From: Nocardia farcinica
GTDB lineage: Bacteria > Actinomycetota > Actinomycetes > Mycobacteriales > Mycobacteriaceae
Reading direction: 5' to 3'
Assembly (NCBI RefSeq): GCF_001182745.1
Contig: NZ_LN868939.1
Coordinates: 2,046,001 to 2,110,000 of the forward strand
Length of the DNA: 64,000 nucleotides
Shown: positions 1 through 64,000 of the stretch, one piece after another
Layout: each line of letters opens with the position of its first letter
How positions within the stretch are numbered: the stretch's first letter is position 1
Notes under the pieces: model-generated
The model's database searches: none
Seen by the model: only the letters and a program-made list of their open reading frames with translations
Told to the model about the DNA's origin: nothing
Translations under genes and position numbers: made by a program

Positions 1-207
1 CGCCAGGTGCGCCGCGGGCTTGCCGCCCGCGCCGACCACCCGGTGCCAGGGCAGGTCGGCGGCGTCGGTGCGCATGATCCAGCCGACCGTCCGCGGGGTG
101 GACAACCCGGCCGCGGCGGCCAGGTCGCCGTAGGTCACCACGCGGCCCGGCGGGACGCTCGCGACCAGCTCGCGCACCCGCTCGATCTGCGCCTCGGAGG
201 TGGGCAT
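1..207 (-). CDS. Alkyltransferase-like (ATL) DNA-binding protein, 3' end outside window
   Basis: The visible N-terminal part has the MGMT-type C-terminal fold: a helix-turn-helix stretch containing VTYGDLAAAAG, then PWHRVVGAGG. In true O6-alkylguanine methyltransferases this second motif is PCHRV with a nucleophilic cysteine. Here the cysteine is tryptophan, which is diagnostic of alkyltransferase-like proteins; these bind alkylated guanine without repairing it and pass the lesion to nucleotide excision repair. The ATG directly abuts the stop codon of the hydrolase gene upstream, so the two are probably co-transcribed. The C-terminus lies beyond the window edge. The family call is well supported by the PWHR motif. 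Confidence 0.85.
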   Translation of the reverse strand, partial: MPTSEAQIERVRELVASVPPGRVVTYGDLAAAAGLSTPRTVGWIMRTDAADLPWHRVVGAGGKPAAHLA

Positions 208-993
208 TCAGAGCAGCCCGCGGATCAGGGCCGCGGTCTCGGCGGGACGGGCCAGCGGAACCATGTGGTCGCAGTCGAACTCGTGGATGGTCAACGCGGG
301 CCCGAGCCGCTCGGCCAGTGCCGCGCGGAAGGCCGGGGTGACGAACGGCGGCTGCACCAGCATCGCCTGCACCAGCACCGTGGGCAGGCCCGCGGGCGGC
401 AGCACGAACGGTCGCGCCAGCTGACCCCAGTACGAGGTGACCGCGGGCAGGCTCAGCCGCCAGCCGACCCGGCCAGGACGCGTGGGCACCAGGTGCTCGT
501 CGAGTTCGGCGTCCAGCAGCCGCGGTGCCACGTCGTGCCAGGCGCTGGCCAGCTTGTCGCGGCGGGCGGCGGCCACGTCGGGATAGTCGGGTTCGTCGAG
601 GGTGCGCTGGGCGATGTCGGCGAGCCGGTCGGGCTGGATCGCGATCGCCGGGTCGAGCAGCACGAGCGCGCGGACGAGGTCGGGATGGCGCGCGGCCAGG
701 TGCACGCCGGTCGCGCCGCCGAAGGAGTGGCCGGCGACGAGGACGGGCCCGTCCGTCTCGGCCCGCAGCAGTTCGGCCAGATCGGCCACGACGGTCTCGA
801 AATCCCACGGCGGCAGCGCGGTGGAGCGTCCGTGACCACGCAGGTCGGGGGCGATGATCCGCACGTCGGGCAGGTGTTCCTCGGCGAGCGCCGCCCAGCG
901 GGCGCCGTGTCCGGTCAGGCCGTGCAGGGCGAGCACCACCGGCGCGTCCGGTGGCCCGAAGCGGTGAACGTGAAGGGTCGACACGCGCACCAT
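208..993 (-). CDS. Alpha/beta hydrolase, LipV-like
   Basis: A 261-residue alpha/beta hydrolase. It shows the oxyanion-hole segment ALHGLTGHG near the N-terminus, a DLRGHGRS strand-turn, and the nucleophile elbow VAGHSFGG (G-x-S-x-G). The final DCDH segment could supply the catalytic histidine. The frame stays open upstream, but the ATG at 993 starts MVRVSTLHVHRFG, the usual short lead-in to the first beta strand; the upstream extension is Pro/Arg-rich and unlike the family. Its position between the ATL gene and adnA matches lipV (Rv3203) of M. tuberculosis by recollection. The natural substrate cannot be told from sequence. It is transcribed divergently from adnA. Confidence 0.85.
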   Translation of the reverse strand: MVRVSTLHVHRFGPPDAPVVLALHGLTGHGARWAALAEEHLPDVRIIAPDLRGHGRSTALPPWDFETVVADLAELLRAETDGPVLVAGHSFGGATGVHLAARHPDLVRALVLLDPAIAIQPDRLADIAQRTLDEPDYPDVAAARRDKLASAWHDVAPRLLDAELDEHLVPTRPGRVGWRLSLPAVTSYWGQLARPFVLPPAGLPTVLVQAMLVQPPFVTPAFRAALAERLGPALTIHEFDCDHMVPLARPAETAALIRGLL

Positions 994-1097
994 TGTGTCC
1001 GCCGGCGCGCGGCGGGGCTCGGCCCGGTGGTGACCGGGGCGACCGCCGGCGGGCCGTGCCGGCGATCGTGTCGGCCCGGTCTGTTGCAATAGCCCGC

Positions 1098-4000
1098 GTG
1101 GTGCGATCGGATAGCGCGGTGCGACTGGTTCGCCGGAACGTCACAGCACCCAGGGCCCGGCTCTGGGGCGCCGAGGTGCGCCCGCTGCTCGCCGCGATCG
1201 CCGGCCCGCCACCCGCCCGGCCCCGCTGGCGGCCCTGGCAGGTGCTCGGCGGACCGGGCACCGGCAAGACGGCGTTGCTGGTCGACCTGGCCGCGGGCCG
1301 GATCGCGGCGGGCGCCGACCCGGCGTCGGTGCTGGTCCTCACCCACTCCAAACAGGCGGCGGCCGACCTGCGCGACGCCGTCACGGTGCGGCTGGCCGGG
1401 CACGACAGCCCGACCGGCGGCGTGCCCGGCGCCACCACCGAACCGTTGGTGCGCACCCTGCACTCCTACGCTTTCTCGGTGCTGCGCAGGCACGCGAGTG
1501 CGCACGGCAACCCGCCGCCGCGTTTGCTGACCGGTGCCGAGCAGGATGCCGTGCTGCGCGAGATGCTGCGCGGTGACCTCGCCGACATCGCCGAGGGCGC
1601 CACCGGCTTGTGGCCGCAGCGCCTGCACGCCGCACTCGGCCTGGACGGATTCGCCCAGCAGTTGCGCGATCTCATGCTGCGCGCCACCGAGCGCGGGCTG
1701 GGCCCGGAGGATCTGGAGCGGTTAGGTCGCGAGCACGACCGGCCCGAATGGGTGGCGGCGGGCCGGTTCCTGCTGCGATACGAACAGGCGTTGCTGTTGC
1801 GCTGGTCGGTCGGTGTGGAGGCACCCGAGGCGACCGCGCCCGCCCTCGACGCCGCCGAACTCCTCGGCGCCTGCCTGGACGCGCTGGCCACCGACGCGGA
1901 ACTGCTCGCGGCCGAACGGGCCAGGATCCGCTACCTGTTCGTCGACGACGCCCAGCACCTCGATCCGCAGGCGGCCACCCTGATCCGGGTGGTCGGCGCC
2001 GCCGCGCACACCGCCGTCGTCGCGGGCGACCCCGACCAGGCCGTGTTCACCTTCCGCGGCGCCGACGCCCGGTTCGCCGCCGACCCCGGCGCGCCCGCGG
2101 ACCGGCGGGTGGTGCTGCGCGAGAACCACCGCAGCGGACCGTCGGTGCGGCTGGCCGCCGCCAGGATCGCCGCGAAACTGCCCGGCGCCGCGCCGCATCG
2201 GCCCGCGGTGGCGGCGGAGTCCGGCGGCGGTGACGGTGTCGCCGTGCGGGTGCGGGTGCTGGCCACCCCCGCCAAGGAAGCGGCCCTCATCGCCGACCAC
2301 CTGCGCCGGGCGCACCTCACCGGCGGGGTGCCGTGGTCGCGGATGGCGGTGATCGTGCGCTCGGTGCCACTCTCGCTCGCGCCGCTGCGCCGGGCGCTGC
2401 TGGCCGCCGGGGTGCCGGTGCATCAGCCGGCCATCGACATGCCGCTCGCCCGGCGCCGCGGGGCGGCGTGGCTGCTGCTGGCGTTGCGGGCGCTGCTGGC
2501 CGGCGAACGTGAGTGCAGCGCAACGCTTTTCACCGCCGACGACGCGCTCGACCTGCTCGCCGGACCGCTGGGCGGCGCGGATCAGATCAGCCTGCGGCGG
2601 CTGCGGCGCGGGATCCGGCGCACGGTGCTGGCCCGGGAACGATCGCGGGGGGCCGCGGGATCCGGGCTCGCGTCCGGCGCGACCGGGCAGACGGCGCTGT
2701 TCGAATTGCCGGAGTCGACGGGGGGTTCCGCCGGCGCGGATGCGCGGCAGCGCGCCGAAACTCCGGCAGAGCCGGATGCGGACGGGTACACGAGCGCGCC
2801 CCCGGTTCCATCGGGCGGCGTGGCCGGCGGACCGGACGTGGGCGGCGCGACCGGGGTGGCCGGCATGGCCGACGGGTGGGATGGCGAGGACGGCGGCGGT
2901 GCGTCCGGCGGGTCGGAGGTCGACGGCGCGGCCGGGCCGGCCGACGGGTGGGACGGCGGCGTGCCCGGGGTGGCTGACGGGTGGGACGGCGAGGACGGCG
3001 GCGGTGCGACCGGCGCGGCTGACGGGTGGGACGGCGAGGACGGCGGCGGTGCGGCCGGCGGGTCGGAGGCCGACGGCGCGGACGGCCTCGCCGACGCCCG
3101 TCCCGATCTGCTCACCGACGAAAGCGACTGGCGCGACACCGATCTGGAGTGGGGGCTGGAAGTCGCCGAGGTCGCCGACGACAGCGCGGCCTGGCAGCAG
3201 GCGGGCGGACGCATCGCCCCCACCGACGACCCCGCCCCGGCCGGGCCCGCCGCCGACGATCACCGCGGGCTCATCGACCAGTCCTCCGCCGAGGTGCTGC
3301 GCGGCCTGCTCGTCGGGGTTGCCGACCCGGCACTGCTCGACGGTCTCACCGAGGTCGAGTCCGCGCCGCTGCGCCGGGTGCTGCGCGCGCTCGACCGGGC
3401 GCGCGCGGCCCGGCGGCGCGGCGCGGGACTCGAAGACGTGCTGTGGGCGCTGTGGACCGCCTCCCGGCTGGAGCGCCGCTGGGTGGCGCAGTCCGAACGC
3501 GGCGGTGCGGTGGGGATGCAGGCCGACCGTGATCTCGACGCGGCCGTCGGCTTGTTCGACGCGGCCGCCGCGTATGTGGACCGGCTCCCGCGCGCGGGCA
3601 TCGAGGGATTCGTGGAATACCTTTCCCAGCAGGAAATTCCGCACGACACCCGCCCGCTGACCACCCCCGGTGAGGAAGTGGCGCTGCTCAGCGCCCACGC
3701 GGCGGCCGGACGCGAATGGGACGTGGTGGCCGTGGCGGGCGTGCAGGAGGGCATCTGGCCCAACCCTCGCCCGCGCGGCACCCTGCTGCACACCGAGGAT
3801 CTGGTGGATCTCCTGGCCGGGGTCGGTGGGGCGGGCGAGCACGTCAGCCGGTCGGCGCCGATCCTGGCCGAGGAACGCAGGTTGCTGCTGGTCGCGTGCA
3901 GCCGGGCCCGGCGCTCGCTGCTGGTGACCGCGGTGGAATCGGTCACCGGCGACCGGGATCTGGTGCCCTCCCGGTTCCTGGCCGAACTGCTCGGCCACGA

Positions 4001-5027
4001 CGAGGACGGCGAACCGGGCGTCCTGCCGGTCGTCGACCCCGGCCGCGCCCTGGTCATGCATTCGCTGGTCGCCGAATTGCGCGGCGCGGTCTGCGATCCC
4101 ACCGCCGACCCGGAACGCAGGCGCCGCGCGGCCTTCCAGCTGGCCCGCCTCGCCGACGCCGGTGTGCGCGGCACCGCGCCCGAGGAGTGGTACGGCACCG
4201 CCGAACTGAGCTGTGCGGACCCGCTGTGGTCCGAGGAGGACGACGCCGTCGTCGCCCTGTCCCCGTCCACCGTCGAGCAACTGCGCACCTGCCCGCTGCG
4301 GTGGGCCCTCGAGCGGCACGGCGGCACCGACGGCGACAACCCGCACGCGGTGAAGGGCAGTCTGGTGCACACGCTGGTGCAGGCGCTGGCCGGGCGGGTG
4401 CCCGAGGCGCAGGTGCGCGCGGCGCTGGACAAGGCATGGCGCGCCATCGATCCCGGCGACGGCTGGCATTCGCGTCAGGAACGCCGCCGCACCGAGGCCA
4501 TGCTGGAGACCTTCCTGGCCTGGGTCCGCAACACCCGCGGCGAACTCACCCAGGCCGGGGTCGAGGTGCCGGTGGACTGCGTGCTGCCCGCCCGCAGCGA
4601 GGACGAACGGCCGGTGCGCATCCGCGGCCGTATCGACCGGCTCGAACGCGACGAATTCGGCCGGTTCGTCATCGTCGACGTCAAGACCGGCAAGAACCCG
4701 ATCAGCAAGCAGGCGGCCGCCGACCATGCCCAGCTGGCCACCTACCAGGTCGCGGCCGCCTCGGGCGCACTCGACCCCGAGGGCGAACCCGGCGGCGCGC
4801 GGCTGGTCTACGTCGCCAAACCGCACACCAAGGAGGGCGCCACCCAGCGCATGCAGGACCCGCTCGACGCGGCGGCGCTCGACAGCTGGCGCGACACCAT
4901 CCACCAGGCTGCCGCGGCCACCCGGGGCCCCAGCTACCTGGCCATGCGCAACGACGGCTGCCGGCACTGCGCCGTCGCGGGCTGCTGCCCGGTGCAGGAC
5001 GCGGGCCGGCAGGTGACCGACGAATGA
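1098..5027 (+). CDS. adnA: AdnA, subunit of the AdnAB helicase-nuclease
   Basis: About 1,309 residues from a GTG at 1098 (GTG 1101 is equally possible). The N-terminal half is a UvrD/Rep-type motor with Walker A GGPGTGKTALL near residue 55. Motif II is VDDAQHLDP, so the usual DExx is DDAQ. The C-terminal half is a RecB/PD-(D/E)XK nuclease with VDVKTGK near residue 1195, flanked by cysteines suited to a 4Fe-4S cluster: LRTCPLRW before it and CRHCAVAGCC at the end. With AdnB it forms the mycobacterial complex that resects double-strand breaks. The stop overlaps the adnB start (ATGA). A Gly/Asp/Ala-rich repeat insert sits between the motor and later domains and makes the protein some 250 residues longer than I recall for mycobacterial AdnA. 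Confidence 0.93.
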   Translation: MVRSDSAVRLVRRNVTAPRARLWGAEVRPLLAAIAGPPPARPRWRPWQVLGGPGTGKTALLVDLAAGRIAAGADPASVLVLTHSKQAAADLRDAVTVRLAGHDSPTGGVPGATTEPLVRTLHSYAFSVLRRHASAHGNPPPRLLTGAEQDAVLREMLRGDLADIAEGATGLWPQRLHAALGLDGFAQQLRDLMLRATERGLGPEDLERLGREHDRPEWVAAGRFLLRYEQALLLRWSVGVEAPEATAPALDAAELLGACLDALATDAELLAAERARIRYLFVDDAQHLDPQAATLIRVVGAAAHTAVVAGDPDQAVFTFRGADARFAADPGAPADRRVVLRENHRSGPSVRLAAARIAAKLPGAAPHRPAVAAESGGGDGVAVRVRVLATPAKEAALIADHLRRAHLTGGVPWSRMAVIVRSVPLSLAPLRRALLAAGVPVHQPAIDMPLARRRGAAWLLLALRALLAGERECSATLFTADDALDLLAGPLGGADQISLRRLRRGIRRTVLARERSRGAAGSGLASGATGQTALFELPESTGGSAGADARQRAETPAEPDADGYTSAPPVPSGGVAGGPDVGGATGVAGMADGWDGEDGGGASGGSEVDGAAGPADGWDGGVPGVADGWDGEDGGGATGAADGWDGEDGGGAAGGSEADGADGLADARPDLLTDESDWRDTDLEWGLEVAEVADDSAAWQQAGGRIAPTDDPAPAGPAADDHRGLIDQSSAEVLRGLLVGVADPALLDGLTEVESAPLRRVLRALDRARAARRRGAGLEDVLWALWTASRLERRWVAQSERGGAVGMQADRDLDAAVGLFDAAAAYVDRLPRAGIEGFVEYLSQQEIPHDTRPLTTPGEEVALLSAHAAAGREWDVVAVAGVQEGIWPNPRPRGTLLHTEDLVDLLAGVGGAGEHVSRSAPILAEERRLLLVACSRARRSLLVTAVESVTGDRDLVPSRFLAELLGHDEDGEPGVLPVVDPGRALVMHSLVAELRGAVCDPTADPERRRRAAFQLARLADAGVRGTAPEEWYGTAELSCADPLWSEEDDAVVALSPSTVEQLRTCPLRWALERHGGTDGDNPHAVKGSLVHTLVQALAGRVPEAQVRAALDKAWRAIDPGDGWHSRQERRRTEAMLETFLAWVRNTRGELTQAGVEVPVDCVLPARSEDERPVRIRGRIDRLERDEFGRFVIVDVKTGKNPISKQAAADHAQLATYQVAAASGALDPEGEPGGARLVYVAKPHTKEGATQRMQDPLDAAALDSWRDTIHQAAAATRGPSYLAMRNDGCRHCAVAGCCPVQDAGRQVTDE
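2812..3108 (+). repeat. Degenerate intragenic repeats in the AdnA linker
   Basis: The adnA frame contains four copies of an ADGWDG core, mostly extended to ADGWDGEDGGGA and interleaved with GGSEADGA/GGSEVDGA units. The DNA repeats accordingly, with a (g/c)(c/t)gacgggtgggatggcgagg core seen near 2868, 2940, 2971 and 3019. The encoded stretch is rich in Gly, Asp and Ala, and is probably a disordered acidic linker that expanded by slippage. Confidence 0.85.
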
Positions 5028-8000
5028 CCGTCTCGCCGCACCGCATCGCCGACGCGCTCGGCCTGCCGCCGCCCACCGACGAGCAGGCCGCCGTGATCGC
5101 CGCGCCGCCCGGCCCGACCCTGGTGGTCGCGGGCGCGGGCGCGGGCAAGACCGAGACGATGGCCGCGCGGGTGGTGTGGATGGTCGCCAACCGGCTGGTG
5201 CTGCCCGAGCAGGTGCTCGGCCTCACCTTCACCCGCAAGGCCGCGCAGCAGCTCACCGCCCGCATCCGCACTCGGCTGGCCCGGCTGGCCGGATCGGCGC
5301 TGCTGCGCGAGCTCGACTCCGGCGGTGAGCTGCGCGCGCAACTGGCCGGCGCCGAACCGGAGATCAGTACCTACCACTCCTACGCCGGCCGCCTGCTGAG
5401 CGAACACGGCCTGCTGCTGCCGGTGGAACCCTCGGCGACGCTGCTCACCGAGACCCAGCTGTGGCAGCTCGCGCACCAGGTGGTGCGGAACTGGGACGGC
5501 GACCTGGACACCGAACGCACGCCGGTCTCGGTGACCGAGGCCGTGCTCTCGCTCTCCGGTCAGCTGGCCGAACATCTGGTGGAGCCGGAAGAACTCGCCG
5601 AAGCGCACGCCGAACTGGAGAAATTGATCAACACCCTGCCCGCCGGACCGCGGCAGCGCGGCGGGCCGAGCAAGGCGTTGCGCGACATCGTGCGCGTGCA
5701 GCACGAGCGCGTCGCGTTGCTGCCGCTGGTCCGCGCGCTGAACGATGCCCTGCGCCGGCGCGGGGCGCTGGACTTCGGCGCGCAGATGTCGCTGGCGGCG
5801 CGGCTGGCCGCCGAGCATCCCGAGGTCGCCCAGGCCGAGCGTGGCCGGTTCCGGCTGGTGCTCCTGGACGAGTACCAGGACACCGGCCACGCGCAACGGG
5901 TGCTGTTGGCGGCGCTGTTCGGCGGTGCCGCCGGCGATCCCGAGGGGACGGCCGGTGGGCGTGCGCCCCGGCCGGCGGTGACCGCGGTGGGCGATCCGAT
6001 GCAGTCGATCTACGGCTGGCGCGGCGCCTCGGCGGCCAACCTGCCCCGGTTCGCGACCGACTTCCCCTGTGCGCCAGGTGTTCCCGCGCCGATCCTGCCG
6101 TTGTTGACGAGCTGGCGGAACCCGCCGGAAGCGCTGGCGCTGGCCAACCTGGTGGCCGAGCCGCTGCGGCAGGCGGCACGCGAGGCCGGTGGCGCCACCG
6201 TGGACGCGCTGCGCGCCAAACCCGGTGCCGAACCGGGTGTGGTGGCATTGGCACTCACCGAGACCGTGGTGGACGAACGCGGGTGGGTGGCCGAGCGCAT
6301 CGCCGCCGAATGGGCGGCCCGGCGCGCGGCGGGCGAACCGCCGCCCACGTCGGCCGTGCTGGTGCGGCGTAACGCCGACGCCGCGCCGCTGGCCGAGGCG
6401 TTGCGCGAGCGGGGTCTGCCGGTCGAGATCGTCGGACTCGGCGGTCTGCTCGCCACGCCCGAGGTCGCCGACATCGTCGCCACGCTGCGACTGATCGCCG
6501 AACCGGCGGCGGGCAGCGCCGCACTGCGGGTGCTCACCGGTGCCCGCTGGCGGATCGGCGTCGCCGATCTGGCCGCCCTGTCCCGGCGGGCCAGGGAACT
6601 GTCGGTCGTGCGCACCGACACCGCCGTGGGCGCCGAGATCACCGACGGCGCCGCGCTGGAGGCCGCGTTGCGCGAGGTGGCGCCCGAGCCGGTCGAGCAG
6701 GCCGGGCTGGCCGACGCCATCGCCGATCCCGGTCCGGCGGAGAACTATTCGGCCGCCGGCTATCAGCGCATCGAGGCACTCGGCCGCGAACTGGCCGCTC
6801 TGCGCGAGCGCAGCGGCCAGCCACTGACCGAACTGGTCGCCGATGTGGAACGCACGATCGGCGTCGGCGTGGAGACCCAGGCGCGCCGCGCCGTGCTCGG
6901 CGCGGGCGCGGGCCGCGAGCATCTGGACGCCTTCGCCGAGGTCGTCGCGGGCTACGCCGCCGACCCCGGCGCCTCGCTGGGCGGACTGCTCGCCTTCCTG
7001 ACCGCGGCCGAATCGGTGGAGAACGGGCTCGAGCCCGGCGAGGTGGAGGTCGCCAAGGACCGGGTGCAGGTGCTCACCGTGCACGCCGCCAAGGGGCTGG
7101 AATGGGAGATCGTCGCCGTCCCGCACGTGGTGCGGCGCGTGTTCCCCTCCGGCACGGCGGGCGGCACCTGGCTCGGCGCGCTGCCCGAACTGCCCACCGC
7201 GCTGCGCGGCGACCGGGTGGCCGAGGACGCCGCCGAGGGCGTGCCGGTGCTCGACCTCACCGACCTCTACGACCGCGCCGACCTGGAACGTGCGCTCGCC
7301 GCGCACAAGGCGGCCCTCGAGCGCCGCCGGATCGACGAGGAACGCCGCCTGTTCTACGTCGCCCTCACCAGAACCGAACGCGTGCTGCTGGTTTCGGCGC
7401 ACCACTGGGCCGAGACCGGCGACCCGAAGGGCCCCTCCGACTTCCTGCTCGAGCTGAAGAGCGCCGCGGAAACCCCCGACGGCCCCGCCCACGGCGCCGT
7501 CGAGATCGCCCGCTGGGACGACCCACCGCCGGTCGACGCCGTGAACCCCTTCGCCGACAACCCGGCCACCGCCGAATGGCCGCGCGACCCCCTCGGCCCT
7601 CGCCGCGACCCGGTGGAACAGGGCGCCGCCCTCGTCCGCACCGCCCTCGCCGAACTCCGTGCGCCCACCGGGCCCCGTGCTCCCGCTGTGCCCCGTGCCC
7701 CCGCTGTGCCCCGCCCCGCGCCCCGTCATACGCCGACGGTACCGCCCCCTACCGACACGAACGGCGCGCTCCCATCGGCGCCGAACGACGGTGTGCCGCA
7801 ACCGCAGTCACCCGACCTCGACCCGGTCGTCACCGACGTGCCCACCGATCCCGACGACCCCGAGGGCTGGGCCGCCGACGTGGACGCTCTGCTGGCCGAG
7901 CACGAGGCGACCGTGCGGGCGGCCCGCGAGGTGGAACTGCCCGGGCAGCTCCCGGCGACCGCGCTGGTGGAGTTGCGCGCCGATCCGGCGAAGCTGGCGC

Positions 8001-8578
8001 GGCGGCTGCGCAGGCCGCTGCCGTATCCGCCGAACCCGCTGGCGCGGCGCGGCACCGCCTTCCACGCGTGGGTGCAGCGGTGGTTCTCGGGCACCCGCCT
8101 GCTCGGCTTCGACGAGTTGCCCGGCGCGGGCGAGCCGGATCCCGGGGAGGCCGCCGCGGACGCCGAGCTGGCGCGCATGCAGGACGCGTTCCTGAATTCC
8201 GCCTGGGCGCACCGCAGCCCGATCGACGTGGAGGTCCCGTTCGAGACCTCCATCGCCGGTACCGTGATCCGCGGCCGGATGGACGCGGTGTTCGCCGAGC
8301 CGGACGGCCGCTGGGTGGTGGTGGACTGGAAGACCGGCGCCGAGCCCGACCCCGGCGACGAACCCGCGGTCGCCATGCAGCTGGCCATCTACCGGCTGGC
8401 CTGGGCGCGGTTGATGGCGGCCAGGACCGGCGGCGACGAGCAGGCGATGCTGCACCGGGTCGACGCCGCGTTCCACTACGTGCGCAGCGGCCGCACCATC
8501 GCGCCCGCGGACCTGCCCGGCCCGGACGAACTCGCCGAACTCATCCGGGCCGCCGCCCCGCCCCGCGAGGGGGAGTGA
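5024..8578 (+). CDS. adnB: AdnB, motor-nuclease subunit of AdnAB
   Basis: A 1,184-residue UvrD-family helicase fused to a C-terminal nuclease. Motor motifs are complete: Walker A GAGAGKTETM (residues 37-46), motif II LLDEYQDT, motif III VGDPMQSIYGWRG, motif [12 protein letters not shown], and motif VI RRLFYVALTRTER. A Pro-rich linker at about residues 875-945 precedes a RecB-like nuclease with RRGTAFHAWVQ and VVDWKTGAEPD near residue 1100 (the D-x-K metal site). The start ATG overlaps the adnA stop by four bases, indicating translational coupling. In mycobacteria AdnB is the leading ATPase of the complex (established knowledge), consistent with its canonical DEYQD here against the altered motif in AdnA. 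Confidence 0.94.
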   Translation: MTVSPHRIADALGLPPPTDEQAAVIAAPPGPTLVVAGAGAGKTETMAARVVWMVANRLVLPEQVLGLTFTRKAAQQLTARIRTRLARLAGSALLRELDSGGELRAQLAGAEPEISTYHSYAGRLLSEHGLLLPVEPSATLLTETQLWQLAHQVVRNWDGDLDTERTPVSVTEAVLSLSGQLAEHLVEPEELAEAHAELEKLINTLPAGPRQRGGPSKALRDIVRVQHERVALLPLVRALNDALRRRGALDFGAQMSLAARLAAEHPEVAQAERGRFRLVLLDEYQDTGHAQRVLLAALFGGAAGDPEGTAGGRAPRPAVTAVGDPMQSIYGWRGASAANLPRFATDFPCAPGVPAPILPLLTSWRNPPEALALANLVAEPLRQAAREAGGATVDALRAKPGAEPGVVALALTETVVDERGWVAERIAAEWAARRAAGEPPPTSAVLVRRNADAAPLAEALRERGLPVEIVGLGGLLATPEVADIVATLRLIAEPAAGSAALRVLTGARWRIGVADLAALSRRARELSVVRTDTAVGAEITDGAALEAALREVAPEPVEQAGLADAIADPGPAENYSAAGYQRIEALGRELAALRERSGQPLTELVADVERTIGVGVETQARRAVLGAGAGREHLDAFAEVVAGYAADPGASLGGLLAFLTAAESVENGLEPGEVEVAKDRVQVLTVHAAKGLEWEIVAVPHVVRRVFPSGTAGGTWLGALPELPTALRGDRVAEDAAEGVPVLDLTDLYDRADLERALAAHKAALERRRIDEERRLFYVALTRTERVLLVSAHHWAETGDPKGPSDFLLELKSAAETPDGPAHGAVEIARWDDPPPVDAVNPFADNPATAEWPRDPLGPRRDPVEQGAALVRTALAELRAPTGPRAPAVPRAPAVPRPAPRHTPTVPPPTDTNGALPSAPNDGVPQPQSPDLDPVVTDVPTDPDDPEGWAADVDALLAEHEATVRAAREVELPGQLPATALVELRADPAKLARRLRRPLPYPPNPLARRGTAFHAWVQRWFSGTRLLGFDELPGAGEPDPGEAAADAELARMQDAFLNSAWAHRSPIDVEVPFETSIAGTVIRGRMDAVFAEPDGRWVVVDWKTGAEPDPGDEPAVAMQLAIYRLAWARLMAARTGGDEQAMLHRVDAAFHYVRSGRTIAPADLPGPDELAELIRAAAPPREGE

Positions 8579-8582
8579 CGGC

Positions 8583-8978
8583 TCAGCCGCGCGCGACCCG
8601 GCGGGCCGCGGCGACCAGCGGCCACTGCAACGGCAGCCGCACCAGGCTGCCGATCTTCAATGCCCGCGGCGCCTTCTCGTTGCCGAGCACGTCCACGGCC
8701 ATCTGCACGTTGGCCGGGAACACGGCCACGAACAGCATCGCGGCCAGCCTGCCGCCGAGCCGGCGGGTCCGCGGCACCGCGAGGGCGGCGGCCACGCCGA
8801 GTTCGGCGACCCCGGAGGCGTAGGTGTAGTCGCGGGCGCGCCCGGGCAGGGCGCGCGGCACGATCGCGTCGAAGAAGCCCGGGCGGACGAAATGCATGAC
8901 GCCCGCCCCGACGAGGATCGCCGCCAGGGTGAGCGCGGGCCCGCGGCCGTCGCCGGACGGAATCGAATGGTCTGCCAT
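8583..8978 (-). CDS. DoxX-family membrane protein
   Basis: 131 residues with three or four hydrophobic helices, including ALTLAAILVGAGVMHFV and the small-residue segment ASGVAELGVAAALAV, which resemble DoxX proteins. The FVRPGFFDAIVP and PANVQMAVD stretches are typical of the actinobacterial branch. It is convergent with adnB, with four bases between the stop codons. In M. tuberculosis a DoxX homologue partners an oxidoreductase in a redox complex; nothing here shows that this copy does the same. The ATG at 8978 fits a cytoplasmic N-terminus before the first helix. Confidence 0.8.
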   Translation of the reverse strand: MADHSIPSGDGRGPALTLAAILVGAGVMHFVRPGFFDAIVPRALPGRARDYTYASGVAELGVAAALAVPRTRRLGGRLAAMLFVAVFPANVQMAVDVLGNEKAPRALKIGSLVRLPLQWPLVAAARRVARG

Positions 8979-9111
8979 GAGCAGTCACCTTCCCATTCAC
9001 CCGGTGTTCGCGTCGAGTCCCTTCCCCCTCGGCCCGACCCGGTAGGCTCCGGTCGTGTGCCGGAGGGAGAACAGTGCCGTGGACGACGGTGCGTGGCGCC
9101 GATGACCGCGG

Positions 9112-10182
9112 GTGAGTGCCATGCTGGGTGATTTCGTGGACCGCAGCCGGGCCGGCCTCACCAGCCGCCCCGACTTCACGCTGGTGGGCGTGCTGCGTAT
9201 CCCGGAAGGTGCGGTGAGCCCGTGGGTTTCGCTGACCAGGCGGATCATCGCCGCCGTCCTGCTGCTGTTCGGCGCGGCCCTGGTGGTCTACATCGGCCGC
9301 GACGGCTACCGGGACAACACCGGCGACGAGTTGTCGTTCCTCGACGCCTTCTACTACGCCACGGTCTCGCTGTCGACGACCGGTTACGGCGACATCACCC
9401 CGGCCTCGCCGCAGGCGCGACTGGTGAACATCATCGTCATCACCCCGCTGCGGATTCTGTTCCTCATCGTGCTCGTCGGTACCACCATCAGCGTGCTCAC
9501 CGAGCGGTCCCGGCAGGCGTTCAAGATTCAGCGTTGGAGGCGCAGCGTGCGTAATCACACGGTGGTCGTCGGCTACGGCACCAAGGGCCGCACCGCGATC
9601 GATGCCATGGTCGGCGACGGCGTGCAGCCCGCCGACATCGTGGTCGTCGACACCGACCCGATCGCGTTGGAGGCCGCGGCCAACGCGGGCCTGGTGACGG
9701 TGCACGGCTCGGCCACCCAATCCGACGTGCTGCGGCTGGCCAGCGTGCAGAACGCGGCCTCGGTGATCGTGGCCGCCAACCGCGACGACACCGCGGTGCT
9801 GGTCACCCTGACCGCGCGGGAGCTGAACAAGACCGCCAAGATCGTCGTCGCCATCCGCGAGGCGGAGAACATCCACCTGCTGCGCCAGTCCGGCGCCGAC
9901 TCGGTGGTGGTGTCCTCCGAGACCGCGGGCCGGTTGCTCGGCATCGCCACCACCACCCCGACGGTGGTGGAGATGATGGAGGATCTGCTCACGCCGGAGG
10001 CCGGTTTCGCCGTCGCCGAGCGCGAGGTGGAACCGAGCGAGGTCGGCGGCTCGCCCCGGCACCTGCGCGACATCGTGCTCGGCGTGGTGCGCGGTGGCGA
10101 ACTGATCCGCGTCGGTGAGCCCGAGGTCGACGCCATCGAGGCCGGCGACAAGCTGCTCTACATCCGCCGGGCGGGCAAATGA
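9112..10182 (+). CDS. Two-TM potassium channel with C-terminal RCK/TrkA-N domain
   Basis: About 356 residues. A first membrane helix (RRIIAAVLLLFGAALVVYIG) is followed by a pore loop with the K+ selectivity filter STTGYGD near residue 92 and a second helix (LRILFLIVLVGTTISVL). From about residue 147 there is an RCK domain opening with the Rossmann motif VVVGYGTKG, including DTDP and the TrkA-C region. It fits a Kch-type ligand-gated K+ channel (Rv3200c-like). The start is either the GTG at 9112 or the in-frame ATG at 9121; neither has a strong ribosome site. It precedes nudc in the same direction with a 44-base gap, as in mycobacteria. Confidence 0.9.
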   Translation: MSAMLGDFVDRSRAGLTSRPDFTLVGVLRIPEGAVSPWVSLTRRIIAAVLLLFGAALVVYIGRDGYRDNTGDELSFLDAFYYATVSLSTTGYGDITPASPQARLVNIIVITPLRILFLIVLVGTTISVLTERSRQAFKIQRWRRSVRNHTVVVGYGTKGRTAIDAMVGDGVQPADIVVVDTDPIALEAAANAGLVTVHGSATQSDVLRLASVQNAASVIVAANRDDTAVLVTLTARELNKTAKIVVAIREAENIHLLRQSGADSVVVSSETAGRLLGIATTTPTVVEMMEDLLTPEAGFAVAEREVEPSEVGGSPRHLRDIVLGVVRGGELIRVGEPEVDAIEAGDKLLYIRRAGK

Positions 10183-10226
10183 CACACGCCGGGGCGTTCG
10201 TCTCCGGACGGAAGTAGTCTCTAGGC

Positions 10227-11126
10227 GTGTCGTTCCAACTCAACGGTGTGCCCGTGCTGTCGCGTTTCGCCGGGGATCGGGCGGAGACGCTGCGCTCCGA
10301 CGAACGCGCGCTGAAGGAGGGCTGGGCCGAAGCGCTGCTGCTGCGGGTGGACAAGCGCGGGCGGGTCCGGTTCGCCGACGGGGCGCTCGTCCTCGATCCG
10401 GCGGTCGAATTCGCGGCCGAGCCGCACCCCGCCGCGGTGTTCCTCGGCGTCACCGAGGGCAGGCACCTGTGGGCGGTGCGCGCCGACGAGCTGCCCGGCC
10501 CGCTGACCGATCTGCGGGTCGCGGCGCTGGAACTCGACGACTTCACCGCGGGCGTGCTCGCGACCGCGCTCGCCCTGCTGAACTGGCACGACAAGGCGGC
10601 CTACAGCGCGCACGACGGCACCGTCACGACGGTGTCGCGGGGCGGCTGGTCGCGGTTGACCGAAGCCGGGCAGGAGGAATTCCCGCGCATCGATCCGGCG
10701 GTGATCTGCCTGATCCACGACGGCGGTGACCGGGTGTTGCTCGGGCGCCAGGCCGTCTGGCCCGCGGGCATGTTCTCGCTGCTGGCCGGGTTCGTGGAGG
10801 TCGGCGAGTCGCTGGAACGCTGCGTCGAGCGCGAGGTGCGCGAGGAGGTCGGCATCGATGTGCGCGACATCCACTACCTGGGCAGCCAGCCGTGGCCGTT
10901 CCCGCGCTCGCTGATGCTCGGATTCGCCGCGGTGGGCGACCCGGAGCAGGAGCTGGTGTTCTCCGACGGTGAGATCGCCGAGGCGCACTGGTTCACCCGC
11001 GCCGAGGTGCGCGAGGCGCTCGAGCTGGGGGACTGGAGCGCGAAACGGGAGGGCGCGCGGCTGCTGCTGCCCGGCTCGATCTCCATCGCCCGCACCATCG
11101 TCGAATCCTGGGCGGCGCTGGACTGA
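10227..11126 (+). CDS. nudC: NADH pyrophosphatase NudC
   Basis: 299 residues from a GTG start. The Nudix box GFVEVGESLERCVEREVREE is complete, and the downstream SQPWPFPRSLM motif marks NADH-preferring NudC enzymes, which cleave NAD(H) to NMN(H) and AMP and can remove NAD caps from RNA. The four-cysteine zinc ribbon of E. coli NudC is absent: the region reads LLNWHDKAAYSAHDG. As far as I recall the mycobacterial protein also lacks it, so this is a lineage trait rather than damage. It is convergent with the mycoredoxin gene, with a hairpin terminator between. Confidence 0.93.
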   Translation: MSFQLNGVPVLSRFAGDRAETLRSDERALKEGWAEALLLRVDKRGRVRFADGALVLDPAVEFAAEPHPAAVFLGVTEGRHLWAVRADELPGPLTDLRVAALELDDFTAGVLATALALLNWHDKAAYSAHDGTVTTVSRGGWSRLTEAGQEEFPRIDPAVICLIHDGGDRVLLGRQAVWPAGMFSLLAGFVEVGESLERCVEREVREEVGIDVRDIHYLGSQPWPFPRSLMLGFAAVGDPEQELVFSDGEIAEAHWFTRAEVREALELGDWSAKREGARLLLPGSISIARTIVESWAALD

Positions 11127-11156
11127 GCCGCCCGCGGCGGACGGCCGCCGACACGG

Positions 11157-11186
11157 CCGATCCCGCGCGGTGCGGCGCGGGATCGG
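11157..11186. terminator. Hairpin between convergent nudC and mrx1
   Basis: CCGATCCCGCGC (11157-11168) pairs perfectly with GCGCGGGATCGG (11175-11186) around a 6-base loop. There is no U-tract. It lies between two stop codons on opposite strands and probably serves both. Confidence 0.7.
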
Positions 11187-11204
11187 TCGAGGTGGCTCCG
11201 ATGG

Positions 11205-11462
11205 TCAGCCGAGGGCGGCGAGCTTCTCCTTCACCGCGGCCAGCGAGGGATTGGTCGCGGTCGAACCGTCGGCGAACTTCACGGTCGGCACCACGTGGTT
11301 GCCGTTGTTCACGCTGCCGACGAATTCGGCCGAGGCCGGATCCTGCTCGATATCGATCTCCACATAGCTGATGCCCGACTCCTCCAGCTGCTTCTTGAGC
11401 CTGCGGCAGTAGCCGCACCAGGTGGTGGAGTACATCGTCACGGCGGGGTTCACATCGGTCAC
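11205..11462 (-). CDS. mrx1: Mycoredoxin 1
   Basis: An 85-residue glutaredoxin-like protein from a GTG start. The active site is [11 protein letters not shown] (CGYC), followed by the fold's [10 protein letters not shown] cis-proline segment and [24 protein letters not shown] is nearly the mycobacterial Mrx1 sequence as I recall it. Mrx1 reduces S-mycothiolated proteins using mycothiol as electron donor. It is divergent from uvrD2, the two starts being about 70 bases apart, so the promoters share one small region. This is the arrangement found in M. tuberculosis (Rv3198A/Rv3198c). Confidence 0.93.
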
Positions 11463-11534
11463 AGCCGATACAACGCGCTGTGGTCCGGTCCTGTTCCACA
11501 TCCCGCCGCCCCGGTGGTGTCGGGGCGGACTGCC

Positions 11535-13685
11535 ATGATGGTGACCGTGCCCGCCCTCGATCTCGCCGCCCTGGACCCCGAGCAGGCCGCCGCGGTCCGC
11601 GCACCGCGCGGGCCGGTGTGTGTGCTGGCCGGCGCGGGTACCGGCAAGACCAGGACCATCACCTACCGCATCGCGCACCTGGTCGAGGCAGGCCACGTGA
11701 AGGCCGAGCAGGTGCTGGCGGTCACCTTCACCGCACGGGCGGCGGGGGAGTTGCGGGGCAGGCTGCGCGCGCTCGGCCTGGGCGGCGCCGCCAACCAGGT
11801 GCAGGCGCGCACCTTCCACGCCGCCGCGTTGCGTCAGCTCAAGTACTTCTGGCCGCAGGTCGTCGGCGAGGTGCCGTGGCGGCTGCTCGAGGCCAAGTTC
11901 CCGGTGGTCGCCCAGGCCGCGCACCGCGTCGGCCTGTCCACGGCCACCGAGAGCGTGCGCGATCTGCTCACCGAGATCGAGTGGGCGAAGTCCTCCCTCG
12001 TCGCCCCCGAGGACTATCCGGCCGCGGCCGCCGCCCACCACCGCGACATCCCCTACGACGCCGGGCGCATCGCCGCGGTCTACACCGCCTACGAATCGCT
12101 GAAGACCACACCCGAGGGCCTGCTGCTCGACTTCGACGACCTGCTCCTGCACACCGCCGCGGCGCTGGAGGACTTCCCCGCCGTCGCCGACGAATTCCGC
12201 GGCCGGTACCGCAGTTTCGTCGTCGACGAATACCAGGACGTCACCCCGCTGCAACAGCGGGTACTCGACGCCTGGCTGGGCGAGCGCGACGACCTCACCG
12301 TCGTCGGCGACGCGAACCAGACGATCTACTCCTTCACCGGCGCCACCCCGTCCTACCTGCTCGACTTCTCCCGCCGCTTCCCGGACGCCACGGTGGTGCG
12401 GCTCGAGCGCGACTATCGCTCCACCCCGCAGGTGGTCTCGCTGGCCAACCGCGTCATCGGCGCGGCCCGCGGCCGCATCGCCGGTACCCGGCTGCAACTG
12501 GTCGGCCAGCGCCCCGACGGGCCGGAACCGGAGTTCGCCGAATACGACGACGCCCCCGCCGAGGCCGCCGCGGTCGCCGCGAAGATCGAGCGGCTCGTCG
12601 CGGCGGGCACCCCGCCCGCGGAGATCGCGGTGCTGTACCGGATCAACGCGCAGTCGGAGGCCTACGAACAGGCACTGACCGAACGCGGCATCCCGTTCCA
12701 GGTGCGCGGCGGCGAAGGCTTCTACCAGCGTGCCGAGGTGCGGCAGGCGCTCGGGGCGCTGCGGCAGGCCGCGTCTCGCGACGATCTGCCCGACGAGGCG
12801 CGCACGGGTGCGGCCCTGGTGCGGTTGGTGCGCGCGGCCCTGGCCCCGGTCGGGCTCACCGCCACCGAACCGGCGGGCGCGCAGGCCAGGGAGCGCTGGG
12901 CATCGCTGACGGCCCTGGTGACCCTCACCGAGGAACTGGTCGCCCACGACGCGGCGCTCGACCTGACCGGCCTGCTCCGTGAGCTGGCCGCCCGCGCCGA
13001 GGCCAGGCATCCACCGACGGTGCAGGGCGTCACGCTGGCCTCGCTGCACGCCGCCAAGGGCCTGGAATGGGATGCGGTGTTCCTGGTCGGTCTCACCGAC
13101 GGCACGCTGCCGATCGCGCACGTGCTCGCCGACGACGGCTCGGTCGCCGATGTCGCCGCCCTCGAGGAGGAGCGCAGGCTGCTCTACGTCGGTGTCACGC
13201 GGGCGCGGGAGTACCTGCGGCTGTCCTGGTCGCTGTCCCGCACCGAGGGCGGCCGTCGCTCGCGCAGGCGGTCGCGCTTCCTCAACGGCCTGGTCCCGGA
13301 CGACTCGCCCGCCTCGCGCGTGGCCGCGCCCGCCATGCGGCCCTCCGAGGTGAACCGCCCGCGCTGCCGCGTGTGCGCGAAGCCGCTGATCGGCACCTAC
13401 GCGACCATGCTCGGCCGGTGCCGCCGCTGCCCGGCCGAGGTGGACGCGGACCTGCTGGCCGCGCTGCGGGAATGGCGCGCCGAGAAGGCCGGCGAACTGG
13501 GGGTGCGGGAGTTCGTCGTGTTCACCGACACCACCCTCACCGCGATCGCCGAGCAACTGCCCGCCGACGACCGGGCACTGGCCGGTATCGCGGGCATCGG
13601 CGCGAAGAAGATCGTCGACTACGGAGCCGAGGTACTGGCGATCGTGGCGTCGCGAGTACGGTCGGGATCACAAAACCGCAGGTAG
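11535..13685 (+). CDS. uvrD2: ATP-dependent DNA helicase UvrD2
   Basis: 716 residues (ATG 11535; ATG 11538 is equally plausible). Superfamily 1A motor motifs: Walker [10 protein letters not shown] near residue 33, DEYQD near residue 231, [36 protein letters not shown] and [13 protein letters not shown]. What separates UvrD2 from UvrD1 and PcrA is the tail: a tetracysteine module CRVCAKPL...CRRCP (about residues 609-632) and then an HRDC domain ending in [11 protein letters not shown]. Mycobacterial UvrD2 is essential and needs the zinc module for duplex unwinding (established). Transcribed divergently from mrx1 and upstream of the whiB7 leader. Confidence 0.95.
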
Positions 13686-13722
13686 AAAATAGGTTGTCGG
13701 TTTCGCGGACAACGCATATGGT
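13686..13722 (+). promoter_or_regulatory. WhiB7-type autoregulated promoter of whiB7
   Basis: AAAAT (13686-13690) lies three bases before a -35 element TTGTCG (13694-13699). A 17-base spacer then leads to a -10 element TATGGT (13717-13722). An AT-rich box immediately upstream of the -35 is the known docking site of the WhiB7 AT-hook at sigma-A promoters, including its own. Transcription would start near 13729, giving a leader of about 500 nt. Confidence 0.75.
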
Positions 13723-13810
13723 GGTTTCACGCACCGGGAGGGTATTCCGGCGCGCCAGTTTCGACACCTGATCCACCGATCGGCGACCAGTACGGAAGGG
13801 AGGCTCGACG

Positions 13811-14092
13811 ATGAACGGCATCACCGAATTCGCTGTCAATGGCGTTGCGGTGTACAGCCCTGTCGCGGCCTCCCCGCGCTTTGTCGCGCACCGTTTCGGC
13901 GCGCAGCAGGGGACCGGTCTGTCCGAGATGCACGCGTTCGGCGTGATCGCTGTGGACAAGGCCGCCGCAGGCTGGCGACCGGCCGTTGCCGAGGCAGCAG
14001 CCGGTGTCGCCGCACCCATTTCGGCACGCCTGCGCAATGCCGACCATCCCGCGTCCGTGATCAGGAGTCGACACAGATGTCGACATAGGTAG
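13811..14092 (+). CDS. Leader ORF (uORF) upstream of whiB7
   Basis: A 93-codon ORF inside the whiB7 leader. It has an excellent ribosome binding site, AAGGGAGG, before its ATG, so it is very likely translated. The peptide resembles nothing I recognise. Its last nine sense codons read R-S-R-H-R-C-R-H-R using AGG, AGT, CGA, CAC, AGA, TGT, CGA, CAT, AGG, most of which should be rare in a GC-rich actinomycete; the upstream part uses mostly GC-ending codons. The end overlaps hairpins and is followed within about 20 bases by an intrinsic terminator. This suggests a ribosome-sensing attenuator. Mycobacterial whiB7 leaders also contain a uORF and terminator (established), but from memory those uORFs are shorter. 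Confidence 0.6.
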   Translation: MNGITEFAVNGVAVYSPVAASPRFVAHRFGAQQGTGLSEMHAFGVIAVDKAAAGWRPAVAEAAAGVAAPISARLRNADHPASVIRSRHRCRHR

Positions 14093-14108
14093 GGGAACGC
14101 CCCGACCT
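14067..14108 (+). promoter_or_regulatory. Two hairpins overlapping the end of the whiB7 uORF
   Basis: Hairpin 1: GTCGACA (14067-14073), loop CAGA, TGTCGAC (14078-14084), a perfect 7-bp stem lying on the putative rare-codon cluster. Hairpin 2: AGGTAGGGG (14087-14095), loop AACG, CCCCGACCT (14100-14108), with one mismatch, covering the last arginine codon and the stop. A ribosome stalled in the cluster would melt one or both and could change folding of the terminator just downstream. TCCGTG (14054-14059) could alternatively pair with CACGGA (14115-14120) in the terminator arm, as a short antiterminator. Confidence 0.6.
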
Positions 14109-14111
14109 CCC

Positions 14112-14149
14112 GGCCACGGATCGCACGACGCGAAACCGTGGCCATTTTT
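14112..14149 (+). terminator. Intrinsic terminator (attenuator) in the whiB7 leader
   Basis: GGCCACGG (14112-14119) pairs with CCGTGGCC (14136-14143) and is followed at once by ATTTTT (14144-14149), a classic stem plus U-tract. Such U-tracts are scarce in this GC-rich window. It stands between the uORF and whiB7, about 80 bases before the whiB7 start. Confidence 0.85.
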
Positions 14150-14228
14150 CTGTTTCGGCCCTTCAGCCGGCAGGCACCGGTTTCGCCCGACGAGAACGAC
14201 CGCTGCAAACGAGCTGAAGGAGAACGAC

Positions 14229-14552
14229 GTGTTCACCGCAGAGCGAATGACCTCCGCCACTGCTGACGTGACATGCCGAACCGTGGCCGGGAAGACCCCC
14301 GCCCGTGACATCGCGACGGTGCTGCCGTGCCGTGTCGAGGACCCCGACCTGTGGTTCGCCGAGAGCCCGGTCCAGTTGGAGCAGGCCAAGGCGCTGTGCG
14401 CGTCCTGTCCCATCCGCAAGGGCTGCCTGAGCGCGGCCATCGACCGGCGTGAGCCGTGGGGTGTCTGGGGCGGCGAGATCTTCGACCAGGGCGTCGTGAT
14501 CGCGCGCAAGCGCCCCCGGGGCAGGCCCCGCAAGGTGGCGGTCCCGGCGTGA
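14229..14552 (+). CDS. whiB7: WhiB7 iron-sulfur transcriptional activator
   Basis: 107 residues from a GTG preceded by AAGGAG. Four cysteines bind a 4Fe-4S cluster (LPCRVEDP, then ALCASCPIRKGC). The WhiB turn EPWGVWGGE follows, and a C-terminal AT-hook RGRPRK identifies WhiB7 specifically. WhiB7 binds sigma-A region 4 and activates intrinsic-resistance genes for macrolides, aminoglycosides, tetracyclines and others, as well as its own gene (established in mycobacteria and Streptomyces). The promoter and attenuated leader upstream support inducible autoregulation. The next gene, an ABC1 kinase, is convergent, with a strong hairpin between. Confidence 0.96.
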   Translation: MFTAERMTSATADVTCRTVAGKTPARDIATVLPCRVEDPDLWFAESPVQLEQAKALCASCPIRKGCLSAAIDRREPWGVWGGEIFDQGVVIARKRPRGRPRKVAVPA

Positions 14553-14636
14553 GGCCGGGCATGTCGCCCCTCCCTCCGTGCACTGCGGCCCGGCCGTCCA
14601 CCCCGGACCGCCCGGCCCAGCTACGCGAAAGCAGAC

Positions 14637-14670
14637 GAGCCGCTCACCCCTGTTTCCCGGTGAGCGGCTC
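14637..14670. terminator. Bidirectional hairpin terminator between whiB7 and the ABC1 kinase gene
   Basis: GAGCCGCTCACC (14637-14648) and GGTGAGCGGCTC (14659-14670) form a perfect 12-bp stem with a 10-base loop between two convergent genes. No long U-tract. Confidence 0.75.
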
Positions 14671-14688
14671 GACTGCGTGCTCGAAACC

Positions 14689-16032
14689 TCAGCTGGCCGA
14701 GCGGTGTTCGCGCAGGCCCGGCAGCCAGGTGTAGGCCAGCTGCATGAACGGGATCTCGGCGTCGAGCTGGGCCAGGATGCCGACGGAGCCGCCGAGGACA
14801 CGGAAGATCATCACGTAATCTGCGGGAAGTTGCAGTGCGCGAGCCGTTTTCATCTCCGCACTGGAGAAGTCGGTGGCCTTGCCCGCGACCCGCTGCATCC
14901 ACCGGCGGGTGAAATGGAACGAGTCGGTGCGGATCGGGTCGGAGAACGGGCGCAGATAGTCGGCGATCTCCTGCTCGGTGACGGTGCGGCCCGGGATCAC
15001 CCAGCCGTTCTCCTTCATCAACCGGGTCAGCCCGTCGTAGTCCTCCTCGACGGCCATCGCCAGCATCTGCCCGAGCACCTCGGGAAAGCCGTTCGGCAGC
15101 GGTGCGCAGGCACCGAAATCGATGACGGCCAGCTTGTCGTCGGGCAGCATCATGAAGTTGCCGGGATGCGGGTCGGCGTGCAGCAGGCCGACCGCCTCGG
15201 GCGCGGAGAAGTGGAAACGCCCCATCAGCAGCGCGACCCGGTTCCGCAGGTCTCTGGTGCCGGCCGGATCGGCCTGGCCCGCCTTGATGATCGCCGACAC
15301 CGGTGTGCCGTCGAGCCATTCGCTGACGATCACCTTCGGGGCGCTGGCCACGACCTTCGGGATCACGATCTCGGGGTGCCCGTCGTAGGCCTTGGCGAAG
15401 GCGCGCTGATTGGCGGCCTCGTTGCGGTAGTCGAGTTCTTCCTCGGTGCGCTCGGTGATCTCGGCGAGGATCGGCTTGACGTCCGCGCCGGGGATCACCG
15501 AGGAGATCAGGCCGGTCATCCGCGACAGCGTCTTCAGATCGGCGCGCAACGCGTCGTCGGCACCCGGATACTGCACCTTCACGGCGACGGTGCGGCCGTC
15601 CGACCACACCGCCTTGTGCACCTGCCCGATACTCGCGGACGCGGCGGGCGTGTCGTCGAAGGAGCGGAACCGCTGCCGCCACTGCGTGCCCAGCTGCTGA
15701 TCCAGCACCCGGTGCACGGTCGCGGCGGGCATCGGCGGCGCGGCGGCCTGTAACTTGGTCAACGCGTCGCGGTAGTGCTCACCGAATTCCTCGGGCACCG
15801 CAGCTTCCATCACGCTCAGCGCCTGGCCGAACTTCATCGCACCGCCCTTGAGCTCACCGAGCACGGTGAACAGCTGCTCGGCGGCCTTCTGGTTGAGCTG
15901 AGCGTTGATCTCGGTCCGATCGCCACCGGCCAGCCTCCGGCCGAAGCCGACGGCGGCTCGTCCGGCGATACCGAGCGGAATCTTGGCTAACTTGGCGTTT
16001 CGGGACGAGCCACGGCGCGCGATCTCTGACAC
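14689..16032 (-). CDS. ABC1/UbiB (AarF) family atypical kinase
   Basis: About 447 residues from GTG 16032; GTG 16035 is adjacent. The open frame continues upstream but the extra residues look non-family. UbiB hallmarks are present: the KxGQ motif GGAMKFGQALS, the alanine-rich nucleotide loop AASASIGQVHKA, the VAVKVQYPG lysine, HADPHPGNF in place of the normal catalytic loop, and VIDFGACA for the DFG. These proteins are ATPases tied to isoprenoid quinone synthesis or lipid transport. In mycobacteria the neighbour of whiB7 (Rv3197) is in the WhiB7 regulon and has been linked to macrolide tolerance; here it is convergent to whiB7, as there. Confidence 0.92.
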   Translation of the reverse strand: MSEIARRGSSRNAKLAKIPLGIAGRAAVGFGRRLAGGDRTEINAQLNQKAAEQLFTVLGELKGGAMKFGQALSVMEAAVPEEFGEHYRDALTKLQAAAPPMPAATVHRVLDQQLGTQWRQRFRSFDDTPAASASIGQVHKAVWSDGRTVAVKVQYPGADDALRADLKTLSRMTGLISSVIPGADVKPILAEITERTEEELDYRNEAANQRAFAKAYDGHPEIVIPKVVASAPKVIVSEWLDGTPVSAIIKAGQADPAGTRDLRNRVALLMGRFHFSAPEAVGLLHADPHPGNFMMLPDDKLAVIDFGACAPLPNGFPEVLGQMLAMAVEEDYDGLTRLMKENGWVIPGRTVTEQEIADYLRPFSDPIRTDSFHFTRRWMQRVAGKATDFSSAEMKTARALQLPADYVMIFRVLGGSVGILAQLDAEIPFMQLAYTWLPGLREHRSAS

Positions 16033-16243
16033 CACCCCATCATGGCGGACGCACCCCCGGCTCTGCCACGACAATCCGGAGTTTTTCCCGGCACACGGGG
16101 CTGTCCGTTCGGTCACGTCGGCCACGTCACACCATCGCGCGATCCCTCGGACCAGATGCCCGACCAGCGCCTCGCGCAAGAAGCGAAACGCGAATCCGGC
16201 GCCAACACCCGGGCGGAGGGATTGCCGGCGCGGGGCGCCCCGC

Positions 16244-17113
16244 TCACGTCGCCGCCAGTAGCCGCAACCGGCGGCAGCCGCAGCGTGGGTGCGGGTCCCA
16301 CGGGCGGTGATGCAGCTGATAGGTGTCGAGGTCCAGTTCCAGGGTCGCGTCCAGGGTGGCGGGGGCGCGGCGGGCCGAGCCCTCCACGATCGCCTCCAGT
16401 TCGCCCAGCGCCAGCGCGGCCGTGGCGGCGACGGCCGCGGGGGAGGCGTGCCCGACCCGGTCGAGCAGCTGGGCCGCCAGGTGTGGCCAGTCCGGGTCGT
16501 AGTCCGCCTTGGTGAGGTCGGCGCAGCGCAGACAGCTGGTCGCGCCGGGCAGCACGAGCGGGCCGACGATGCCCTTGCCGTCGCGCACCCGCACGTGGAT
16601 GTGCGGAACGCGATGGATCACCAGATCGGCGACCAGGCGGGGATCGACGACGACGGTGTCGGTGAGCACCACCAGATCGGCGTGCGTTCCGCCCGCCGGT
16701 TTCTCGGGCCGGTAGCCGCGGGAGCGTGCCGCGCGCACACCGAGGCCGCGCAGGCCGGCGGTGACGGCGTCGGAAAGCGGTCCGAGGCCGTGCACACGCA
16801 CGATTCGGACGTCACGGGGCCGCTCGCGCGGCGCGCGCAACAGCCCGGCGGCATCGATCTCGTCGAGCAGGGCACCGGCGCGCTCGGCGGCGATGCCGCC
16901 GCGCTCGGCCTCCCACAGGATTTCGGGCCGGGTCCGCAATCCGTCCAGCAATCGCAGGAAGCCGAGTACGGCGGCGGTGTCGAGCCCGGGCGGGTCGAGC
17001 AGCAGCGCGCGCTCGGGATCCCACCCGAGTTGCACCACACCGGAGGGGCGCACCAGCACCGTCACGCGCGGGTGCAGCATCGGGCCGAGCGGGCGGGTCG
17101 TCGTCAGCGTCAT
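16244..17113 (-). CDS. Orphan TOMM/RiPP leader peptide-binding (E1-like) protein
   Basis: About 289 residues. The N-terminal region (PRVTVLVRPSGVVQLGW through the winged-helix-like DGLRTRPEILWEAE) resembles the RRE leader-binding domain of azoline cyclodehydratases. The middle is a Rossmann-like ThiF/E1 fold (VRIVRVHGLGPLSDAVTAGL). Two cysteine pairs, CLRC and CGC near the C-terminus, suit a structural zinc. No YcaO partner or precursor peptide gene is in the window. The homologue Rv3196 occupies the same place in M. tuberculosis, so the orphan form is conserved and may have a housekeeping role. Start at ATG 17113; ATG 17131 is also in frame. Confidence 0.8.
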   Translation of the reverse strand: MTLTTTRPLGPMLHPRVTVLVRPSGVVQLGWDPERALLLDPPGLDTAAVLGFLRLLDGLRTRPEILWEAERGGIAAERAGALLDEIDAAGLLRAPRERPRDVRIVRVHGLGPLSDAVTAGLRGLGVRAARSRGYRPEKPAGGTHADLVVLTDTVVVDPRLVADLVIHRVPHIHVRVRDGKGIVGPLVLPGATSCLRCADLTKADYDPDWPHLAAQLLDRVGHASPAAVAATAALALGELEAIVEGSARRAPATLDATLELDLDTYQLHHRPWDPHPRCGCRRLRLLAAT

Positions 17114-17202
17114 GCCCAGCAGTATGCGCAACGCCGATGCCGCGAACCGTTCCGAAAACCCTGGTTATCCACAGGGTTTCGGCTTGTGCACAGGACAGCG
17201 GA

Positions 17203-18615
17203 TCAGGACTTGCCGGTGTCCTCGCCGGTCTCCGGAGAGTCGGCGCCGCCCTCGCGTTCGGCGCGTTCGCGCGCCTCGGTCTCGGCCAGCTGCGCGAGCG
17301 GATCGTCGAAGGCGGTCGCGCCGCCGCCGATCACCGAATCGATGAACCCGGCCGGGGAGTCGAGGTCGTCGGAGTCGGGCAGCAGGTCCGGATGCGCCCA
17401 CACACCGTCGCGCTTCTCCACGCCCGCATCGGAGGTCAGCCTGCGCCACAGCTCCGCGGCCTCGCGCAACTTGCGCGGGCGCAACTCCAGGCCGACGAGC
17501 GTCGCGAAGGTCTGCTCGGCCGGTCCGCCGGTGGCGCGGCGCCTGCGCAGCGTCTCGGCCAGCGCGCCCGCCCCGGGCAGCCGGTCGCCCACGGCCTCGC
17601 CGACCACCACCTGCACCCAGCCCTCGATGAGCGCCAGCAGTGTCTCCAGCCGTTCCAGCGCCTGCTTCTGCTCCGGCGTGGTCTGCGGCTCGAAGGTGCC
17701 CTGCGCCAGCAGCTCCTCCAGCTTCGAGGGATCGGTCAGCGACATCGGATCGATGCTCTGGGCGGCCTCCTCCAACGCGGAGAAATCCATCTTGATGCCG
17801 CGCGCGTAGTCCTCCACCGCGCCGAGCACCTGCTGGCGCAGCCACGGCACGTGCGCGAACAGCCGCTGGTGGGCGGCCTCCCGCGCGGCCAGGAACACCA
17901 GGATCTCGCTCTCCGGCTGCTCGAGCCCGGCACTGAACTCCGAGATCGCCGACGGCAGCAGCGCCGCGGTGCCCGCGGGACCCAGCGGCAGGCCGATGTC
18001 GGTGGAGGTGAGCACCTCCTTGGCCAGCTGGCCGAGCGCCTGCCCCAGCTGCGAGCCGAACGCCAGCCCGCCCATCTGGCCGAGCATGCCCACCATCGGG
18101 GCGGCGAACTCGCGCGCCTCCGCCGGCAGCTGCGCGGTCCACATGGTCGAGACCTGCTCGGCGACCGGGTCGCAGAGTCGCTTCCAGGTCGACAGCGTCT
18201 GCTCGATCCAGTCGACCGGCGTCCACGCCACGGTCTTCGCCGCACCCGCGGGCAGCGTGGTCGCGCCGTCGAGCCACAGCTCGGCCAGGTGCGCGGCGTC
18301 GGCCACCGCCTTCGCCGAGCCCTGCGACACCGGCCCGGTCGCGGAACCGAGCTGCTGGCGGGCCAGCCGCTTGGCCACGTCGTAGTTCACCGGACCCGAC
18401 TGCGCACCGCCCGGCGCCCCCATGCCGCTGAGCATCTGACCGAGGGAGGTCAGCATCTGACCCAGCTGCGCGGGATCGAAACCGGCGCCGCCGGGACCGC
18501 CGACGATGAAGCCGAACGGATTGTTCGCCCCGGGACCGATCGGTTCTTCGCCGCCGCGCTTGCGCGCGTCGTCGTCATCGTCGCGGTTCGAGAATCCGAA
18601 CGGGTAGTCACTCAT
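17203..18615 (-). CDS. DUF2342 zinc metalloprotease-like protein with degraded active site
   Basis: 470 residues. The N-terminus is acidic and Gly-rich (MSDYPFGFSNRDDDDDARK), followed by a helical DUF2342/zincin-like domain. In active members an HExxH helix and a later EGH ligand bind zinc. The aligned segments here read AAREAAHQRLFAHVPWL and LIEGWVQVVVGE, so the first histidine is arginine and the EGH histidine is tryptophan. It therefore looks like a pseudo-protease (Rv3195-like). It is divergent from the Lon-like protease gene and upstream of the RiPP-like gene on the same strand, which may form an operon with it. Confidence 0.82.
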   Translation of the reverse strand: MSDYPFGFSNRDDDDDARKRGGEEPIGPGANNPFGFIVGGPGGAGFDPAQLGQMLTSLGQMLSGMGAPGGAQSGPVNYDVAKRLARQQLGSATGPVSQGSAKAVADAAHLAELWLDGATTLPAGAAKTVAWTPVDWIEQTLSTWKRLCDPVAEQVSTMWTAQLPAEAREFAAPMVGMLGQMGGLAFGSQLGQALGQLAKEVLTSTDIGLPLGPAGTAALLPSAISEFSAGLEQPESEILVFLAAREAAHQRLFAHVPWLRQQVLGAVEDYARGIKMDFSALEEAAQSIDPMSLTDPSKLEELLAQGTFEPQTTPEQKQALERLETLLALIEGWVQVVVGEAVGDRLPGAGALAETLRRRRATGGPAEQTFATLVGLELRPRKLREAAELWRRLTSDAGVEKRDGVWAHPDLLPDSDDLDSPAGFIDSVIGGGATAFDDPLAQLAETEARERAEREGGADSPETGEDTGKS

Positions 18616-18721
18616 ACTCCCAACGTTACGCGGGCCGCGGCGACGTGTGCGCTGGGACGGGCACGTATCCGGGGCCGTGCCGGGCCGTTACGCGGACAGC
18701 GAAACCTCTAGGGTGGGCGGG

Positions 18722-19747
18722 GTGAATCGTCGGATCCTCACGTTGCTGGCCGCCCTCGTCCCGGTGCTGGTGCTCGGTGTCCTCGGCACCGTGTTCACGG
18801 TGCCCTTCGTCGCGCTCGGGCCCGGGCCCACCTTCGACACCCTGGGCGAGTTCGACGGCAAGCAGGTCGTGGAGGTGAGCGGCGCCGAGCTGGACCCGAC
18901 CACCGGACACCTGAACATGACCACCGTGTCGGTGCGCGACGGGCTCAACCTGTTCGAGGCCTTCGGCTTCTGGGCCAGCGGCAGGCACGGCATCGTCCCG
19001 CGGGCCGAGGTGTACCCGCCCGGAGTCCCGCGTGAGGAGATCGACCGCTCCAACGAGCAGGAGTTCAAGGACTCCGAGGGCGCCGCCGAAGTCGCGGCGC
19101 TGCACTACCTGCGGCTGCCCACGGTCGTGCTGGTACGCCAGGTGGGCGAGGAGAGCCCGGCCAAGGACGTGCTGCGGCCCGGCGACGAGTTCGTGAGCAT
19201 CAACGGGGCACCGGTCACCTCCCCGCAGGACGTGGTGAACGCCGTCTCCTCGCAGCCCCCCGGCGCGCCGCTGACCGTGGTGTTCCGCCGCGATAACGCC
19301 GAGCAGACCGCCACCGTCACGCTGGCCGCCCGCCCGGACGACGCGAGCAAGGGCTTCCTCGGCGTCACCCCGGGCGAGGGCGCCCGGCCGCCGATGGACG
19401 TGACCTTCAACCTGGCCGACATCGGCGGCCCCTCGGCCGGCTTGATGTTCAGCCTCGCGCTGATCGACAAACTCAGCCCCGGCGAACTCGGCGGCGGCAA
19501 GTTCATCGCGGGCACCGGCACCATCGAGCAGGACGGCAAGGTCGGCCCGATCGGCGGCATCCAGTACAAGATGATGGCCGCGCGCGAGGCGGGCGCGGAA
19601 GCCTTCCTGGTGCCCGCGGCCAACTGCAACGAGGCACGGCAGCGCATCCCGGACGGGCTGCGGCTGGTGAAGGTGGAGACCCTCGACGGCGCCGTGCAGT
19701 CGCTGGCCGCCCTCGGCAGTGGAGGGGAAACGCCGACCTGCGGCTGA
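18722..19747 (+). CDS. Membrane-anchored PDZ/Lon-like serine protease (YlbL type)
   Basis: 341 residues from GTG 18722. One N-terminal membrane helix (LLAALVPVLVLGVLGTVFTV) is followed by a PDZ domain around VLRPGDEFVSINGAPVTSPQDVV. A C-terminal Lon proteolytic domain has the nucleophile serine in IGGPSAGLMFSLALI and the general-base lysine in GGIQYKMMAAREAGA. This Ser-Lys dyad architecture is the YlbL/Rv3194c family, extracytoplasmic proteases of unknown substrate. Divergent from the DUF2342 gene. All catalytic positions I can place are intact, unlike in its neighbour. Confidence 0.92.
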   Translation: MNRRILTLLAALVPVLVLGVLGTVFTVPFVALGPGPTFDTLGEFDGKQVVEVSGAELDPTTGHLNMTTVSVRDGLNLFEAFGFWASGRHGIVPRAEVYPPGVPREEIDRSNEQEFKDSEGAAEVAALHYLRLPTVVLVRQVGEESPAKDVLRPGDEFVSINGAPVTSPQDVVNAVSSQPPGAPLTVVFRRDNAEQTATVTLAARPDDASKGFLGVTPGEGARPPMDVTFNLADIGGPSAGLMFSLALIDKLSPGELGGGKFIAGTGTIEQDGKVGPIGGIQYKMMAAREAGAEAFLVPAANCNEARQRIPDGLRLVKVETLDGAVQSLAALGSGGETPTCG

Positions 19748-19777
19748 CGCTGCGCTACCGCCTCCGGCCGCATCCGC

Positions 19778-20359
19778 TCAGTCGAGTGTGTGGTGGAGTG
19801 CCTCGATGACGTTCGGCGCCAGGTTGGGGTAGGTGCGCAGCTCGAGGTCGCCGAAGTCGTCGGCGTCGTCGTCGGGACGCAGTTGCAGCAGCGACAGCGA
19901 GGTGCCCTCGCGCAACACCGCGGCGAACAGCCGCGCCTCCCGCCGCTGCGGATGCGCCTCGGCCGCGGCGCGGGCGGCGGCGTCGGCCGCGTCGTGGTCG
20001 GCCAGCAGCGGGGCCAGCGCGTCGTCGAGGGTGCTCTCCGCATCCGGCGGCAGCACCACGATCTCCTGCACCAGCACGCAGCCGCGCACCGCGGGCGGCC
20101 AGGTGGTCGTCGCCAGGAACTCGTCGAGGGCCATCGACCCGCCGGTGATGTCGGCGGGCAGCGGCTCCTGCGCGATCGGGGTCAGTTCGTTGCCCTGGTC
20201 GAGCTCGTCGAGCAGGTTCGGCTCGGCGGCCACCAGGTCGGCGGTGGGGACCAGCGCGAACATCTGCGGCGGTCGGCCCCAGCCCTCGGCGTCGGCGAAC
20301 TCCGCCACCTCACGGACGGCACGGGACAGAACGAGTTCGGCGTGCAGATCTGCGGTCAC
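19778..20359 (-). CDS. PPA1309 family protein of unknown function
   Basis: 193 residues with no membrane segment or signal. The pattern LAAVLREGTSLSLLQLRPDDD and the C-terminal GDLELRTYPNLAPNVIEALHHTL match what I know as the PPA1309 family, found across actinobacteria beside UPF0182 and YlbL genes. No catalytic motif is visible. It is convergent with the Lon-like protease and divergent from the UPF0182 gene, as in mycobacteria. Confidence 0.8.
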   Translation of the reverse strand: MTADLHAELVLSRAVREVAEFADAEGWGRPPQMFALVPTADLVAAEPNLLDELDQGNELTPIAQEPLPADITGGSMALDEFLATTTWPPAVRGCVLVQEIVVLPPDAESTLDDALAPLLADHDAADAAARAAAEAHPQRREARLFAAVLREGTSLSLLQLRPDDDADDFGDLELRTYPNLAPNVIEALHHTLD

Positions 20360-20567
20360 CCGGCCATCCTTGCACTCCCGGCCGGCCGGCGGCCGCGGAG
20401 CCGCGCAACCGAGACGCCGACGTGCCGGTCGTGACCCGCACGACGTACCGATGTCCGTTTTTCCGTAGAGTGGGCGCGGACGGTCCGCAAGGACCTACCG
20501 CAACGTCGGACTGCGGTGTCCCCGCCGGTATCGGTGCGGGCGCCGCCGGACCTTGGAGAGTGGCATC

Positions 20568-23555
20568 GTGGGCATGCGGCCCCCATCCGGCTTACCTTCG
20601 CTGTCGCGACGCAGCCGCGTGCTGCTGGTGGCGGCTGTCGTCCTCGCGGCGTTGTTGTTGCTCGGCCCGCGGTTCACCGACGCCTACACCAACTGGCTGT
20701 GGTTCGGCGAGGTCGGTTTCCGCGAGGTCTTCCTCACCGTCGTGGTCACCCGGATCATCCTGTTCGCCGCGGTGGCGCTGTTCGTCGGCGCGACGGTGTG
20801 GCTGGCGCTGCTGCTGGCGTACCGGACCCGGCCGGTGTTCGTGCCGATGGCCGGGCCGAACGACCCGATCGCCCGCTACCGCACGACCGTGATGAGCAGG
20901 CTCAAGACCTTCGGCATCGGCATCCCGGTGCTGCTCGGCCTGCTGGCCGGCCTGGTCGCGCAGTCCAACTGGGTGACGGTGCAGCTGTTCCTCAACGGCG
21001 GCGACTTCGGCGAGCAGGATCCGCAGTTCCACCTCGACGTCGGCTTCTACGCCTTCGACCTGCCGTTCTACCGGATGGTCCTGAACTGGATGTTCGTCGC
21101 CGTGGTGATCGCGTTCTTCGCCAGCCTGGTGACCCACTACATCTTCGGCGGGCTGCGGCTCAGCGGCCGCGAGGGCACGCTCACCCGGCCCGCCCGCATC
21201 CAGCTCGCGGTGATCGCCGGACTGTTCGTGCTGCTCAAGGCGGTCGCGTACTGGTTCGACCGCTACGACCTGCTCTCCAGCTCGCGCAAGGAGCCCACCT
21301 TCTACGGCGGCTCGTTCACCGACATCAACGCGGTGTTGCCCGCCAAGCTGATCCTGTTGGCGATCGCGGTGATCTGCGCGGTGGCCTTCTTCGCCGGTGT
21401 GGTGCTGCGCGATCTGCGCGTGCCCGCGATGGCCGCGGCGCTGCTGGTGCTGTCCTCGGTGCTGGTCGGCGCGGTGTATCCGCTGGTGGTCGAGCAGTTC
21501 TCGGTGCGCCCGAACGCCGCGGACAAGGAGTCGGAGTACATCGAGCGCAACATCGCCGCGACCCGGCAGGCGTTCGGCATCACCTCCGACAAGATCGAGT
21601 ACAAGGACTACAAGGGCGAGAGCGACAAGAACCCGCTCGACGTCCCGGTCGACGCCGCCACCATCGGCAACGCCCGTCTGCTCGATCCGAACATCCTCTC
21701 GCCCACGTTCACCCAGCTGCGACAGCTGAAGAACTTCTACGGGTTCCCGGAGTCGCTCGACATCGACCGGTACAACCTCGACGGCAACCTGCAGGACTAC
21801 ATCGTCGCCGCCCGCGAGCTCTCGCCCGCGGCGCTGACCGGCAACCAGACCGACTGGATCAACAAGCACACCGTCTACACCCACGGCAACGGCTTCGTCG
21901 CCGCTCCGGCCAACCGGGTCAACAAGCCGCAGTCCGAGGACGTGGCCGCGGGTGGCTCGTCCGACAGCGGTTACCCGATCTTCCTGGTGAGCGACCTGTT
22001 CACGCCGAAGGACCGCCAGCGGATCCCGGTCGAGCAGCCGCGTATCTACTTCGGCGAGCTCATCTCCCAGTCCGACCCGGACTACGCGATCGTCGGCGGG
22101 GCCGAGGGCCAGGCGCCGCGCGAATACGATTCCGACACCGCCCAGTACACCTACACCGGCAAGGGCGGCGTCCCGATCGGCAACTGGTTCAACCGCTTGG
22201 CCTTCGCCGCCAAGTACGCCGAGCGCAACATCCTGTTCTCCTCGGCGATCGGCGACGATTCGAAGATCATCTTCAACCGCAGCCCGCGCGAGCGCGTGCA
22301 GAAGGTGGCGCCGTGGCTGACCACCGACGGCAATGCCTACCCGGCGGTGGTCGACGAGCGCATCGTGTGGATCGTCGATGCCTACACCACCCTCGACAAC
22401 TACCCGTACGCGCAGAAGACCTCGCTGGAGGGCGCGGTCGAGGACAGCATCGACAAGAAGACCGGCCGGTTGCTGCCCCGCAAGGAGGTCAGCTACATCC
22501 GCAACTCGGTGAAGGCGACCGTCGACGCCTACGACGGCACCGTCACCCTCTACGAGGTCGACTCCACCGATCCGGTGCTGAAGGCCTGGCGCGGGGTGTT
22601 CCCGGGCGCGGTGAAGCCGGAGAGCGAGATCAGCCCGGAACTGCGCGCGCACTTCCGCTACCCGGAGGACCTGTTCAAGGTCCAGCGCGAGATGCTGACC
22701 AAGTACCACGTGGACAACCCGCGTGAGTTCTTCACCAACAACGCGTTCTGGTCGGTGCCCAGCGATCCCACCATCGAGGGCGGCAGCTTCAACCAGCCGC
22801 CGTACTACGTGCTGCTGGGCGATCCGAAGACCAATCGACCGGTCTTCAACCTGACCAGCGCGATGGTCGGCTACAACCGCCAGTTCCTCTCGGCCTACAT
22901 CTCGGTGCGTTCCGATCCCGACGACTACGGCAAGTTCACGATCCTGCGGCTGCCCACCGACACCCAGACCCAGGGTCCGCAGCAGACGCAGAACACGATG
23001 ACGACGGCGCCGCAGGTCTCGCAGGAGAAGACGCTGCTGTCCAACTCGAACAAGATCAGATACGGCAACCTGCTGACCTTGCCGATCGCCGACGGCGGCA
23101 TCCTCTACGTCGAGCCGTTCTACAACGAGCGCAACACCGGCCCGAACACCGCCACCTTCCCGCAGTTGCTGCGCGTGCTGGTGAGCTACCGCGACCAGGC
23201 CGGCAGCGTGAAGGTCGGCTATGCCTCGACATTGGCCGAGGCGCTGAACCAGGTGCTGCCCGGCGCGGGTTCGCTGGCGACGCCGTTCGGCGGTGATCCG
23301 GCGACCCGGCCGCAACCGGGCACCGCGCCGCCGGTGGTCGACAGCACGCAGCCGCCCGCCGACGGCGGCACACCGCAACCGCAGACCACGCCGCCGCCCA
23401 CCGGTTCGGCGGCCAAGGACGCGGCCGCCGCGGAACTCGACCGCAAGATCGAGGCCGTGCGCAACGCCATGCGCAGCGGCAACTTCCAGGACTTCGGCAA
23501 GGCACTGGAAGAACTCGAGGCCGCGGTCAAGACCTACCAGGACGCGGGCAGGTAG
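20568..23555 (+). CDS. UPF0182 large multi-pass membrane protein (Rv3193c-like)
   Basis: About 995 residues. Roughly seven hydrophobic helices occupy the first 300 residues, followed by a large extracytoplasmic domain with conserved DWINKHTVYTHGNG, YTYTGKGGVPIGNW and RWGNLLTLP-like (RYGNLLTLPIADGG) blocks, then a Pro/Thr/Gln-rich linker and a C-terminal helix. I chose GTG 20568, which follows GGAGAG at about seven bases and begins (V)GMRPPSGLP like mycobacterial homologues; a TTG further upstream is less likely. The function of UPF0182 proteins is not known to me. A hairpin terminator follows. Confidence 0.93.
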   Translation: MGMRPPSGLPSLSRRSRVLLVAAVVLAALLLLGPRFTDAYTNWLWFGEVGFREVFLTVVVTRIILFAAVALFVGATVWLALLLAYRTRPVFVPMAGPNDPIARYRTTVMSRLKTFGIGIPVLLGLLAGLVAQSNWVTVQLFLNGGDFGEQDPQFHLDVGFYAFDLPFYRMVLNWMFVAVVIAFFASLVTHYIFGGLRLSGREGTLTRPARIQLAVIAGLFVLLKAVAYWFDRYDLLSSSRKEPTFYGGSFTDINAVLPAKLILLAIAVICAVAFFAGVVLRDLRVPAMAAALLVLSSVLVGAVYPLVVEQFSVRPNAADKESEYIERNIAATRQAFGITSDKIEYKDYKGESDKNPLDVPVDAATIGNARLLDPNILSPTFTQLRQLKNFYGFPESLDIDRYNLDGNLQDYIVAARELSPAALTGNQTDWINKHTVYTHGNGFVAAPANRVNKPQSEDVAAGGSSDSGYPIFLVSDLFTPKDRQRIPVEQPRIYFGELISQSDPDYAIVGGAEGQAPREYDSDTAQYTYTGKGGVPIGNWFNRLAFAAKYAERNILFSSAIGDDSKIIFNRSPRERVQKVAPWLTTDGNAYPAVVDERIVWIVDAYTTLDNYPYAQKTSLEGAVEDSIDKKTGRLLPRKEVSYIRNSVKATVDAYDGTVTLYEVDSTDPVLKAWRGVFPGAVKPESEISPELRAHFRYPEDLFKVQREMLTKYHVDNPREFFTNNAFWSVPSDPTIEGGSFNQPPYYVLLGDPKTNRPVFNLTSAMVGYNRQFLSAYISVRSDPDDYGKFTILRLPTDTQTQGPQQTQNTMTTAPQVSQEKTLLSNSNKIRYGNLLTLPIADGGILYVEPFYNERNTGPNTATFPQLLRVLVSYRDQAGSVKVGYASTLAEALNQVLPGAGSLATPFGGDPATRPQPGTAPPVVDSTQPPADGGTPQPQTTPPPTGSAAKDAAAAELDRKIEAVRNAMRSGNFQDFGKALEELEAAVKTYQDAGR

Positions 23556-23569
23556 GTCGGTAGACGCAG

Positions 23570-23603
23570 ACGGCGCCGTCGTCCCTCGGGACGGCGGCGC
23601 CGT
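23570..23603. terminator. Hairpin between the UPF0182 gene and rpf
   Basis: ACGGCGCCG (23570-23578) pairs with CGGCGCCGT (23595-23603); the intervening bases can extend the stem partly (GTCGTCCC/GGGACGGC). It separates convergent genes. Confidence 0.6.
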
Positions 23604-23625
23604 TGTCGTCGGTGCGACCGATGCG

Positions 23626-24735
<1,110 letters not shown>

Positions 24736-24809
24736 CGCGGGGTGGAGCAGCTCGGTAGCTCGCTGGGCTCATAACCCAGAGGTCGCAGGTTCAAATCCTG
24801 TCCCCGCTA
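24736..24809 (+). tRNA. Initiator tRNA-fMet (CAT)
   Basis: A 74-base cloverleaf. The acceptor arm CGCGGGG pairs with CCCCGC, leaving an unpaired C1.U72, the initiator feature. The D arm is AGCAGCTCGGTAGCTC. The anticodon stem-loop CTGGG-CTCATAA-CCCAG has three consecutive G-C pairs next to the loop, also specific to initiators. The T arm is CAGG-TTCAAAT-CCTG and the discriminator is A. The 3' CCA is not encoded. Followed at once by an intrinsic terminator. Confidence 0.97.
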
Positions 24810-24815
24810 CTACGA

Positions 24816-24846
24816 AAGGCCCGGAACTCAGGTTCCGGGCCTTTTC
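24816..24846 (+). terminator. Intrinsic terminator of tRNA-fMet
   Basis: GGCCCGGAAC (24818-24827) pairs with GTTCCGGGCC (24832-24841) around a 4-base loop, followed by TTTT; AA upstream extends the pairing. Confidence 0.9.
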
Positions 24847-24940
24847 GCTGTCCTGCCGCGCTGTCCTGCCGCGCTGTCCTGCCGCGGTGTCTTACCCGCG
24901 GTGTCCCATCCGCAGGGTCCTACCCGCGATGTCCTACCGC
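24847..24940. repeat. Seven-copy 13-14 bp minisatellite
   Basis: Three exact copies of GCTGTCCTGCCGC (24847-24885) are followed by four decayed 13-14 bp copies (GGTGTCTTACCCGC, GGTGTCCCATCCGC, AGGGTCCTACCCGC, GATGTCCTACCGC). The array directly follows the tRNA terminator and runs into the last codons of the convergent hydrolase gene. Confidence 0.85.
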
Positions 24941-25773
24941 GCAGGCCGCAAGTGGTCACGCAGCGCCTCGGCGACCTGCCGCGGGTCCTGCAACTGGAGC
25001 CCGTGGCCGACACCGGACAACCGGTGCACCCGCGCCCCCGCGGCCCGGTCGGTCACGTAGGCGATGTCCGCGTCGCCGACCAGCCCGCCCGCGGCCGGGT
25101 CGGCGGCGAGCAGCACGACCGGGCAGGTCACCGCGCGCAGCAGGGCGTCGTCGAGGCGGTGGTAGGTGTCGTCGAACCGGTCGAGGACGGCGTCGAGGAA
25201 GTCGCCGTCGTGGTGCCGCAGACTCGCGACCATCTCCCGGACATAGGGGTGCTCGCGGCCGAACACGTCCTCGATGGACGGACTGCCCGGTCCGGCGATC
25301 TCCAGCGCGAGGAACCCGGCGAGGGTGTGCGCCTGGGGCCGCGCGGCGCCGGTGAGCGCGCGCCACGCCCGGTTCATCGGCGCGGTGGCGCGATGGTGTG
25401 CGCGCATCCGCTCGCGATCGAACGGGGCGTCGCCGATGACCAGCCCGGCCACCCGGTCGGGATGGTCGGCGGCCAGCACGGCCGCGACGTGCGCGCCGTG
25501 CGAATGCCCGAAGACCGCACACCGCTCCCATCCCGCGTGGTCGAGCACCCGGTGCAGTGCCGCCGCGGACTCCTCCAGCCGGTAGTGGCCCGGGGTCGGC
25601 GCGGAGTCTCCGTGGCCGGGGAGATCCACCCGCAGCATGCGCGCATCGCGCTCGAGCAGTGGCGTCATGGGATCGAACCACTGCCGTCGCCCCGAGCCGC
25701 CGTGGACGAGCACCAGGGGTGTGCCGTCGCCGATGATGTCGTAGCGGATGCCGTCCACCGAATATGTCTGCAC
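24934..25773 (-). CDS. Alpha/beta hydrolase
   Basis: 279 residues from a GTG preceded by GAGGGAGG. It has the oxyanion segment VLVHGGSGRRQWF, DLPGHGDS, the nucleophile elbow FGHSHGAH (G-x-S-x-G), an acid in LLAADPAAG and the histidine in GVGHGLQLQDP. It resembles small-molecule ester or C-C bond hydrolases. The gene lies 65 bases downstream of the SnoaL-like gene on the same strand and probably shares its KstR-box promoter, which would suggest a steroid- or lipid-derived substrate. The 3' end runs into the minisatellite near the tRNA. Confidence 0.85.
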   Translation of the reverse strand: MQTYSVDGIRYDIIGDGTPLVLVHGGSGRRQWFDPMTPLLERDARMLRVDLPGHGDSAPTPGHYRLEESAAALHRVLDHAGWERCAVFGHSHGAHVAAVLAADHPDRVAGLVIGDAPFDRERMRAHHRATAPMNRAWRALTGAARPQAHTLAGFLALEIAGPGSPSIEDVFGREHPYVREMVASLRHHDGDFLDAVLDRFDDTYHRLDDALLRAVTCPVVLLAADPAAGGLVGDADIAYVTDRAAGARVHRLSGVGHGLQLQDPRQVAEALRDHLRPAR

Positions 25774-25838
25774 AGTCGAACCTCCCTCAGTCGAGACGAG
25801 GAAGCCAACGAGCGAGGCGCCGTCGCGGGTTCCCGGGT

Positions 25839-26648
25839 TCAGACCTCGCTGTCGAGGAAGATCTCCAGTCGGACGATCCGCGGTGCCTTCGGGGCGAACT
25901 CGATCATCGCGACCCCGCGTGCCGAGCCGATCTCCACCGACGTGGTCACCCACCGCCCGGCCGCGATCATCTTGTCCCAGCGGATGTTGCGGCAGCGGTT
26001 GGTGAACTCCTCCACCGTCACCCGCTGCTGGGCGGGCAGGGTGATGGTGGCGCGATCGCCGAGCAGTTCGCGCACGTGCGCGATGTCGGTGTCGGCCGCG
26101 GCGGCGAAGAGCCTGCTGGTCACCGACTTGCCCGCGCGGCCGACGCCGGTGAAGGCCTTGGCCATGCCCAACGCGCCGCCGATGCCCTGGTTGCGTACCA
26201 GCTGCGGGCCCAGTTTCGCGGCGGCGCCGAGGCCGGGCAGGCCGGTGCGCAGCAGTCGCAGCACCATGGTGGCGAGTTCCCAGTGCGCGGCCAGGCGGGA
26301 GATCCGCCACTGTCCGTCCGCGTCGATGAGGTCGTAGCGCAGGTGCATCGGAACCAGCACCGTCGCGCCGGTCGACATGGTGGTCTCGATGGCGAGATCG
26401 CGCACGACGGTCCGGCCGGCGATCAGGTCGCGCTCGACGTGGAAGACGATCGTGTTCGGTCCGATGAAGGTGTCGTAGAAACGCTCGATCGCGCGGGTGC
26501 CGATGTGCGGGTCGGCGCCGACGGGATCGTTGACCGCCGCGTCCGGCGTGAACAGCCGCACCCAGGCGGTCTTGTCGTGGGCCAGCACGGCGCGCGGCGA
26601 GGCCTGCACGGCGGCCAGCAGGTCGGCGGCGGTCGGCTCCGGCGGCAT
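25839..26648 (-). CDS. SnoaL-like/ketosteroid isomerase-type (NTF2-fold) protein
   Basis: 269 residues. The first half carries an NTF2/SnoaL-like pattern: DLLAAVQASPRAVLAHDKTAWVRLF, DPVGADPHIGTRAIERFYDTFIG, HVERDLIAGRTVVRDLAI and a final WRISRLAAHWE strand. The second half (about residues 160-269) looks like a second, decayed copy, with LLGDRATITLPAQQ and VEEFTNRC. Many such proteins bind steroids or polyketides, some catalysing double-bond shifts. No catalytic assignment is safe. It is divergent from the 5-alpha-reductase-like gene across a KstR-type operator, which supports a steroid role. Confidence 0.75.
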   Translation of the reverse strand: MPPEPTAADLLAAVQASPRAVLAHDKTAWVRLFTPDAAVNDPVGADPHIGTRAIERFYDTFIGPNTIVFHVERDLIAGRTVVRDLAIETTMSTGATVLVPMHLRYDLIDADGQWRISRLAAHWELATMVLRLLRTGLPGLGAAAKLGPQLVRNQGIGGALGMAKAFTGVGRAGKSVTSRLFAAAADTDIAHVRELLGDRATITLPAQQRVTVEEFTNRCRNIRWDKMIAAGRWVTTSVEIGSARGVAMIEFAPKAPRIVRLEIFLDSEV

Positions 26649-26704
26649 GGGGCTCCTCGGTGGTCGTCATCGCTCGCGGGGCTGTGGCCCGGCACCGCCC
26701 ATGG

Positions 26705-26718
26705 TAGAACATGTTCTA
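26705..26718. promoter_or_regulatory. KstR-type operator, perfect palindrome
   Basis: TAGAACATGTTCTA is a perfect 14-bp palindrome and fits the KstR consensus TnnAACnnGTTnnA at every fixed position. It lies 57 bases before the SnoaL-like gene and 25 before the 5-alpha-reductase-like gene, so it can repress both. KstR is the cholesterol-responsive TetR repressor of Mycobacteriales. Confidence 0.8.
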
Positions 26719-26742
26719 ATTTCAGTGCGACGAAGGACCACG

Positions 26743-27534
26743 ATGGACTGGTACACCGGCAACACCGGCTACGACACCGTGCTCACGATCGGCTTCGCGT
26801 TCGCCGCGTTCGTGATCGTCGGCGGGCTGTTCGCGCAGAGCCCGTACGGCCGATTCGCGCCGGCCTCGCTCGGCTTCAATCTCTCCCCGAAGTTGGGCTG
26901 GTGGCTGATGGAGCTGCCCGCCACCGTCGTGTTCGCGGTGTTCTTTCTGACCGGTCCCGACCGATTCGAGCCCGTACCGCTCGTCCTCGCCGGAATCTGG
27001 TTGCTGCACTACGCCAATCGGGGCTGGTTCTTCCCGCTGGCGATTCGTCAGGTGCCGGGCAAGCGCAGCACCTTCAACGTCTCGGTGCTGGCCGCGGGCA
27101 TGTTCGTCACCAGCCTGCACGGCTACCTCAACGGCGCCTTCTTCAGCCACGACTACAAGCACCAGTACGGCACCGAGTGGTTGACCGATCCGCGCTTCCT
27201 GATCGGGCTCGCCGTCTACCTGTGCGGCTTCGCCCTGCTCGTGCGCTCCGAGTCGATCGTGCGCAACCTGCGCGACAAGCGCGACCCCGGCGCCGCCGAG
27301 TACCGCATCCCCTACGGCGGCGGGTTCCGGTTCGTCAGCAGCCCCGCCTATCTGGGTGAACTCGTCGCATGGGCCGGTTTCGCCCTGCTGACGTGGTCGC
27401 TGGCGGGCGTGGTCATCTTCTTGATCACCGCGGGCAACCTCGTCCCCCGCGCGTTCGCGACCCACCGCTGGTACCGGGAGAAGTTCGCCGACTATCCCCG
27501 GAACCGGAAAGCCCTGATCCCCTTCGTGATCTGA
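26743..27534 (+). CDS. 3-oxo-5-alpha-steroid 4-dehydrogenase-like membrane protein
   Basis: 263 residues with about six hydrophobic helices. The C-terminal half has the steroid 5-alpha-reductase signature features: NVSVLAAGMFVTSLHGYLNG, IPYGGGFRFVSSPAYLGE, then AGNLVPRAFATHRWYREKF ending in YPRNRKALIPFVI. These enzymes use NADPH to reduce the 4,5 double bond of 3-oxosteroids. The start at ATG 26743 follows GAAGGA. The KstR box sits on its promoter. The same fold is also used for other enone lipids, so the substrate is inferred. Confidence 0.88.
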   Translation: MDWYTGNTGYDTVLTIGFAFAAFVIVGGLFAQSPYGRFAPASLGFNLSPKLGWWLMELPATVVFAVFFLTGPDRFEPVPLVLAGIWLLHYANRGWFFPLAIRQVPGKRSTFNVSVLAAGMFVTSLHGYLNGAFFSHDYKHQYGTEWLTDPRFLIGLAVYLCGFALLVRSESIVRNLRDKRDPGAAEYRIPYGGGFRFVSSPAYLGELVAWAGFALLTWSLAGVVIFLITAGNLVPRAFATHRWYREKFADYPRNRKALIPFVI

Positions 27535-27558
27535 CGACGCCGCTCGCCGGGTGAGCGG

Positions 27559-27594
27559 CGCCGCGGTGACGAGCCCGTGCTCGTCACCGCGGCG
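27559..27594. terminator. Bidirectional terminator hairpin
   Basis: CGCCGCGGTGACGAG (27559-27573) and CTCGTCACCGCGGCG (27580-27594) form a perfect 15-bp stem with a 6-base loop between the convergent 5-alpha-reductase-like and CYP154-like genes. A second small hairpin (GCCGCTC/GAGCGGC) precedes it. Confidence 0.8.
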
Positions 27595-27618
27595 ACCGCA
27601 CCGACCCGGGCCGGCCCC

Positions 27619-28855
<1,237 letters not shown>

Positions 28856-28863
<8 letters not shown>

Positions 28864-30145
28864 GGGGGAACGCTCCTTGGTTCATGGGCAAACGAGGTGA
28901 TTCCGGGAAGACGACCGGGAGCGCGGCCAGGGCGCGGTGGAACGGGCCGGGGCGCCAGGTCAATTCGGTGGTGGGCACCGCCAGCTTCAGTTCGGGCAGC
29001 GCGTCGAGCAGTTGATCGATCGCCTCCTGCACCACCAGGTAGGCGACCGACCTGGCGGGGCAGGCGTGCGGGCCCGCGCCCCACGCCAGGTGCGAGCGGT
29101 TGCCGGTGCGGTCCCCGCCGCGCACCGCGGGATCGGTGTTCGCCGCGGCCAGGCCGATCAGCACCGGCTGGTGGGCGGGCAGCCAGGTGTTGTCGATGAG
29201 AATGGGCTGGCGCGGATAGCTGGTGCAGAAGTTGGAGATCGGCGGGTCGTTGAAGAGCACCTCGTCGAGCGCGTCGCGGGTGGACAGGGCGCCGCCGAGC
29301 ATGCTGCCGCCGAACCGGTCGTCGGTGAGCATGAGCAGCAGGGTGTTGACGATCAGGTTGGTCTGCGGCTCGATGCCCGCGCCGTAGAAGCTGATCAGCT
29401 GGGAGAGCATCTCCTCGTCGTTCAACTCGGCCGGGTGGTGGGCCAGCCGCGAGGTGACGTCGTCACCGGGTTCGGCGCGGCGCAGGTGGATCAACTCCAT
29501 CAGCGCTTCGCTGAGCGTCTGCATGCCCCACGCCGCGTTGACGGTGTCGAACAGGGCGGCCATCCCGGTGGCGACCCGCTGGCCGAGTTCGGTCGAGCAG
29601 CCGACCATCTGGTTGAGCACCTCGAACACCAGCGGAAAGGCGTACTGGGACACCAGATCCGCCGAGCCGGTGGTGCTGAACTCGTTGATCAGCGGCACCG
29701 CGATCCGCTCGACGGTGGTGTGCAGCGAGTGCAGGTCGATGCCGTCGATGGCGGCGGTATAGGCCTGGCGGTAGCGCAGGTGCGTCATACCGCTGTTGCG
29801 CAGGGCGTTCGGATACCACTCCATCATCGGCCGCACCGGGCAGTCGGCGGGGATGTCGCGCTGCCAGACGCGCGGGTCCGCCGGAAAATGCTCGGGGTCG
29901 TTGAGGATTCGGACCGCGGTGTCGTAGCCGACGACGAGCGTGGCGGGCACGCCGGGGGAGAGTTCGATCGGGGCCAGCGAGCCGTAGTCGCGGCGCATCT
30001 CGCGGTAGAAGCGGTGCGGGTCGGCGGCGAATTCGGGGGTGTACAGCGGGACGCGCGGGCCGTCGGTGTCGATGGGGGAGCCGTGGCGCACCGGGCAGCC
30101 CCCGGTGTCCTCGGCGACGGCGGCGAGCGACGGTGGGTTGGTCAA
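28856..30145 (-). CDS. Cytochrome P450 lacking ExxR, CYP157-like
   Basis: About 429 residues. The heme loop is [15 protein letters not shown] (Cys near residue 360), with tryptophan replacing the usual phenylalanine. The I helix reads [13 protein letters not shown]. The K helix reads [22 protein letters not shown]: the normally invariant ExxR arginine is missing. That deviation and the [15 protein letters not shown] tail are typical of CYP157, as I recall it the first P450 family described without ExxR. I chose TTG 30145, which follows GGGAG; TTG 30160 is the alternative. In Streptomyces CYP157-CYP154 pairs end G-protein-like conservon operons; here no conservon genes precede the pair. Confidence 0.85.
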
Positions 30146-30506
30146 GGAGTCGTCTCCCAACGATCGAGCGGACTACGCGGTGGCCCCCCTGTTCGTGCCA
30201 CCAGGAACTGCCCCGCGAACGGGGCGGTCGCCGAGCCAACTCCGTTGCAGCGGAGTGTTTTCCCGCTCGGCGACGCTCTCACGGTAGCAGCCGTGCGCGA
30301 AAGTCTCTCTCGTTCAATCACGCACGCGCGCATAGCACGCGGTGCCGCCGGCCGCGAGCGGGTGTGGTGCACCCGACGGACCTGCCCCGGCCGTGGCCGC
30401 ATTCACCGGAGAATCGCCGCAGGTCAGCGGGGGTGTGCGGGTCTGTCACGCGGCTGTTACGAGCGGACACGCGGATGGAAACGACCGGTCGCGATGGTCG
30501 GGGCAT
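30146..30506 (-). promoter_or_regulatory. Structured leader and intergenic region upstream of the P450 pair
   Basis: No gene. 30228-30273 is a nested inverted repeat: outer TCGCCGAGC (30228-30236)/GCTCGGCGA (30265-30273), inner ACTCCG (30239-30244)/CGGAGT (30251-30256). Just downstream on the P450 strand, 30211-30224 (CCCCGCGAACGGGG on +) would form a hairpin with a UUCG loop. Both lie within about 130 bases of the P450 start. On the + strand the right side serves the ACT-type gene. Confidence 0.65.
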
Positions 30507-30983
30507 GTGGCCGACCAGTATCTGCTGACCGTGCTGACGCTGACGGTCACCACGACCGTCCTGGTGATCTGGGTGGTCGAGCCCTCGGCCATGCGACTGC
30601 TCGGCCGGTGGTTGCACGGCCCGCAGTTGCGCGTCCGCGACGCGGTGGGACGTGCGCCCGCGCTGTGGCGCATCCGGGTGCGGCTCGACGACCGACCGGG
30701 CCGGCTCGAAGCGCTCACCGCGCGACTGGCGCTGGGCATCGCTGCGCGCGTGGCCGCCGATCCGGACGAGTTGCCCCTGGCGCTCGCCGAACTCCTGGGT
30801 GCCCGGTATCTGGCGCCGGGCGCCGATCACGGACCGCCGGTCGCGGCGGAGGCCCGGCTCGAGGTGGTGCACGCGGACGCCACCCTGTGTTTCGTCCGGC
30901 CGGACGAGCCCTTCACGCCCGCCGAAACCGCACGGGCACACCGCCTGTGCGACCTCGCGGGGGCGGTGGTGCGGCGCGGGTGA
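30507..30983 (+). CDS. Small membrane-anchored protein with ACT-like domain
   Basis: 158 residues from GTG 30507. One N-terminal membrane helix (YLLTVLTLTVTTTVLVIWVV) is followed by a cytoplasmic or extracytoplasmic part with WRIRVRLDDRPGRLEALTARLA, which looks like the first strand and helix of an ACT regulatory domain. The C-terminal PDEPFTPAETARAHRLCDLAG resembles a GAF-edge or second ACT helix. Its ligand is unknown. Its neighbours are unrelated, and it is convergent with a 67-residue ORF two bases away. Confidence 0.65.
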   Translation: MADQYLLTVLTLTVTTTVLVIWVVEPSAMRLLGRWLHGPQLRVRDAVGRAPALWRIRVRLDDRPGRLEALTARLALGIAARVAADPDELPLALAELLGARYLAPGADHGPPVAAEARLEVVHADATLCFVRPDEPFTPAETARAHRLCDLAGAVVRRG

Positions 30984-30984
30984 G

Positions 30985-31188
30985 TCAGTAGTACGCGGGG
31001 TCGGGCAACGCTCCCTCGGCGGCGCGTAACCGGTCGGCCATGCTGGTGAGCAGGTCCACCGATTCCTGGGACAGGCCGATCGTGGTGCGCAGCAGACGGC
31101 GTAGCCGGGCGCAGCGGACGTCGCGCGCGAGACGGAGATCGGATGCGGCGGTGCGGTCGTGGGGCTCGAGGTCCACGGGTGGGCTCAC
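30985..31188 (-). CDS. Small hypothetical protein
   Basis: 67 residues from a GTG start with a weak ribosome site. Arg/Leu-rich helical sequence (LRLARDVRCARLRRLLRTTIGLSQESVDLLTSMADRLRAAEG split over two helices), no signal or membrane segment. The smooth amphipathic pattern and clean stop suggest a real protein, but I do not recognise it. It could also be a fragment of a longer ORF whose upstream part is not protein-like. Confidence 0.45.
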   Translation of the reverse strand: MSPPVDLEPHDRTAASDLRLARDVRCARLRRLLRTTIGLSQESVDLLTSMADRLRAAEGALPDPAYY

Positions 31189-31525
31189 ATTCTGGCGGCG
31201 GGGAACGACGGTGCGCACCGTCGGAGTTCGGCGATAGTCGTACCCCAGATGTCGCTGCGCGGCACCGTATTTCGCGTCACGCCGATGTGTGTTCGCTCTC
31301 GGGTGAGTCCGCTCGAGCGGGCTCGGTCTCCGCCGCATGTCCGGACAGCATAGTCCGGCGAGACACCGCCGGGGCGAGAGCATCGCTGCGCCTCGCCCCG
31401 GCGGTGCTGTCGCACCCCAACCGGGCGTCACCCCGCCGTGGCTGGGATCGGGGTGTGCGCCCATCTCACATTCGGCGCCGCGCCCGGTCCGGATCGGTCC
31501 CGTCTCCGGACGCGGCGCGCGGCGG
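31189..31525. other. Intergenic region with one strong hairpin
   Basis: No credible coding sequence. The notable element is the 15-bp hairpin at 31364-31406, listed separately. The rest has no repeats, and I see no clear promoter. Confidence 0.6.
31364..31406 (-). terminator. Hairpin terminator downstream of the flavoprotein gene
   Basis: CACCGCCGGGGCGAG (31364-31378) and CTCGCCCCGGCGGTG (31392-31406) form a perfect 15-bp stem with a 13-base loop about 120 bases after the stop of the thioredoxin-reductase-like gene. Confidence 0.65.
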
Positions 31526-32485
31526 TCAGACCCCGACCCTCCTGGCCTCGACCGCGGCCGCGGTGTCGGCGGCGACCAGATCGGCGTTGATGTGCGCGGC
31601 CGCGATGGTGCCCGCCGCGGCGGCCCCACCCACCTGCGCGGACAATTCGGTGACGTTGCCCGCCACCCACACGCCGGGCACGTCGGTCGCGCCGACCGGG
31701 TCCGACGGGATGTGCATGCCCATCCCGGACTGGTGCTCGACCGGGTGCAGGCCGAGTTCGGCCAGGAATCCGGCGCGCGCGATCATGCGCGGCGCCACGG
31801 TGAGTGTGGTCCGCTCGACGACGGAACCGTCGGACAGCCGGACGCCGGTGATCCGGTCGTCGGTGACCACGACGCCGGTGATCTCGCCGGGCACCACCCG
31901 GATGTCGCGGGCGGCGAGTTCCTCGGCCTTCTCCGCGGACGGCGGTTCGGCGGTGTGGGTGAAGTAGACGATGTCGGGGCTCCACTGCCGGAACAGCAGG
32001 GCCTGGTGGATCGAGTTCGGTCCGCTGGCGATCACGCCGATCGGCTCGTCGCGCACCTCCCAGCCGTGGCAGTACGGGCAGTGCACCAGGTCGCGGCCCC
32101 AGCGGGCGCGCAGCCCCGGGATCGGTGGCAACTCGTCGACCAGGCCGGTCGTCACCAGCAACCGCCTGGCCCGCACGGTGCGGCCCGCGGCCGTGCGCAC
32201 CTCGAACCCGTCGCCGGAGCGCCGGGCGCTCACCACCTCGCCGTCGGCCAGCTCGCCGCCGTAGCGGCCGACCTCCGCCCGGCCCCGCGCGAGCAGTTCC
32301 GCGGGGGCGATACCGTCCATGCCGAACAGGGCGTGCACGCCCTCGGCCGGGCTGTTGCGGGGCTCGCCGGCATCGATCACCAGCACCGAGCGCCGGGCAC
32401 GGGCGAGCGTCAGCGCGCCGCTCAATCCCGCGGCCGCGCCGCCGATCACCACCACGTCGTATTCGGTCGACTCTTCGGTCATCAT
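31526..32485 (-). CDS. Thioredoxin reductase-like FAD/NAD(P)-dependent oxidoreductase
   Basis: 319 residues from an ATG preceded by GAGGAGGT. FAD-binding motif VVVIGGAAAGLSGALTLARA with VLVIDAGEPRN. A CxxC motif, LVHCPYCHGWEV, near residue 137, is in the position of the redox disulfide in low-molecular-weight thioredoxin reductases. The second nucleotide site reads IGVIASGPNSIHQAL (IASGPNS instead of GxGxxG/A), so NADPH binding may be altered. The C-terminal FAD site is DVPGVWVAGNV. Thioredoxin-reductase-like proteins of this kind can reduce a disulfide or act as oxidases; no thioredoxin gene is nearby. Divergent from the XRE-cupin regulator. Confidence 0.85.
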   Translation of the reverse strand: MMTEESTEYDVVVIGGAAAGLSGALTLARARRSVLVIDAGEPRNSPAEGVHALFGMDGIAPAELLARGRAEVGRYGGELADGEVVSARRSGDGFEVRTAAGRTVRARRLLVTTGLVDELPPIPGLRARWGRDLVHCPYCHGWEVRDEPIGVIASGPNSIHQALLFRQWSPDIVYFTHTAEPPSAEKAEELAARDIRVVPGEITGVVVTDDRITGVRLSDGSVVERTTLTVAPRMIARAGFLAELGLHPVEHQSGMGMHIPSDPVGATDVPGVWVAGNVTELSAQVGGAAAAGTIAAAHINADLVAADTAAAVEARRVGV

Positions 32486-32529
32486 GACCACCTCCTCGCC
32501 GGACACTGTGCCCCAGCTCCGGCATTATC

Positions 32530-32556
32530 GGCAAAGCAATTTGCCGGTATGGCAAA
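32530..32556. promoter_or_regulatory. Overlapping inverted repeats between flavoprotein and regulator genes
   Basis: Three alternating half-sites, GGCAAA (32530-32535), TTTGCC (32540-32545) and GGCAAA (32551-32556), create two overlapping dyads with 4- and 5-base spacers. They lie between divergent starts, ten bases before the regulator gene. This is the expected place for the XRE-cupin regulator to bind. Confidence 0.65.
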
Positions 32557-32565
32557 CTGGGGTGC

Positions 32566-33183
32566 GTGGACGACGACATGGATCAGGCGCTCGAGGCGGT
32601 CGGCCCGCGGCTGCGCGCGCTGCGTAAACAGCGCGAGACCACCCTCGGCGAGCTCTCCGCCGCCACCGGGATCTCGGTGAGCACGCTGTCGCGGCTCGAG
32701 TCCGGCGCACGGCGGCCCACCCTGGAACTGCTGCTGCCGCTGGCCCGCGCGCACGGCGTGACCCTCGACGAACTCGTCGACGCCCCGCCCACCGGCGATC
32801 CCCGCGTCCACCTGCGTCCGGTCACCCGCAACGGCATGACGATGCTGCCGCTGACCCGCCGTCCGGGCGGTATCCAGGCCTACAAGCTGATCATCCCGCC
32901 GGACACCCGCCGCACCCCCGACCCGAAGACGCACGAGGGCTACGAGTGGCTCTACGTGCTCAACGGGCGGCTGCGGTTGATCCTCGGCGAGCACGATCTG
33001 GTGCTGGAGCCGGGCGAGGCCGCCGAATTCGATACCAGGGTGCCGCATTGGTTCGGCGCCGCGGACGACCGGCCGGTGGAGTTCCTGAGCCTGTTCGGCA
33101 AGCAGGGCGAGCGGGCGCATCTGCGCGCCCGGCCCGCCGTGCCGAAAACCGGTGACCGCCGTGCCGAAAACGGTGAGCACTGA
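32566..33183 (+). CDS. XRE-family regulator with C-terminal cupin domain
   Basis: 205 residues from a GTG start. N-terminal helix-turn-helix: VGPRLRALRKQRETTLGELS then ATGISVSTLSRLESGARRP. A cupin domain follows, with HEGYEWLYVLNGRLRLILGEHDLVLEPGEAAEF and VPHWFGA carrying the barrel histidines and glutamate. Such regulators sense a small molecule with the cupin and usually control the divergent gene, here the flavoprotein. Convergent with the aldehyde dehydrogenase gene, five bases between stops. The effector is unknown. Confidence 0.88.
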   Translation: MDDDMDQALEAVGPRLRALRKQRETTLGELSAATGISVSTLSRLESGARRPTLELLLPLARAHGVTLDELVDAPPTGDPRVHLRPVTRNGMTMLPLTRRPGGIQAYKLIIPPDTRRTPDPKTHEGYEWLYVLNGRLRLILGEHDLVLEPGEAAEFDTRVPHWFGAADDRPVEFLSLFGKQGERAHLRARPAVPKTGDRRAENGEH

Positions 33184-33188
33184 GGAGG

Positions 33189-34562
33189 TCAGGACGTCCG
33201 CCGCTCCGGCGGCGCCTGCCAGTGCACAACCTTCACCGTGGTCATCTCGTCCAATAGTTCCGGGCCGTAACCGAATCCGGCGCCGGAGCGCCCGCGCGGT
33301 TGCGCGGCACCGCCCGGCGCGCCGCCGAACACCGCGTTGATCTTGACGGTGCCGACCGGCAACGCCCGCCAGGCCCGCTGCGCGTTGGCCATCGACCCGG
33401 TCAACACGGTCGCGGCGAGCCCGTGTTCGTCGTCGCGGGCCTCGGCCAACGCGGTCGCGAAATCGGGGACCGTGCGCACCGGCGCCACCGGGCCGAAGGT
33501 CTCCTCCCGCAACACCCGCATCCCGCGGGTGCAGTCGGACAGGACAGTCGCGGGGTAGTAGGCGCCGGGTCCGTCGGGGACGGTCCCACCGACCAGCACC
33601 TGCGCGCCGTGCTCGACCGCGTCGCGGACGTGGGCATGCACGAGATCGCGCTGGGCCTCGTCCACCAGTGGCTGCGGGTCGCTGTTCCACCGCCGGGCCT
33701 GGTCGCACAACGCGGCGAGGAATTCCCGCGCGATCGTCTCCACCACGTAGATTCGCTCGACCGAGACGCAGATCTGGCCCGCGTTGGCGAATGCGCCGAG
33801 CGCGGCCTGCTCGGCCGCCCAGGCGGGATCCACGTCGGCGTCCACGATCAGTGGGTCGTTGCCGCCGTTCTCCAGCAGCACCTTCGCCCCGGTGCGGGCG
33901 GCCGCCGCGGCCACCGCGCGGCCGGTCGCCGTGCCGCCGACGTGGGCGACGACGTCGACCGGCGCGCCCGCCAGCACCGCGCCCACCCGGCCGTCGCCGG
34001 TGATCGTCTGCACGACATCGCGCGGGAAGCACTCCGCGAGGATCTGCCCGAGCAACTCGCCGGTGCGCGGGCAGCGTTCGCTCGGCTTGTGCAGCACGGT
34101 GTTGCCGGTGACCAGCGCGGCACCGAGCAACCCGCACGCGATGGCGACCGGATCGTTCCACGGCGTCAGCGCCACCACCACACCGCGGGGCTCGTGGATC
34201 ATGAAATCGGTGGCGTCCGAGGGGCCCTGGAGCGTCTTGCCGCGATGCACCGGGCCGAGTTCGGCGTACTGCACCAGGGTGCCCGCGCCCGCGCCGATGC
34301 CCTCGAGCGCGCTCGCCACCGGCCTGCCGGTCTCCTCGTGCACCACTTGGGCGAGCGTGTCGGCCCGGTCGCGCAGTGCCGCGGCGGCGGCGTGCAGCGC
34401 GGCGCCGCGGTCGGCGGGTGCGACCGCGGCCCACTCCGGCTGCGCCGTCCTGGCCAGGTGCACGGCCTCGGCGATCTCCTGGTCGGCGGCCGGGACGAGA
34501 CGGGAGGCCGCGCCGTCGGCGGAGGTGACGATGTCGGTGAGTTCCTCGTGCGTCTGTGTCAT
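33189..34562 (-). CDS. Aldehyde dehydrogenase family protein
   Basis: 457 residues. The NAD(P)-binding part runs from TPWNDPVAIACGLLGAALVTGNTVLHKPSE. The general-base glutamate lies in VLLENGGNDPLIV (about residue 233) and the nucleophile in ANAGQICVSVERIYV (about residue 262). EETFGPVAPVRT is the conserved C-terminal element. All catalytic residues are present. The protein is slightly shorter than typical 475-500-residue members. The substrate cannot be told. It is followed on the same strand, upstream in transcription, by the DoxX repeat gene with a 49-base gap. Confidence 0.9.
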   Translation of the reverse strand: MTQTHEELTDIVTSADGAASRLVPAADQEIAEAVHLARTAQPEWAAVAPADRGAALHAAAAALRDRADTLAQVVHEETGRPVASALEGIGAGAGTLVQYAELGPVHRGKTLQGPSDATDFMIHEPRGVVVALTPWNDPVAIACGLLGAALVTGNTVLHKPSERCPRTGELLGQILAECFPRDVVQTITGDGRVGAVLAGAPVDVVAHVGGTATGRAVAAAAARTGAKVLLENGGNDPLIVDADVDPAWAAEQAALGAFANAGQICVSVERIYVVETIAREFLAALCDQARRWNSDPQPLVDEAQRDLVHAHVRDAVEHGAQVLVGGTVPDGPGAYYPATVLSDCTRGMRVLREETFGPVAPVRTVPDFATALAEARDDEHGLAATVLTGSMANAQRAWRALPVGTVKINAVFGGAPGGAAQPRGRSGAGFGYGPELLDEMTTVKVVHWQAPPERRTS

Positions 34563-34611
34563 GGCCGACGGTTACCCCGGCGCGAGCGCCGCAACCGGGG
34601 ACCGGCCCTTC

Positions 34612-35703
34612 CTAGCGGAACCAGCGCTTGGGCTGCTGCTGCTTCTCGACCTTCTTGCGCGCGGCGGCCGCCAGTTCGGCCCGCTGGGCGCGCGCCGCCT
34701 CGGCCCATTCGACGCCGCGGTGCTTGGCCACGTCACCGAATTCCGCGCCGCGGTGCTTGGCGAGGTCGGCCCACTCCGCGCCGCGGTGCTTGGCCACGTC
34801 GGCGAACTCGTCGCCGCGTTCCTTCGCGAGTTCGGCCAGTTCGGCGCCGCGCACCCGCGCGGTGTCGGCCAGTTCCGCACCGCGTTCCTTCGCCCGTTCG
34901 GCGAGCACGGCGCTGCGTTCCTTGGCGGTGAGCGCCAGCGGCGTGCCGCGTTCCTTGGCGCGCTCGGCCAAGACGGCGCTGCGTTCCTTGGCGGTCAGGG
35001 CCAGCGGCGCGGTGCGCTCCTTCGCGGCGGCGGCCAACGGCACCGCCCGTTCCTTGGCGGCCGCGGCGAGGGCGGCGCTGCGTTCCTTGGCGGTGGCCGC
35101 CCACTCCGGCCCGTGCGTCTGCACGGTCTCGGCCAGCTCGGACCCCTTGGCGGCGGCCACGGTGCCGAGTTCCTTGGCCCGCTCGGCGGCCTCCTGCGCG
35201 TGCTGGCGCAGCGCCTCGCCGGTGCCGTCGCTCGCGGCCGCGCCGAACGGCAACGCCGCCGAGACGGTCGCGGCGGCGTTGCGCGCGGCGCGCTTGCCCC
35301 GCCAGCCCAGCGACGGCTTACCCGCGGTGTCGGCGCTGGCGATCAGCAGTCCGCCCAGCAGGCTCACGTCCTTGAGGAAGGCGGTGCGCTTGGCGAGCTT
35401 CTTGTCCGGGTCGGGCTCGGCCCAGAAGTTCTGCTGGGTGACCGTGGCGGGCAGCACGGACGCGGCCAGCACGATCGAGGCGAGCCGGGGTGCCTTGCCC
35501 AGGGCCAGCAGCACGCCGCCCGAGACCTGCGCGACGGCGTTGACCTTGATGACGGTGTCCGGGTCGGCGGGCAGCCTGCTCGCGACCTCGGCGGGCAGCG
35601 CGGCCGCGGCCTTGGCGCGCGGTTCGGGATTCATGAGCGTGTCGACCCCGTCGGCGACGAAGGCGGTCGCCAGCAGTGGTCGGGCAAGTCGGCGCAGCAA
35701 CAT
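34612..35703 (-). CDS. DoxX-family membrane protein with long 11-residue repeat tail
   Basis: 363 residues. The first 130 residues are DoxX-like: RPLLATAFVADGVDTLMNP, VIKVNAVAQVSGGVLLALG, ASIVLAASVLPATVTQQNFW and VSLLGGLLIASAD helices. From about residue 205 to 347 there are thirteen near-perfect 11-residue units beginning AKER/AKHR (for example AKERSAVLAER, AKERGAELADT, AKHRGAEWADL). The charged tail KKVEKQQQPKRWFR follows. An 11-residue period gives a continuous amphipathic alpha helix, as in apolipoproteins, synucleins and LEA proteins, so the tail may lie on the membrane surface. Start at ATG 35703. Confidence 0.85.
   Translation of the reverse strand: MLLRRLARPLLATAFVADGVDTLMNPEPRAKAAAALPAEVASRLPADPDTVIKVNAVAQVSGGVLLALGKAPRLASIVLAASVLPATVTQQNFWAEPDPDKKLAKRTAFLKDVSLLGGLLIASADTAGKPSLGWRGKRAARNAAATVSAALPFGAAASDGTGEALRQHAQEAAERAKELGTVAAAKGSELAETVQTHGPEWAATAKERSAALAAAAKERAVPLAAAAKERTAPLALTAKERSAVLAERAKERGTPLALTAKERSAVLAERAKERGAELADTARVRGAELAELAKERGDEFADVAKHRGAEWADLAKHRGAEFGDVAKHRGVEWAEAARAQRAELAAAARKKVEKQQQPKRWFR
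34663..35091 (-). repeat. Thirteen tandem 33-bp units coding for 11-residue repeats
   Basis: The DNA repeats every 33 bp within the DoxX-like gene; on the + strand the phrase cgttccttgg recurs with small changes. Adjacent units such as AKERSAVLAER occur twice in alternation with AKERGTPLALT/AKERGAELADT, which points to recent duplication of 66-bp blocks. Confidence 0.9.
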
Positions 35704-35807
35704 GGACGTCAACCCTTTCCTCGATGGCTTATTCGGGCGGGTTCCCGTGACCGGGGTACCCAAACACCGGGGCGATGCGCGCCACCGTGCCGGTCGAGGA
35801 GCCGAAC

Positions 35808-37547
35808 TCAGCGGGCGCGCAGGAACCGGCCGGTGCGCGTGACCCCCACCGAGTCCCCTGCCCGGCCCTCGCCGAAGACGAACTCGCCACCGACCAGCAC
35901 CGCCGTCACCGCGGCGTCGTTGCGGTTGACCATGCGCGAGAGGTTGTCGTACTGCGCCACCGGCGCCTCGGCGTAGCGGTCGAGTTCGGCGTCCAGGTGC
36001 GCCGGATCGATGACGACGACGTCGGCGCGGTCGCCCTGGCGCAGGTGCCCGGCGTCCAGGCCGTACCAGTCGGCCAGCTCGCCGGTCATCCGGTGCACCG
36101 CGCGTTCCAGCGACAGGAACGGCCGGCCCGCCCGCTCGGCCTCGTGCACCCGGCGCAGGAACCGCAGCCCGAAGTTGTAGAAGGCCATGTTGCGCAGGTG
36201 CGCGCCCGCGTCGGAGAAGCCCAGGTGCACACCCGGATGCGCGGCGAGGCGGTCGAGCACGTGCGGCCGGTGGTTGGAGATGGTGGTGCGCCAGCGCACC
36301 TTGTCGCCGTGCTCGACCACCAGGTCGAGGAAGGCGTCCACGGGATGCAGGCCGCCACGGTCGAGACCCACCTGGCCGAAGGTCTTGCCGATCACGCGTG
36401 GATCCGGGCAGTCGACGATCTCGGCGTCGAAGAAGTCGCGGTGCCACACCCGCGGGCCGAACCTGCGGTCGTAGTCGCGGCGGAAGCGGCGCCGGTAGTC
36501 CGGGTCGGCGAGCATGTCCCGGCGCCGCTCGACCTGATCGGCCAGGTGCATGGCGGCCGCGCCCGCCCCGAACTCTTCGAAGATCACCAGGTCGATGCCG
36601 TCGGCGTACACCTCGAACGGCACCGGCAGGTGCTGCCAGCGGAAGTTCCCGCCCAGCAGGTTCAGGGTGCGGGCCAGCAGCGAGAACAGGTGGATCACCG
36701 CGGGAAGGGCCTTCAGGTCGGCCGCGGAGAGCAGGCTGACCTTCAGCGGCGCGCGGAACAGGCCGAGGGTGGCGGCCGCCATCGTCACCACCGTGTGCGG
36801 GCGCGAGGCGTCCGGGCCGCCCTGCAACACCCGGCCCCGCGCCCGCAGGATGTCACCCAGCCTGCGGCGTTCCCGTGCGGTGGCGAACGTGGACGGCAGC
36901 GTGCGGGAGCGGCAGTACTGCCCGTCGAGCTTGTCGAAGCGCAACTGCTGGGAGGACATGCCGACGAAGCCCGCGTCCAGCGCCTCGGTCAGCCAGCGCG
37001 CCATCGTGTCCAGCTCCGCGCCGTCCGGCCGCACGCCCGCGCGGGTGGCCCGGTCCAGCCCCATCGCGGCCGCGCGCATGTCCGAATGCCCGATGAACGC
37101 CGCCACATTCGGCCCGAGCGGCAGCTCCTCGAGCGCCTGCGCGTACTCGTGGGCGCTGCTCCAGCTCTTGCCCCGCGCGACCGCGTCGATGACGTGCCTG
37201 CGCGGGATCGCCTCCACCCGCCCGAACAGGTCGCCCGCGGTCTCCGGGCCGACGTGCACGGTGGAGATCGAACACGAGCCGAGCAGCACCGTGGTGATGC
37301 CGTGCCGCAGCGACTCGCTCAGCTGCGGACTGCCGAGCACTTCGACGTCGTAGTGGGTGTGGATGTCGATCATGCCGGGCAGCACCCACCGGTCGGTCGC
37401 ATCGATCACCCGTGTGCAGCCCTGTTCGTCGAGCGGGGCCGCCGACACCGTGACGACCCGGCCGTCCCGGATGCCCAGATGCCGGATCGCCGAGGCCGCG
37501 CCGGTGCCGTCGAACCAGCGTCCGCCCTTGATGATGGTGTCGTACAC
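35808..37547 (-). CDS. N-acyl-D-amino-acid deacylase-type amidohydrolase
   Basis: 579 residues from GTG 37547, 13 bases after the stop of the ligase gene. It begins with the beta-strand lead-in YDTIIKGGRWFDGTGA, then the metal motif LPGMIDIHTHYDVEVL. Further metal-ligand candidates are in FIGHSDMRAAAMG, TTISNHRPHVL and GFSDAGAHLRNM, and the terminal ADVVVIDPAHLD is standard. This is the D-aminoacylase branch of the amidohydrolase superfamily, which cleaves N-acyl groups. The operon with an acyl-CoA ligase and an alcohol dehydrogenase suggests the released acyl chain is activated and degraded. Confidence 0.87.
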   Translation of the reverse strand: MYDTIIKGGRWFDGTGAASAIRHLGIRDGRVVTVSAAPLDEQGCTRVIDATDRWVLPGMIDIHTHYDVEVLGSPQLSESLRHGITTVLLGSCSISTVHVGPETAGDLFGRVEAIPRRHVIDAVARGKSWSSAHEYAQALEELPLGPNVAAFIGHSDMRAAAMGLDRATRAGVRPDGAELDTMARWLTEALDAGFVGMSSQQLRFDKLDGQYCRSRTLPSTFATARERRRLGDILRARGRVLQGGPDASRPHTVVTMAAATLGLFRAPLKVSLLSAADLKALPAVIHLFSLLARTLNLLGGNFRWQHLPVPFEVYADGIDLVIFEEFGAGAAAMHLADQVERRRDMLADPDYRRRFRRDYDRRFGPRVWHRDFFDAEIVDCPDPRVIGKTFGQVGLDRGGLHPVDAFLDLVVEHGDKVRWRTTISNHRPHVLDRLAAHPGVHLGFSDAGAHLRNMAFYNFGLRFLRRVHEAERAGRPFLSLERAVHRMTGELADWYGLDAGHLRQGDRADVVVIDPAHLDAELDRYAEAPVAQYDNLSRMVNRNDAAVTAVLVGGEFVFGEGRAGDSVGVTRTGRFLRAR

Positions 37548-37560
37548 GAGTTTTCCGTCC

Positions 37561-39231
37561 TCACCCGTCGGGAAACAGGTCGGCCGGGCCGGCGCGCACC
37601 ACCTTGCCGGTGGCGTTGCGGGGCAGTGGTTCGGTGGTGATCCGCCAGTCGGCGGGCACCTTGTAGTACGCCAGCCGCTCGGCGGTGAAGGCCCGTAGCT
37701 GCCCGGGATCGGTGGCGGCCTCGTCCTCGACCACCACCACGGCGCCCACCCGCTGGCCAAGGTCGGGATCGGGTAGCCCGAGCACCGCGCATTCGCGCAC
37801 CGCGGGATGCTCGTCGAGACAGTGCTCGACCTCGGTGGGGTAGATGTTCTCGCCACCGCGCAGGATGAGATCCGACCGCCTGCCGGACAATCGGAGCCTG
37901 CCGTCGGTGCACACGCCGAGGTCGCCGGTGCGCAGCCAGCGGTCCGGGGTGAGCGCGGCGGCGGTGGCGGCGGGATCGTTCCAGTAGCCGAGCATGACGT
38001 AGGCGCTGCGCACCCACACCTCGCCCTCGACGCCGTCGGCCACCGGTTCACCCTCGGCGTCCCGGATGCTCAACTCCACGCCGATGATCGGCCTGCCCAC
38101 CGTGTCCGGGAACTCCGCCAGCTCGGCCGGGGTGGCCAGGGTGGCGGCCGTACTGCATTCGGTCATACCGTAACTGGTGGTGAGCGCGGTGCGCGCGGCC
38201 GGGACGCGGTCGCGCAGCGCCTCCTGCAAGGCGGCCGAGGACGGTGCCGAGTTCAGCGACAGCGCGGCCAGGGAGGACAGGTCGTGGCGTTCCACGTCGG
38301 CGTCGAGCAGCCGGTGGATCATCGTCGGCATGGCGCCCCAGTTGGTGATGCGCTCCCGCTCGATCAGGCTCAGCACCCGCTCGCCGTCGAAACCGCCACG
38401 GTAGACGACGGCGGTGTCGCCGGTGGCCAGCCGTGGCAGCACCAGGTTGTGCAGGCTGGCGATGTGGAACAGCGGGGAGGTGAGCAGGAAGCGGCGGCCC
38501 TTGGGGCCACCGTCGTCGGTGCGGCCGGCGCAGGCGGCGGCCACCGCGTCGTTGAAGCGGTGCTGGTCGACCACGGCGAGCAGGTTGCGGTGCGAATGCG
38601 TGGCGCCTTTGGGTCTGCCGCTGGTGCCGCTGGTGTAGAGGATCACGGCCGGATCGTCTTCGGCGACCGGGGTTTCCGGCAGCGCGGCCCCGGCGAACTC
38701 GGCGATCAGCGCGGGCAGCTGCTGCTCGATCGACAGCACGGGGACGGTGTGCTCGACCTGTGCGAGCCGCTCGATCCGCCGGTCGTCGGCGATCAGCACC
38801 TTCGGCGCGGTGTGGGCCAGGCCGTAGTCGATCTCGCGGGGCATCCACCACGCGTTGTAGCCCACGGCGATCGCCCCGAGGCACTGGCAGGCCCAGAACG
38901 CCTGCACCCACTCCGCGCTGTTGGCGGCGAGGATGCCGACGCGGTCGCCCGCCGCGATGCCGAACCGGGTGCGCAAGCCCTCGGCCAGTGCGGCGACGGC
39001 GGCCAGGTGCGCGGCGTAGGTGATGCGCCGCTCGCCGTCGACGAGATACTCGCGCTCACCCAGCCGCGCGGATTCGGCCAGCAGCGCGCGGAGCGCGGGC
39101 TTGCGGTGCCGGAAGACCGTGACCGGTGCGCCGAGCACCTCCTCGACCGTCGTCTCGAAGGGCGCGCCCGCCGCGGTGAGCCGCCGGACGGCCTCGGCCC
39201 GAAGCGCTTGCCGGTCAACGGATGTGGTCAT
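37561..39231 (-). CDS. AMP-dependent acyl-CoA synthetase/ligase
   Basis: 556 residues. The P-loop-like adenylation motif [20 protein letters not shown], the YGMTECS motif (A5), RTGDLGVC (A7), [20 protein letters not shown] and the catalytic lysine in [11 protein letters not shown] (A10) are all present. It belongs to the long or medium-chain fatty acid/aromatic acid ligase group. Middle gene of the three-gene operon, 16 bases downstream of the alcohol dehydrogenase and 13 bases upstream of the deacylase. It probably activates the acid made by these partners. Confidence 0.9.
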
Positions 39232-39247
39232 CCCCGTCCTTCCACTG

Positions 39248-40288
39248 TCATGGCACGAGTACCGCCCGGCCACGGACCAGGCCGCGGTCGAGCCGGTCGA
39301 GCGCCTCGCGGCCGTCGGCCAGTTCGTACGGCTCGACCTCGACCCGCAGCTTGCCCGCCTGCGCCAGGGCGATGGACTCCACGAGATCCGAGCGGGTGCC
39401 GCCGTAGGACTTGCGCACCGAGGCGCCCCACGGCCAGCCGGGCCCGCCGGCCGGGCCCGCGGTGAGCTCCGGCGCACCGCCGCCGAGTCCGACCATCCGG
39501 TAGGCGCCGTTGGGGGCCACGGTCTCCACCGCCAGGCGGGCGGTCTCGTCGACGCCGACGAAGTCGAACACCGCTTCCGCGCCCCGGCCGCCGGTGCGTT
39601 CGAGAATCCGCGCCGCGGTGTCCGCGCCGATCACCAGGCCCTCGTCGGCTCCGTAGTGGGCAGCCAGGAAGAGCTTGTCCTCGCTCACGTCGACCGCGAT
39701 GATGCGCACCGCGGTGGTGGCGGCCAGGATCTGCACCGCCACGTGCCCGAGCCCGCCGATGCCGATGACGACGGCGGTCGCACCGGGCAGCAGGTGGTCG
39801 CGCGCCCCCGCGATCGCGTGGTAGCTGGTGAGCGCGGCGTCGGCGAGCGGAGCGGCCTGCAGGAAATCCAGTTCGCCGATCGGCACGAACGCACGCGCCG
39901 GAACGCGGACGTATTCGGCCATGCCGCCGTCGGGCCCGAGTCCGGGGCAGGGCGGCATCGCCGACCGGCCCGCGGCGAGGCAGACATTCTCGTTGCCACG
40001 GATGCACTCTCGGCACACCCCGCACGACCAGCACAGATAGACCACGCCGCGGTCGCCCGGCCGCGGGCCGTCCACCTCGGCGCCGACCGCTTCGACCGTG
40101 CCCGCGATCTCGTGGCCGAGGGTGAGCGGCTCCTCCCGCAGCGGGAACGGCAGGCCGAGGACGTAGAGGTCGGAGTGGCAGATACCCGCGGCGCCGACGC
40201 GCAGCAGCACGTCGGTGGGGCCGATCCCGGGCACCGGAACCGTGCGCAGTTCGAGCCTGCCGGGGCCGGTCAGTTGCAGTGCGTGCAT
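39248..40288 (-). CDS. Zinc-dependent alcohol dehydrogenase (MDR family)
   Basis: 346 residues from ATG 40288. Catalytic zinc ligands: [14 protein letters not shown] (with the following acidic residue). Structural zinc cysteines: [18 protein letters not shown]. The Rossmann segment [16 protein letters not shown] is followed by VDVSEDK, whose aspartate favours NAD over NADP. First gene of the operon with the ligase and the deacylase-like gene, which suggests oxidation of an alcohol to the aldehyde ahead of acid activation. Confidence 0.92.
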
Positions 40289-40461
40289 CAAAGCGGTTCG
40301 TCCTCGTCCGATTGTGACGTAGGCAATAAGTTAACAGCGTTTCTGAGTGCCGCGCCAGGGCCGCCCGCGCCGGTGGCCCCCGCCGCCTGTGCGTGGTGTC
40401 GGTGGCGTGCGGCATCATCTGGGGCACGCAGTCGTCCCCCGATGATCGTCCGGAGCTCCCC

Positions 40462-41235
40462 ATGCCGTCCTCCCGCACCAAACCCAAGCCGTTGTCGGAC
40501 AGCGAGATCGAGCACATCGCCGCCGAGATCGCCGCAGGCCGTCCGCCGATGGTGTGGTTCACCTCCGCCGCGGTGGGCGTGCCCGAAGGCCGCTCGGGCA
40601 AGGTTGTGGCGCTGGGCGATCCGGCCGAGGGCGACTTCCTGCAGGTGCGGCCCACCGGCTCCAAGGACGCGCTGTCGTTCTCCCCCGTCGAAGTGACCCT
40701 GACCAAGCCGCCGCGCGAGCGGCAGGCCGCCGCGTCGGGCCGGTCGAAGCCGGCGCCGAGGAAGGAACCCCCCGTGACCCAGCCGTCGACCGCGACCCCC
40801 GCGAGCCCCGCCCCCGCGCGAGCGGCGGGCCGCGCCGAGCCCGCCGCCGCCCCGGCCGCGAAGGCGACCGCGAAAGACGTTGCCGCCGAACCGCGTCCGA
40901 GCGCCCAGGACAAGCCGGCCGCCCCCCGTCCGGCACCGGCCAAGACCACCAAGTCGCCCGCGCGGAAGAAGACGCCCGAGGTCACCGTGACCCTCGCGGG
41001 CACCGCCGACGGCGAGTGGACGGTCGAGGTCGCCACCGGTAAGAAGCGGTCGGTGCGCGGGTTGCCGGTGAGCAGTGCCGCGGTGGCGCAGGCCGCCAAG
41101 CTGTTGCACCCGGAGGTCGCGGAGGTGGTCGCGGGTGTGCTCGAGGCCGCCAAGCAGGCACAGCTGGCGAAGGTCGAACAATTGCAGGCCGAACTGGCGG
41201 CCGCCAAGCGGGCGCTCGAGGAATTGGATTCCTGA
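40462..41235 (+). CDS. Hypothetical DUF6319-like protein with Ala/Pro/Lys linker
   Basis: 257 residues from ATG 40462. The N-terminal globular part (LSDSEIEHIAAEIAAGRPPMVWFTSAAVGVPEGR split over a helix and strands; SGKVVALGDPAEGDFLQVRP) resembles what I recall as DUF6319, but I am not certain. A low-complexity Ala/Pro/Lys linker follows (about residues 90-175), then a second domain EVTVTLAGTADGEWTVEV and a C-terminal coiled coil (AKLEQLQAELAAAKRALEEL-like). The basic linker resembles nucleoid-associated proteins. Function unknown. Confidence 0.65.
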   Translation: MPSSRTKPKPLSDSEIEHIAAEIAAGRPPMVWFTSAAVGVPEGRSGKVVALGDPAEGDFLQVRPTGSKDALSFSPVEVTLTKPPRERQAAASGRSKPAPRKEPPVTQPSTATPASPAPARAAGRAEPAAAPAAKATAKDVAAEPRPSAQDKPAAPRPAPAKTTKSPARKKTPEVTVTLAGTADGEWTVEVATGKKRSVRGLPVSSAAVAQAAKLLHPEVAEVVAGVLEAAKQAQLAKVEQLQAELAAAKRALEELDS

Positions 41236-41251
41236 CGACCGCGCACGGCCG

Positions 41252-42967
41252 TCATCCCGCCCGGCTCGCGGCGCGCTCGCCGCGGGAGCGCCCACTCGGG
41301 GCATCGCCCGGCGCATCGGCCCCGTCGCGTCCGGGCGGTGCGGCGCGCCCGGCCGCGCACCCGGCGGCCTCGCCGGGGACCGGGCGGCGCGCTCCGGGCA
41401 GCCACCGGCGGCGCAGCGGCAGCGCGCGCACCGCGGGTGTGCTGCACCCCTCGGCCGTGGTCGGGTCCGGTGTGCGAATGCCGTTGTCCTCGTGGCTGTT
41501 CGGTCGCGGCGTGGGGGTTTCGCGCTGGGGTAGGGCGTAACCGAGGCCCTGGTCCTTGGCGCGGTACATCGCCGCGTCGGCGTCCCGGATCAGGTCGAAG
41601 ATGTCGGCGTCGCCGTCGGCGCCGGTGATGCCGACACTGGCGGTGACCGTCACCGCGCCGACACTGAGCTCGAACGGCCTGCCGAAGGCGTCGAGCAGGC
41701 GCTCGGCCAGCGTCACCGCCTCCCGCACGCCGCACGGGGTGAGCACGACGAACTCGTCCCCGCCGTAGCGGGCACACACCGGAATGCGCCCGGCGACCCG
41801 GCGGATCCGGGCGGCGGCGTTGGCGATCAGTTCGTCGCCCACGGCGTGACCGTAGCTGTCGTTGACCCGCTTGAAGCCGTCGAGATCGAGGAACAGCAGG
41901 CTCAGCGGACCGGCCCGCCAGTCCGCCCGTTCCCTGGCGAGGGTGCGCAGCAGGGCGGTGCGGTTGAGCAGCCCGGTGAGCATGTCGTGGTCGGCCTGGT
42001 ACTGCGCGCGGCGCTCGCTGCGGGCACTGCGCTGCACGGCCCGTTCGCCGCGTACCAGCACACCGATCAGCAGCAGCGCGAACAGCGTGGCGACGACCAC
42101 CCGGTCGACGGTGCCGAGCCGGGTGCCGAGCGCCGGAACCAGCGCCGCCACGATCAACGCGACGGCGATCACCCCGGCCCGCTGCCGGGACCGGTGCACG
42201 TGGACCCGGCGCGGCTCACCGAGGCCCGCCATCGTCGGATGCAGGGCCGCGATGCCCACGGCGGCGTAGGCGACGAGCAACGGGATGTGCAGCAGTCCGT
42301 CGTCCACGCGGGCCAGCCCGGCGGCGTCGATCCCGGCACCGAGATCACCCAGCAGCACGGCGATCACGGCCACGTGCAGCAGCCGCAACGAGGTCTCCGA
42401 GCGTCCCGCGGTCGCCACCGAGTGCGCCACCATGGCCAGCAGCACCGCGTCCAGCAGCGGGTAGGCGGCGGCCACGAGGGTGTCGAAGCCCGGCGACCCG
42501 GACCGCAGGATGGGCGAGATCAGCACCGTCCACGAGGCCAGCAGCGCCGCCAGGCCGATCAGCGCCGAATCCAGCGTCAGGTCGTACTCGCCGCGCGCCT
42601 GCCGCGGCCGCAACCACACCGCGGCGGCCGCGGCGACCCCCAGATAGCCCGCCAGGACGCAGAGGTCGCCCGCCCGGCCACCGCCGCCGCTCGCGGCGGA
42701 CAGCACGCTGCCCGTCGCGAACAGCACCGCCGACCCCGACAGCAGATACCACGGCAGCGGCCGCGCCGGCCGGTAGCGGCGCAGGCCGTATCCGATCATC
42801 ACCAGCGTCCCCGCCACCACGATCGGCACCGTCGTCGCGGTCAGCACCGGGCCGCCCAGCACCGGCGGCACCGTGATCACGGCCGCCCAGGCCCCGAGAA
42901 GCGGTGCGCACCACCGGTTTCCGAGGCGCTCGCGGTGAAGGCCCGGATAATCTGCGGTTCCTGTCAT
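41252..42967 (-). CDS. Membrane diguanylate cyclase (GGDEF)
   Basis: 571 residues from ATG 42967. About eight to ten hydrophobic helices fill the first 300 residues (for example TVPIVVAGTLVMIGYGL, VVVATLFALLLIGVLV). A GGDEF domain runs from DHDMLTGLLNR through LLFLDLDGFKRVNDSYGH to the active-site loop YGGDEFVVL near residue 402, and ends ASVGITGADGD. The catalytic signature is intact, so it should make cyclic di-GMP. There is no EAL domain. The C-terminal 100 residues are Arg/Pro-rich and probably disordered. Divergent from galK. Confidence 0.9.
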   Translation of the reverse strand: MTGTADYPGLHRERLGNRWCAPLLGAWAAVITVPPVLGGPVLTATTVPIVVAGTLVMIGYGLRRYRPARPLPWYLLSGSAVLFATGSVLSAASGGGGRAGDLCVLAGYLGVAAAAAVWLRPRQARGEYDLTLDSALIGLAALLASWTVLISPILRSGSPGFDTLVAAAYPLLDAVLLAMVAHSVATAGRSETSLRLLHVAVIAVLLGDLGAGIDAAGLARVDDGLLHIPLLVAYAAVGIAALHPTMAGLGEPRRVHVHRSRQRAGVIAVALIVAALVPALGTRLGTVDRVVVATLFALLLIGVLVRGERAVQRSARSERRAQYQADHDMLTGLLNRTALLRTLARERADWRAGPLSLLFLDLDGFKRVNDSYGHAVGDELIANAAARIRRVAGRIPVCARYGGDEFVVLTPCGVREAVTLAERLLDAFGRPFELSVGAVTVTASVGITGADGDADIFDLIRDADAAMYRAKDQGLGYALPQRETPTPRPNSHEDNGIRTPDPTTAEGCSTPAVRALPLRRRWLPGARRPVPGEAAGCAAGRAAPPGRDGADAPGDAPSGRSRGERAASRAG

Positions 42968-43241
42968 CAAACCCCCCTCGGCCCTGGTAACGCGGTGAAC
43001 CATGCGGCAGGCGGTCAGCGCGATCCGCCACGACGACGTCGACGTCGAGCTGGGTGTGGTGCTACGAGCGGATGGTCCCGGGCGGGCGCTGCACGTCCGG
43101 TCACCGAGACCTGGACAACTGATCCGATGATCGCACGGAACCGGGGTCCGCCGGGATGGTTTGCCCGGGTTCGTCTCCTCGGCGTGCCGCCCTGCGCGGG
43201 TCGGGTCGGGGCGCGCCCGCGCCGCGGCGCACAATGGGCCG

Positions 43242-44369
43242 GTGGTGGATACGTGGGTGGCGCCGGGGCGGGTCAACATCATCGGCGAGCACACCGATTA
43301 CAACGACGGATACGTCCTGCCGATCGCGTTGCCGCTGGTCACCCGGTGCGCCGCGCGGGTGACGGCGCAGCCGGTGGTGCGGGTGCGCTCGCGGCAACGG
43401 CCGGACGAGCCGGTGCGGGCCGAACTCGACGCCATCGACGCCGTGCGGACGCAGGTGCCGGGCTGGGCCCGCTACGTGCTCGGCGTGGTCGGTGAGTTCG
43501 TCCGGCGCGGGCACCCGGTGGGCGGACTCGACCTCGAGGTGGACGGCGCGGTGCCGATCGGGGCGGGGCTGTCGAGTTCGGCCGCGCTGTCCTGTTCGGT
43601 GGCGTTGGCGCTGCGCGACCTGTTCGCGCCCCAGCTGAGCGAGCGCGAGCTGATCGATGTCGCACGGGCGGCCGAGAACGACTACGCGGGCGCGCCCACC
43701 GGCGTGCTCGACCAGTCCGCCGCGGTGCTGTGCACCGCGGGACACGCGCTGTTCCTGGACGTCCGCCGATTCACCGGCGCCGCACCCGGAACCGACCCCG
43801 GCTACCGGCAGATCCCCTTCGACCTCGCCCGGTCCGGCCTGACGCTGCTGGTGATCGACACCCGCGAGGCACACGAACACGCCGGTGGCGGCTACGCCGA
43901 GCGCCGCGCCCAGTGCGAGGCGGCCGCGGCGGCGCTCGGCGTGGCCGCACTGCGCGACGTGGTGGTGCCCGGCGAACTCGGTCGGATCGAGGATCCGGTG
44001 GTGCGCAGGCGCGCCCGGCACGTGGTCACCGAGAACGCCCGCGTGCTCGCGGTCGCCGAGACCCTGCGCAGCGGCGCCGATCCGCGGGAGATCGGCCCGA
44101 TCCTGACCGCCGGGCACGCGTCGCTGCGCGACGACTTCGAGGTCTCCACCCCCGCGCTGGATCTCGTCGTGGACGCGGCACTCGCCGCGGGCGCCCACGG
44201 TGCCCGCATGGTGGGCGGCGGGTTCGGCGGCAGCGCCATCGCCCTGGTCGAGAGCGGGCAGGCCGACGCCGTCGCCGCGGCCGTCGAGCGACGACTCGGC
44301 AGTGCCGGACATCGCGCCCCGCGGACCTTCACCGTCGTCCCGGCCGCGGGGGCACACCGGGAGAACTGA
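43242..44369 (+). CDS. galK: Galactokinase
   Basis: 375 residues from GTG 43242 or 43245. The galactokinase signature APGRVNIIGEHTDYNDGYV begins only seven residues in, so the N-terminus is short. The GHMP ATP loop PIGAGLSSSAALSCSVALAL and the C-terminal GARMVGGGFGGSAIALV follow. It phosphorylates galactose at C1, the first step of the Leloir pathway. galT and galE are not in the window. It is followed 210 bases on by an SSS symporter that may import the sugar. The upstream in-frame residues do not resemble the family. Confidence 0.92.
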   Translation: MVDTWVAPGRVNIIGEHTDYNDGYVLPIALPLVTRCAARVTAQPVVRVRSRQRPDEPVRAELDAIDAVRTQVPGWARYVLGVVGEFVRRGHPVGGLDLEVDGAVPIGAGLSSSAALSCSVALALRDLFAPQLSERELIDVARAAENDYAGAPTGVLDQSAAVLCTAGHALFLDVRRFTGAAPGTDPGYRQIPFDLARSGLTLLVIDTREAHEHAGGGYAERRAQCEAAAAALGVAALRDVVVPGELGRIEDPVVRRRARHVVTENARVLAVAETLRSGADPREIGPILTAGHASLRDDFEVSTPALDLVVDAALAAGAHGARMVGGGFGGSAIALVESGQADAVAAAVERRLGSAGHRAPRTFTVVPAAGAHREN

Positions 44370-44582
44370 CGGCGCACGCGGGATGAACGGCCGCGCAACA
44401 CCGGACCGTTCGGGGGACTCGCTGTTTCGGTTCGCCCCGGACCGCGGCCGGGGAGTGCGACAATCACGCGGTAGTTGTCAGTGGACGCCGCAGGTCGGTG
44501 CGGGGTCGCTGTCGCCGCACGAAGCCGCTCGCCGCGCGCGACCCGCTCGTCGAGTGGTGCCACCACAAGGAGGGACACCGCT

Positions 44583-46340
44583 GTGCCGCTTGCCGATTCC
44601 CTGTTCCTGACCTCCGCCGCACCCGGATCGCCCGCCGCCGCGGTGCGTTTCGAGGCGGTCGAGACGCTGCGCCTGGACGCCGATCCGGTCGACTACGCGC
44701 TGGTCGCGTTGTATTTCGTGTTCGTGCTCGGTATCGGATTGCTGGCGCGCAGCCGGGTCTCCTCCAGCATCGACTTCTTCCTGTCCGGCCGGTCGCTGCC
44801 AGCCTGGGTGACCGGCCTGGCCTTCATCTCGGCCAACCTCGGCGCGGTCGAGATCATGGGCATGTCGGCCAACGGCGCCGAATACGGATTCCCCACCTTC
44901 CACTATTTCTGGATCGGCGCGATTCCGGCCATGCTGTTTCTCGGCGTGGTGATGATGCCGTTCTATTACGGCTCCAAGGTGCGCAGCGTGCCGGAGTTCA
45001 TGCGCAGGCGCTTCGGCACCGGCGCGCACCTGGTGAACGCGCTCAGCTTCGCCACCGCGCAGATCCTCATCGCCGGGGTCAACCTGTACCTGCTCGGCTC
45101 GATCCTCAATGTGCTGCTCGGCTGGCCGCTGTGGGTCTCGGTGGTCGCCGCCGCGGCGATCGTGCTGTCCTACATCACCCTCGGCGGGCTCTCGGCCGCC
45201 ATCTACAACGAAGTACTGCAGTTCTTCGTCATCGTCGCGGCACTGCTGCCGTTGACCCTCGTCGGCCTGCACCGGGTGGGCGGCTGGGACGGGCTGACCG
45301 AACGGGTCACCGCCTCGCCGGGTGGCGCCGCCCAGCTGGATTCGTGGCCGGGCAACGCGCTCAGCGGGTTCACCGACAACTTCCTGTCGGTGCTCGGCAT
45401 CGTGTTCGGTCTCGGGTTCGTGCTGTCCTTCGGTTACTGGACCACCAACTTCGTCGAGGTCCAGCGCGCGATGGCGACCAACTCGATCTCCGCGGCCCGG
45501 CGCACGCCCATCATCGGCGCCTACCCGAAGATGTTCATCCCGCTCATCGTGGTCATCCCCGGCATGATCAGCGCCGTGCTCGTGCCGGAGATGATCGAGT
45601 ACAAGCAGGCCAAGGCGGCCGATCCGGATTTCAGCGGCGATGTCACCTACAACCAGGCCCTGCTGTACCTGATGAAGGAGGTCCTGCCGAACGGTCTGCT
45701 CGGGGTGGGCCTGGCCGGTCTGCTCGCGGCGTTCATGGCGGGCATGGCCGCCAACGTCTCGGCCTTCAACACCGTGTTCAGCTTCGACCTCTGGCAGCAG
45801 TACGTGGTGAAGGACCGGCCCGACGGCTATTACCTCACCGTCGGCAGGCTGGCCACGGTCGGGGCGACGGTCGCGGCCATCTTCACCGCGTTCATCGCGG
45901 GCAATTTCAGCAACATGATGGACTACCTGCAGACGCTGTTCAGCTTCTTCAACGCGCCGCTGTTCGCGACGTTCATCCTCGGCATGTTCTGGAAGCGGAT
46001 GACCCCGACCGCGGGCTGGGCGGGCCTGGTGGCCGGAACCGGTTCGGCCATCGTCATCTTCCTGCTGCACGAGATGGAGGTCTTCCAACTGTCCGGCCAG
46101 GGTGCCAGTTTCGTCGCCGCCGGTGTTGCCTTCGTGGTCGACATCCTGGTCAGCGTCGCGGTCACGATGGTGACCCAGCCCAAGCCGGCCGCCGAACTGG
46201 TGGGGCTGGTGTACTCCGAGACACCCGCACAGCTGCGCACCGACCCCGAGGCGGCCACGCTGCCCTGGTATCAGCGCCCCGTGTTGCTCGCGGGCATCGC
46301 CCTGGTGCTGGTCATTCTGCTCAACATCTTCGTGGGATAG
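44583..46340 (+). CDS. Sodium:solute symporter (SSS family), sugar type
   Basis: 585 residues from GTG 44583, preceded by AAGGAGGG. About 13-14 membrane helices. SSS features: SIDFFLSGRSLPAWVTGLAFISANLGAVEIMG-type helix 1-2 region (split: FFLSGRSLPAWVTGLAFI), KVRSVPEFMRRRF, LGGLSAAIYNEVLQFFV and GYWTTNFVEVQRAMA (the cytoplasmic loop of sugar symporters). This set resembles the SglT-type sodium/galactose group. Placement after galK supports galactose or a related sugar as substrate. It ends ten bases before a small membrane protein gene. Confidence 0.9.
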   Translation: MPLADSLFLTSAAPGSPAAAVRFEAVETLRLDADPVDYALVALYFVFVLGIGLLARSRVSSSIDFFLSGRSLPAWVTGLAFISANLGAVEIMGMSANGAEYGFPTFHYFWIGAIPAMLFLGVVMMPFYYGSKVRSVPEFMRRRFGTGAHLVNALSFATAQILIAGVNLYLLGSILNVLLGWPLWVSVVAAAAIVLSYITLGGLSAAIYNEVLQFFVIVAALLPLTLVGLHRVGGWDGLTERVTASPGGAAQLDSWPGNALSGFTDNFLSVLGIVFGLGFVLSFGYWTTNFVEVQRAMATNSISAARRTPIIGAYPKMFIPLIVVIPGMISAVLVPEMIEYKQAKAADPDFSGDVTYNQALLYLMKEVLPNGLLGVGLAGLLAAFMAGMAANVSAFNTVFSFDLWQQYVVKDRPDGYYLTVGRLATVGATVAAIFTAFIAGNFSNMMDYLQTLFSFFNAPLFATFILGMFWKRMTPTAGWAGLVAGTGSAIVIFLLHEMEVFQLSGQGASFVAAGVAFVVDILVSVAVTMVTQPKPAAELVGLVYSETPAQLRTDPEAATLPWYQRPVLLAGIALVLVILLNIFVG

Positions 46341-46349
46341 GGAGATCCG

Positions 46350-46619
46350 ATGCTGTTCGACATCCGCACCATCGTGGCCGCGCTGCTCGGCAGTTACGGG
46401 ATCATCCTGGTGATCACCGGGCTGGTCCACGACACCGCCGCCGAGGAGGCCAAGACCGGCGGCATCAACGTCAATCTGTGGGCCGGTCTGGGCATGGCGG
46501 CGTTCGCGCTGCTGTTCCTGGCCTGGGTGCTGCTGCGCCCGGTCGCGCCGACCAGCACGGAAGCCACCGTGGCGCGGCGCGATTCGACGCCAGGGTCCGA
46601 CGATTCGACACCGGCCTGA
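46350..46619 (+). CDS. Small two-helix membrane protein in the symporter operon
   Basis: 89 residues. Two membrane helices (IVAALLGSYGIILVITGLV and LWAGLGMAAFALLFLAWVLL) and a Ser/Thr/Pro-rich tail. It starts ten bases after the symporter stop with GGGAGA in front, so it is certainly co-transcribed. It resembles the small accessory proteins found after some SSS transporters in actinobacteria. No enzymatic motif. A strong hairpin follows. Confidence 0.75.
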   Translation: MLFDIRTIVAALLGSYGIILVITGLVHDTAAEEAKTGGINVNLWAGLGMAAFALLFLAWVLLRPVAPTSTEATVARRDSTPGSDDSTPA

Positions 46620-46635
46620 GGGCGGGCCACACACG

Positions 46636-46665
46636 ACGACGCCGCGGCGGGTGCCGCGGCGTCGT
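46636..46665. terminator. Bidirectional terminator hairpin
   Basis: ACGACGCCGCGGC (46636-46648), loop GGGT, GCCGCGGCGTCGT (46653-46665): a perfect 13-bp stem between the convergent symporter operon and the SRPBCC gene. Confidence 0.8.
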
Positions 46666-46683
46666 GGTGTGCAGACCGGGAAC

Positions 46684-47148
46684 TCACCGCTGATCCGGGC
46701 GCGGGATGTCACCGCGCCAGGCGCCGGTCTCGTGTCCCTGGCTCTCGATGAACTCCTTGAAGCGCTGCATGTCTCCGTGCACGCGGTGCTTCAGCACGCC
46801 GAGCTTGTCCGCAGCGTTCTCCACGAAACCCTCCGGGTCGACGTCGATCTGGGCGGTCACCCGGGTGTGGGTGTCGTCGAGCCGGTGGAAGGTGATCACG
46901 CCCGCGTGGTTGGGTCCGCTGTCGGACTTCCACGCCACGCGCTCGTCGGGATGCTGCTCGGTGATGGTCGCGTCGAACTCCCGCGTCGACGGACCCACAT
47001 GGATCCGCCAGTGGGTGTGCCGGTCGTCGAGCTGCTGCACGGCCTCCACACCCTCCATGAACTGCGGGAACGACTCGAACTGCGTCCACTGGTTGTAGGC
47101 GGTGCGGACGGGGACCTCCACGTCCACGGTGGCGGCCATCGTGCTCAT
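46684..47148 (-). CDS. SRPBCC (START/cyclase-like) family protein
   Basis: 154 residues. It opens with VDVEVPVRTAYNQWTQFESFPQF, the standard first strand and helix of polyketide cyclase-like SRPBCC proteins, followed by WRIHVGPSTREFDATITEQ, HPDERVAWKSDSGP and VTAQIDVDPEGF. It forms a helix-grip fold with a hydrophobic pocket. Ligand unknown; many actinobacterial copies are stress-linked. Start at ATG 47148. Confidence 0.88.
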   Translation of the reverse strand: MSTMAATVDVEVPVRTAYNQWTQFESFPQFMEGVEAVQQLDDRHTHWRIHVGPSTREFDATITEQHPDERVAWKSDSGPNHAGVITFHRLDDTHTRVTAQIDVDPEGFVENAADKLGVLKHRVHGDMQRFKEFIESQGHETGAWRGDIPRPDQR

Positions 47149-47216
47149 ACGAACCCCTTTCCTCGACTTCAGGTCACGTCTTCCGGCTACCCGGGTCGGT
47201 GGCCGACAAACGGCGG

Positions 47217-47687
47217 TCAGTTCATCAGGCCGGTGTGTTGTCGTCCGGCGGTGCGGCGCGGCAGCAGGACGCCGAGGGCGACCATGCCCACACCGAGACC
47301 GAAGTGCAGCCAGTTGTCGGCGTTGTTGACCGGGATGAAGTTGGCGTCGCTGTGCTCGTCGATCACCAGCCCGTACAGCCACAGCACCAGGTAGATGACG
47401 CCGCCGCCGACGAGGAACGCGGTGGCCGAACTCGCGGCGCGCGCGGCGAGCAGGCCGAGCACGCCGAAGGCCAGGTGGACGAGGTTGTGCAGGATCGAGA
47501 CGTCGAACAGGCCGAGCAGCTGTGCTTCGGAGTGGTGGCCCGCCCATTCCAGGGTGTCGTAGTTCGTGGTGACCCCGGGGATGAACCCCAGGATGCCGAC
47601 CAGCAGGAATACCGCGCCCACCACGGCGGCGGCGATGCGGACCGGGGACCACTGATTCGTTCGGGTGGTGGAGTCGAAGGTTGCCAT
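47217..47687 (-). CDS. DUF4383 four-helix membrane protein
   Basis: 156 residues with four membrane helices: IAAAVVGAVFLLVGILGFI, ILHNLVHLAFGVLGLLAAR, FLVGGGVIYLVLWLYGLV and WLHFGLGVGMVALGVLL. HNLVHLAFGVLG and NADNWLHFGLG are the conserved histidine-bearing blocks of DUF4383. Function unknown. It is 68 bases upstream of the SRPBCC gene on the same strand; the two often sit near stress genes and may be expressed together. Confidence 0.87.
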   Translation of the reverse strand: MATFDSTTRTNQWSPVRIAAAVVGAVFLLVGILGFIPGVTTNYDTLEWAGHHSEAQLLGLFDVSILHNLVHLAFGVLGLLAARAASSATAFLVGGGVIYLVLWLYGLVIDEHSDANFIPVNNADNWLHFGLGVGMVALGVLLPRRTAGRQHTGLMN

Positions 47688-47789
47688 GACAGGTGCCTTT
47701 CCGACGGGGTGTCGAGTACTCCGCGGCGTACCCGTGACCGTCGGGGACAAACCACACCGGCGAAGGGGCGCCCCGGTCCGCGGTCCGTG

Positions 47790-48494
47790 CTACTTCGCGG
47801 CCGGTGTGAAGGGCTGGTTGACGGTGGTGAAGTACTGCACCGCCGCGGCGACCGCGACCGGGGCGGTCACCAGGATCTGCCCGGCGAGGGTGCCCAGCGC
47901 GCCGACCGCGACGATCCCGCCGAGACAGCCGACGGCCGCCGCCGGGATGAAGGGACCGAACAGGCCGACGATGGTCGCCGAGGCCACCGTCGCGCCCACG
48001 ATGCCGCCCAACACGCAGCCCACGGCCCCGCCGCCGAGGCCGCCGACCAGCGTGCCGACGGTCGCGCCCATGCTGATCGTGCTGGTCATGCGGGACCAGG
48101 CGGCCTGTTCCCGGTCGTATTCGCTCTTCCACGGCGCCTTGTCCTCGAACGGGAGGGCGACGGGGGTGTAGACCGCCTCGGCGGGATCGAGTTGCGGGGT
48201 GAGGGTGGCGCGGTTGCCGTCGATGTCGACGGCGATGGGGAAGGTGAAGTCGTCGAGGACGAAGCTCAGCGGGGTGGCGGCGACGACGCGGCCGTCGGCG
48301 GTGGTGACCTGGAGCTGGTTGTCGTGCACGCGCAGGGTTCCTGCGTCGATCTCGATGATCGAGGCGGTGTCGGTGGCGTGCGCGGTGAAGCTGATGGGCT
48401 GCGCGTCGGCCGGTGCGGCGGTGGCGGTGTTCACGGCGAGACCGACCGCGGTGAGCACGGTGGCGGCGACGGCGGTGAGACGGTGGAGCTTCAT
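47790..48494 (-). CDS. Secreted hypothetical protein with glycine-zipper tail
   Basis: 234 residues. Signal peptide MKLHRLTAVAATVLTAVGLA, cleaved after about residue 28. A beta-rich part (IEIDAGTLRVHDNQLQVTTADG, AVDIDGNRATLTPQL) is followed by a Gly/Ala-rich hydrophobic region (GGLGGGAVGCVLGGIVGATVA, GCLGGIVAVGALGTLAG) like membrane-inserting glycine zippers. From memory this kind of protein has many paralogues in Nocardia (DUF8020-like), but I cannot confirm it. Function unknown. Confidence 0.75.
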   Translation of the reverse strand: MKLHRLTAVAATVLTAVGLAVNTATAAPADAQPISFTAHATDTASIIEIDAGTLRVHDNQLQVTTADGRVVAATPLSFVLDDFTFPIAVDIDGNRATLTPQLDPAEAVYTPVALPFEDKAPWKSEYDREQAAWSRMTSTISMGATVGTLVGGLGGGAVGCVLGGIVGATVASATIVGLFGPFIPAAAVGCLGGIVAVGALGTLAGQILVTAPVAVAAAVQYFTTVNQPFTPAAK

Positions 48495-48600
48495 GGTGAA
48501 TCGAATCCTTCGATGGTTCTCGGGTGGCGGCCGGTTTCGGGGCCGCGACTAGGCAGCGGTCCGGTCGGTGTCGACCGGACCGCCGGGGGATCGGAGACGG

Positions 48601-50097
48601 TCAGGCGGCTCGCCGCACGCGGTGCCGGAGGTTGACCAGGGCGTCGACGACCAGGAAGCCGAGCAGGCTCACGCCGACCAGCGGCACGAACCAGCCGACC
48701 AGCACGGCCGCCGCGAGCAGCGGCACCACCAGCCACGGCCGGGACGCGCGCAGTGCGCCGCGGCGGGGCGCCCGGCCCAGCGGAATCCGCGCCGCGCCGC
48801 GGGTCGGCCTGCGCTGCCACCACATGCGGTAGCCGAGCACGATGACCACGACGAGGCCGACCATCGCGGCGAGCAGCAGCAGCTGGTTGGCCAGGCCGAA
48901 CATCAGGCCCATGTGGAACTGGATGCCCCAGTTGGTCAGCTTGGCCATCAGCGGCCAGTCCGCGTAGGGGAGACGGTCGGTGATGGCGCCGGTCGCGCCG
49001 TCGACGGCCACCGCGTCGACGGTGTAGATGCCGGGCATGCGCCGTTCCTTGACGGTGTATGCCTGTTCCGGCCCCGCCGGCACGGTGATCTCGACCGCCT
49101 GCGCGATCCCGGCGGCCCGCGCGGCCAGCTGGGCGCGTTCGATGTCGCCCCCGCGGCCGGCGGACGCGCCGGCCGGCGGCGTCGCGCCACCGCCGTGGTG
49201 GTGATCGCCACCGTGATCGGACGCCGGTGCGGCCCCGGACAATTCGGTGCTCACCGCCGGGGTGGTCCAGCTCAGCTGGGCACGCAGGTCGCCGATGTTG
49301 GCGCCCGCGTAGGCCGACCAGGTCATGCCGGTCACCGACAGCAGCAGCACCAGCGGCAGCAGCCACACGCCGAGCGCGCCGTGCCAGTTCATGCCGCGCA
49401 ACCGGCCGGGTCGCGAGCGATCGGGAGCGAGCAGCCACGCCGGGGAGTTCCTGGCCCGCCGCTGGCGGACCCGGCGCCACCACAGCACCAGCCCGGCCAG
49501 CGCCACGATCCACAGCCACGAGGCCGCCAGCTCGCTGTAGAGCCTGCCGAACTCGCCCAGGTGCAGGTCACGGTGCAGGTGGTCGATCCAGGTGCGCAGC
49601 GGCAGCGCGCCGGAACTGCCGTACACCACCGCGTCGCCGACCGCCCGCGCGGTGTACGGGTCGACGAACACCGCCCGGCGCTCGGACTCCCCGAGCGTGG
49701 GATCGGCGAACAGCACCCGGGTGGTGTCGGTCGGGCCCGGCGCCGGTGCCACGGCCACCAGGGCCAGGTCGGGCCGGACGGCGGTGGCGGCCTCGACCTG
49801 CTCGGCCAGCGGACGCGCGGTCCCGGTGGCGTCGACGGTCAGCAGGTCGCGCGAGACGACCTGTTCGAGGGTGGGCGCGATCGCGTAGAGCGCGCCGGTG
49901 ACGGCGGCGATCAGGATGAACGGCGCCACGAAGACGCCCGCGTAGAAGTGCAGCCGCATGGCCAGGGCCGGCAAGCCGCCGCGGGCGGTAGGGGCGGTGC
50001 CGGGACCGGGCGGCCCGGCCTCGCGGCGGGACTCGGACCCGGCGCTGTCGGCCGGGGACGCCGCGGCGTCGGGGGCGAGAGATTCTGTTGTGCTCAC
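48601..50097 (-). CDS. PepSY-associated TM protein
   Basis: About 498 residues from GTG 50097 (the frame stays open to an ATG at 50262, adding a low-complexity Ala/Ser tail without a ribosome site). Four membrane helices: LHFYAGVFVAPFILIAAVTG, WLWIVALAGLVLWW, ALGVWLLPLVLLLSVTGMTW and LLLLAAMVGLVVVIVLGY, plus a C-terminal pair. PepSY-type extracytoplasmic parts lie between (DHLHRDLHLGEFGRLY). A histidine cluster, DHGGDHHHGGG, in the loop could bind copper or iron. Such proteins often act in siderophore or metal reduction. Confidence 0.85.
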   Translation of the reverse strand: MSTTESLAPDAAASPADSAGSESRREAGPPGPGTAPTARGGLPALAMRLHFYAGVFVAPFILIAAVTGALYAIAPTLEQVVSRDLLTVDATGTARPLAEQVEAATAVRPDLALVAVAPAPGPTDTTRVLFADPTLGESERRAVFVDPYTARAVGDAVVYGSSGALPLRTWIDHLHRDLHLGEFGRLYSELAASWLWIVALAGLVLWWRRVRQRRARNSPAWLLAPDRSRPGRLRGMNWHGALGVWLLPLVLLLSVTGMTWSAYAGANIGDLRAQLSWTTPAVSTELSGAAPASDHGGDHHHGGGATPPAGASAGRGGDIERAQLAARAAGIAQAVEITVPAGPEQAYTVKERRMPGIYTVDAVAVDGATGAITDRLPYADWPLMAKLTNWGIQFHMGLMFGLANQLLLLAAMVGLVVVIVLGYRMWWQRRPTRGAARIPLGRAPRRGALRASRPWLVVPLLAAAVLVGWFVPLVGVSLLGFLVVDALVNLRHRVRRAA

Positions 50098-50262
50098 GGT
50101 CTTCTCGTTCTCGAAGGAGGAACCCGTCGTCGTCGGGGCGCGGTGGATCCGGAGGGATCGGGCGCCCGATGCGGCGGCACCGGCCTGTTCGGATGCGGCA
50201 GCATCCGTCGACTCCGATGCGGCGGAGTCCGCCGGTTCGAAGGCGGGCGCGGACGCGTCCAT

Positions 50263-50622
50263 GACACGTCGGCCACGACCGCCACGGGGTCACGCGACCG
50301 GGGCTGAGTCGTGCCGAGTCAGGGCCGTGTCGGATCTGGGCTGTGCCGGATCTGGGCTGTGCCGGATCTGGGCGGTGTCGATCAGGACGGGCCTGGATCA
50401 GGACTGTGCCGATCAGGACCGGCCCCGGATCAGAACTGTGCCGATCAGGACGGCCCTGGATCAGGACCGCGCCGAATCAGGACGGTGCCGGATCAGGACC
50501 GCGCCGAATCAGGACGGTGCCGGATCAGGACGGTGCCGGATCAGGACATGCCGAATCAGGCGGTGCGCCGAGGCGACGACGACGCGCGACCGGAACCGGT
50601 CGCGCACCGGGTGGGAAAGGGA
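50263..50622. other. Intergenic region dominated by a minisatellite
   Basis: No gene. The block 50311-50565 is a tandem repeat, listed separately. The remaining about 100 bases show nothing notable. Confidence 0.6.
50311..50565. repeat. 16-bp minisatellite, about fourteen to sixteen copies
   Basis: The core unit is GTGCCGGATCAGGACG (16 bp). At 50460-50550 copies are nearly exact (alternating GCGCCGAATCAGGACG and GTGCCGGATCAGGACC); the left end (50311-50380) carries an older GTGCCGGATCTGGGCT version, and the middle shows 26-27-bp compound units. All frames over it code only for low-complexity peptide. Confidence 0.9.
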
Positions 50623-51183
50623 TCAGGTGAAGACCGGGCGCGGCGGCGCGCGGGTCCGCAACGCCCGCGCGGCGAACACCCGCAGGACCAGGCGCTCGCG
50701 ATAGCGCGTGCGAAGCGGCGCGTCGTCGTCGAGGACCGGCGGGGACGGCCGCCGGGGCAGCACGCGGGACAGCACCGCGGTGCCGATACGGTAGGCGGCC
50801 TCCGCGCCCCGGATCACGATCGCGGCGGCGACGGCGGCCACGAGGTGCGCGAGCAGCATGCGCCAGCTCAGTTGCGGGTCGCCGTGGTGGAGGTGCCCCG
50901 AGGCGGCGCCGAGGGTGAGGTGGCCGAGCAACTGCCCGGCGACCAACGCGGCGACCAGACCGGCCGCGGTGTCGCGCAGCGGCGCCAGCCCGGCGACGAG
51001 CGCACCCACCACCGCGGCCGCGCCCGTCAGCAGCGCCAGCGTCGTGCTGTCGGGCGCCGCGCCCGCCGACGCCCAGCCGTGCGCGGCGATCGAGACCGTG
51101 GCCGAGATCGCACCGGCCGAGCCACCGCGCAGTCGCGCGACGGCGCCGCCGCGAGCGGCCGACCGGTCGATCCTGGAGTTCAC
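50623..51183 (-). CDS. Hypothetical multi-helix membrane protein
   Basis: 186 residues with four hydrophobic helices (AISATVSIAAHGWASAG, LALLTGAAAVVGALVAGLAPL, LVAALVAGQLLGHLTLGAASG, LLAHLVAAVAAAIVIRG) and a basic C-terminus. The GHLHHGDPQ and SWRMLLAHL histidines could bind a metal. Proteins like this sit beside PepSY or copper genes in actinobacteria. Separated from the PepSY gene by the minisatellite, so joint transcription is uncertain. Function unknown. Confidence 0.7.
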   Translation of the reverse strand: MNSRIDRSAARGGAVARLRGGSAGAISATVSIAAHGWASAGAAPDSTTLALLTGAAAVVGALVAGLAPLRDTAAGLVAALVAGQLLGHLTLGAASGHLHHGDPQLSWRMLLAHLVAAVAAAIVIRGAEAAYRIGTAVLSRVLPRRPSPPVLDDDAPLRTRYRERLVLRVFAARALRTRAPPRPVFT

Positions 51184-51209
51184 CGGGCGATGATAGCCAG
51201 CGGGCGCCC

Positions 51210-52856
51210 TTACTCCGGCACCGGCATCTCGGCCAACGGTTTACGCAGCAGTTTGCCGGTGGCGTTGCGTGGCAGTTCGTCGAGGAAGATCACCTCGCGC
51301 GGCACCTTGTAGCGGGCCAGGTTCGCCTTCACGTAGTCCTTGATCTCCTGCGGGTCGCGCGCCGAGCCGGGGCCGGGCACCACGAACGCGCGCAGCCGCT
51401 TGCCGAACTCGCGGTCATCGACGCCGACGACCGCGGCTTCGAAGACGTCGTCCCGGCCCGCGATGAGGTTCTCCACCTCGAGCGGGAAGACGTTCTCGCC
51501 GCCGGAGACGATCATGTCGTCGTCGCGGCCGTCGATGTAGAGCAGGCCGCGCTCGTCGAAGTGCCCGACATCGCCGCTGGACATCATGCCGTTCACCATC
51601 TCCTTGGTGCGGCCGTCGGTGTAGCCGGAGAAAGCGAAACCGTTGTCCACGAAGATGGTTCCGGTGACGTGCGGCGCGGTGATCGGCTTGCGGTCCTCGT
51701 CCAGCAGCGCGATCCGGATACCGACCGGCGGCTTGCCCGCGGTGGTCGGGGCGATGCGCAGCTCCTGCGGGGTGGCCACCGTCATCACCGCGCACTCGGT
51801 GGAGCCGTAGAGGTTGTAGAGGCTGTCGTTGAAGCGGTCCAGCGTGCGGGTCACCACGTCCGGCGGGATCGCCGACCCGGCGGCGAAGATCACCTTCAGG
51901 CTGCGCACGTCGTAGCGGTCGAGCACCTCGTCGCCGAGGTCGAGGATGCGTTGCAGCATGGTCGGCACCACCACGAGCGCGTCGGCCCGGTATTCGGCGA
52001 TGTTGGCCAGCGTCCGTTCCGGGTCGAAGCGGCGTTGCTGGAACACCACCCGGTTGCCCAGCGCCAGGCCGATGGTGAACTGCGACAGGCCGGTGCCGTG
52101 GAAGATCGGCGCGGCCATGATCATGGTTCCGTTGCGCGGCAACGGAACCCGGTCGATGAACTGGGCGGAGGCGAACGGGCTCACCCGGTCACGCGGCGCG
52201 CCCTTCGGGGTGCCGGTGGTGCCGCTGGTGAGGATGACCATCCCGCCCGGCTTGGCCGGCGTCGGCAGCGGCGCGGTGGACTGCCCGGCCGCCAGTGAGT
52301 CCAGGGTCGGGGTGGCCGGATCCACCGCGTCGGTGGCATCGACCCAGGTGAGAATGCGCGGCACGCTGTCGGGCACCGCGGACATCAGGTCGACGAACTC
52401 GCTGTCGTGCAGCACCGCCTTGACCTTTTCCCGCACCGCGACGGCCGCCAGCTGGGGCGCGGCGAAGCCGGTGTTCATCAGCACCGCCCGCACCCCGAGT
52501 TTGCCGGTGGCCAGCAGGCTCAGCACCATGCCGCGATGGTCGCGGGCGAGTACCGCCACCACGTCGCCGGGCCGGATGCCCTGGGCGGCAAGGCCCCTGG
52601 CGAAGGCGTTGGATTGCTCGTCGAGCGCGCCGAAGGTCAGTTCACCGCGTTCGTCGACGATGGCGGCGGCGTGCGGGCGGGTCTGCGCGGCGTGCATGAC
52701 GACACCGGCGAACGGGCCGAACTTCACCACGTTGAACGCCGAGCGCAACGCGTGATCCAGGCGCAGCGGGTTGAACAGCCGCCGCCGGACCATGACGTTG
52801 ACGCCGAGCGCGAGATCGCCTGCCTTGCGGACCGAACCGCCGAGGGACACAGTCAT
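51210..52856 (-). CDS. Acyl-CoA synthetase, FadD-type (copy 1)
   Basis: 548 residues from ATG 52856. Adenylation motifs: VILTSGTTGTPKGAPRD (about residue 210), YNLYGSTECAVMTVA, SSGDVGHFDERGLLYI, GRDDDMIVSGGENVFPLEVE and the terminal [13 protein letters not shown]. Close in sequence to the neighbouring ligase at 53075 across its whole length, so they are probable tandem duplicates. Resembles FadD12-type fatty-acid ligases of M. tuberculosis, a recollection I cannot check. Its promoter shares an 18-base element with copy 2. Confidence 0.9.
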   Translation of the reverse strand: MTVSLGGSVRKAGDLALGVNVMVRRRLFNPLRLDHALRSAFNVVKFGPFAGVVMHAAQTRPHAAAIVDERGELTFGALDEQSNAFARGLAAQGIRPGDVVAVLARDHRGMVLSLLATGKLGVRAVLMNTGFAAPQLAAVAVREKVKAVLHDSEFVDLMSAVPDSVPRILTWVDATDAVDPATPTLDSLAAGQSTAPLPTPAKPGGMVILTSGTTGTPKGAPRDRVSPFASAQFIDRVPLPRNGTMIMAAPIFHGTGLSQFTIGLALGNRVVFQQRRFDPERTLANIAEYRADALVVVPTMLQRILDLGDEVLDRYDVRSLKVIFAAGSAIPPDVVTRTLDRFNDSLYNLYGSTECAVMTVATPQELRIAPTTAGKPPVGIRIALLDEDRKPITAPHVTGTIFVDNGFAFSGYTDGRTKEMVNGMMSSGDVGHFDERGLLYIDGRDDDMIVSGGENVFPLEVENLIAGRDDVFEAAVVGVDDREFGKRLRAFVVPGPGSARDPQEIKDYVKANLARYKVPREVIFLDELPRNATGKLLRKPLAEMPVPE

Positions 52857-52910
52857 ACCCAACCTTCCGCGGCCGCCCGGCGCAGGCCCGGACCGCCTCG
52901 TCGACATCCA

Positions 52911-52928
52911 GTGCTGCCTACCGTAGCA
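52911..52928 (-). promoter_or_regulatory. Shared fadD promoter element, copy 1
   Basis: GTGCTGCCTACCGTAGCA on the + strand; the complement includes TACGGT, a fitting -10, about 60 bases before the fadD start. 17 of 18 bases match the element before the second fadD gene. Confidence 0.6.
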
Positions 52929-53074
52929 AGCATCTGTTACTCCGAGTGTCGTCTACCGCACCGCGGGTGTTCCGGCATTGTGAGAGGTCACGGCAGTGGC
53001 GGCGGCCGGGTTGTGAATCCCGGTTGTCCGCCCGATACCCGGTCGGCCACGCGGGTGGCCGACCGGGGCGAGGC

Positions 53075-54703
53075 TCAGGCCTTGACGTCGTAGTCCACCA
53101 GCACCCGCCGCAGCAGCTTGCCGGTGGCGTTGCGCGGCAGGTCGTCGAGGAAGACGACCTCGCGCGGCACCTTGTACCGGGCCAGGTTGTTCTTGACGTA
53201 GGCCTTGATCTCCTCGGCGTCGGGCTGCTTGCCCGGCTCGGGAACGACGAAGGCGCGCAGCCGCTTGCCGAATTCCACGTCGTCCACGCCGACCACGGCG
53301 GCGTCGAAGATGTCGTCGTGCTCGAGCAGCAGGTTCTCCACCTCCTGCGGGTAGACGTTCTCGCCGCCGGAGACGATCATGTCGTCGTCGCGGCCGTCGA
53401 CCATGAGCAGGCCGTGCTCCTCGAAGTGGCCGACGTCGCCGCTGGACATGTAGCCGTCGATGATCTGCTTGTGCCTGCCGTCGGTGTAGCCCTCGAACGG
53501 CGCGCCGCTGCGCACGAAGATGCGGCCGGTGACGTTCTTCTCGTGGATCTGCTTGTCGTTGTCGTCGTAGAGCCGCACATCGCAGGTGATCGGCGGCCGG
53601 CCGACGGTGCCCGGCGCGACGGCGAGTTCCTCCGGCTTGGCGATGGTGGCGATGGCGACCTCGGTGGAGCCGTAGAGGTTGTAGACCACCGGGCCGAACA
53701 CCTCGGCGGCCCGGATCGACAGTTCCGGCGAGAGCGCCGACCCGGCGAGCACGATCGACTCCAGCGAGGAGAGGTCGTACTTGGCACGCACCTCCTCGGG
53801 CAGCTCGACCATGCGGTGCAGCATGGTCGGCACGGCCACCAGCATGTTCGCCTTGTGGTCGGCGATCATCTTCAGCGTGGCCTCGGCGTCGAAGCGGCGC
53901 CGCATCACGATCTTGTTCGACAGCACGGTGCCCACCAGCCAGGTGCCCAGGCCGGTGCTGTGGAAGATCGGCGAGACGATCACCATGGTGCCGAACCGGC
54001 GGAACGGCATGCGATCGACGAACTGCGCGGTCGCGAACGGCGAGACCTTGGTGCGCGGCGCCCCCTTCGGCAGGCCGGTGGTACCGCTGGTGAGAATGAT
54101 GAAGCCGCCCGGCTTGCTGGGCGCAGGCAGCGGCTCGGTGGAGTTCGCCGCGATCAGATCGTCGAAGGTCTGGGTGCCGGCGGGCACCTCGGTGCCCTCG
54201 TCCACCCAGGTGAGGTAGCGCGGCAGCTCCGGGGGCAGCGCGTCGAGCAGGCCGAGGAACTCGCTGTCGTGCAGCACCGCCTGCACCTTCTCGCGAGCGC
54301 ACACCTCGGCGAACTGCGGCTTGGCGAAGCCGGTGTTCATCAGCGCGATCCGTACGCCGAGCTTGCCCGCGGCCACCTTCGCCATGATCAGGCCGCGGTG
54401 GTCGCGCGCCAGCGCGGCGATGACCATGCCCTCGGTGATGCCCGCCGCCTGCAGGCCGCGCGCGACGGCGGTGGACTGCTCGTCCAATTCCTTGTAGGTG
54501 AGCTCGCCGCGCTCGTCGACCAGCGCGGGATGGTCGGGCGCGACCCGGGCCGAGTGGCGGACCAGCGCCGCATGCGGGCCGTACTGACGGGTCTCGCGCA
54601 TGTTGCGCAGTGTTTCTCCGGGATCGGAGAGGTCGACGACCCCGCTGGAGCGCAGCACTCCCAACGCCTTGATGGTTTCCAGCGCATGCGCCAGGTTCAC
54701 CAC
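53075..54703 (-). CDS. Acyl-CoA synthetase, FadD-type (copy 2)
   Basis: 542 residues. Motifs: FIILTSGTTGLPKGAPRTK, YNLYGSTEVAIATIA, SSGDVGHFEEHGLLMV, GRDDDMIVSGGENVYPQEVE and [13 protein letters not shown]. Several GTG codons compete as start; GTG 54703 or 54700 best fits the GGAGGTG at 54707-54713 (spacing about 5 to 8), while GTG 54715 would put the site inside the gene. Probable paralogue of the ligase at 51210. Its own promoter element and an inverted repeat lie upstream. Confidence 0.9.
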   Translation of the reverse strand: MVNLAHALETIKALGVLRSSGVVDLSDPGETLRNMRETRQYGPHAALVRHSARVAPDHPALVDERGELTYKELDEQSTAVARGLQAAGITEGMVIAALARDHRGLIMAKVAAGKLGVRIALMNTGFAKPQFAEVCAREKVQAVLHDSEFLGLLDALPPELPRYLTWVDEGTEVPAGTQTFDDLIAANSTEPLPAPSKPGGFIILTSGTTGLPKGAPRTKVSPFATAQFVDRMPFRRFGTMVIVSPIFHSTGLGTWLVGTVLSNKIVMRRRFDAEATLKMIADHKANMLVAVPTMLHRMVELPEEVRAKYDLSSLESIVLAGSALSPELSIRAAEVFGPVVYNLYGSTEVAIATIAKPEELAVAPGTVGRPPITCDVRLYDDNDKQIHEKNVTGRIFVRSGAPFEGYTDGRHKQIIDGYMSSGDVGHFEEHGLLMVDGRDDDMIVSGGENVYPQEVENLLLEHDDIFDAAVVGVDDVEFGKRLRAFVVPEPGKQPDAEEIKAYVKNNLARYKVPREVVFLDDLPRNATGKLLRRVLVDYDVKA

Positions 54704-54760
54704 GAACACCTCCACTGAACCGTCGCGTCGGCACTCGACCTAGCGATCTCGAACGGGCAT

Positions 54761-54804
54761 GTGCTGGCTACCGTAGCAGTCCAGGGTGTGCGAGGTCACA
54801 CCTT
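54761..54804 (-). promoter_or_regulatory. Shared fadD promoter element, copy 2, with adjacent inverted repeat
   Basis: GTGCTGGCTACCGTAGCA (54761-54778) matches copy 1 in 17 of 18 bases, with TACGGT as the -10 on the minus strand. GGTGTG (54785-54790)/CACACC (54797-54802) is a 6-bp inverted repeat overlapping the -35 region (GTGACC, 18-base spacer) and a candidate regulator site. Confidence 0.6.
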
Positions 54805-54890
54805 GAACCCGACAAAGCGGACGCGGCCGGAGCCGCCCGCACCGGACGGCCGTCCACACCCCGGGGTATGGACGGCCGTACTCGCGCGGA

Positions 54891-55550
54891 TCAGTTGTAG
54901 AGCGCGCCCAGCGACGGGAAGTTGATGGTGCCCCGCAGGTATTGGAAGCCGTCGGGATGGGCCTCGCTGACCGGCACCGACCACCGGTGCCACAGCGTGC
55001 CGTAGACGGCGGCGACGATCATGCCCGGCCCGGGATCGAAGGCCCGCGACCGGATGGTGGTGTCGACCGGGACGTCGTTGTGCTCGATGAGCAGTTCGGT
55101 GCCGCTGCGCCCGTTGGACAGGTTGACCCAGACCGCCTCCAGCTTGGCGCCGGCCTGGTTCGGCGCGATCATGCCCGGACCGCCGAAGAAGCCGAGCCGG
55201 AACCCGTCGATGCCGAGCGCGATGCCCGAGCCGTACATGCCGGGCCCGTCACCGCGGCCGATGTCGGACTGGGCGGGGATCTGGAACACCTGGGCGGGCA
55301 GCGCGACGTCGCCGGCCGCGGCGACCGCGTCCGGCTCGGCCAGCAGCCGGTCCACCGCCGCCTCCGCCGCCGGATTGCCCGTGGCGGCGGCACGCAACTG
55401 CCGCAAGGCCTCCGGCACGTCCAGGGCCGCGGATGCGGGCGCGCCCGGCGCCGGGTCCGCCTCCGCGGCGGCCGGACCGGCGAACACCGCGACGGCCACG
55501 GCCGTCGCGACGACGGCGGTGAGATGACGGGTGAGCTTTCCTCGACGCAT
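54891..55550 (-). CDS. Secreted hypothetical protein
   Basis: 219 residues. Signal peptide MRRGKLTRHLTAVVATAVAV with cleavage near AAAEA (residue 30). The rest has a helical Ala-rich part (LRQLRAAATGNPAAEAAVDRLL) and a Gly-rich beta region (GPGMYGSGIALGIDGFRLGFFGG) ending in FPSLGALYN. No enzymatic motif. Start at ATG 55550. I do not recognise the family; it looks lineage-specific. Confidence 0.7.
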   Translation of the reverse strand: MRRGKLTRHLTAVVATAVAVAVFAGPAAAEADPAPGAPASAALDVPEALRQLRAAATGNPAAEAAVDRLLAEPDAVAAAGDVALPAQVFQIPAQSDIGRGDGPGMYGSGIALGIDGFRLGFFGGPGMIAPNQAGAKLEAVWVNLSNGRSGTELLIEHNDVPVDTTIRSRAFDPGPGMIVAAVYGTLWHRWSVPVSEAHPDGFQYLRGTINFPSLGALYN

Positions 55551-55800
55551 GAACCACTCTCCTCGCGAGTCGTTGGTGGAGCGGGATCGAGCGCTGTGCG
55601 TTGCGGCGCCGGAAACTCCTCGGCGCACGCACGTCCCGTCACCCGGTTGACGGGCTCGGGATGCCCCGACGATAACAAGTTCTGTTCGGAAACGCCCCGG
55701 TTCGCCGTCGAATCGGCAACGCGTCGACATCCCGGAGTCGCGCTGTGCCCGGGTACGCGGCGGCGCGGGCGGATCGGCACGATGTGCTTGTCTGTCCGGT

Positions 55801-56757
55801 GTGATCTCCAGAATTGTGCGCATCGGCGCCGACCTGCTCGGCGCGGCCGCGACACTGGCGGGCGTCGCGGGCATCGCGCTGCACTTCGGCCGGTGGTCGG
55901 CCCAGCTGCCGGTGCTCGCGGCCTCGGCCGCGCCGTATCTGATGGGGTCGGCGGTGATCGGCGCCGTGGCGTTCCTGTCCGTGCGGCGTTGGAGCGGTGC
56001 GGCGGTGTCCACGGTCGTCCTGATCGCGGGCGTGGCCGTGCAGGCGCCGCTGTACTTCTCGGCCCCCGGCTCCGCCGACGGCCCCGTGGTGCGGATGATG
56101 CAGGCCAACCTGCTGTTCGACGGCACCGACCCGCGGACATTCGTCGATCAGGTGCGCGCGCACGACATCGACGTGCTCACCGTCAACGAACTCACGCCGG
56201 CCGCCGTGGCGGGACTCGCGGCCGCGGGAATCGACGAGCTGCTCCCGCACCGGTACCTCGCCCCCGGTCGAACCGCGAGCGGCACCGGGATCTGGAGCCG
56301 CCACCCGCTGTCCGACACCGTCGAATACGACGGCTACGTGCTGAACCAACTGTCGGCGACGGCGCAGATCCCCGGCGCGGGCCCCGTCTCGGTCTACGCG
56401 ATCCACCCCGTGCCGCCGATCTACGACACCGGGGTCTGGGCCGACGAATTGGCCCGCCTGCGCACGATCGTCGAGAACGCGCCCGCCGACCGCCCCGCCC
56501 TGGTCGGCGGCGACTTCAACGCCACCCACGACCACCGGCAATTCCGCGACTACCTGACCGGCCGCTTCGCCGACGCCGCCGACCAAGCGGGCGCCGGACA
56601 CCTGGCCACCTACCCGACCGACAAATGGTGGCCCGCGGTCGTCGGCATCGACCACATCCTCGTCGCGGGCGGCACGGCGCTCACCGTCGAAGCCCTCGAC
56701 CTACCCGGCTCCGACCACCGCGCCCTCGTCGCCGAGATCCGCCTCGACCCCCACTGA
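55801..56757 (+). CDS. Membrane-anchored endonuclease/exonuclease/phosphatase (EEP) family protein
   Basis: 318 residues from GTG 55801. Three membrane helices in the first 90 residues, then an EEP domain: MMQANLLFDGTDPR (the N-ligand), ELTPAAVAGLA, GIWSRHPLSD, VYAIHPVPP, LVGGDFNATHDH (the GDFN motif), and GIDHILVAG...GSDHRALVAEI with the catalytic histidine. All active-site motifs are present, so it is likely a Mg-dependent phosphodiesterase acting outside the membrane. Substrate unknown. Confidence 0.9.
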   Translation: MISRIVRIGADLLGAAATLAGVAGIALHFGRWSAQLPVLAASAAPYLMGSAVIGAVAFLSVRRWSGAAVSTVVLIAGVAVQAPLYFSAPGSADGPVVRMMQANLLFDGTDPRTFVDQVRAHDIDVLTVNELTPAAVAGLAAAGIDELLPHRYLAPGRTASGTGIWSRHPLSDTVEYDGYVLNQLSATAQIPGAGPVSVYAIHPVPPIYDTGVWADELARLRTIVENAPADRPALVGGDFNATHDHRQFRDYLTGRFADAADQAGAGHLATYPTDKWWPAVVGIDHILVAGGTALTVEALDLPGSDHRALVAEIRLDPH

Positions 56758-56833
56758 GGCGGAAACGACGAACCGGTGCGAGCCCACCCGACCCGCACCG
56801 GTCCCGTCGCCGTGTTTGCTACTTCAGCCCGGC

Positions 56834-58051
56834 CTACTTCAGTTCGGCGCTGGTCAGCCCGAGCACGCGGCGGGCGACGATCAGCTGCTGGATCTGCTGG
56901 GTGCCTTCGAAGATGTCGAGGATCTTCGAGTCGCGGCCCCACTTCTCGAGCAGGGTGTGCTCGGAGTAGCCGAGGGTGCCGGCGAGTTCGACGGCCTTGA
57001 GGGTGACGTCGGTGCCGGTGCGGCCCGCCTTGGCCTTGGACATCGAGGCTTCCAGCGAGTTCGGCTTCTTGTTGTCGGCCATCCACGCCGCGCGCAGCGC
57101 GAGCAGGTAGGCGGCCTCGTAATCGGCCTCCATGCGCAGGAATTCGGCGGCCGCGGCGTGCTGGTTCATCGCCGGGGTGTCGTAGGAGACCTCGATGCCC
57201 GCGGCGTCGAGCAGGCGGCGCAGTTCCTCGAGGGCGGCGCGGGCCACGCCCACCGCCATCGCGGCGACCAGCGGGCGGGTGTTGTCGAAGGTCTGCATGA
57301 CCCCCGCGAAACCCTTCTCCACGTTGATCTCCGGGCTGCCCAGGATGTTGTCGGCCGGGATGCGGCAGTCCTGCAGCAGCAGCACGGCGGTGTCGGAGGC
57401 GCGGATGCCGAGCTTGTGCTCGAGCCGGGCCACCGACAGGCCGGGAGCGTCGCGGGGCACCACGAACGACTTGATCGCCGCGCGCCCGAGGCTCTTGTCC
57501 AGCGTCGCCCACACCACGATGTGGGTGGCGCGCTGGCCCGCGGTGACGAAGATCTTCTCGCCGTTGAGCACCCACTCGTCGCCGTCGCGCACCGCGGTGG
57601 TGCTCACGGCCGCGGAGTCGGAGCCGAAGGAGGGTTCGGTGATGGCCATCGCGGCCCACACCTTGCCGAAGCGCTTCAGCTGCTCGTCGGTGGCGACCGC
57701 GGCGATGGCGGCGTTGCCCAGGCCCTGGTAGGGGATGGACAGCATCAGGCCGACGTCACCCCAGGAGGTCTCCAGGGCGTTCAGCAGCGCGGACATGTTG
57801 CCGCCGTTGCTGTTGCCGAGCAGTTCGGTGGCGTGCTCGTCGTCGGAGCGGCCGCCGCTGGCGCCGCTGATCTTCTGGGTGCCCGAGTCGGCCAGGCCCT
57901 CCACCATGGCGGCCATGGTGTCCAGTTCGACCGGGTATTCGTGTTCGGCCAGGTCGTACTTGCGCGAGATCGGGCGGAAGATCTGCGCCGCGACCTGATG
58001 GGCCTGGTTGGCGCTGGCCCGCAGCTTCTTGGGGAGTTCGAGATTGATCAT
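56834..58051 (-). CDS. Acyl-CoA dehydrogenase (FadE-type), catalytic partner
   Basis: 405 residues. ACAD motifs: AMAITEPSFGSDSAAVSTTA, WVLNGEKIFVTAG, SFVVPRDAPGLSV, VMQTFDNTRPLVAAMAVG, and the terminal LDIFEGTQQIQQLIVARRV, in which the glutamate is the catalytic base. The start at ATG 58051 follows AGGAGA. The gene lies 34 bases after the second acyl-CoA dehydrogenase gene on the same strand, so they form an operon. Mycobacteriales often build ACADs as two-subunit enzymes from such pairs. Confidence 0.9.
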   Translation of the reverse strand: MINLELPKKLRASANQAHQVAAQIFRPISRKYDLAEHEYPVELDTMAAMVEGLADSGTQKISGASGGRSDDEHATELLGNSNGGNMSALLNALETSWGDVGLMLSIPYQGLGNAAIAAVATDEQLKRFGKVWAAMAITEPSFGSDSAAVSTTAVRDGDEWVLNGEKIFVTAGQRATHIVVWATLDKSLGRAAIKSFVVPRDAPGLSVARLEHKLGIRASDTAVLLLQDCRIPADNILGSPEINVEKGFAGVMQTFDNTRPLVAAMAVGVARAALEELRRLLDAAGIEVSYDTPAMNQHAAAAEFLRMEADYEAAYLLALRAAWMADNKKPNSLEASMSKAKAGRTGTDVTLKAVELAGTLGYSEHTLLEKWGRDSKILDIFEGTQQIQQLIVARRVLGLTSAELK

Positions 58052-58085
58052 GGAAGGGGTCTCCTGAAGAAAGAAACGAGCCGGG

Positions 58086-59489
58086 TCAGATGAGGACGAC
58101 GCCCTCGGCGACGCCGATCGCCCGCAGATCGCGGTACCAGCGCTCGACCGGGTGTTCCTTGGTGAAGCCGTGGCCGCCGAGCAGCTGCACGCCGTCCAGG
58201 CCGATCTGCATGCCCTTGTCGGTGGCGAGCTTGCGGGCCAGCGCGGCCTCGCGGCCGAAGGAGCGGCCCTGCTCGGCGCGGGCGGCGCCGCGCATCGTCA
58301 CCAGGCGGATGCCGTCGAGTTCGATGGCGATGTTGGCGACCATGAACGCCACCGCCTGCCGGTGCGAGATCGGCTCGCCGAACGCTTCGCGCTCGTTGAC
58401 GTAGGGGATCACGTAGTCCAGCACGGCCTGACCGGTGCCGACGGCCAGCGAGGCCCAGCCGAGGCGGGCCAGCCGGACGGCGTCGGCGTACTCCTCGGCG
58501 CGCGCGGCCGGGTCGCTGTCGCCCAGCACGGCCTCGGCGGAGACGGCCACGTTGTTCAGGATCAGCCTGCCGATGCCCGCCGCGCGCAGACCCATGCTCG
58601 GGTCGGCCTCCACGACCAGGCCCTGCGCGTCGGACTCGACGATGAACAGCGCGGGGCGCCCGTCGAGTTCGGCGGCGACCAGGAACAGTTCGGCGTCGGC
58701 GGCCGCGGGCACCAGGCTCTTGACGCCGTTGAGGCGGTAGCCGCTGGGGGAGCGGGTGGCCTTGGTCTGCAGCGCGAACGGGTCGAACAGCGGGCGCGGC
58801 TCGGCGATCACCACGGAGGCCTGCGGCACGTTCTCCCCGGCGAAGGCGGGCAGGTAGGTGCGCTGCTGGGCGTCGGTGCCCCACTGCGCGAGCGCGACCG
58901 CGACACCGCTGGGGGCCAGGATCGGCAGCGCCAGGCCCATGTCACCGTGCGCGAGGGCCTCGGCGACCAGCGAGTTGGTCACCGCGCCGCGCTCGGTGGC
59001 CACACCGTCGAGCTCCTCGGGCACGTTGATGACGGTGATGCCCAGTTCGGCGGCGCGGGCGACCAGGTCGGCGGGGGCCTTGGCCTCGGCGTCGGCGCCT
59101 GCCGCGGCGGGCCGCAGGATCTCGGCGGCGAACTCCTTGACCGTCTCGACGATCATCTGCTGATCGTCGGTGGGGGTGAGGTCGAACAGGTCCTTGTTCT
59201 TGGACTCGTTGTCCGGCAGCCGCTTCGGCGCCCCGTTGCCCGCCACCTTGTTGAAGGCCCTGGTCGCCGCGCCGAGGGTGCGGAAGCCGGTCTTGGTGCC
59301 TTCGTAGGTGACGCGCTCGATGGGCTTGCGCAGGTTGTACTTCTCGACGAGGTCGGAGCCGGTGATCGTCGTCATGACCCGCATGGCCGCGCCCATCCAG
59401 TCCCGCTTGGGCTGGTTCAGGCCGACGGCGGAGTCGTCGCTGCGTCCGGCGGCGGGACGTCGCTTCGTCGCGCTGTCTCGAGTGCTCAT
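58086..59489 (-). CDS. Acyl-CoA dehydrogenase-like protein with long N-terminal extension
   Basis: 467 residues from ATG 59489 (ATG 59492 and 59495 are adjacent). The first 100 residues are an extension with no counterpart in ordinary ACADs. Then LTPTDDQQMIVETVKEFAAEIL begins the ACAD fold, with ASVVIAEPRPLFDP replacing the usual ITEP motif, YRLNGVKSLVPAAADAELF, and GGHGFTKEHPVERWYRDLRAIGVAEGVVLI at the end. The EGT-Q-IQ tail is missing; the protein stops at the E of AEGV. It may be the non-catalytic subunit of a heteromeric enzyme with the gene at 56834. Confidence 0.85.
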   Translation of the reverse strand: MSTRDSATKRRPAAGRSDDSAVGLNQPKRDWMGAAMRVMTTITGSDLVEKYNLRKPIERVTYEGTKTGFRTLGAATRAFNKVAGNGAPKRLPDNESKNKDLFDLTPTDDQQMIVETVKEFAAEILRPAAAGADAEAKAPADLVARAAELGITVINVPEELDGVATERGAVTNSLVAEALAHGDMGLALPILAPSGVAVALAQWGTDAQQRTYLPAFAGENVPQASVVIAEPRPLFDPFALQTKATRSPSGYRLNGVKSLVPAAADAELFLVAAELDGRPALFIVESDAQGLVVEADPSMGLRAAGIGRLILNNVAVSAEAVLGDSDPAARAEEYADAVRLARLGWASLAVGTGQAVLDYVIPYVNEREAFGEPISHRQAVAFMVANIAIELDGIRLVTMRGAARAEQGRSFGREAALARKLATDKGMQIGLDGVQLLGGHGFTKEHPVERWYRDLRAIGVAEGVVLI

Positions 59490-59537
59490 CATCACCTGGT
59501 TTCTGCTGGGGTGGGGTGAGGTCAGGTCGTCGCTATC

Positions 59538-59573
59538 TTACTCCTGAGTAAGACCCACCTTACTCCAGAGTAA
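59538..59573 (-). promoter_or_regulatory. Two palindromic operators before the acyl-CoA dehydrogenase operon
   Basis: TTACTCCTGAGTAA (59538-59551) and TTACTCCAGAGTAA (59560-59573): two sites of form TTACTC-nn-GAGTAA with centres 22 bp apart, about two helical turns. They lie about 50-80 bases before the first dehydrogenase start; on the minus strand TAAGAT next to one site could be a -10. Typical of a TetR-type repressor. Confidence 0.8.
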
Positions 59574-59704
59574 GAAGGGCGTCGAGTCGTCCCCGGCAAG
59601 TGTGACGGCGTCCCGGTGGATTCTTTCTGAAACAAAGGCACTTCAGAAGCTGCCGGATTCGGCTACCGTGTCGGCACCTGTCCCCCGAAACGGAGGTCTT
59701 GACC

Positions 59705-60019
59705 ATGAAACGTGTTGTGCTGGCGGCCGGTATCGCCCTGGCCGCCGGAATCGTGTGCGCGCCCGCGCATGCCGAGCCGGGCCTACCGCTGGTGCCCGCC
59801 GACGTCGACGTGGACCCGGGCGGTCCGCAGGTCGACTTCGGGTCCGGCGGACCCATCTTCGATCTGGGCTCGGGCGAGGGCGGCGCGGGTGTCGACCTCG
59901 GTTCGGGCGAGGCGCAGTTCCCGCCGACCGGTTCCGGCGGGTCCGGCTCGGCCTCGGGCTCGGGCGCCAGCGGCTCGAGCGCGGGCTCGGTACAGCTGCC
60001 GACCGGTTCGGCGGGCTGA
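59705..60019 (+). CDS. Small secreted Gly/Ser-rich protein
   Basis: 104 residues. Signal peptide MKRVVLAAGIALAAGIVCA, cleaved after AHA (about residue 24). The mature part is low-complexity and acidic: three DLGSGE/DFGSGG units, then a Gly/Ser stretch ending in QLPTGSAG. The ATG at 59705 follows GGAGG by about eight bases. No catalytic features. Function unknown; possibly a cell-surface or secreted structural peptide. Confidence 0.75.
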   Translation: MKRVVLAAGIALAAGIVCAPAHAEPGLPLVPADVDVDPGGPQVDFGSGGPIFDLGSGEGGAGVDLGSGEAQFPPTGSGGSGSASGSGASGSSAGSVQLPTGSAG

Positions 60020-60057
60020 CCGGTCGCGCCGCGGCGCCGGTCGGGGGCGCCGCGACA

Positions 60058-60093
60058 CCCGGGCGAGCCGTCGATGGGGGCGGTTCGCCCGGG
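60058..60093. terminator. Hairpin downstream of hisN and the secreted protein gene
   Basis: CCCGGGCGA (60058-60066) pairs with TCGCCCGGG (60085-60093), ending two bases before the hisN stop; the convergent layout suggests bidirectional use. Confidence 0.65.
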
Positions 60094-60094
60094 G

Positions 60095-60895
60095 TCAGTC
60101 CCGGGAGAGCCGGGAGAGCACGGCCTCGTGCAGCAGGCCGTTGGTGGCCACCGCGTCACCACCGTGCGGGCCGGGCTGCCCGGACAACGCGGTGAAGCGG
60201 CCGCCCGCCTCGCGGACCAGGATGTCGAGGGCGGCCAGATCCCACAGCGAGACCTCCGGCTCGGTGGCGATGTCCACCGCGCCCTCGGCGAGCAGGCAGT
60301 AACTGAAGAAGTCGCCGTAGCCGCGCACCCGCCACACCGCGTCGGTGAGGTCGAGGAACCGCTCGCGCAGGCCGCGCTCGCGCCAGCCCGACAGACTGGA
60401 GAAAGCCAGGCTGGCCGCGTCCAGCTCGCCGACCGCCGAGACGGTGATCGGTCGCGGCGCGCCCGGGTGGAAGCTCGTCCACGCCCCCGACCCGCTCGCC
60501 GCCCACCAGCGCCGGGCGAGCGCGGGCGCGCTGACCACGCCCACCACGGGCACGCCGTCCTCGAGCAGGGCGATCAGGCTCGCCCAGATCGGCACGCCGC
60601 GCACGAAATTCTTGGTGCCGTCGATCGGGTCGATCACCCACTGCCTGCCGCGGAACTCCGCGTCGCCGCCGAACTCCTCGCCGAGGACCGCGTCGTCGGG
60701 GCGTGCGTGCGCGAGCAGGCGCCGGATGGACTCCTCCACGGCCAGGTCCGCGTCGGAGACCGGGGTGAGGTCGGGCTTGGCGTCGACCTTCAGGTCGATG
60801 GCGCCGAAGCGCGCCTTGGTGATGGCGTCGGCCTCGTCGGCGAGCCGCAGCGCGAGTTCCAGATCGGAGGAGTGAGCAGCCACGGCCGCCAACAT
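60095..60895 (-). CDS. hisN: Histidinol-phosphatase, inositol monophosphatase fold
   Basis: 266 residues. Inositol monophosphatase-type metal motifs: [23 protein letters not shown] (DPIDGT) and [17 protein letters not shown] (WDxA). The [19 protein letters not shown] stretch matches Rv3137, the actinobacterial HisN, which dephosphorylates histidinol phosphate in histidine synthesis. IMP-family members are similar, so inositol phosphatase activity cannot be excluded. Start at ATG 60895. It follows the FMN reductase gene on the same strand by seven bases. Confidence 0.88.
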
Positions 60896-60902
60896 TATCC
60901 GG

Positions 60903-61490
60903 TCACGCCACCGCCGCCGCCCGCGCCCGCACCAGCGCGCTCGCCCACCAGTGCAACTGATCGAACATGGCCTTCGCCGCGGCCGCGGGCTCCTCGGGGT
61001 CGCGCAACCCGCCCTGCTCGTCGAAGAGCAGGTAGTACCGCGGGAACGCGACGTAGTTGCGCACCGTGTGCGCGTTCAACTCGGTGAACACCTGGCGCAG
61101 GTGTTCGATGGCCAGCAGGCCACCGCTGGCGCCGCTGTAGCCGACGAAACCGATCGCCTTGGCGTCCCACTGGGTGAAATGCCAGTCGATGGCGGCCTTC
61201 AGTGCCGCCGGGTAGCTGCGGTTGTAGTCGGGCGTGACGATCACGAAGGCGTCCGCCGCCGCCAACCGCTCGCTCAGCTCCCGCATGCCCGCCGGGCGGG
61301 GCGGATCGGGTTCGAGGGCGGGTGGGGTCGCCGGCAGCGCGTGCGGCAACTCCATCTCCGCCAGATCGATCACGTCCACCTCGAAGCGGCCGTCCGCGAC
61401 CGCCTGCTCGGCCGTCCATGCGGCGACGGTCGGGCCGAACCGGCCTTCCCGGACGCTGCCGATGATCACCGCGAGCCTCAATGCCGACAT
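60903..61490 (-). CDS. NADPH-dependent FMN reductase
   Basis: 195 residues. FMN-binding flavodoxin-like motifs: [39 protein letters not shown] (SYPA loop) and [15 protein letters not shown]. It lacks the GxGxxG of separate NADPH domains, as usual for this small family. It reduces FMN or quinones. The gene is divergent from an HTH regulator with an inverted repeat between, and is upstream of hisN on its strand. Confidence 0.9.
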
Positions 61491-61582
61491 CTCGTGTTCC
61501 TTCCCCTGTCGCGCGGTCGCGCCGGTCGCGTCCGCCGCTGTCGAGACTGCCGACGGCGGCGCCGACCAGGGAGACCGCGGTC

Positions 61583-61607
61583 AGGGTGGTAGTACGAGGG
61601 CCACCCT
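61583..61607. promoter_or_regulatory. Inverted repeat between FMN reductase and HTH regulator genes
   Basis: AGGGTGG (61583-61589)/CCACCCT (61601-61607), an 11-base spacer, in the divergent region, 32 bases before the regulator's start. It is a candidate operator for that regulator. Confidence 0.6.
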
Positions 61608-61638
61608 TCCGGCGCCGCGCGCTTGTACCGTTCCAGGG

Positions 61639-62496
61639 GTGAGCGACAACGAGTTGGGTCTGTTCCTGCGGTCCCGGCGCGAAGCCGTCGAGCCCGCCCG
61701 GGTCGGCCTGCCCGCGGGCCCGCGGCGCCGCACCCCCGGCCTGCGGCGTGCCGAACTGGCGACGCTGGCCGGGGTGAGCGTGGAATACCTCACCCGGCTC
61801 GAACAGGGCCGCGACCGCAGGCCCTCGCCCGCGGTGCTGTCGGCGCTGTCGGACGCCCTGCGGCTGACCCCGAACGAGCGGGTGCACCTGTATCGCCTCA
61901 CGAAGGCGAGCGACCCGGGCTTCACCTGCACGGGGCAGCAGCCGGCCGCCCGCGAGGTGCGTCCCACCGTGCGCGCCCTGCTCGACCACCTCGATCCGGC
62001 CGCCGCGGCGCTGTTCGACCAGACCGGCGTCGTGGTCGCCGCCACCACGGCCTACCGCAGGCTGATGGCGCCGACCGGGCTGTTCGACCCCGACAACGAC
62101 GGCCACCTCGCCTGGTACGTCTTCGCCGATCCGCGAGCCCGCGAGCTCTACCCCGACTGGTCGCACGTCGCCGATCAATGGGTCGCCACCCTCAAGCAGG
62201 GGCCCTTCCGCGCCGATCCGGCCCTGGCCGCGCTGGCCGACCAGCTCACCGTGGTGGCGGGCGCGGAGTTCACCGACCGGGTGGCGTCGGTGCCCGGCCT
62301 GCCCGCCGCGAGCGGCGTGATGCGGATGAACCATCCCGAGGTCGGCGCGTTGCGGCTGGCCTACGAGACACTCGACCTCTCCGCCGACGACGCGCAACGG
62401 CTGGTCGTGCACCTGCCCGCGGACGAGGCCACCGCCGCGGCCCTGGACACCCTGGCCGGGCGGCGTCCCGGTGGCCTGCGCGCGGTCTCCGGGTGA
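61639..62496 (+). CDS. Helix-turn-helix regulator of the MmyB type
   Basis: 285 residues from GTG 61639. N-terminal XRE HTH: LGLFLRSRREAVEP, RRTPGLRRAELATLAGVSVEYLTRLEQGRDRRPS (in two parts). The C-terminal half is MmyB-like: ALLDHLDPAAAALFDQTGVVVAATTAYRRLM, and later AGAEFTDRV with MNHPEVGALRLAYETLDLS. MmyB-type regulators bind fatty acids or other ligands through this domain and usually control an adjacent gene, here the divergent FMN reductase. Confidence 0.9.
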   Translation: MSDNELGLFLRSRREAVEPARVGLPAGPRRRTPGLRRAELATLAGVSVEYLTRLEQGRDRRPSPAVLSALSDALRLTPNERVHLYRLTKASDPGFTCTGQQPAAREVRPTVRALLDHLDPAAAALFDQTGVVVAATTAYRRLMAPTGLFDPDNDGHLAWYVFADPRARELYPDWSHVADQWVATLKQGPFRADPALAALADQLTVVAGAEFTDRVASVPGLPAASGVMRMNHPEVGALRLAYETLDLSADDAQRLVVHLPADEATAAALDTLAGRRPGGLRAVSG

Positions 62497-62538
62497 GCGG
62501 TTTCACCGGCTCGCGGGGGACCGGTAGCCTTGGAGATC

Positions 62539-63657
62539 GTGCATCCTGACGTTTCCGCTGATCTCGCCGAACTCGACGCCACCCTCAAGACGGTCGAGTC
62601 GGTCCTCGACATCGAGGAACTGCGCCGCCGCATCGATGAGCTCGAACACCAGGCCGCGGACCCGGACCTGTGGAACGACCAGGACCATGCCCAGCGCGTG
62701 ACCAGCGAACTCTCCCACGCGCAGGGCGAGTTGCGCCGGGTCGAGGATCTGCGCAGGCGGCTCGAGGACCTGCCGGTGCTCTACGAACTCGCCGAGGGCG
62801 AGGAGGGCGAGGCCAGGACGGCCGCGCTCGAGGAGGCCGACGCCGAGCGCGCCGCGCTGCACAGCGACGTGGAGGCGATGGAGGTCCGCACCCTGCTCTC
62901 GGGCGAGTACGACAAGCGCGAGGCGCTGGTCAACATCCGTTCCGGCGCCGGTGGCGTGGACGCCGCGGACTGGGCCGAGATGCTGATGCGCATGTACATC
63001 CGCTGGGCCGACCGGCACGGCTACCCGGTGGAGGTCTACGACACCTCCTACGCCGAGGAGGCCGGGATCAAGAGCGCCACCTTCGCGGTGAAGACCCCCT
63101 ACGCCTACGGCACCCTCTCGGTCGAGATGGGCACCCACCGGCTGGTGCGGATCAGCCCGTTCGACAACCAGGGCCGCAGGCAGACCTCCTTCGCCGAGGT
63201 CGAGGTCCTGCCGGTGGTGGAGACCACCGACCACATCGAGGTGCCCGAGACCGAGATCCGCGTCGACGTCTACCGTTCGTCGGGTCCGGGCGGCCAGTCG
63301 GTCAACACCACCGACTCCGCGGTGCGCATCACCCACATCCCCACCGGCATCGTCGTGACCTGCCAGAACGAGAAATCGCAGCTGCAGAACAAGATCTCGG
63401 CCATGCGCGTGCTGCAGGCCAAGCTGCTCGAACGCAAGCGGCAGGAGGAGCGCGCCGAGATGGACGCCCTCAAGACCAACGAGGGCGCGTCCTGGGGCAA
63501 CCAGATGCGGTCGTACGTGCTGCACCCGTACCAGATGGTCAAGGACCTGCGCACCAACTACGAGGTGAACAATCCCTCGGCCGTGCTCAATGGTGACATC
63601 GACGGCTTCATCGAGAGCGGCATCCGCTGGCGCATGCGCGAGAGTCAAGCGAGTTAG
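62539..63657 (+). CDS. prfB: Peptide chain release factor 2
   Basis: 372 residues from GTG 62539, preceded by TTGGAGA. Features: the stop-codon recognition tripeptide SPF in [15 protein letters not shown], and the peptidyl-hydrolysis motif [15 protein letters not shown] (GGQ). The N-terminal helical domain is standard. RF2 reads UGA and UAA. There is no internal stop or slippery site, so unlike E. coli it does not use a programmed +1 frameshift. In M. tuberculosis prfB precedes a membrane protein gene and ftsEX, which fits the partial gene that follows. Confidence 0.97.
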
Positions 63658-63800
63658 CCTGCGGCGGAGCGGCTTTCGATCGACGGGTGGATGATGTCGG
63701 TGACCTCGGATGCCCGCGTGGACGAGTCGCCGCGGCGCGAGCGGGGTAGCCTGTCTGGCGTGTTTGTTCCGGATGGTGTGACGCGGCAGCGAGGGGCGCG

Positions 63801-64000
63801 GTGACGGCGCTCGCCTCGGCCGCCGAGAACACGGCCTGGTTGCGTTCCAACGGCCTCGAGATCGTGCTGCTGATCCTCGGCGCGATGCTGTTCAGCCGGT
63901 TCGCGACGTACGTACGCGACCGGATCACCGCGAAGATCGACGCCGGGTTCCGCGGCGGCGACGCCCTGGTGCGCACCGAGGCCGCCAAGCACCGGCACGC
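63801..64000 (+). CDS. MscS-like mechanosensitive channel family protein, 5' part
   Basis: The first 66 codons from a GTG at 63801 are visible: an N-terminal membrane helix (LEIVLLILGAMLFSRFATYV) followed by RDRITAKIDA, like the entry of actinobacterial MscS-type proteins near prfB (Rv3104c-like). The rest lies beyond the window. The downstream-of-prfB location supports the call. Confidence 0.6.
   Translation, partial: MTALASAAENTAWLRSNGLEIVLLILGAMLFSRFATYVRDRITAKIDAGFRGGDALVRTEAAKHRH

What the first reader, a model, noticed from the sequence alone, without database searches (positions are those of the whole stretch)
13686..14231. whiB7 leader: long uORF ending in an Arg rare-codon cluster, two hairpins and an intrinsic terminator
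Seen: WhiB7-type promoter, a 93-codon uORF with a strong ribosome site, and nine terminal codons AGG AGT CGA CAC AGA TGT CGA CAT AGG before the stop. Hairpins (14067-14084, 14087-14108) and a stem plus U-tract (14112-14149) follow. Known: mycobacterial whiB7 is controlled by a uORF-linked attenuator responding to ribosome inhibition. Inference: a ribosome slowed by drugs or by charged tRNA-Arg shortage at these codons would alter hairpin folding and let polymerase read into whiB7. A codon-specific sensor in a long uORF would be a variation I do not recall being described.
Basis: partly seen in the sequence, partly recalled or inferred. Interest (0 to 1): 0.8.

Follow-up and report, generated by a model that had tools for sequence, protein, structure and literature searches.

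The report
Ribosome-sensing switch upstream of whiB7
The leader in front of whiB7 in this Nocardia genome looks like a ribosome-controlled on/off switch of a known kind, and the rare arginine codons at its end look more like part of the RNA machinery that keeps the gene off than like an arginine sensor.

Summary
In detail: 93-codon uORF, strong SD, five rare Arg codons in the last nine, two hairpins, an intrinsic terminator, then whiB7. By anatomy it belongs to the known whiB7/wblC uORF attenuator class; 117 of 117 same-genus leaders examined carry it. The antiterminator strand GCGTCCGTG (14051-14059) lies in the uORF and pairs with the terminator 5' arm (14115-14124). A ribosome-mask model forms the antiterminator for stalls 18-44 codons before the end in 46-48 of 48 diverse species. 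With the first two Arg codons in the A site the strand is covered (OFF); for the last two the result depends on whether RNA can pair around the ribosome. The whole tail is rare, non-Arg codons included; synonymous sites there are more frozen than amino acids, and some paired bases covary. An Arg-codon sensor is not supported; RNA structure plus, possibly, a brake over the antiterminator fits better. New here: in Nocardia the uORF's own SD is complementary to codons 20-22 of the uORF, with compensatory changes, so a leader that loses its ribosome may lock itself ON. An exact 18-nt form of that element was found once each in 86 of 116 genus genomes and in none of 349 other-genus family genomes.

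The parts
13686..13722 (+). WhiB7-type promoter: AT-rich box, TTGTCG, 17-nt spacer, TATGGT
   Evidence: sequence; AAAATAGGTTGT and TA.GGT conserved in the 117-leader alignment; generic sigma-70 scan negative; activity not tested; the name 'WhiB7-type' is recalled
13730..13754 (+). P1, 5' hairpin at the expected transcript start
   Evidence: RNAalifold; 5 both-sided events over 9 pairs, but also breaks at most pairs
13798..13804 (+). SD of the uORF (GGGAGGC), 5' strand of helix P2
   Evidence: helix P2
13811..14092 (+). uORF, 93 codons, ATG to TAG
   Evidence: 117 of 117 leaders have one (86-139 aa)
13868..13874 (+). GCCTCCC inside the uORF, 3' strand of helix P2 (pairs with the SD)
   Evidence: expected SD:mid pairs in this window 6.96 of 7
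14051..14059 (+). antiterminator strand GCGTCCGTG
   Evidence: pairs with 14115-14124
14063..14089 (+). rare-codon tail AGG AGT CGA CAC AGA TGT CGA CAT AGG, beginning after one intervening codon from the antiterminator codons
14067..14084 (+). H1 hairpin inside the tail
   Evidence: two pairs kept in 100/103 and 111/112 leaders with 2 and 1 both-sided events; not more stable than synonymous recodings
14087..14108 (+). H2 hairpin containing the uORF stop codon
   Evidence: predicted in folds; comparative support weak: 1 both-sided event and more breaks
14112..14149 (+). intrinsic terminator GGCCACGG-TCGC / GCGA-CCGTGGCC plus U-tract; 14115-14124 is the antiterminator partner
   Evidence: 11 of 13 stem pairs kept in 117 of 117 leaders, the other two in 108 and 109
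14229..14552 (+). whiB7
   Evidence: Pfam PF02467; matched in 117 of 118 genus genomes

Best explanation
This is a ribosome-gated transcription attenuator for whiB7. Normally a ribosome translates the uORF just behind RNA polymerase; near the end of the uORF it covers the antiterminator strand (14051-14059), so the terminator (14112-14149) forms and whiB7 stays off. Anything that stops or slows ribosomes earlier in the long uORF, or prevents initiation, leaves that strand free; it pairs with the terminator's 5' arm, with H1 and H2 folded inside the junction, and polymerase reads into whiB7. The rare-codon tail with H1/H2 belongs to the default-OFF arm: it serves the RNA structure and possibly also slows the ribosome while it sits on the antiterminator strand. 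In Nocardia the uORF's SD can also pair with codons 20-22 of the uORF, so a leader that loses its ribosome would shut its own uORF and stay ON. Shown by comparison and folding: the elements, their conservation and their pairing potential. Inferred: ribosome traffic, the brake and the latch.
For: 117 of 117 leaders keep uORF and terminator arm. The antiterminator strand is GCGACCGTG in 90, GCGATCGTG in 14 and GCGTCCGTG in 9 of 117, each one nucleotide short of the perfect complement of CACGGATCGC, the arm in 99 of 117. Mask model: 8.4-8.9 of 9 antiterminator pairs for stalls 18-44 codons before the end, in 46-48 of 48 species. Outside Nocardia 13 of 24 leaders have a complement of 7 or more nt, with CCGCG/CGCGG for CCGTG/CACGG in two of them, L087 and L112. 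Tail: pS 0.035 against 0.196 in the adjacent body. P2: 111 of 112 extracted leaders pair 6-7 of 7; 4 both-sided events, and 15 changes at one pair without a break. Published uORF/terminator/antiterminator model for this gene (PMC11550727, PMC10727445, PMC13393426, passages).
Against: The strict mask model yields zero pairs for the last codons by construction, since it forbids pairing across the ribosome; in the permissive model a ribosome parked on the last few codons leaves the antiterminator free, which does not explain default termination. H1 and the mid-uORF hairpin are not more stable than synonymous recodings (mean z -0.43 and +0.57). 11 of 24 non-Nocardia leaders show less than 7 nt of complementarity and the median shuffle fraction is 0.08. 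SD complementarity by length alone is not unusual against codon shuffles (median p 0.15); in 7 of 47 species the SD helix is not the dominant fold; 7 pair-breaking events were counted in P2.
Confidence: 0.78

Rival explanations
1. Arg-codon sensor: a ribosome held at AGG/CGA/AGA codons by shortage of charged tRNA-Arg frees the antiterminator and turns whiB7 on.
For: Codons are genuinely rare and 62 of 117 leaders keep five of them in the last nine codons; in the permissive model stalls with the last two Arg codons in the A site leave the antiterminator free.
Against: First two Arg codons give OFF in both models; tail rarity is general; synonymous sites frozen more than amino acids; CGG replaces CGA together with its partner in some lineages; 16 relatives have 0-4 Arg codons there.
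Confidence: 0.08
2. Rare-codon brake: the slow tail holds the ribosome on the antiterminator strand to enforce default termination; RNA structure is secondary.
For: Mean relative usage is 0.80 at the codon after GTG, then 0.11, 0.08 and 0.15; while those three are read the strand is covered in both models; hairpin stability does not demand rare codons; the H1 loop codon is also rare (0.07).
Against: Paired positions covary and would fix several bases anyway; single rare codons also occur 13 and 21 codons before the last one; the tail of 16 relatives is less rare (0.27, scored with this genome's table); no ribosome data.
Confidence: 0.4
3. Pure RNA-structure constraint: the codons are what the antiterminator, H1 and H2 pairing happens to spell.
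For: At the second tail position the third base is T in 79 of 117 while 11 amino acids occur; both-sided changes in H1; in predicted folds the first AGG pairs with CCTCC and the last AGG lies in H2.
Against: Recoded tails fold about as stably; the unpaired loop codon is still rare; H2 pairs have more breaks than compensations.
Confidence: 0.42
4. Nascent-peptide arrest by the conserved C-terminal peptide.
For: The C-terminus looks conserved at protein level; mid and late uORF segments have dN/dS 0.56-0.57, so some peptide constraint elsewhere is possible.
Against: dN/dS 1.76 in the antiterminator-plus-tail segment with pS 0.035; Lys, Ser, Met, Gln or Pro replace Arg at some positions.
Confidence: 0.05

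Closest known systems
whiB7/wblC uORF-mediated attenuator (Lee, Lee & Roe 2022; Burian & Thompson 2018; neither read, known from passages in PMC11550727, PMC10727445, PMC13393426)
   Same: gene, order of parts, uORF then terminator, antiterminator using the uORF end, expected response to translation inhibitors and amino-acid shortage
   Different: Nocardia uORF is long (median 112 aa) with an SD-complementary element and mid-uORF hairpin; rare-codon tail. Whether Lee 2022 describes any of this could not be checked
Mycobacterial whiB7 leader and alanine starvation (Poulton 2024, not held; cited in PMC13236596, passages)
   Same: uORF stalling induces whiB7; this window's uORF body is Ala-rich (20 of 76 codons)
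   Different: Ala excess is modest across the genus (17.9% against 13.9% in the window's genome sample)
Amino-acid attenuators such as ilvB1 of M. tuberculosis (PMC13236596, passages)
   Same: uORF, terminator, antiterminator
   Different: there the control codons lie where stalling frees the antiterminator; here the first Arg codons lie where stalling covers it (model)
E. coli trp leader, whose leader-peptide ribosome site can be occluded by distal leader RNA (recalled, no call)
   Same: self-occlusion of a leader ORF's ribosome site
   Different: here the partner lies inside the uORF itself and shows compensatory changes

Membership tests
whiB7/wblC uORF attenuator | whiB7 orthologue downstream in conserved neighbourhood | tested here: met
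   PF02467; UvrD-type helicase upstream, MABP-1-like ABC1 kinase downstream, below that model's cut-off; whiB7 in 117 of 118 genus genomes. That this matches the mycobacterial neighbourhood is recalled
whiB7/wblC uORF attenuator | uORF with ribosome site in the leader | tested here: met
   117 of 117; translation itself not shown
whiB7/wblC uORF attenuator | intrinsic terminator between uORF and gene | tested here: met
   sequence, conserved stem; the generic scan did not report it
whiB7/wblC uORF attenuator | antiterminator from uORF end exclusive with terminator, gated by ribosome position | tested here: met
   by folding model only
whiB7/wblC uORF attenuator | induction by ribosome inhibitors or amino-acid shortage | not testable with these tools
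   needs a reporter or RNA-seq
trp/ilv-type amino-acid attenuator for arginine | control codons placed so that stalling frees the antiterminator | tested here: not met
   first two Arg codons OFF in both models, AGA intermediate, last two model-dependent
trp/ilv-type amino-acid attenuator for arginine | regulated gene belongs to the pathway of that amino acid | tested here: not met
   the gene is whiB7; its regulon was not examined
arrest-peptide leader (ErmCL/TnaC type) | peptide conserved beyond nucleotide constraint near the stall site | tested here: not met
   antiterminator-plus-tail segment pS 0.035, pN 0.060

The most novel reading that the evidence does not exclude
The Nocardia whiB7 leader is a two-checkpoint translation sensor. 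An elongation checkpoint is read by whether a ribosome reaches and is braked on the antiterminator strand. An initiation checkpoint is a race: if no ribosome has loaded before polymerase makes codons 20-22, these codons capture the uORF's own SD, lock the uORF untranslated and commit the transcript to whiB7. The rare-codon tail acts as an OFF-side brake, the reverse polarity of a classical codon sensor.
Probability: 0.3. Interest if true: 0.65.

Novelty: new variant of a known kind. Interest (0 to 1): 0.5.

Why it matters
whiB7 governs intrinsic multidrug tolerance in actinobacteria, and how its leader senses many unrelated ribosome drugs is a live question. The comparison gives a base-pair map of the switch for Nocardia, a test of polarity for rare codons near an attenuator (brake or sensor), and an SD-latch hypothesis that predicts sensing of initiation as well as elongation. 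It also shows how an apparent rare-codon sensor can be largely RNA structure.

Tried and rejected
Rfam: no match up to E 1 in 13001-15000. H1 and mid-uORF hairpin stability against synonymous recodings: no signal (1 of 48 and 0 of 44 species at p<0.05); only covariation supports them. SD complementarity against codon shuffles: median p 0.15, so length alone is not used as evidence. A second covarying pair near the invariant Trp codon was considered; by eye its neighbours do not pair; dropped. The mid-uORF hairpin is not claimed for this window: L001, L007 and L008 have diverged there. Arrest-peptide and Arg-sensor readings are set aside as in the rivals. L107 and L111 were left out of the count of 24 because the arm rule did not find their terminator. 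In one search five of 117 leaders missed the pattern; one search used a looser rule for all 117. Searches used 114 distinct uORFs of 117. Searches used 48 leaders under 85% identity (47 and 44 for the SD and mid tests), and one search tested ribosomes only up to 44 codons before the end. The first ORF caller missed minus-strand loci and GCGATCGTG types; fixed. My notebook carries slips: wrong positions for the antiterminator strand, no effect on the calls; the report's coordinates come. The tree used for counting events was built from the same leader alignment and midpoint-rooted, so event counts are approximate; the 323 sequence pairs are not independent. One notebook count (16 changes at one P2 pair) is wrong; one search shows 15. 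Codon rarity in other species was scored with this genome's table.

Literature: the listings show no paper on the Nocardia whiB7 leader or on SD sequestration in it; I saw passages of eight papers. Lee 2022 and Poulton 2024 are not held, so absence from print is not established.

Full report
WHAT IS THERE. The order is: UvrD-type helicase gene ending at 13685; promoter (TTGTCG, 17 nt, TATGGT, AT-rich box upstream); 5' hairpin P1; SD GGGAGGC; uORF of 93 codons 13811-14092; H1; H2 with the stop codon; terminator plus U-tract; whiB7 14229-14552 (Pfam WhiB); then an MABP-1-like ABC1 kinase on the other strand. Rfam has no match. The generic promoter and terminator scans report neither element on this strand.

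CONSERVATION. whiB7 is matched in 117 of 118 same-genus genomes; the named relatives indicate that the unnamed genus is Nocardia. All 117 leaders have a uORF of 86-139 codons (median 112) with a 5-6 nt SD match, stop TAG in 110, and the terminator arm GGCCACGG. The nucleotide alignment shows conserved islands: promoter, P1, SD, a mid-uORF block CTCCCGGGGG[AG]TCCTCGC..TGCAGGGGA, the antiterminator block, the tail and the terminator. The exact 18-nt block CTCCCGGGGGRTCCTCGC lies inside the uORF in 88 of 117 leaders and occurs in 86 of 116 genus genomes, once each. In a family-wide sample of 401 genomes it matches 35, all among the 52 of this genus, and none of the 349 of other genera (exact matches only). 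The window's species and two relatives have diverged in the hairpin half of that block but keep GCCTCCC.

ANTITERMINATOR. uORF codons GCG-TCC-GTG (14051-14059) pair with CACGGA-CGC of the terminator 5' arm (14115-14124, one bulge). The strand is GCGACCGTG, GCGATCGTG or GCGTCCGTG in 113 of 117 leaders, each lacking one nucleotide of the perfect complement of CACGGATCGC, the arm in 99 of 117. Strict mask model (only RNA downstream of the ribosome may fold, up to just before the terminator 3' arm): zero antiterminator pairs for ribosomes at the last 12 codons, by construction once the strand is passed or covered, and 8.4-8.9 of 9 pairs for stalls 18-44 codons before the end, in 46-48 of 48 diverse species. 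Without a ribosome it also forms (8.4 of 9). If RNA may pair around the ribosome, the OFF zone is P-site positions 6-15 codons before the last (means up to 1.0 pair), position 5 is intermediate, and 0-4 become ON. The gain from antiterminator pairing is 12.8 kcal/mol with H1/H2 and 9.6 without. Relatives: 13 of 24 have 7 or more nt of complementarity (median shuffle fraction 0.08), two of them with CCGCG/CGCGG in place of CCGTG/CACGG (L087, L112).

THE ARG CODONS. They are rare (AGA 0.70, AGG 3.68, CGA 4.32 per 1000 of 78,462 codons from 214 picked ORFs) and the cluster is extreme. Four results argue against an Arg sensor. First, with the first AGG or CGA in the A site the antiterminator is covered in both models; AGA is intermediate (56% of species); the last two depend on the model. 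Second, the whole tail is rare: relative usage 0.13 in the last nine codons against 0.46 in the body, and 0.19 for non-Arg tail codons alone. Third, synonymous sites change less than amino-acid sites in the antiterminator-plus-tail segment (pS 0.035, pN 0.060, dN/dS 1.76); the late body has pS 0.196 and dN/dS 0.57, the mid element pS 0.041 and dN/dS 0.56, the early body dN/dS 1.00, and part of whiB7 0.18 (323 pairs; 216 for whiB7). Fourth, in H1 T-A becomes C-G twice and A-T becomes G-C once (100/103 and 111/112 leaders paired). Sixteen relatives have 0-4 Arg codons in the last nine; in the Rhodococcus and Aldersonia sequences a stop-proximal hairpin can be read by eye, not tested. Against a purely structural account: recoded tails fold about as well, the rare run starts abruptly after one intervening codon, and the H1 loop codon is rare too. 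A brake on the OFF side is therefore plausible but not shown.

THE SD ELEMENT (not seen in the papers I could search). GGGAGGC of the uORF's SD and GCCTCCC in the uORF (13798-13804, 13868-13874) are complementary. In the strict extraction 111 of 112 leaders pair at 6-7 of 7 positions, and five leaders missed the pattern. In the looser extraction of all 117 there are 4 both-sided events, 15 changes at one pair with no break, and 7 breaks in all at three other pairs. RNAalifold of 41 leaders predicts the helix. Real sequences give 6.2 of 7 expected pairs against 0.9 after synonymous recoding; SD pairing 0.96 against 0.73; 40 of 47 species at 5 or more pairs. Length of complementarity alone is not exceptional; 15 leaders outside Nocardia tested by the same rule show 4-6 nt. 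The adjoining hairpin carries the best canonical covarying pair, under my filters, of 104,524 column pairs (fifth of all by score): A-U with G-C, 102 of 114 paired against a shuffle mean of 75 and maximum of 83, with five both-sided events; two peptide versions (I..I and V..T) follow the RNA pair. Its energy is not better than recodings.

MECHANISM AND STATUS. The attenuator class is established for whiB7/wblC (passages of PMC11550727, PMC10727445, PMC13393426). Membership rests on tested anatomy; induction is untested here. The added Nocardia parts make it a variant: a long uORF, a possible SD latch, a rare-codon tail. The latch and brake are inferences from pairing, position and codon use.

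Noticed in passing
14105-14113: Conserved CCTCC(T)GG just before the terminator resembles the 16S anti-SD; in predicted folds it pairs with the first tail AGG in the antiterminator and with the last AGG in H2, but could also touch SD sequences.
   Followed up: partly
L178: One Nocardia leader has a shortened uORF (86 codons, TGA) that lost most tail codons but keeps an antiterminator strand and terminator.
   Followed up: no
L138, L149 and relatives (N. carnea group): Tail shifted by an indel: the uORF runs on to TAA and common Arg codons CGG and CGC appear, with CGGC/GCCG arms still readable by eye.
   Followed up: partly
49402-49499: ARAGORN calls a 98-nt tRNA-Ala with anticodon AGC on the minus strand; the Infernal tRNA scan of the genome does not list it, so it is probably false.
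   Followed up: partly
13952-13967: Second-ranked canonical covarying pair near the invariant Trp codon of the uORF; no helix found.
   Followed up: partly
L101, uORF start region: In Mycobacterium nebraskense the SD is followed by GTGGCCACG, matching the terminator arm sequence; possible further alternative pairing.
   Followed up: no
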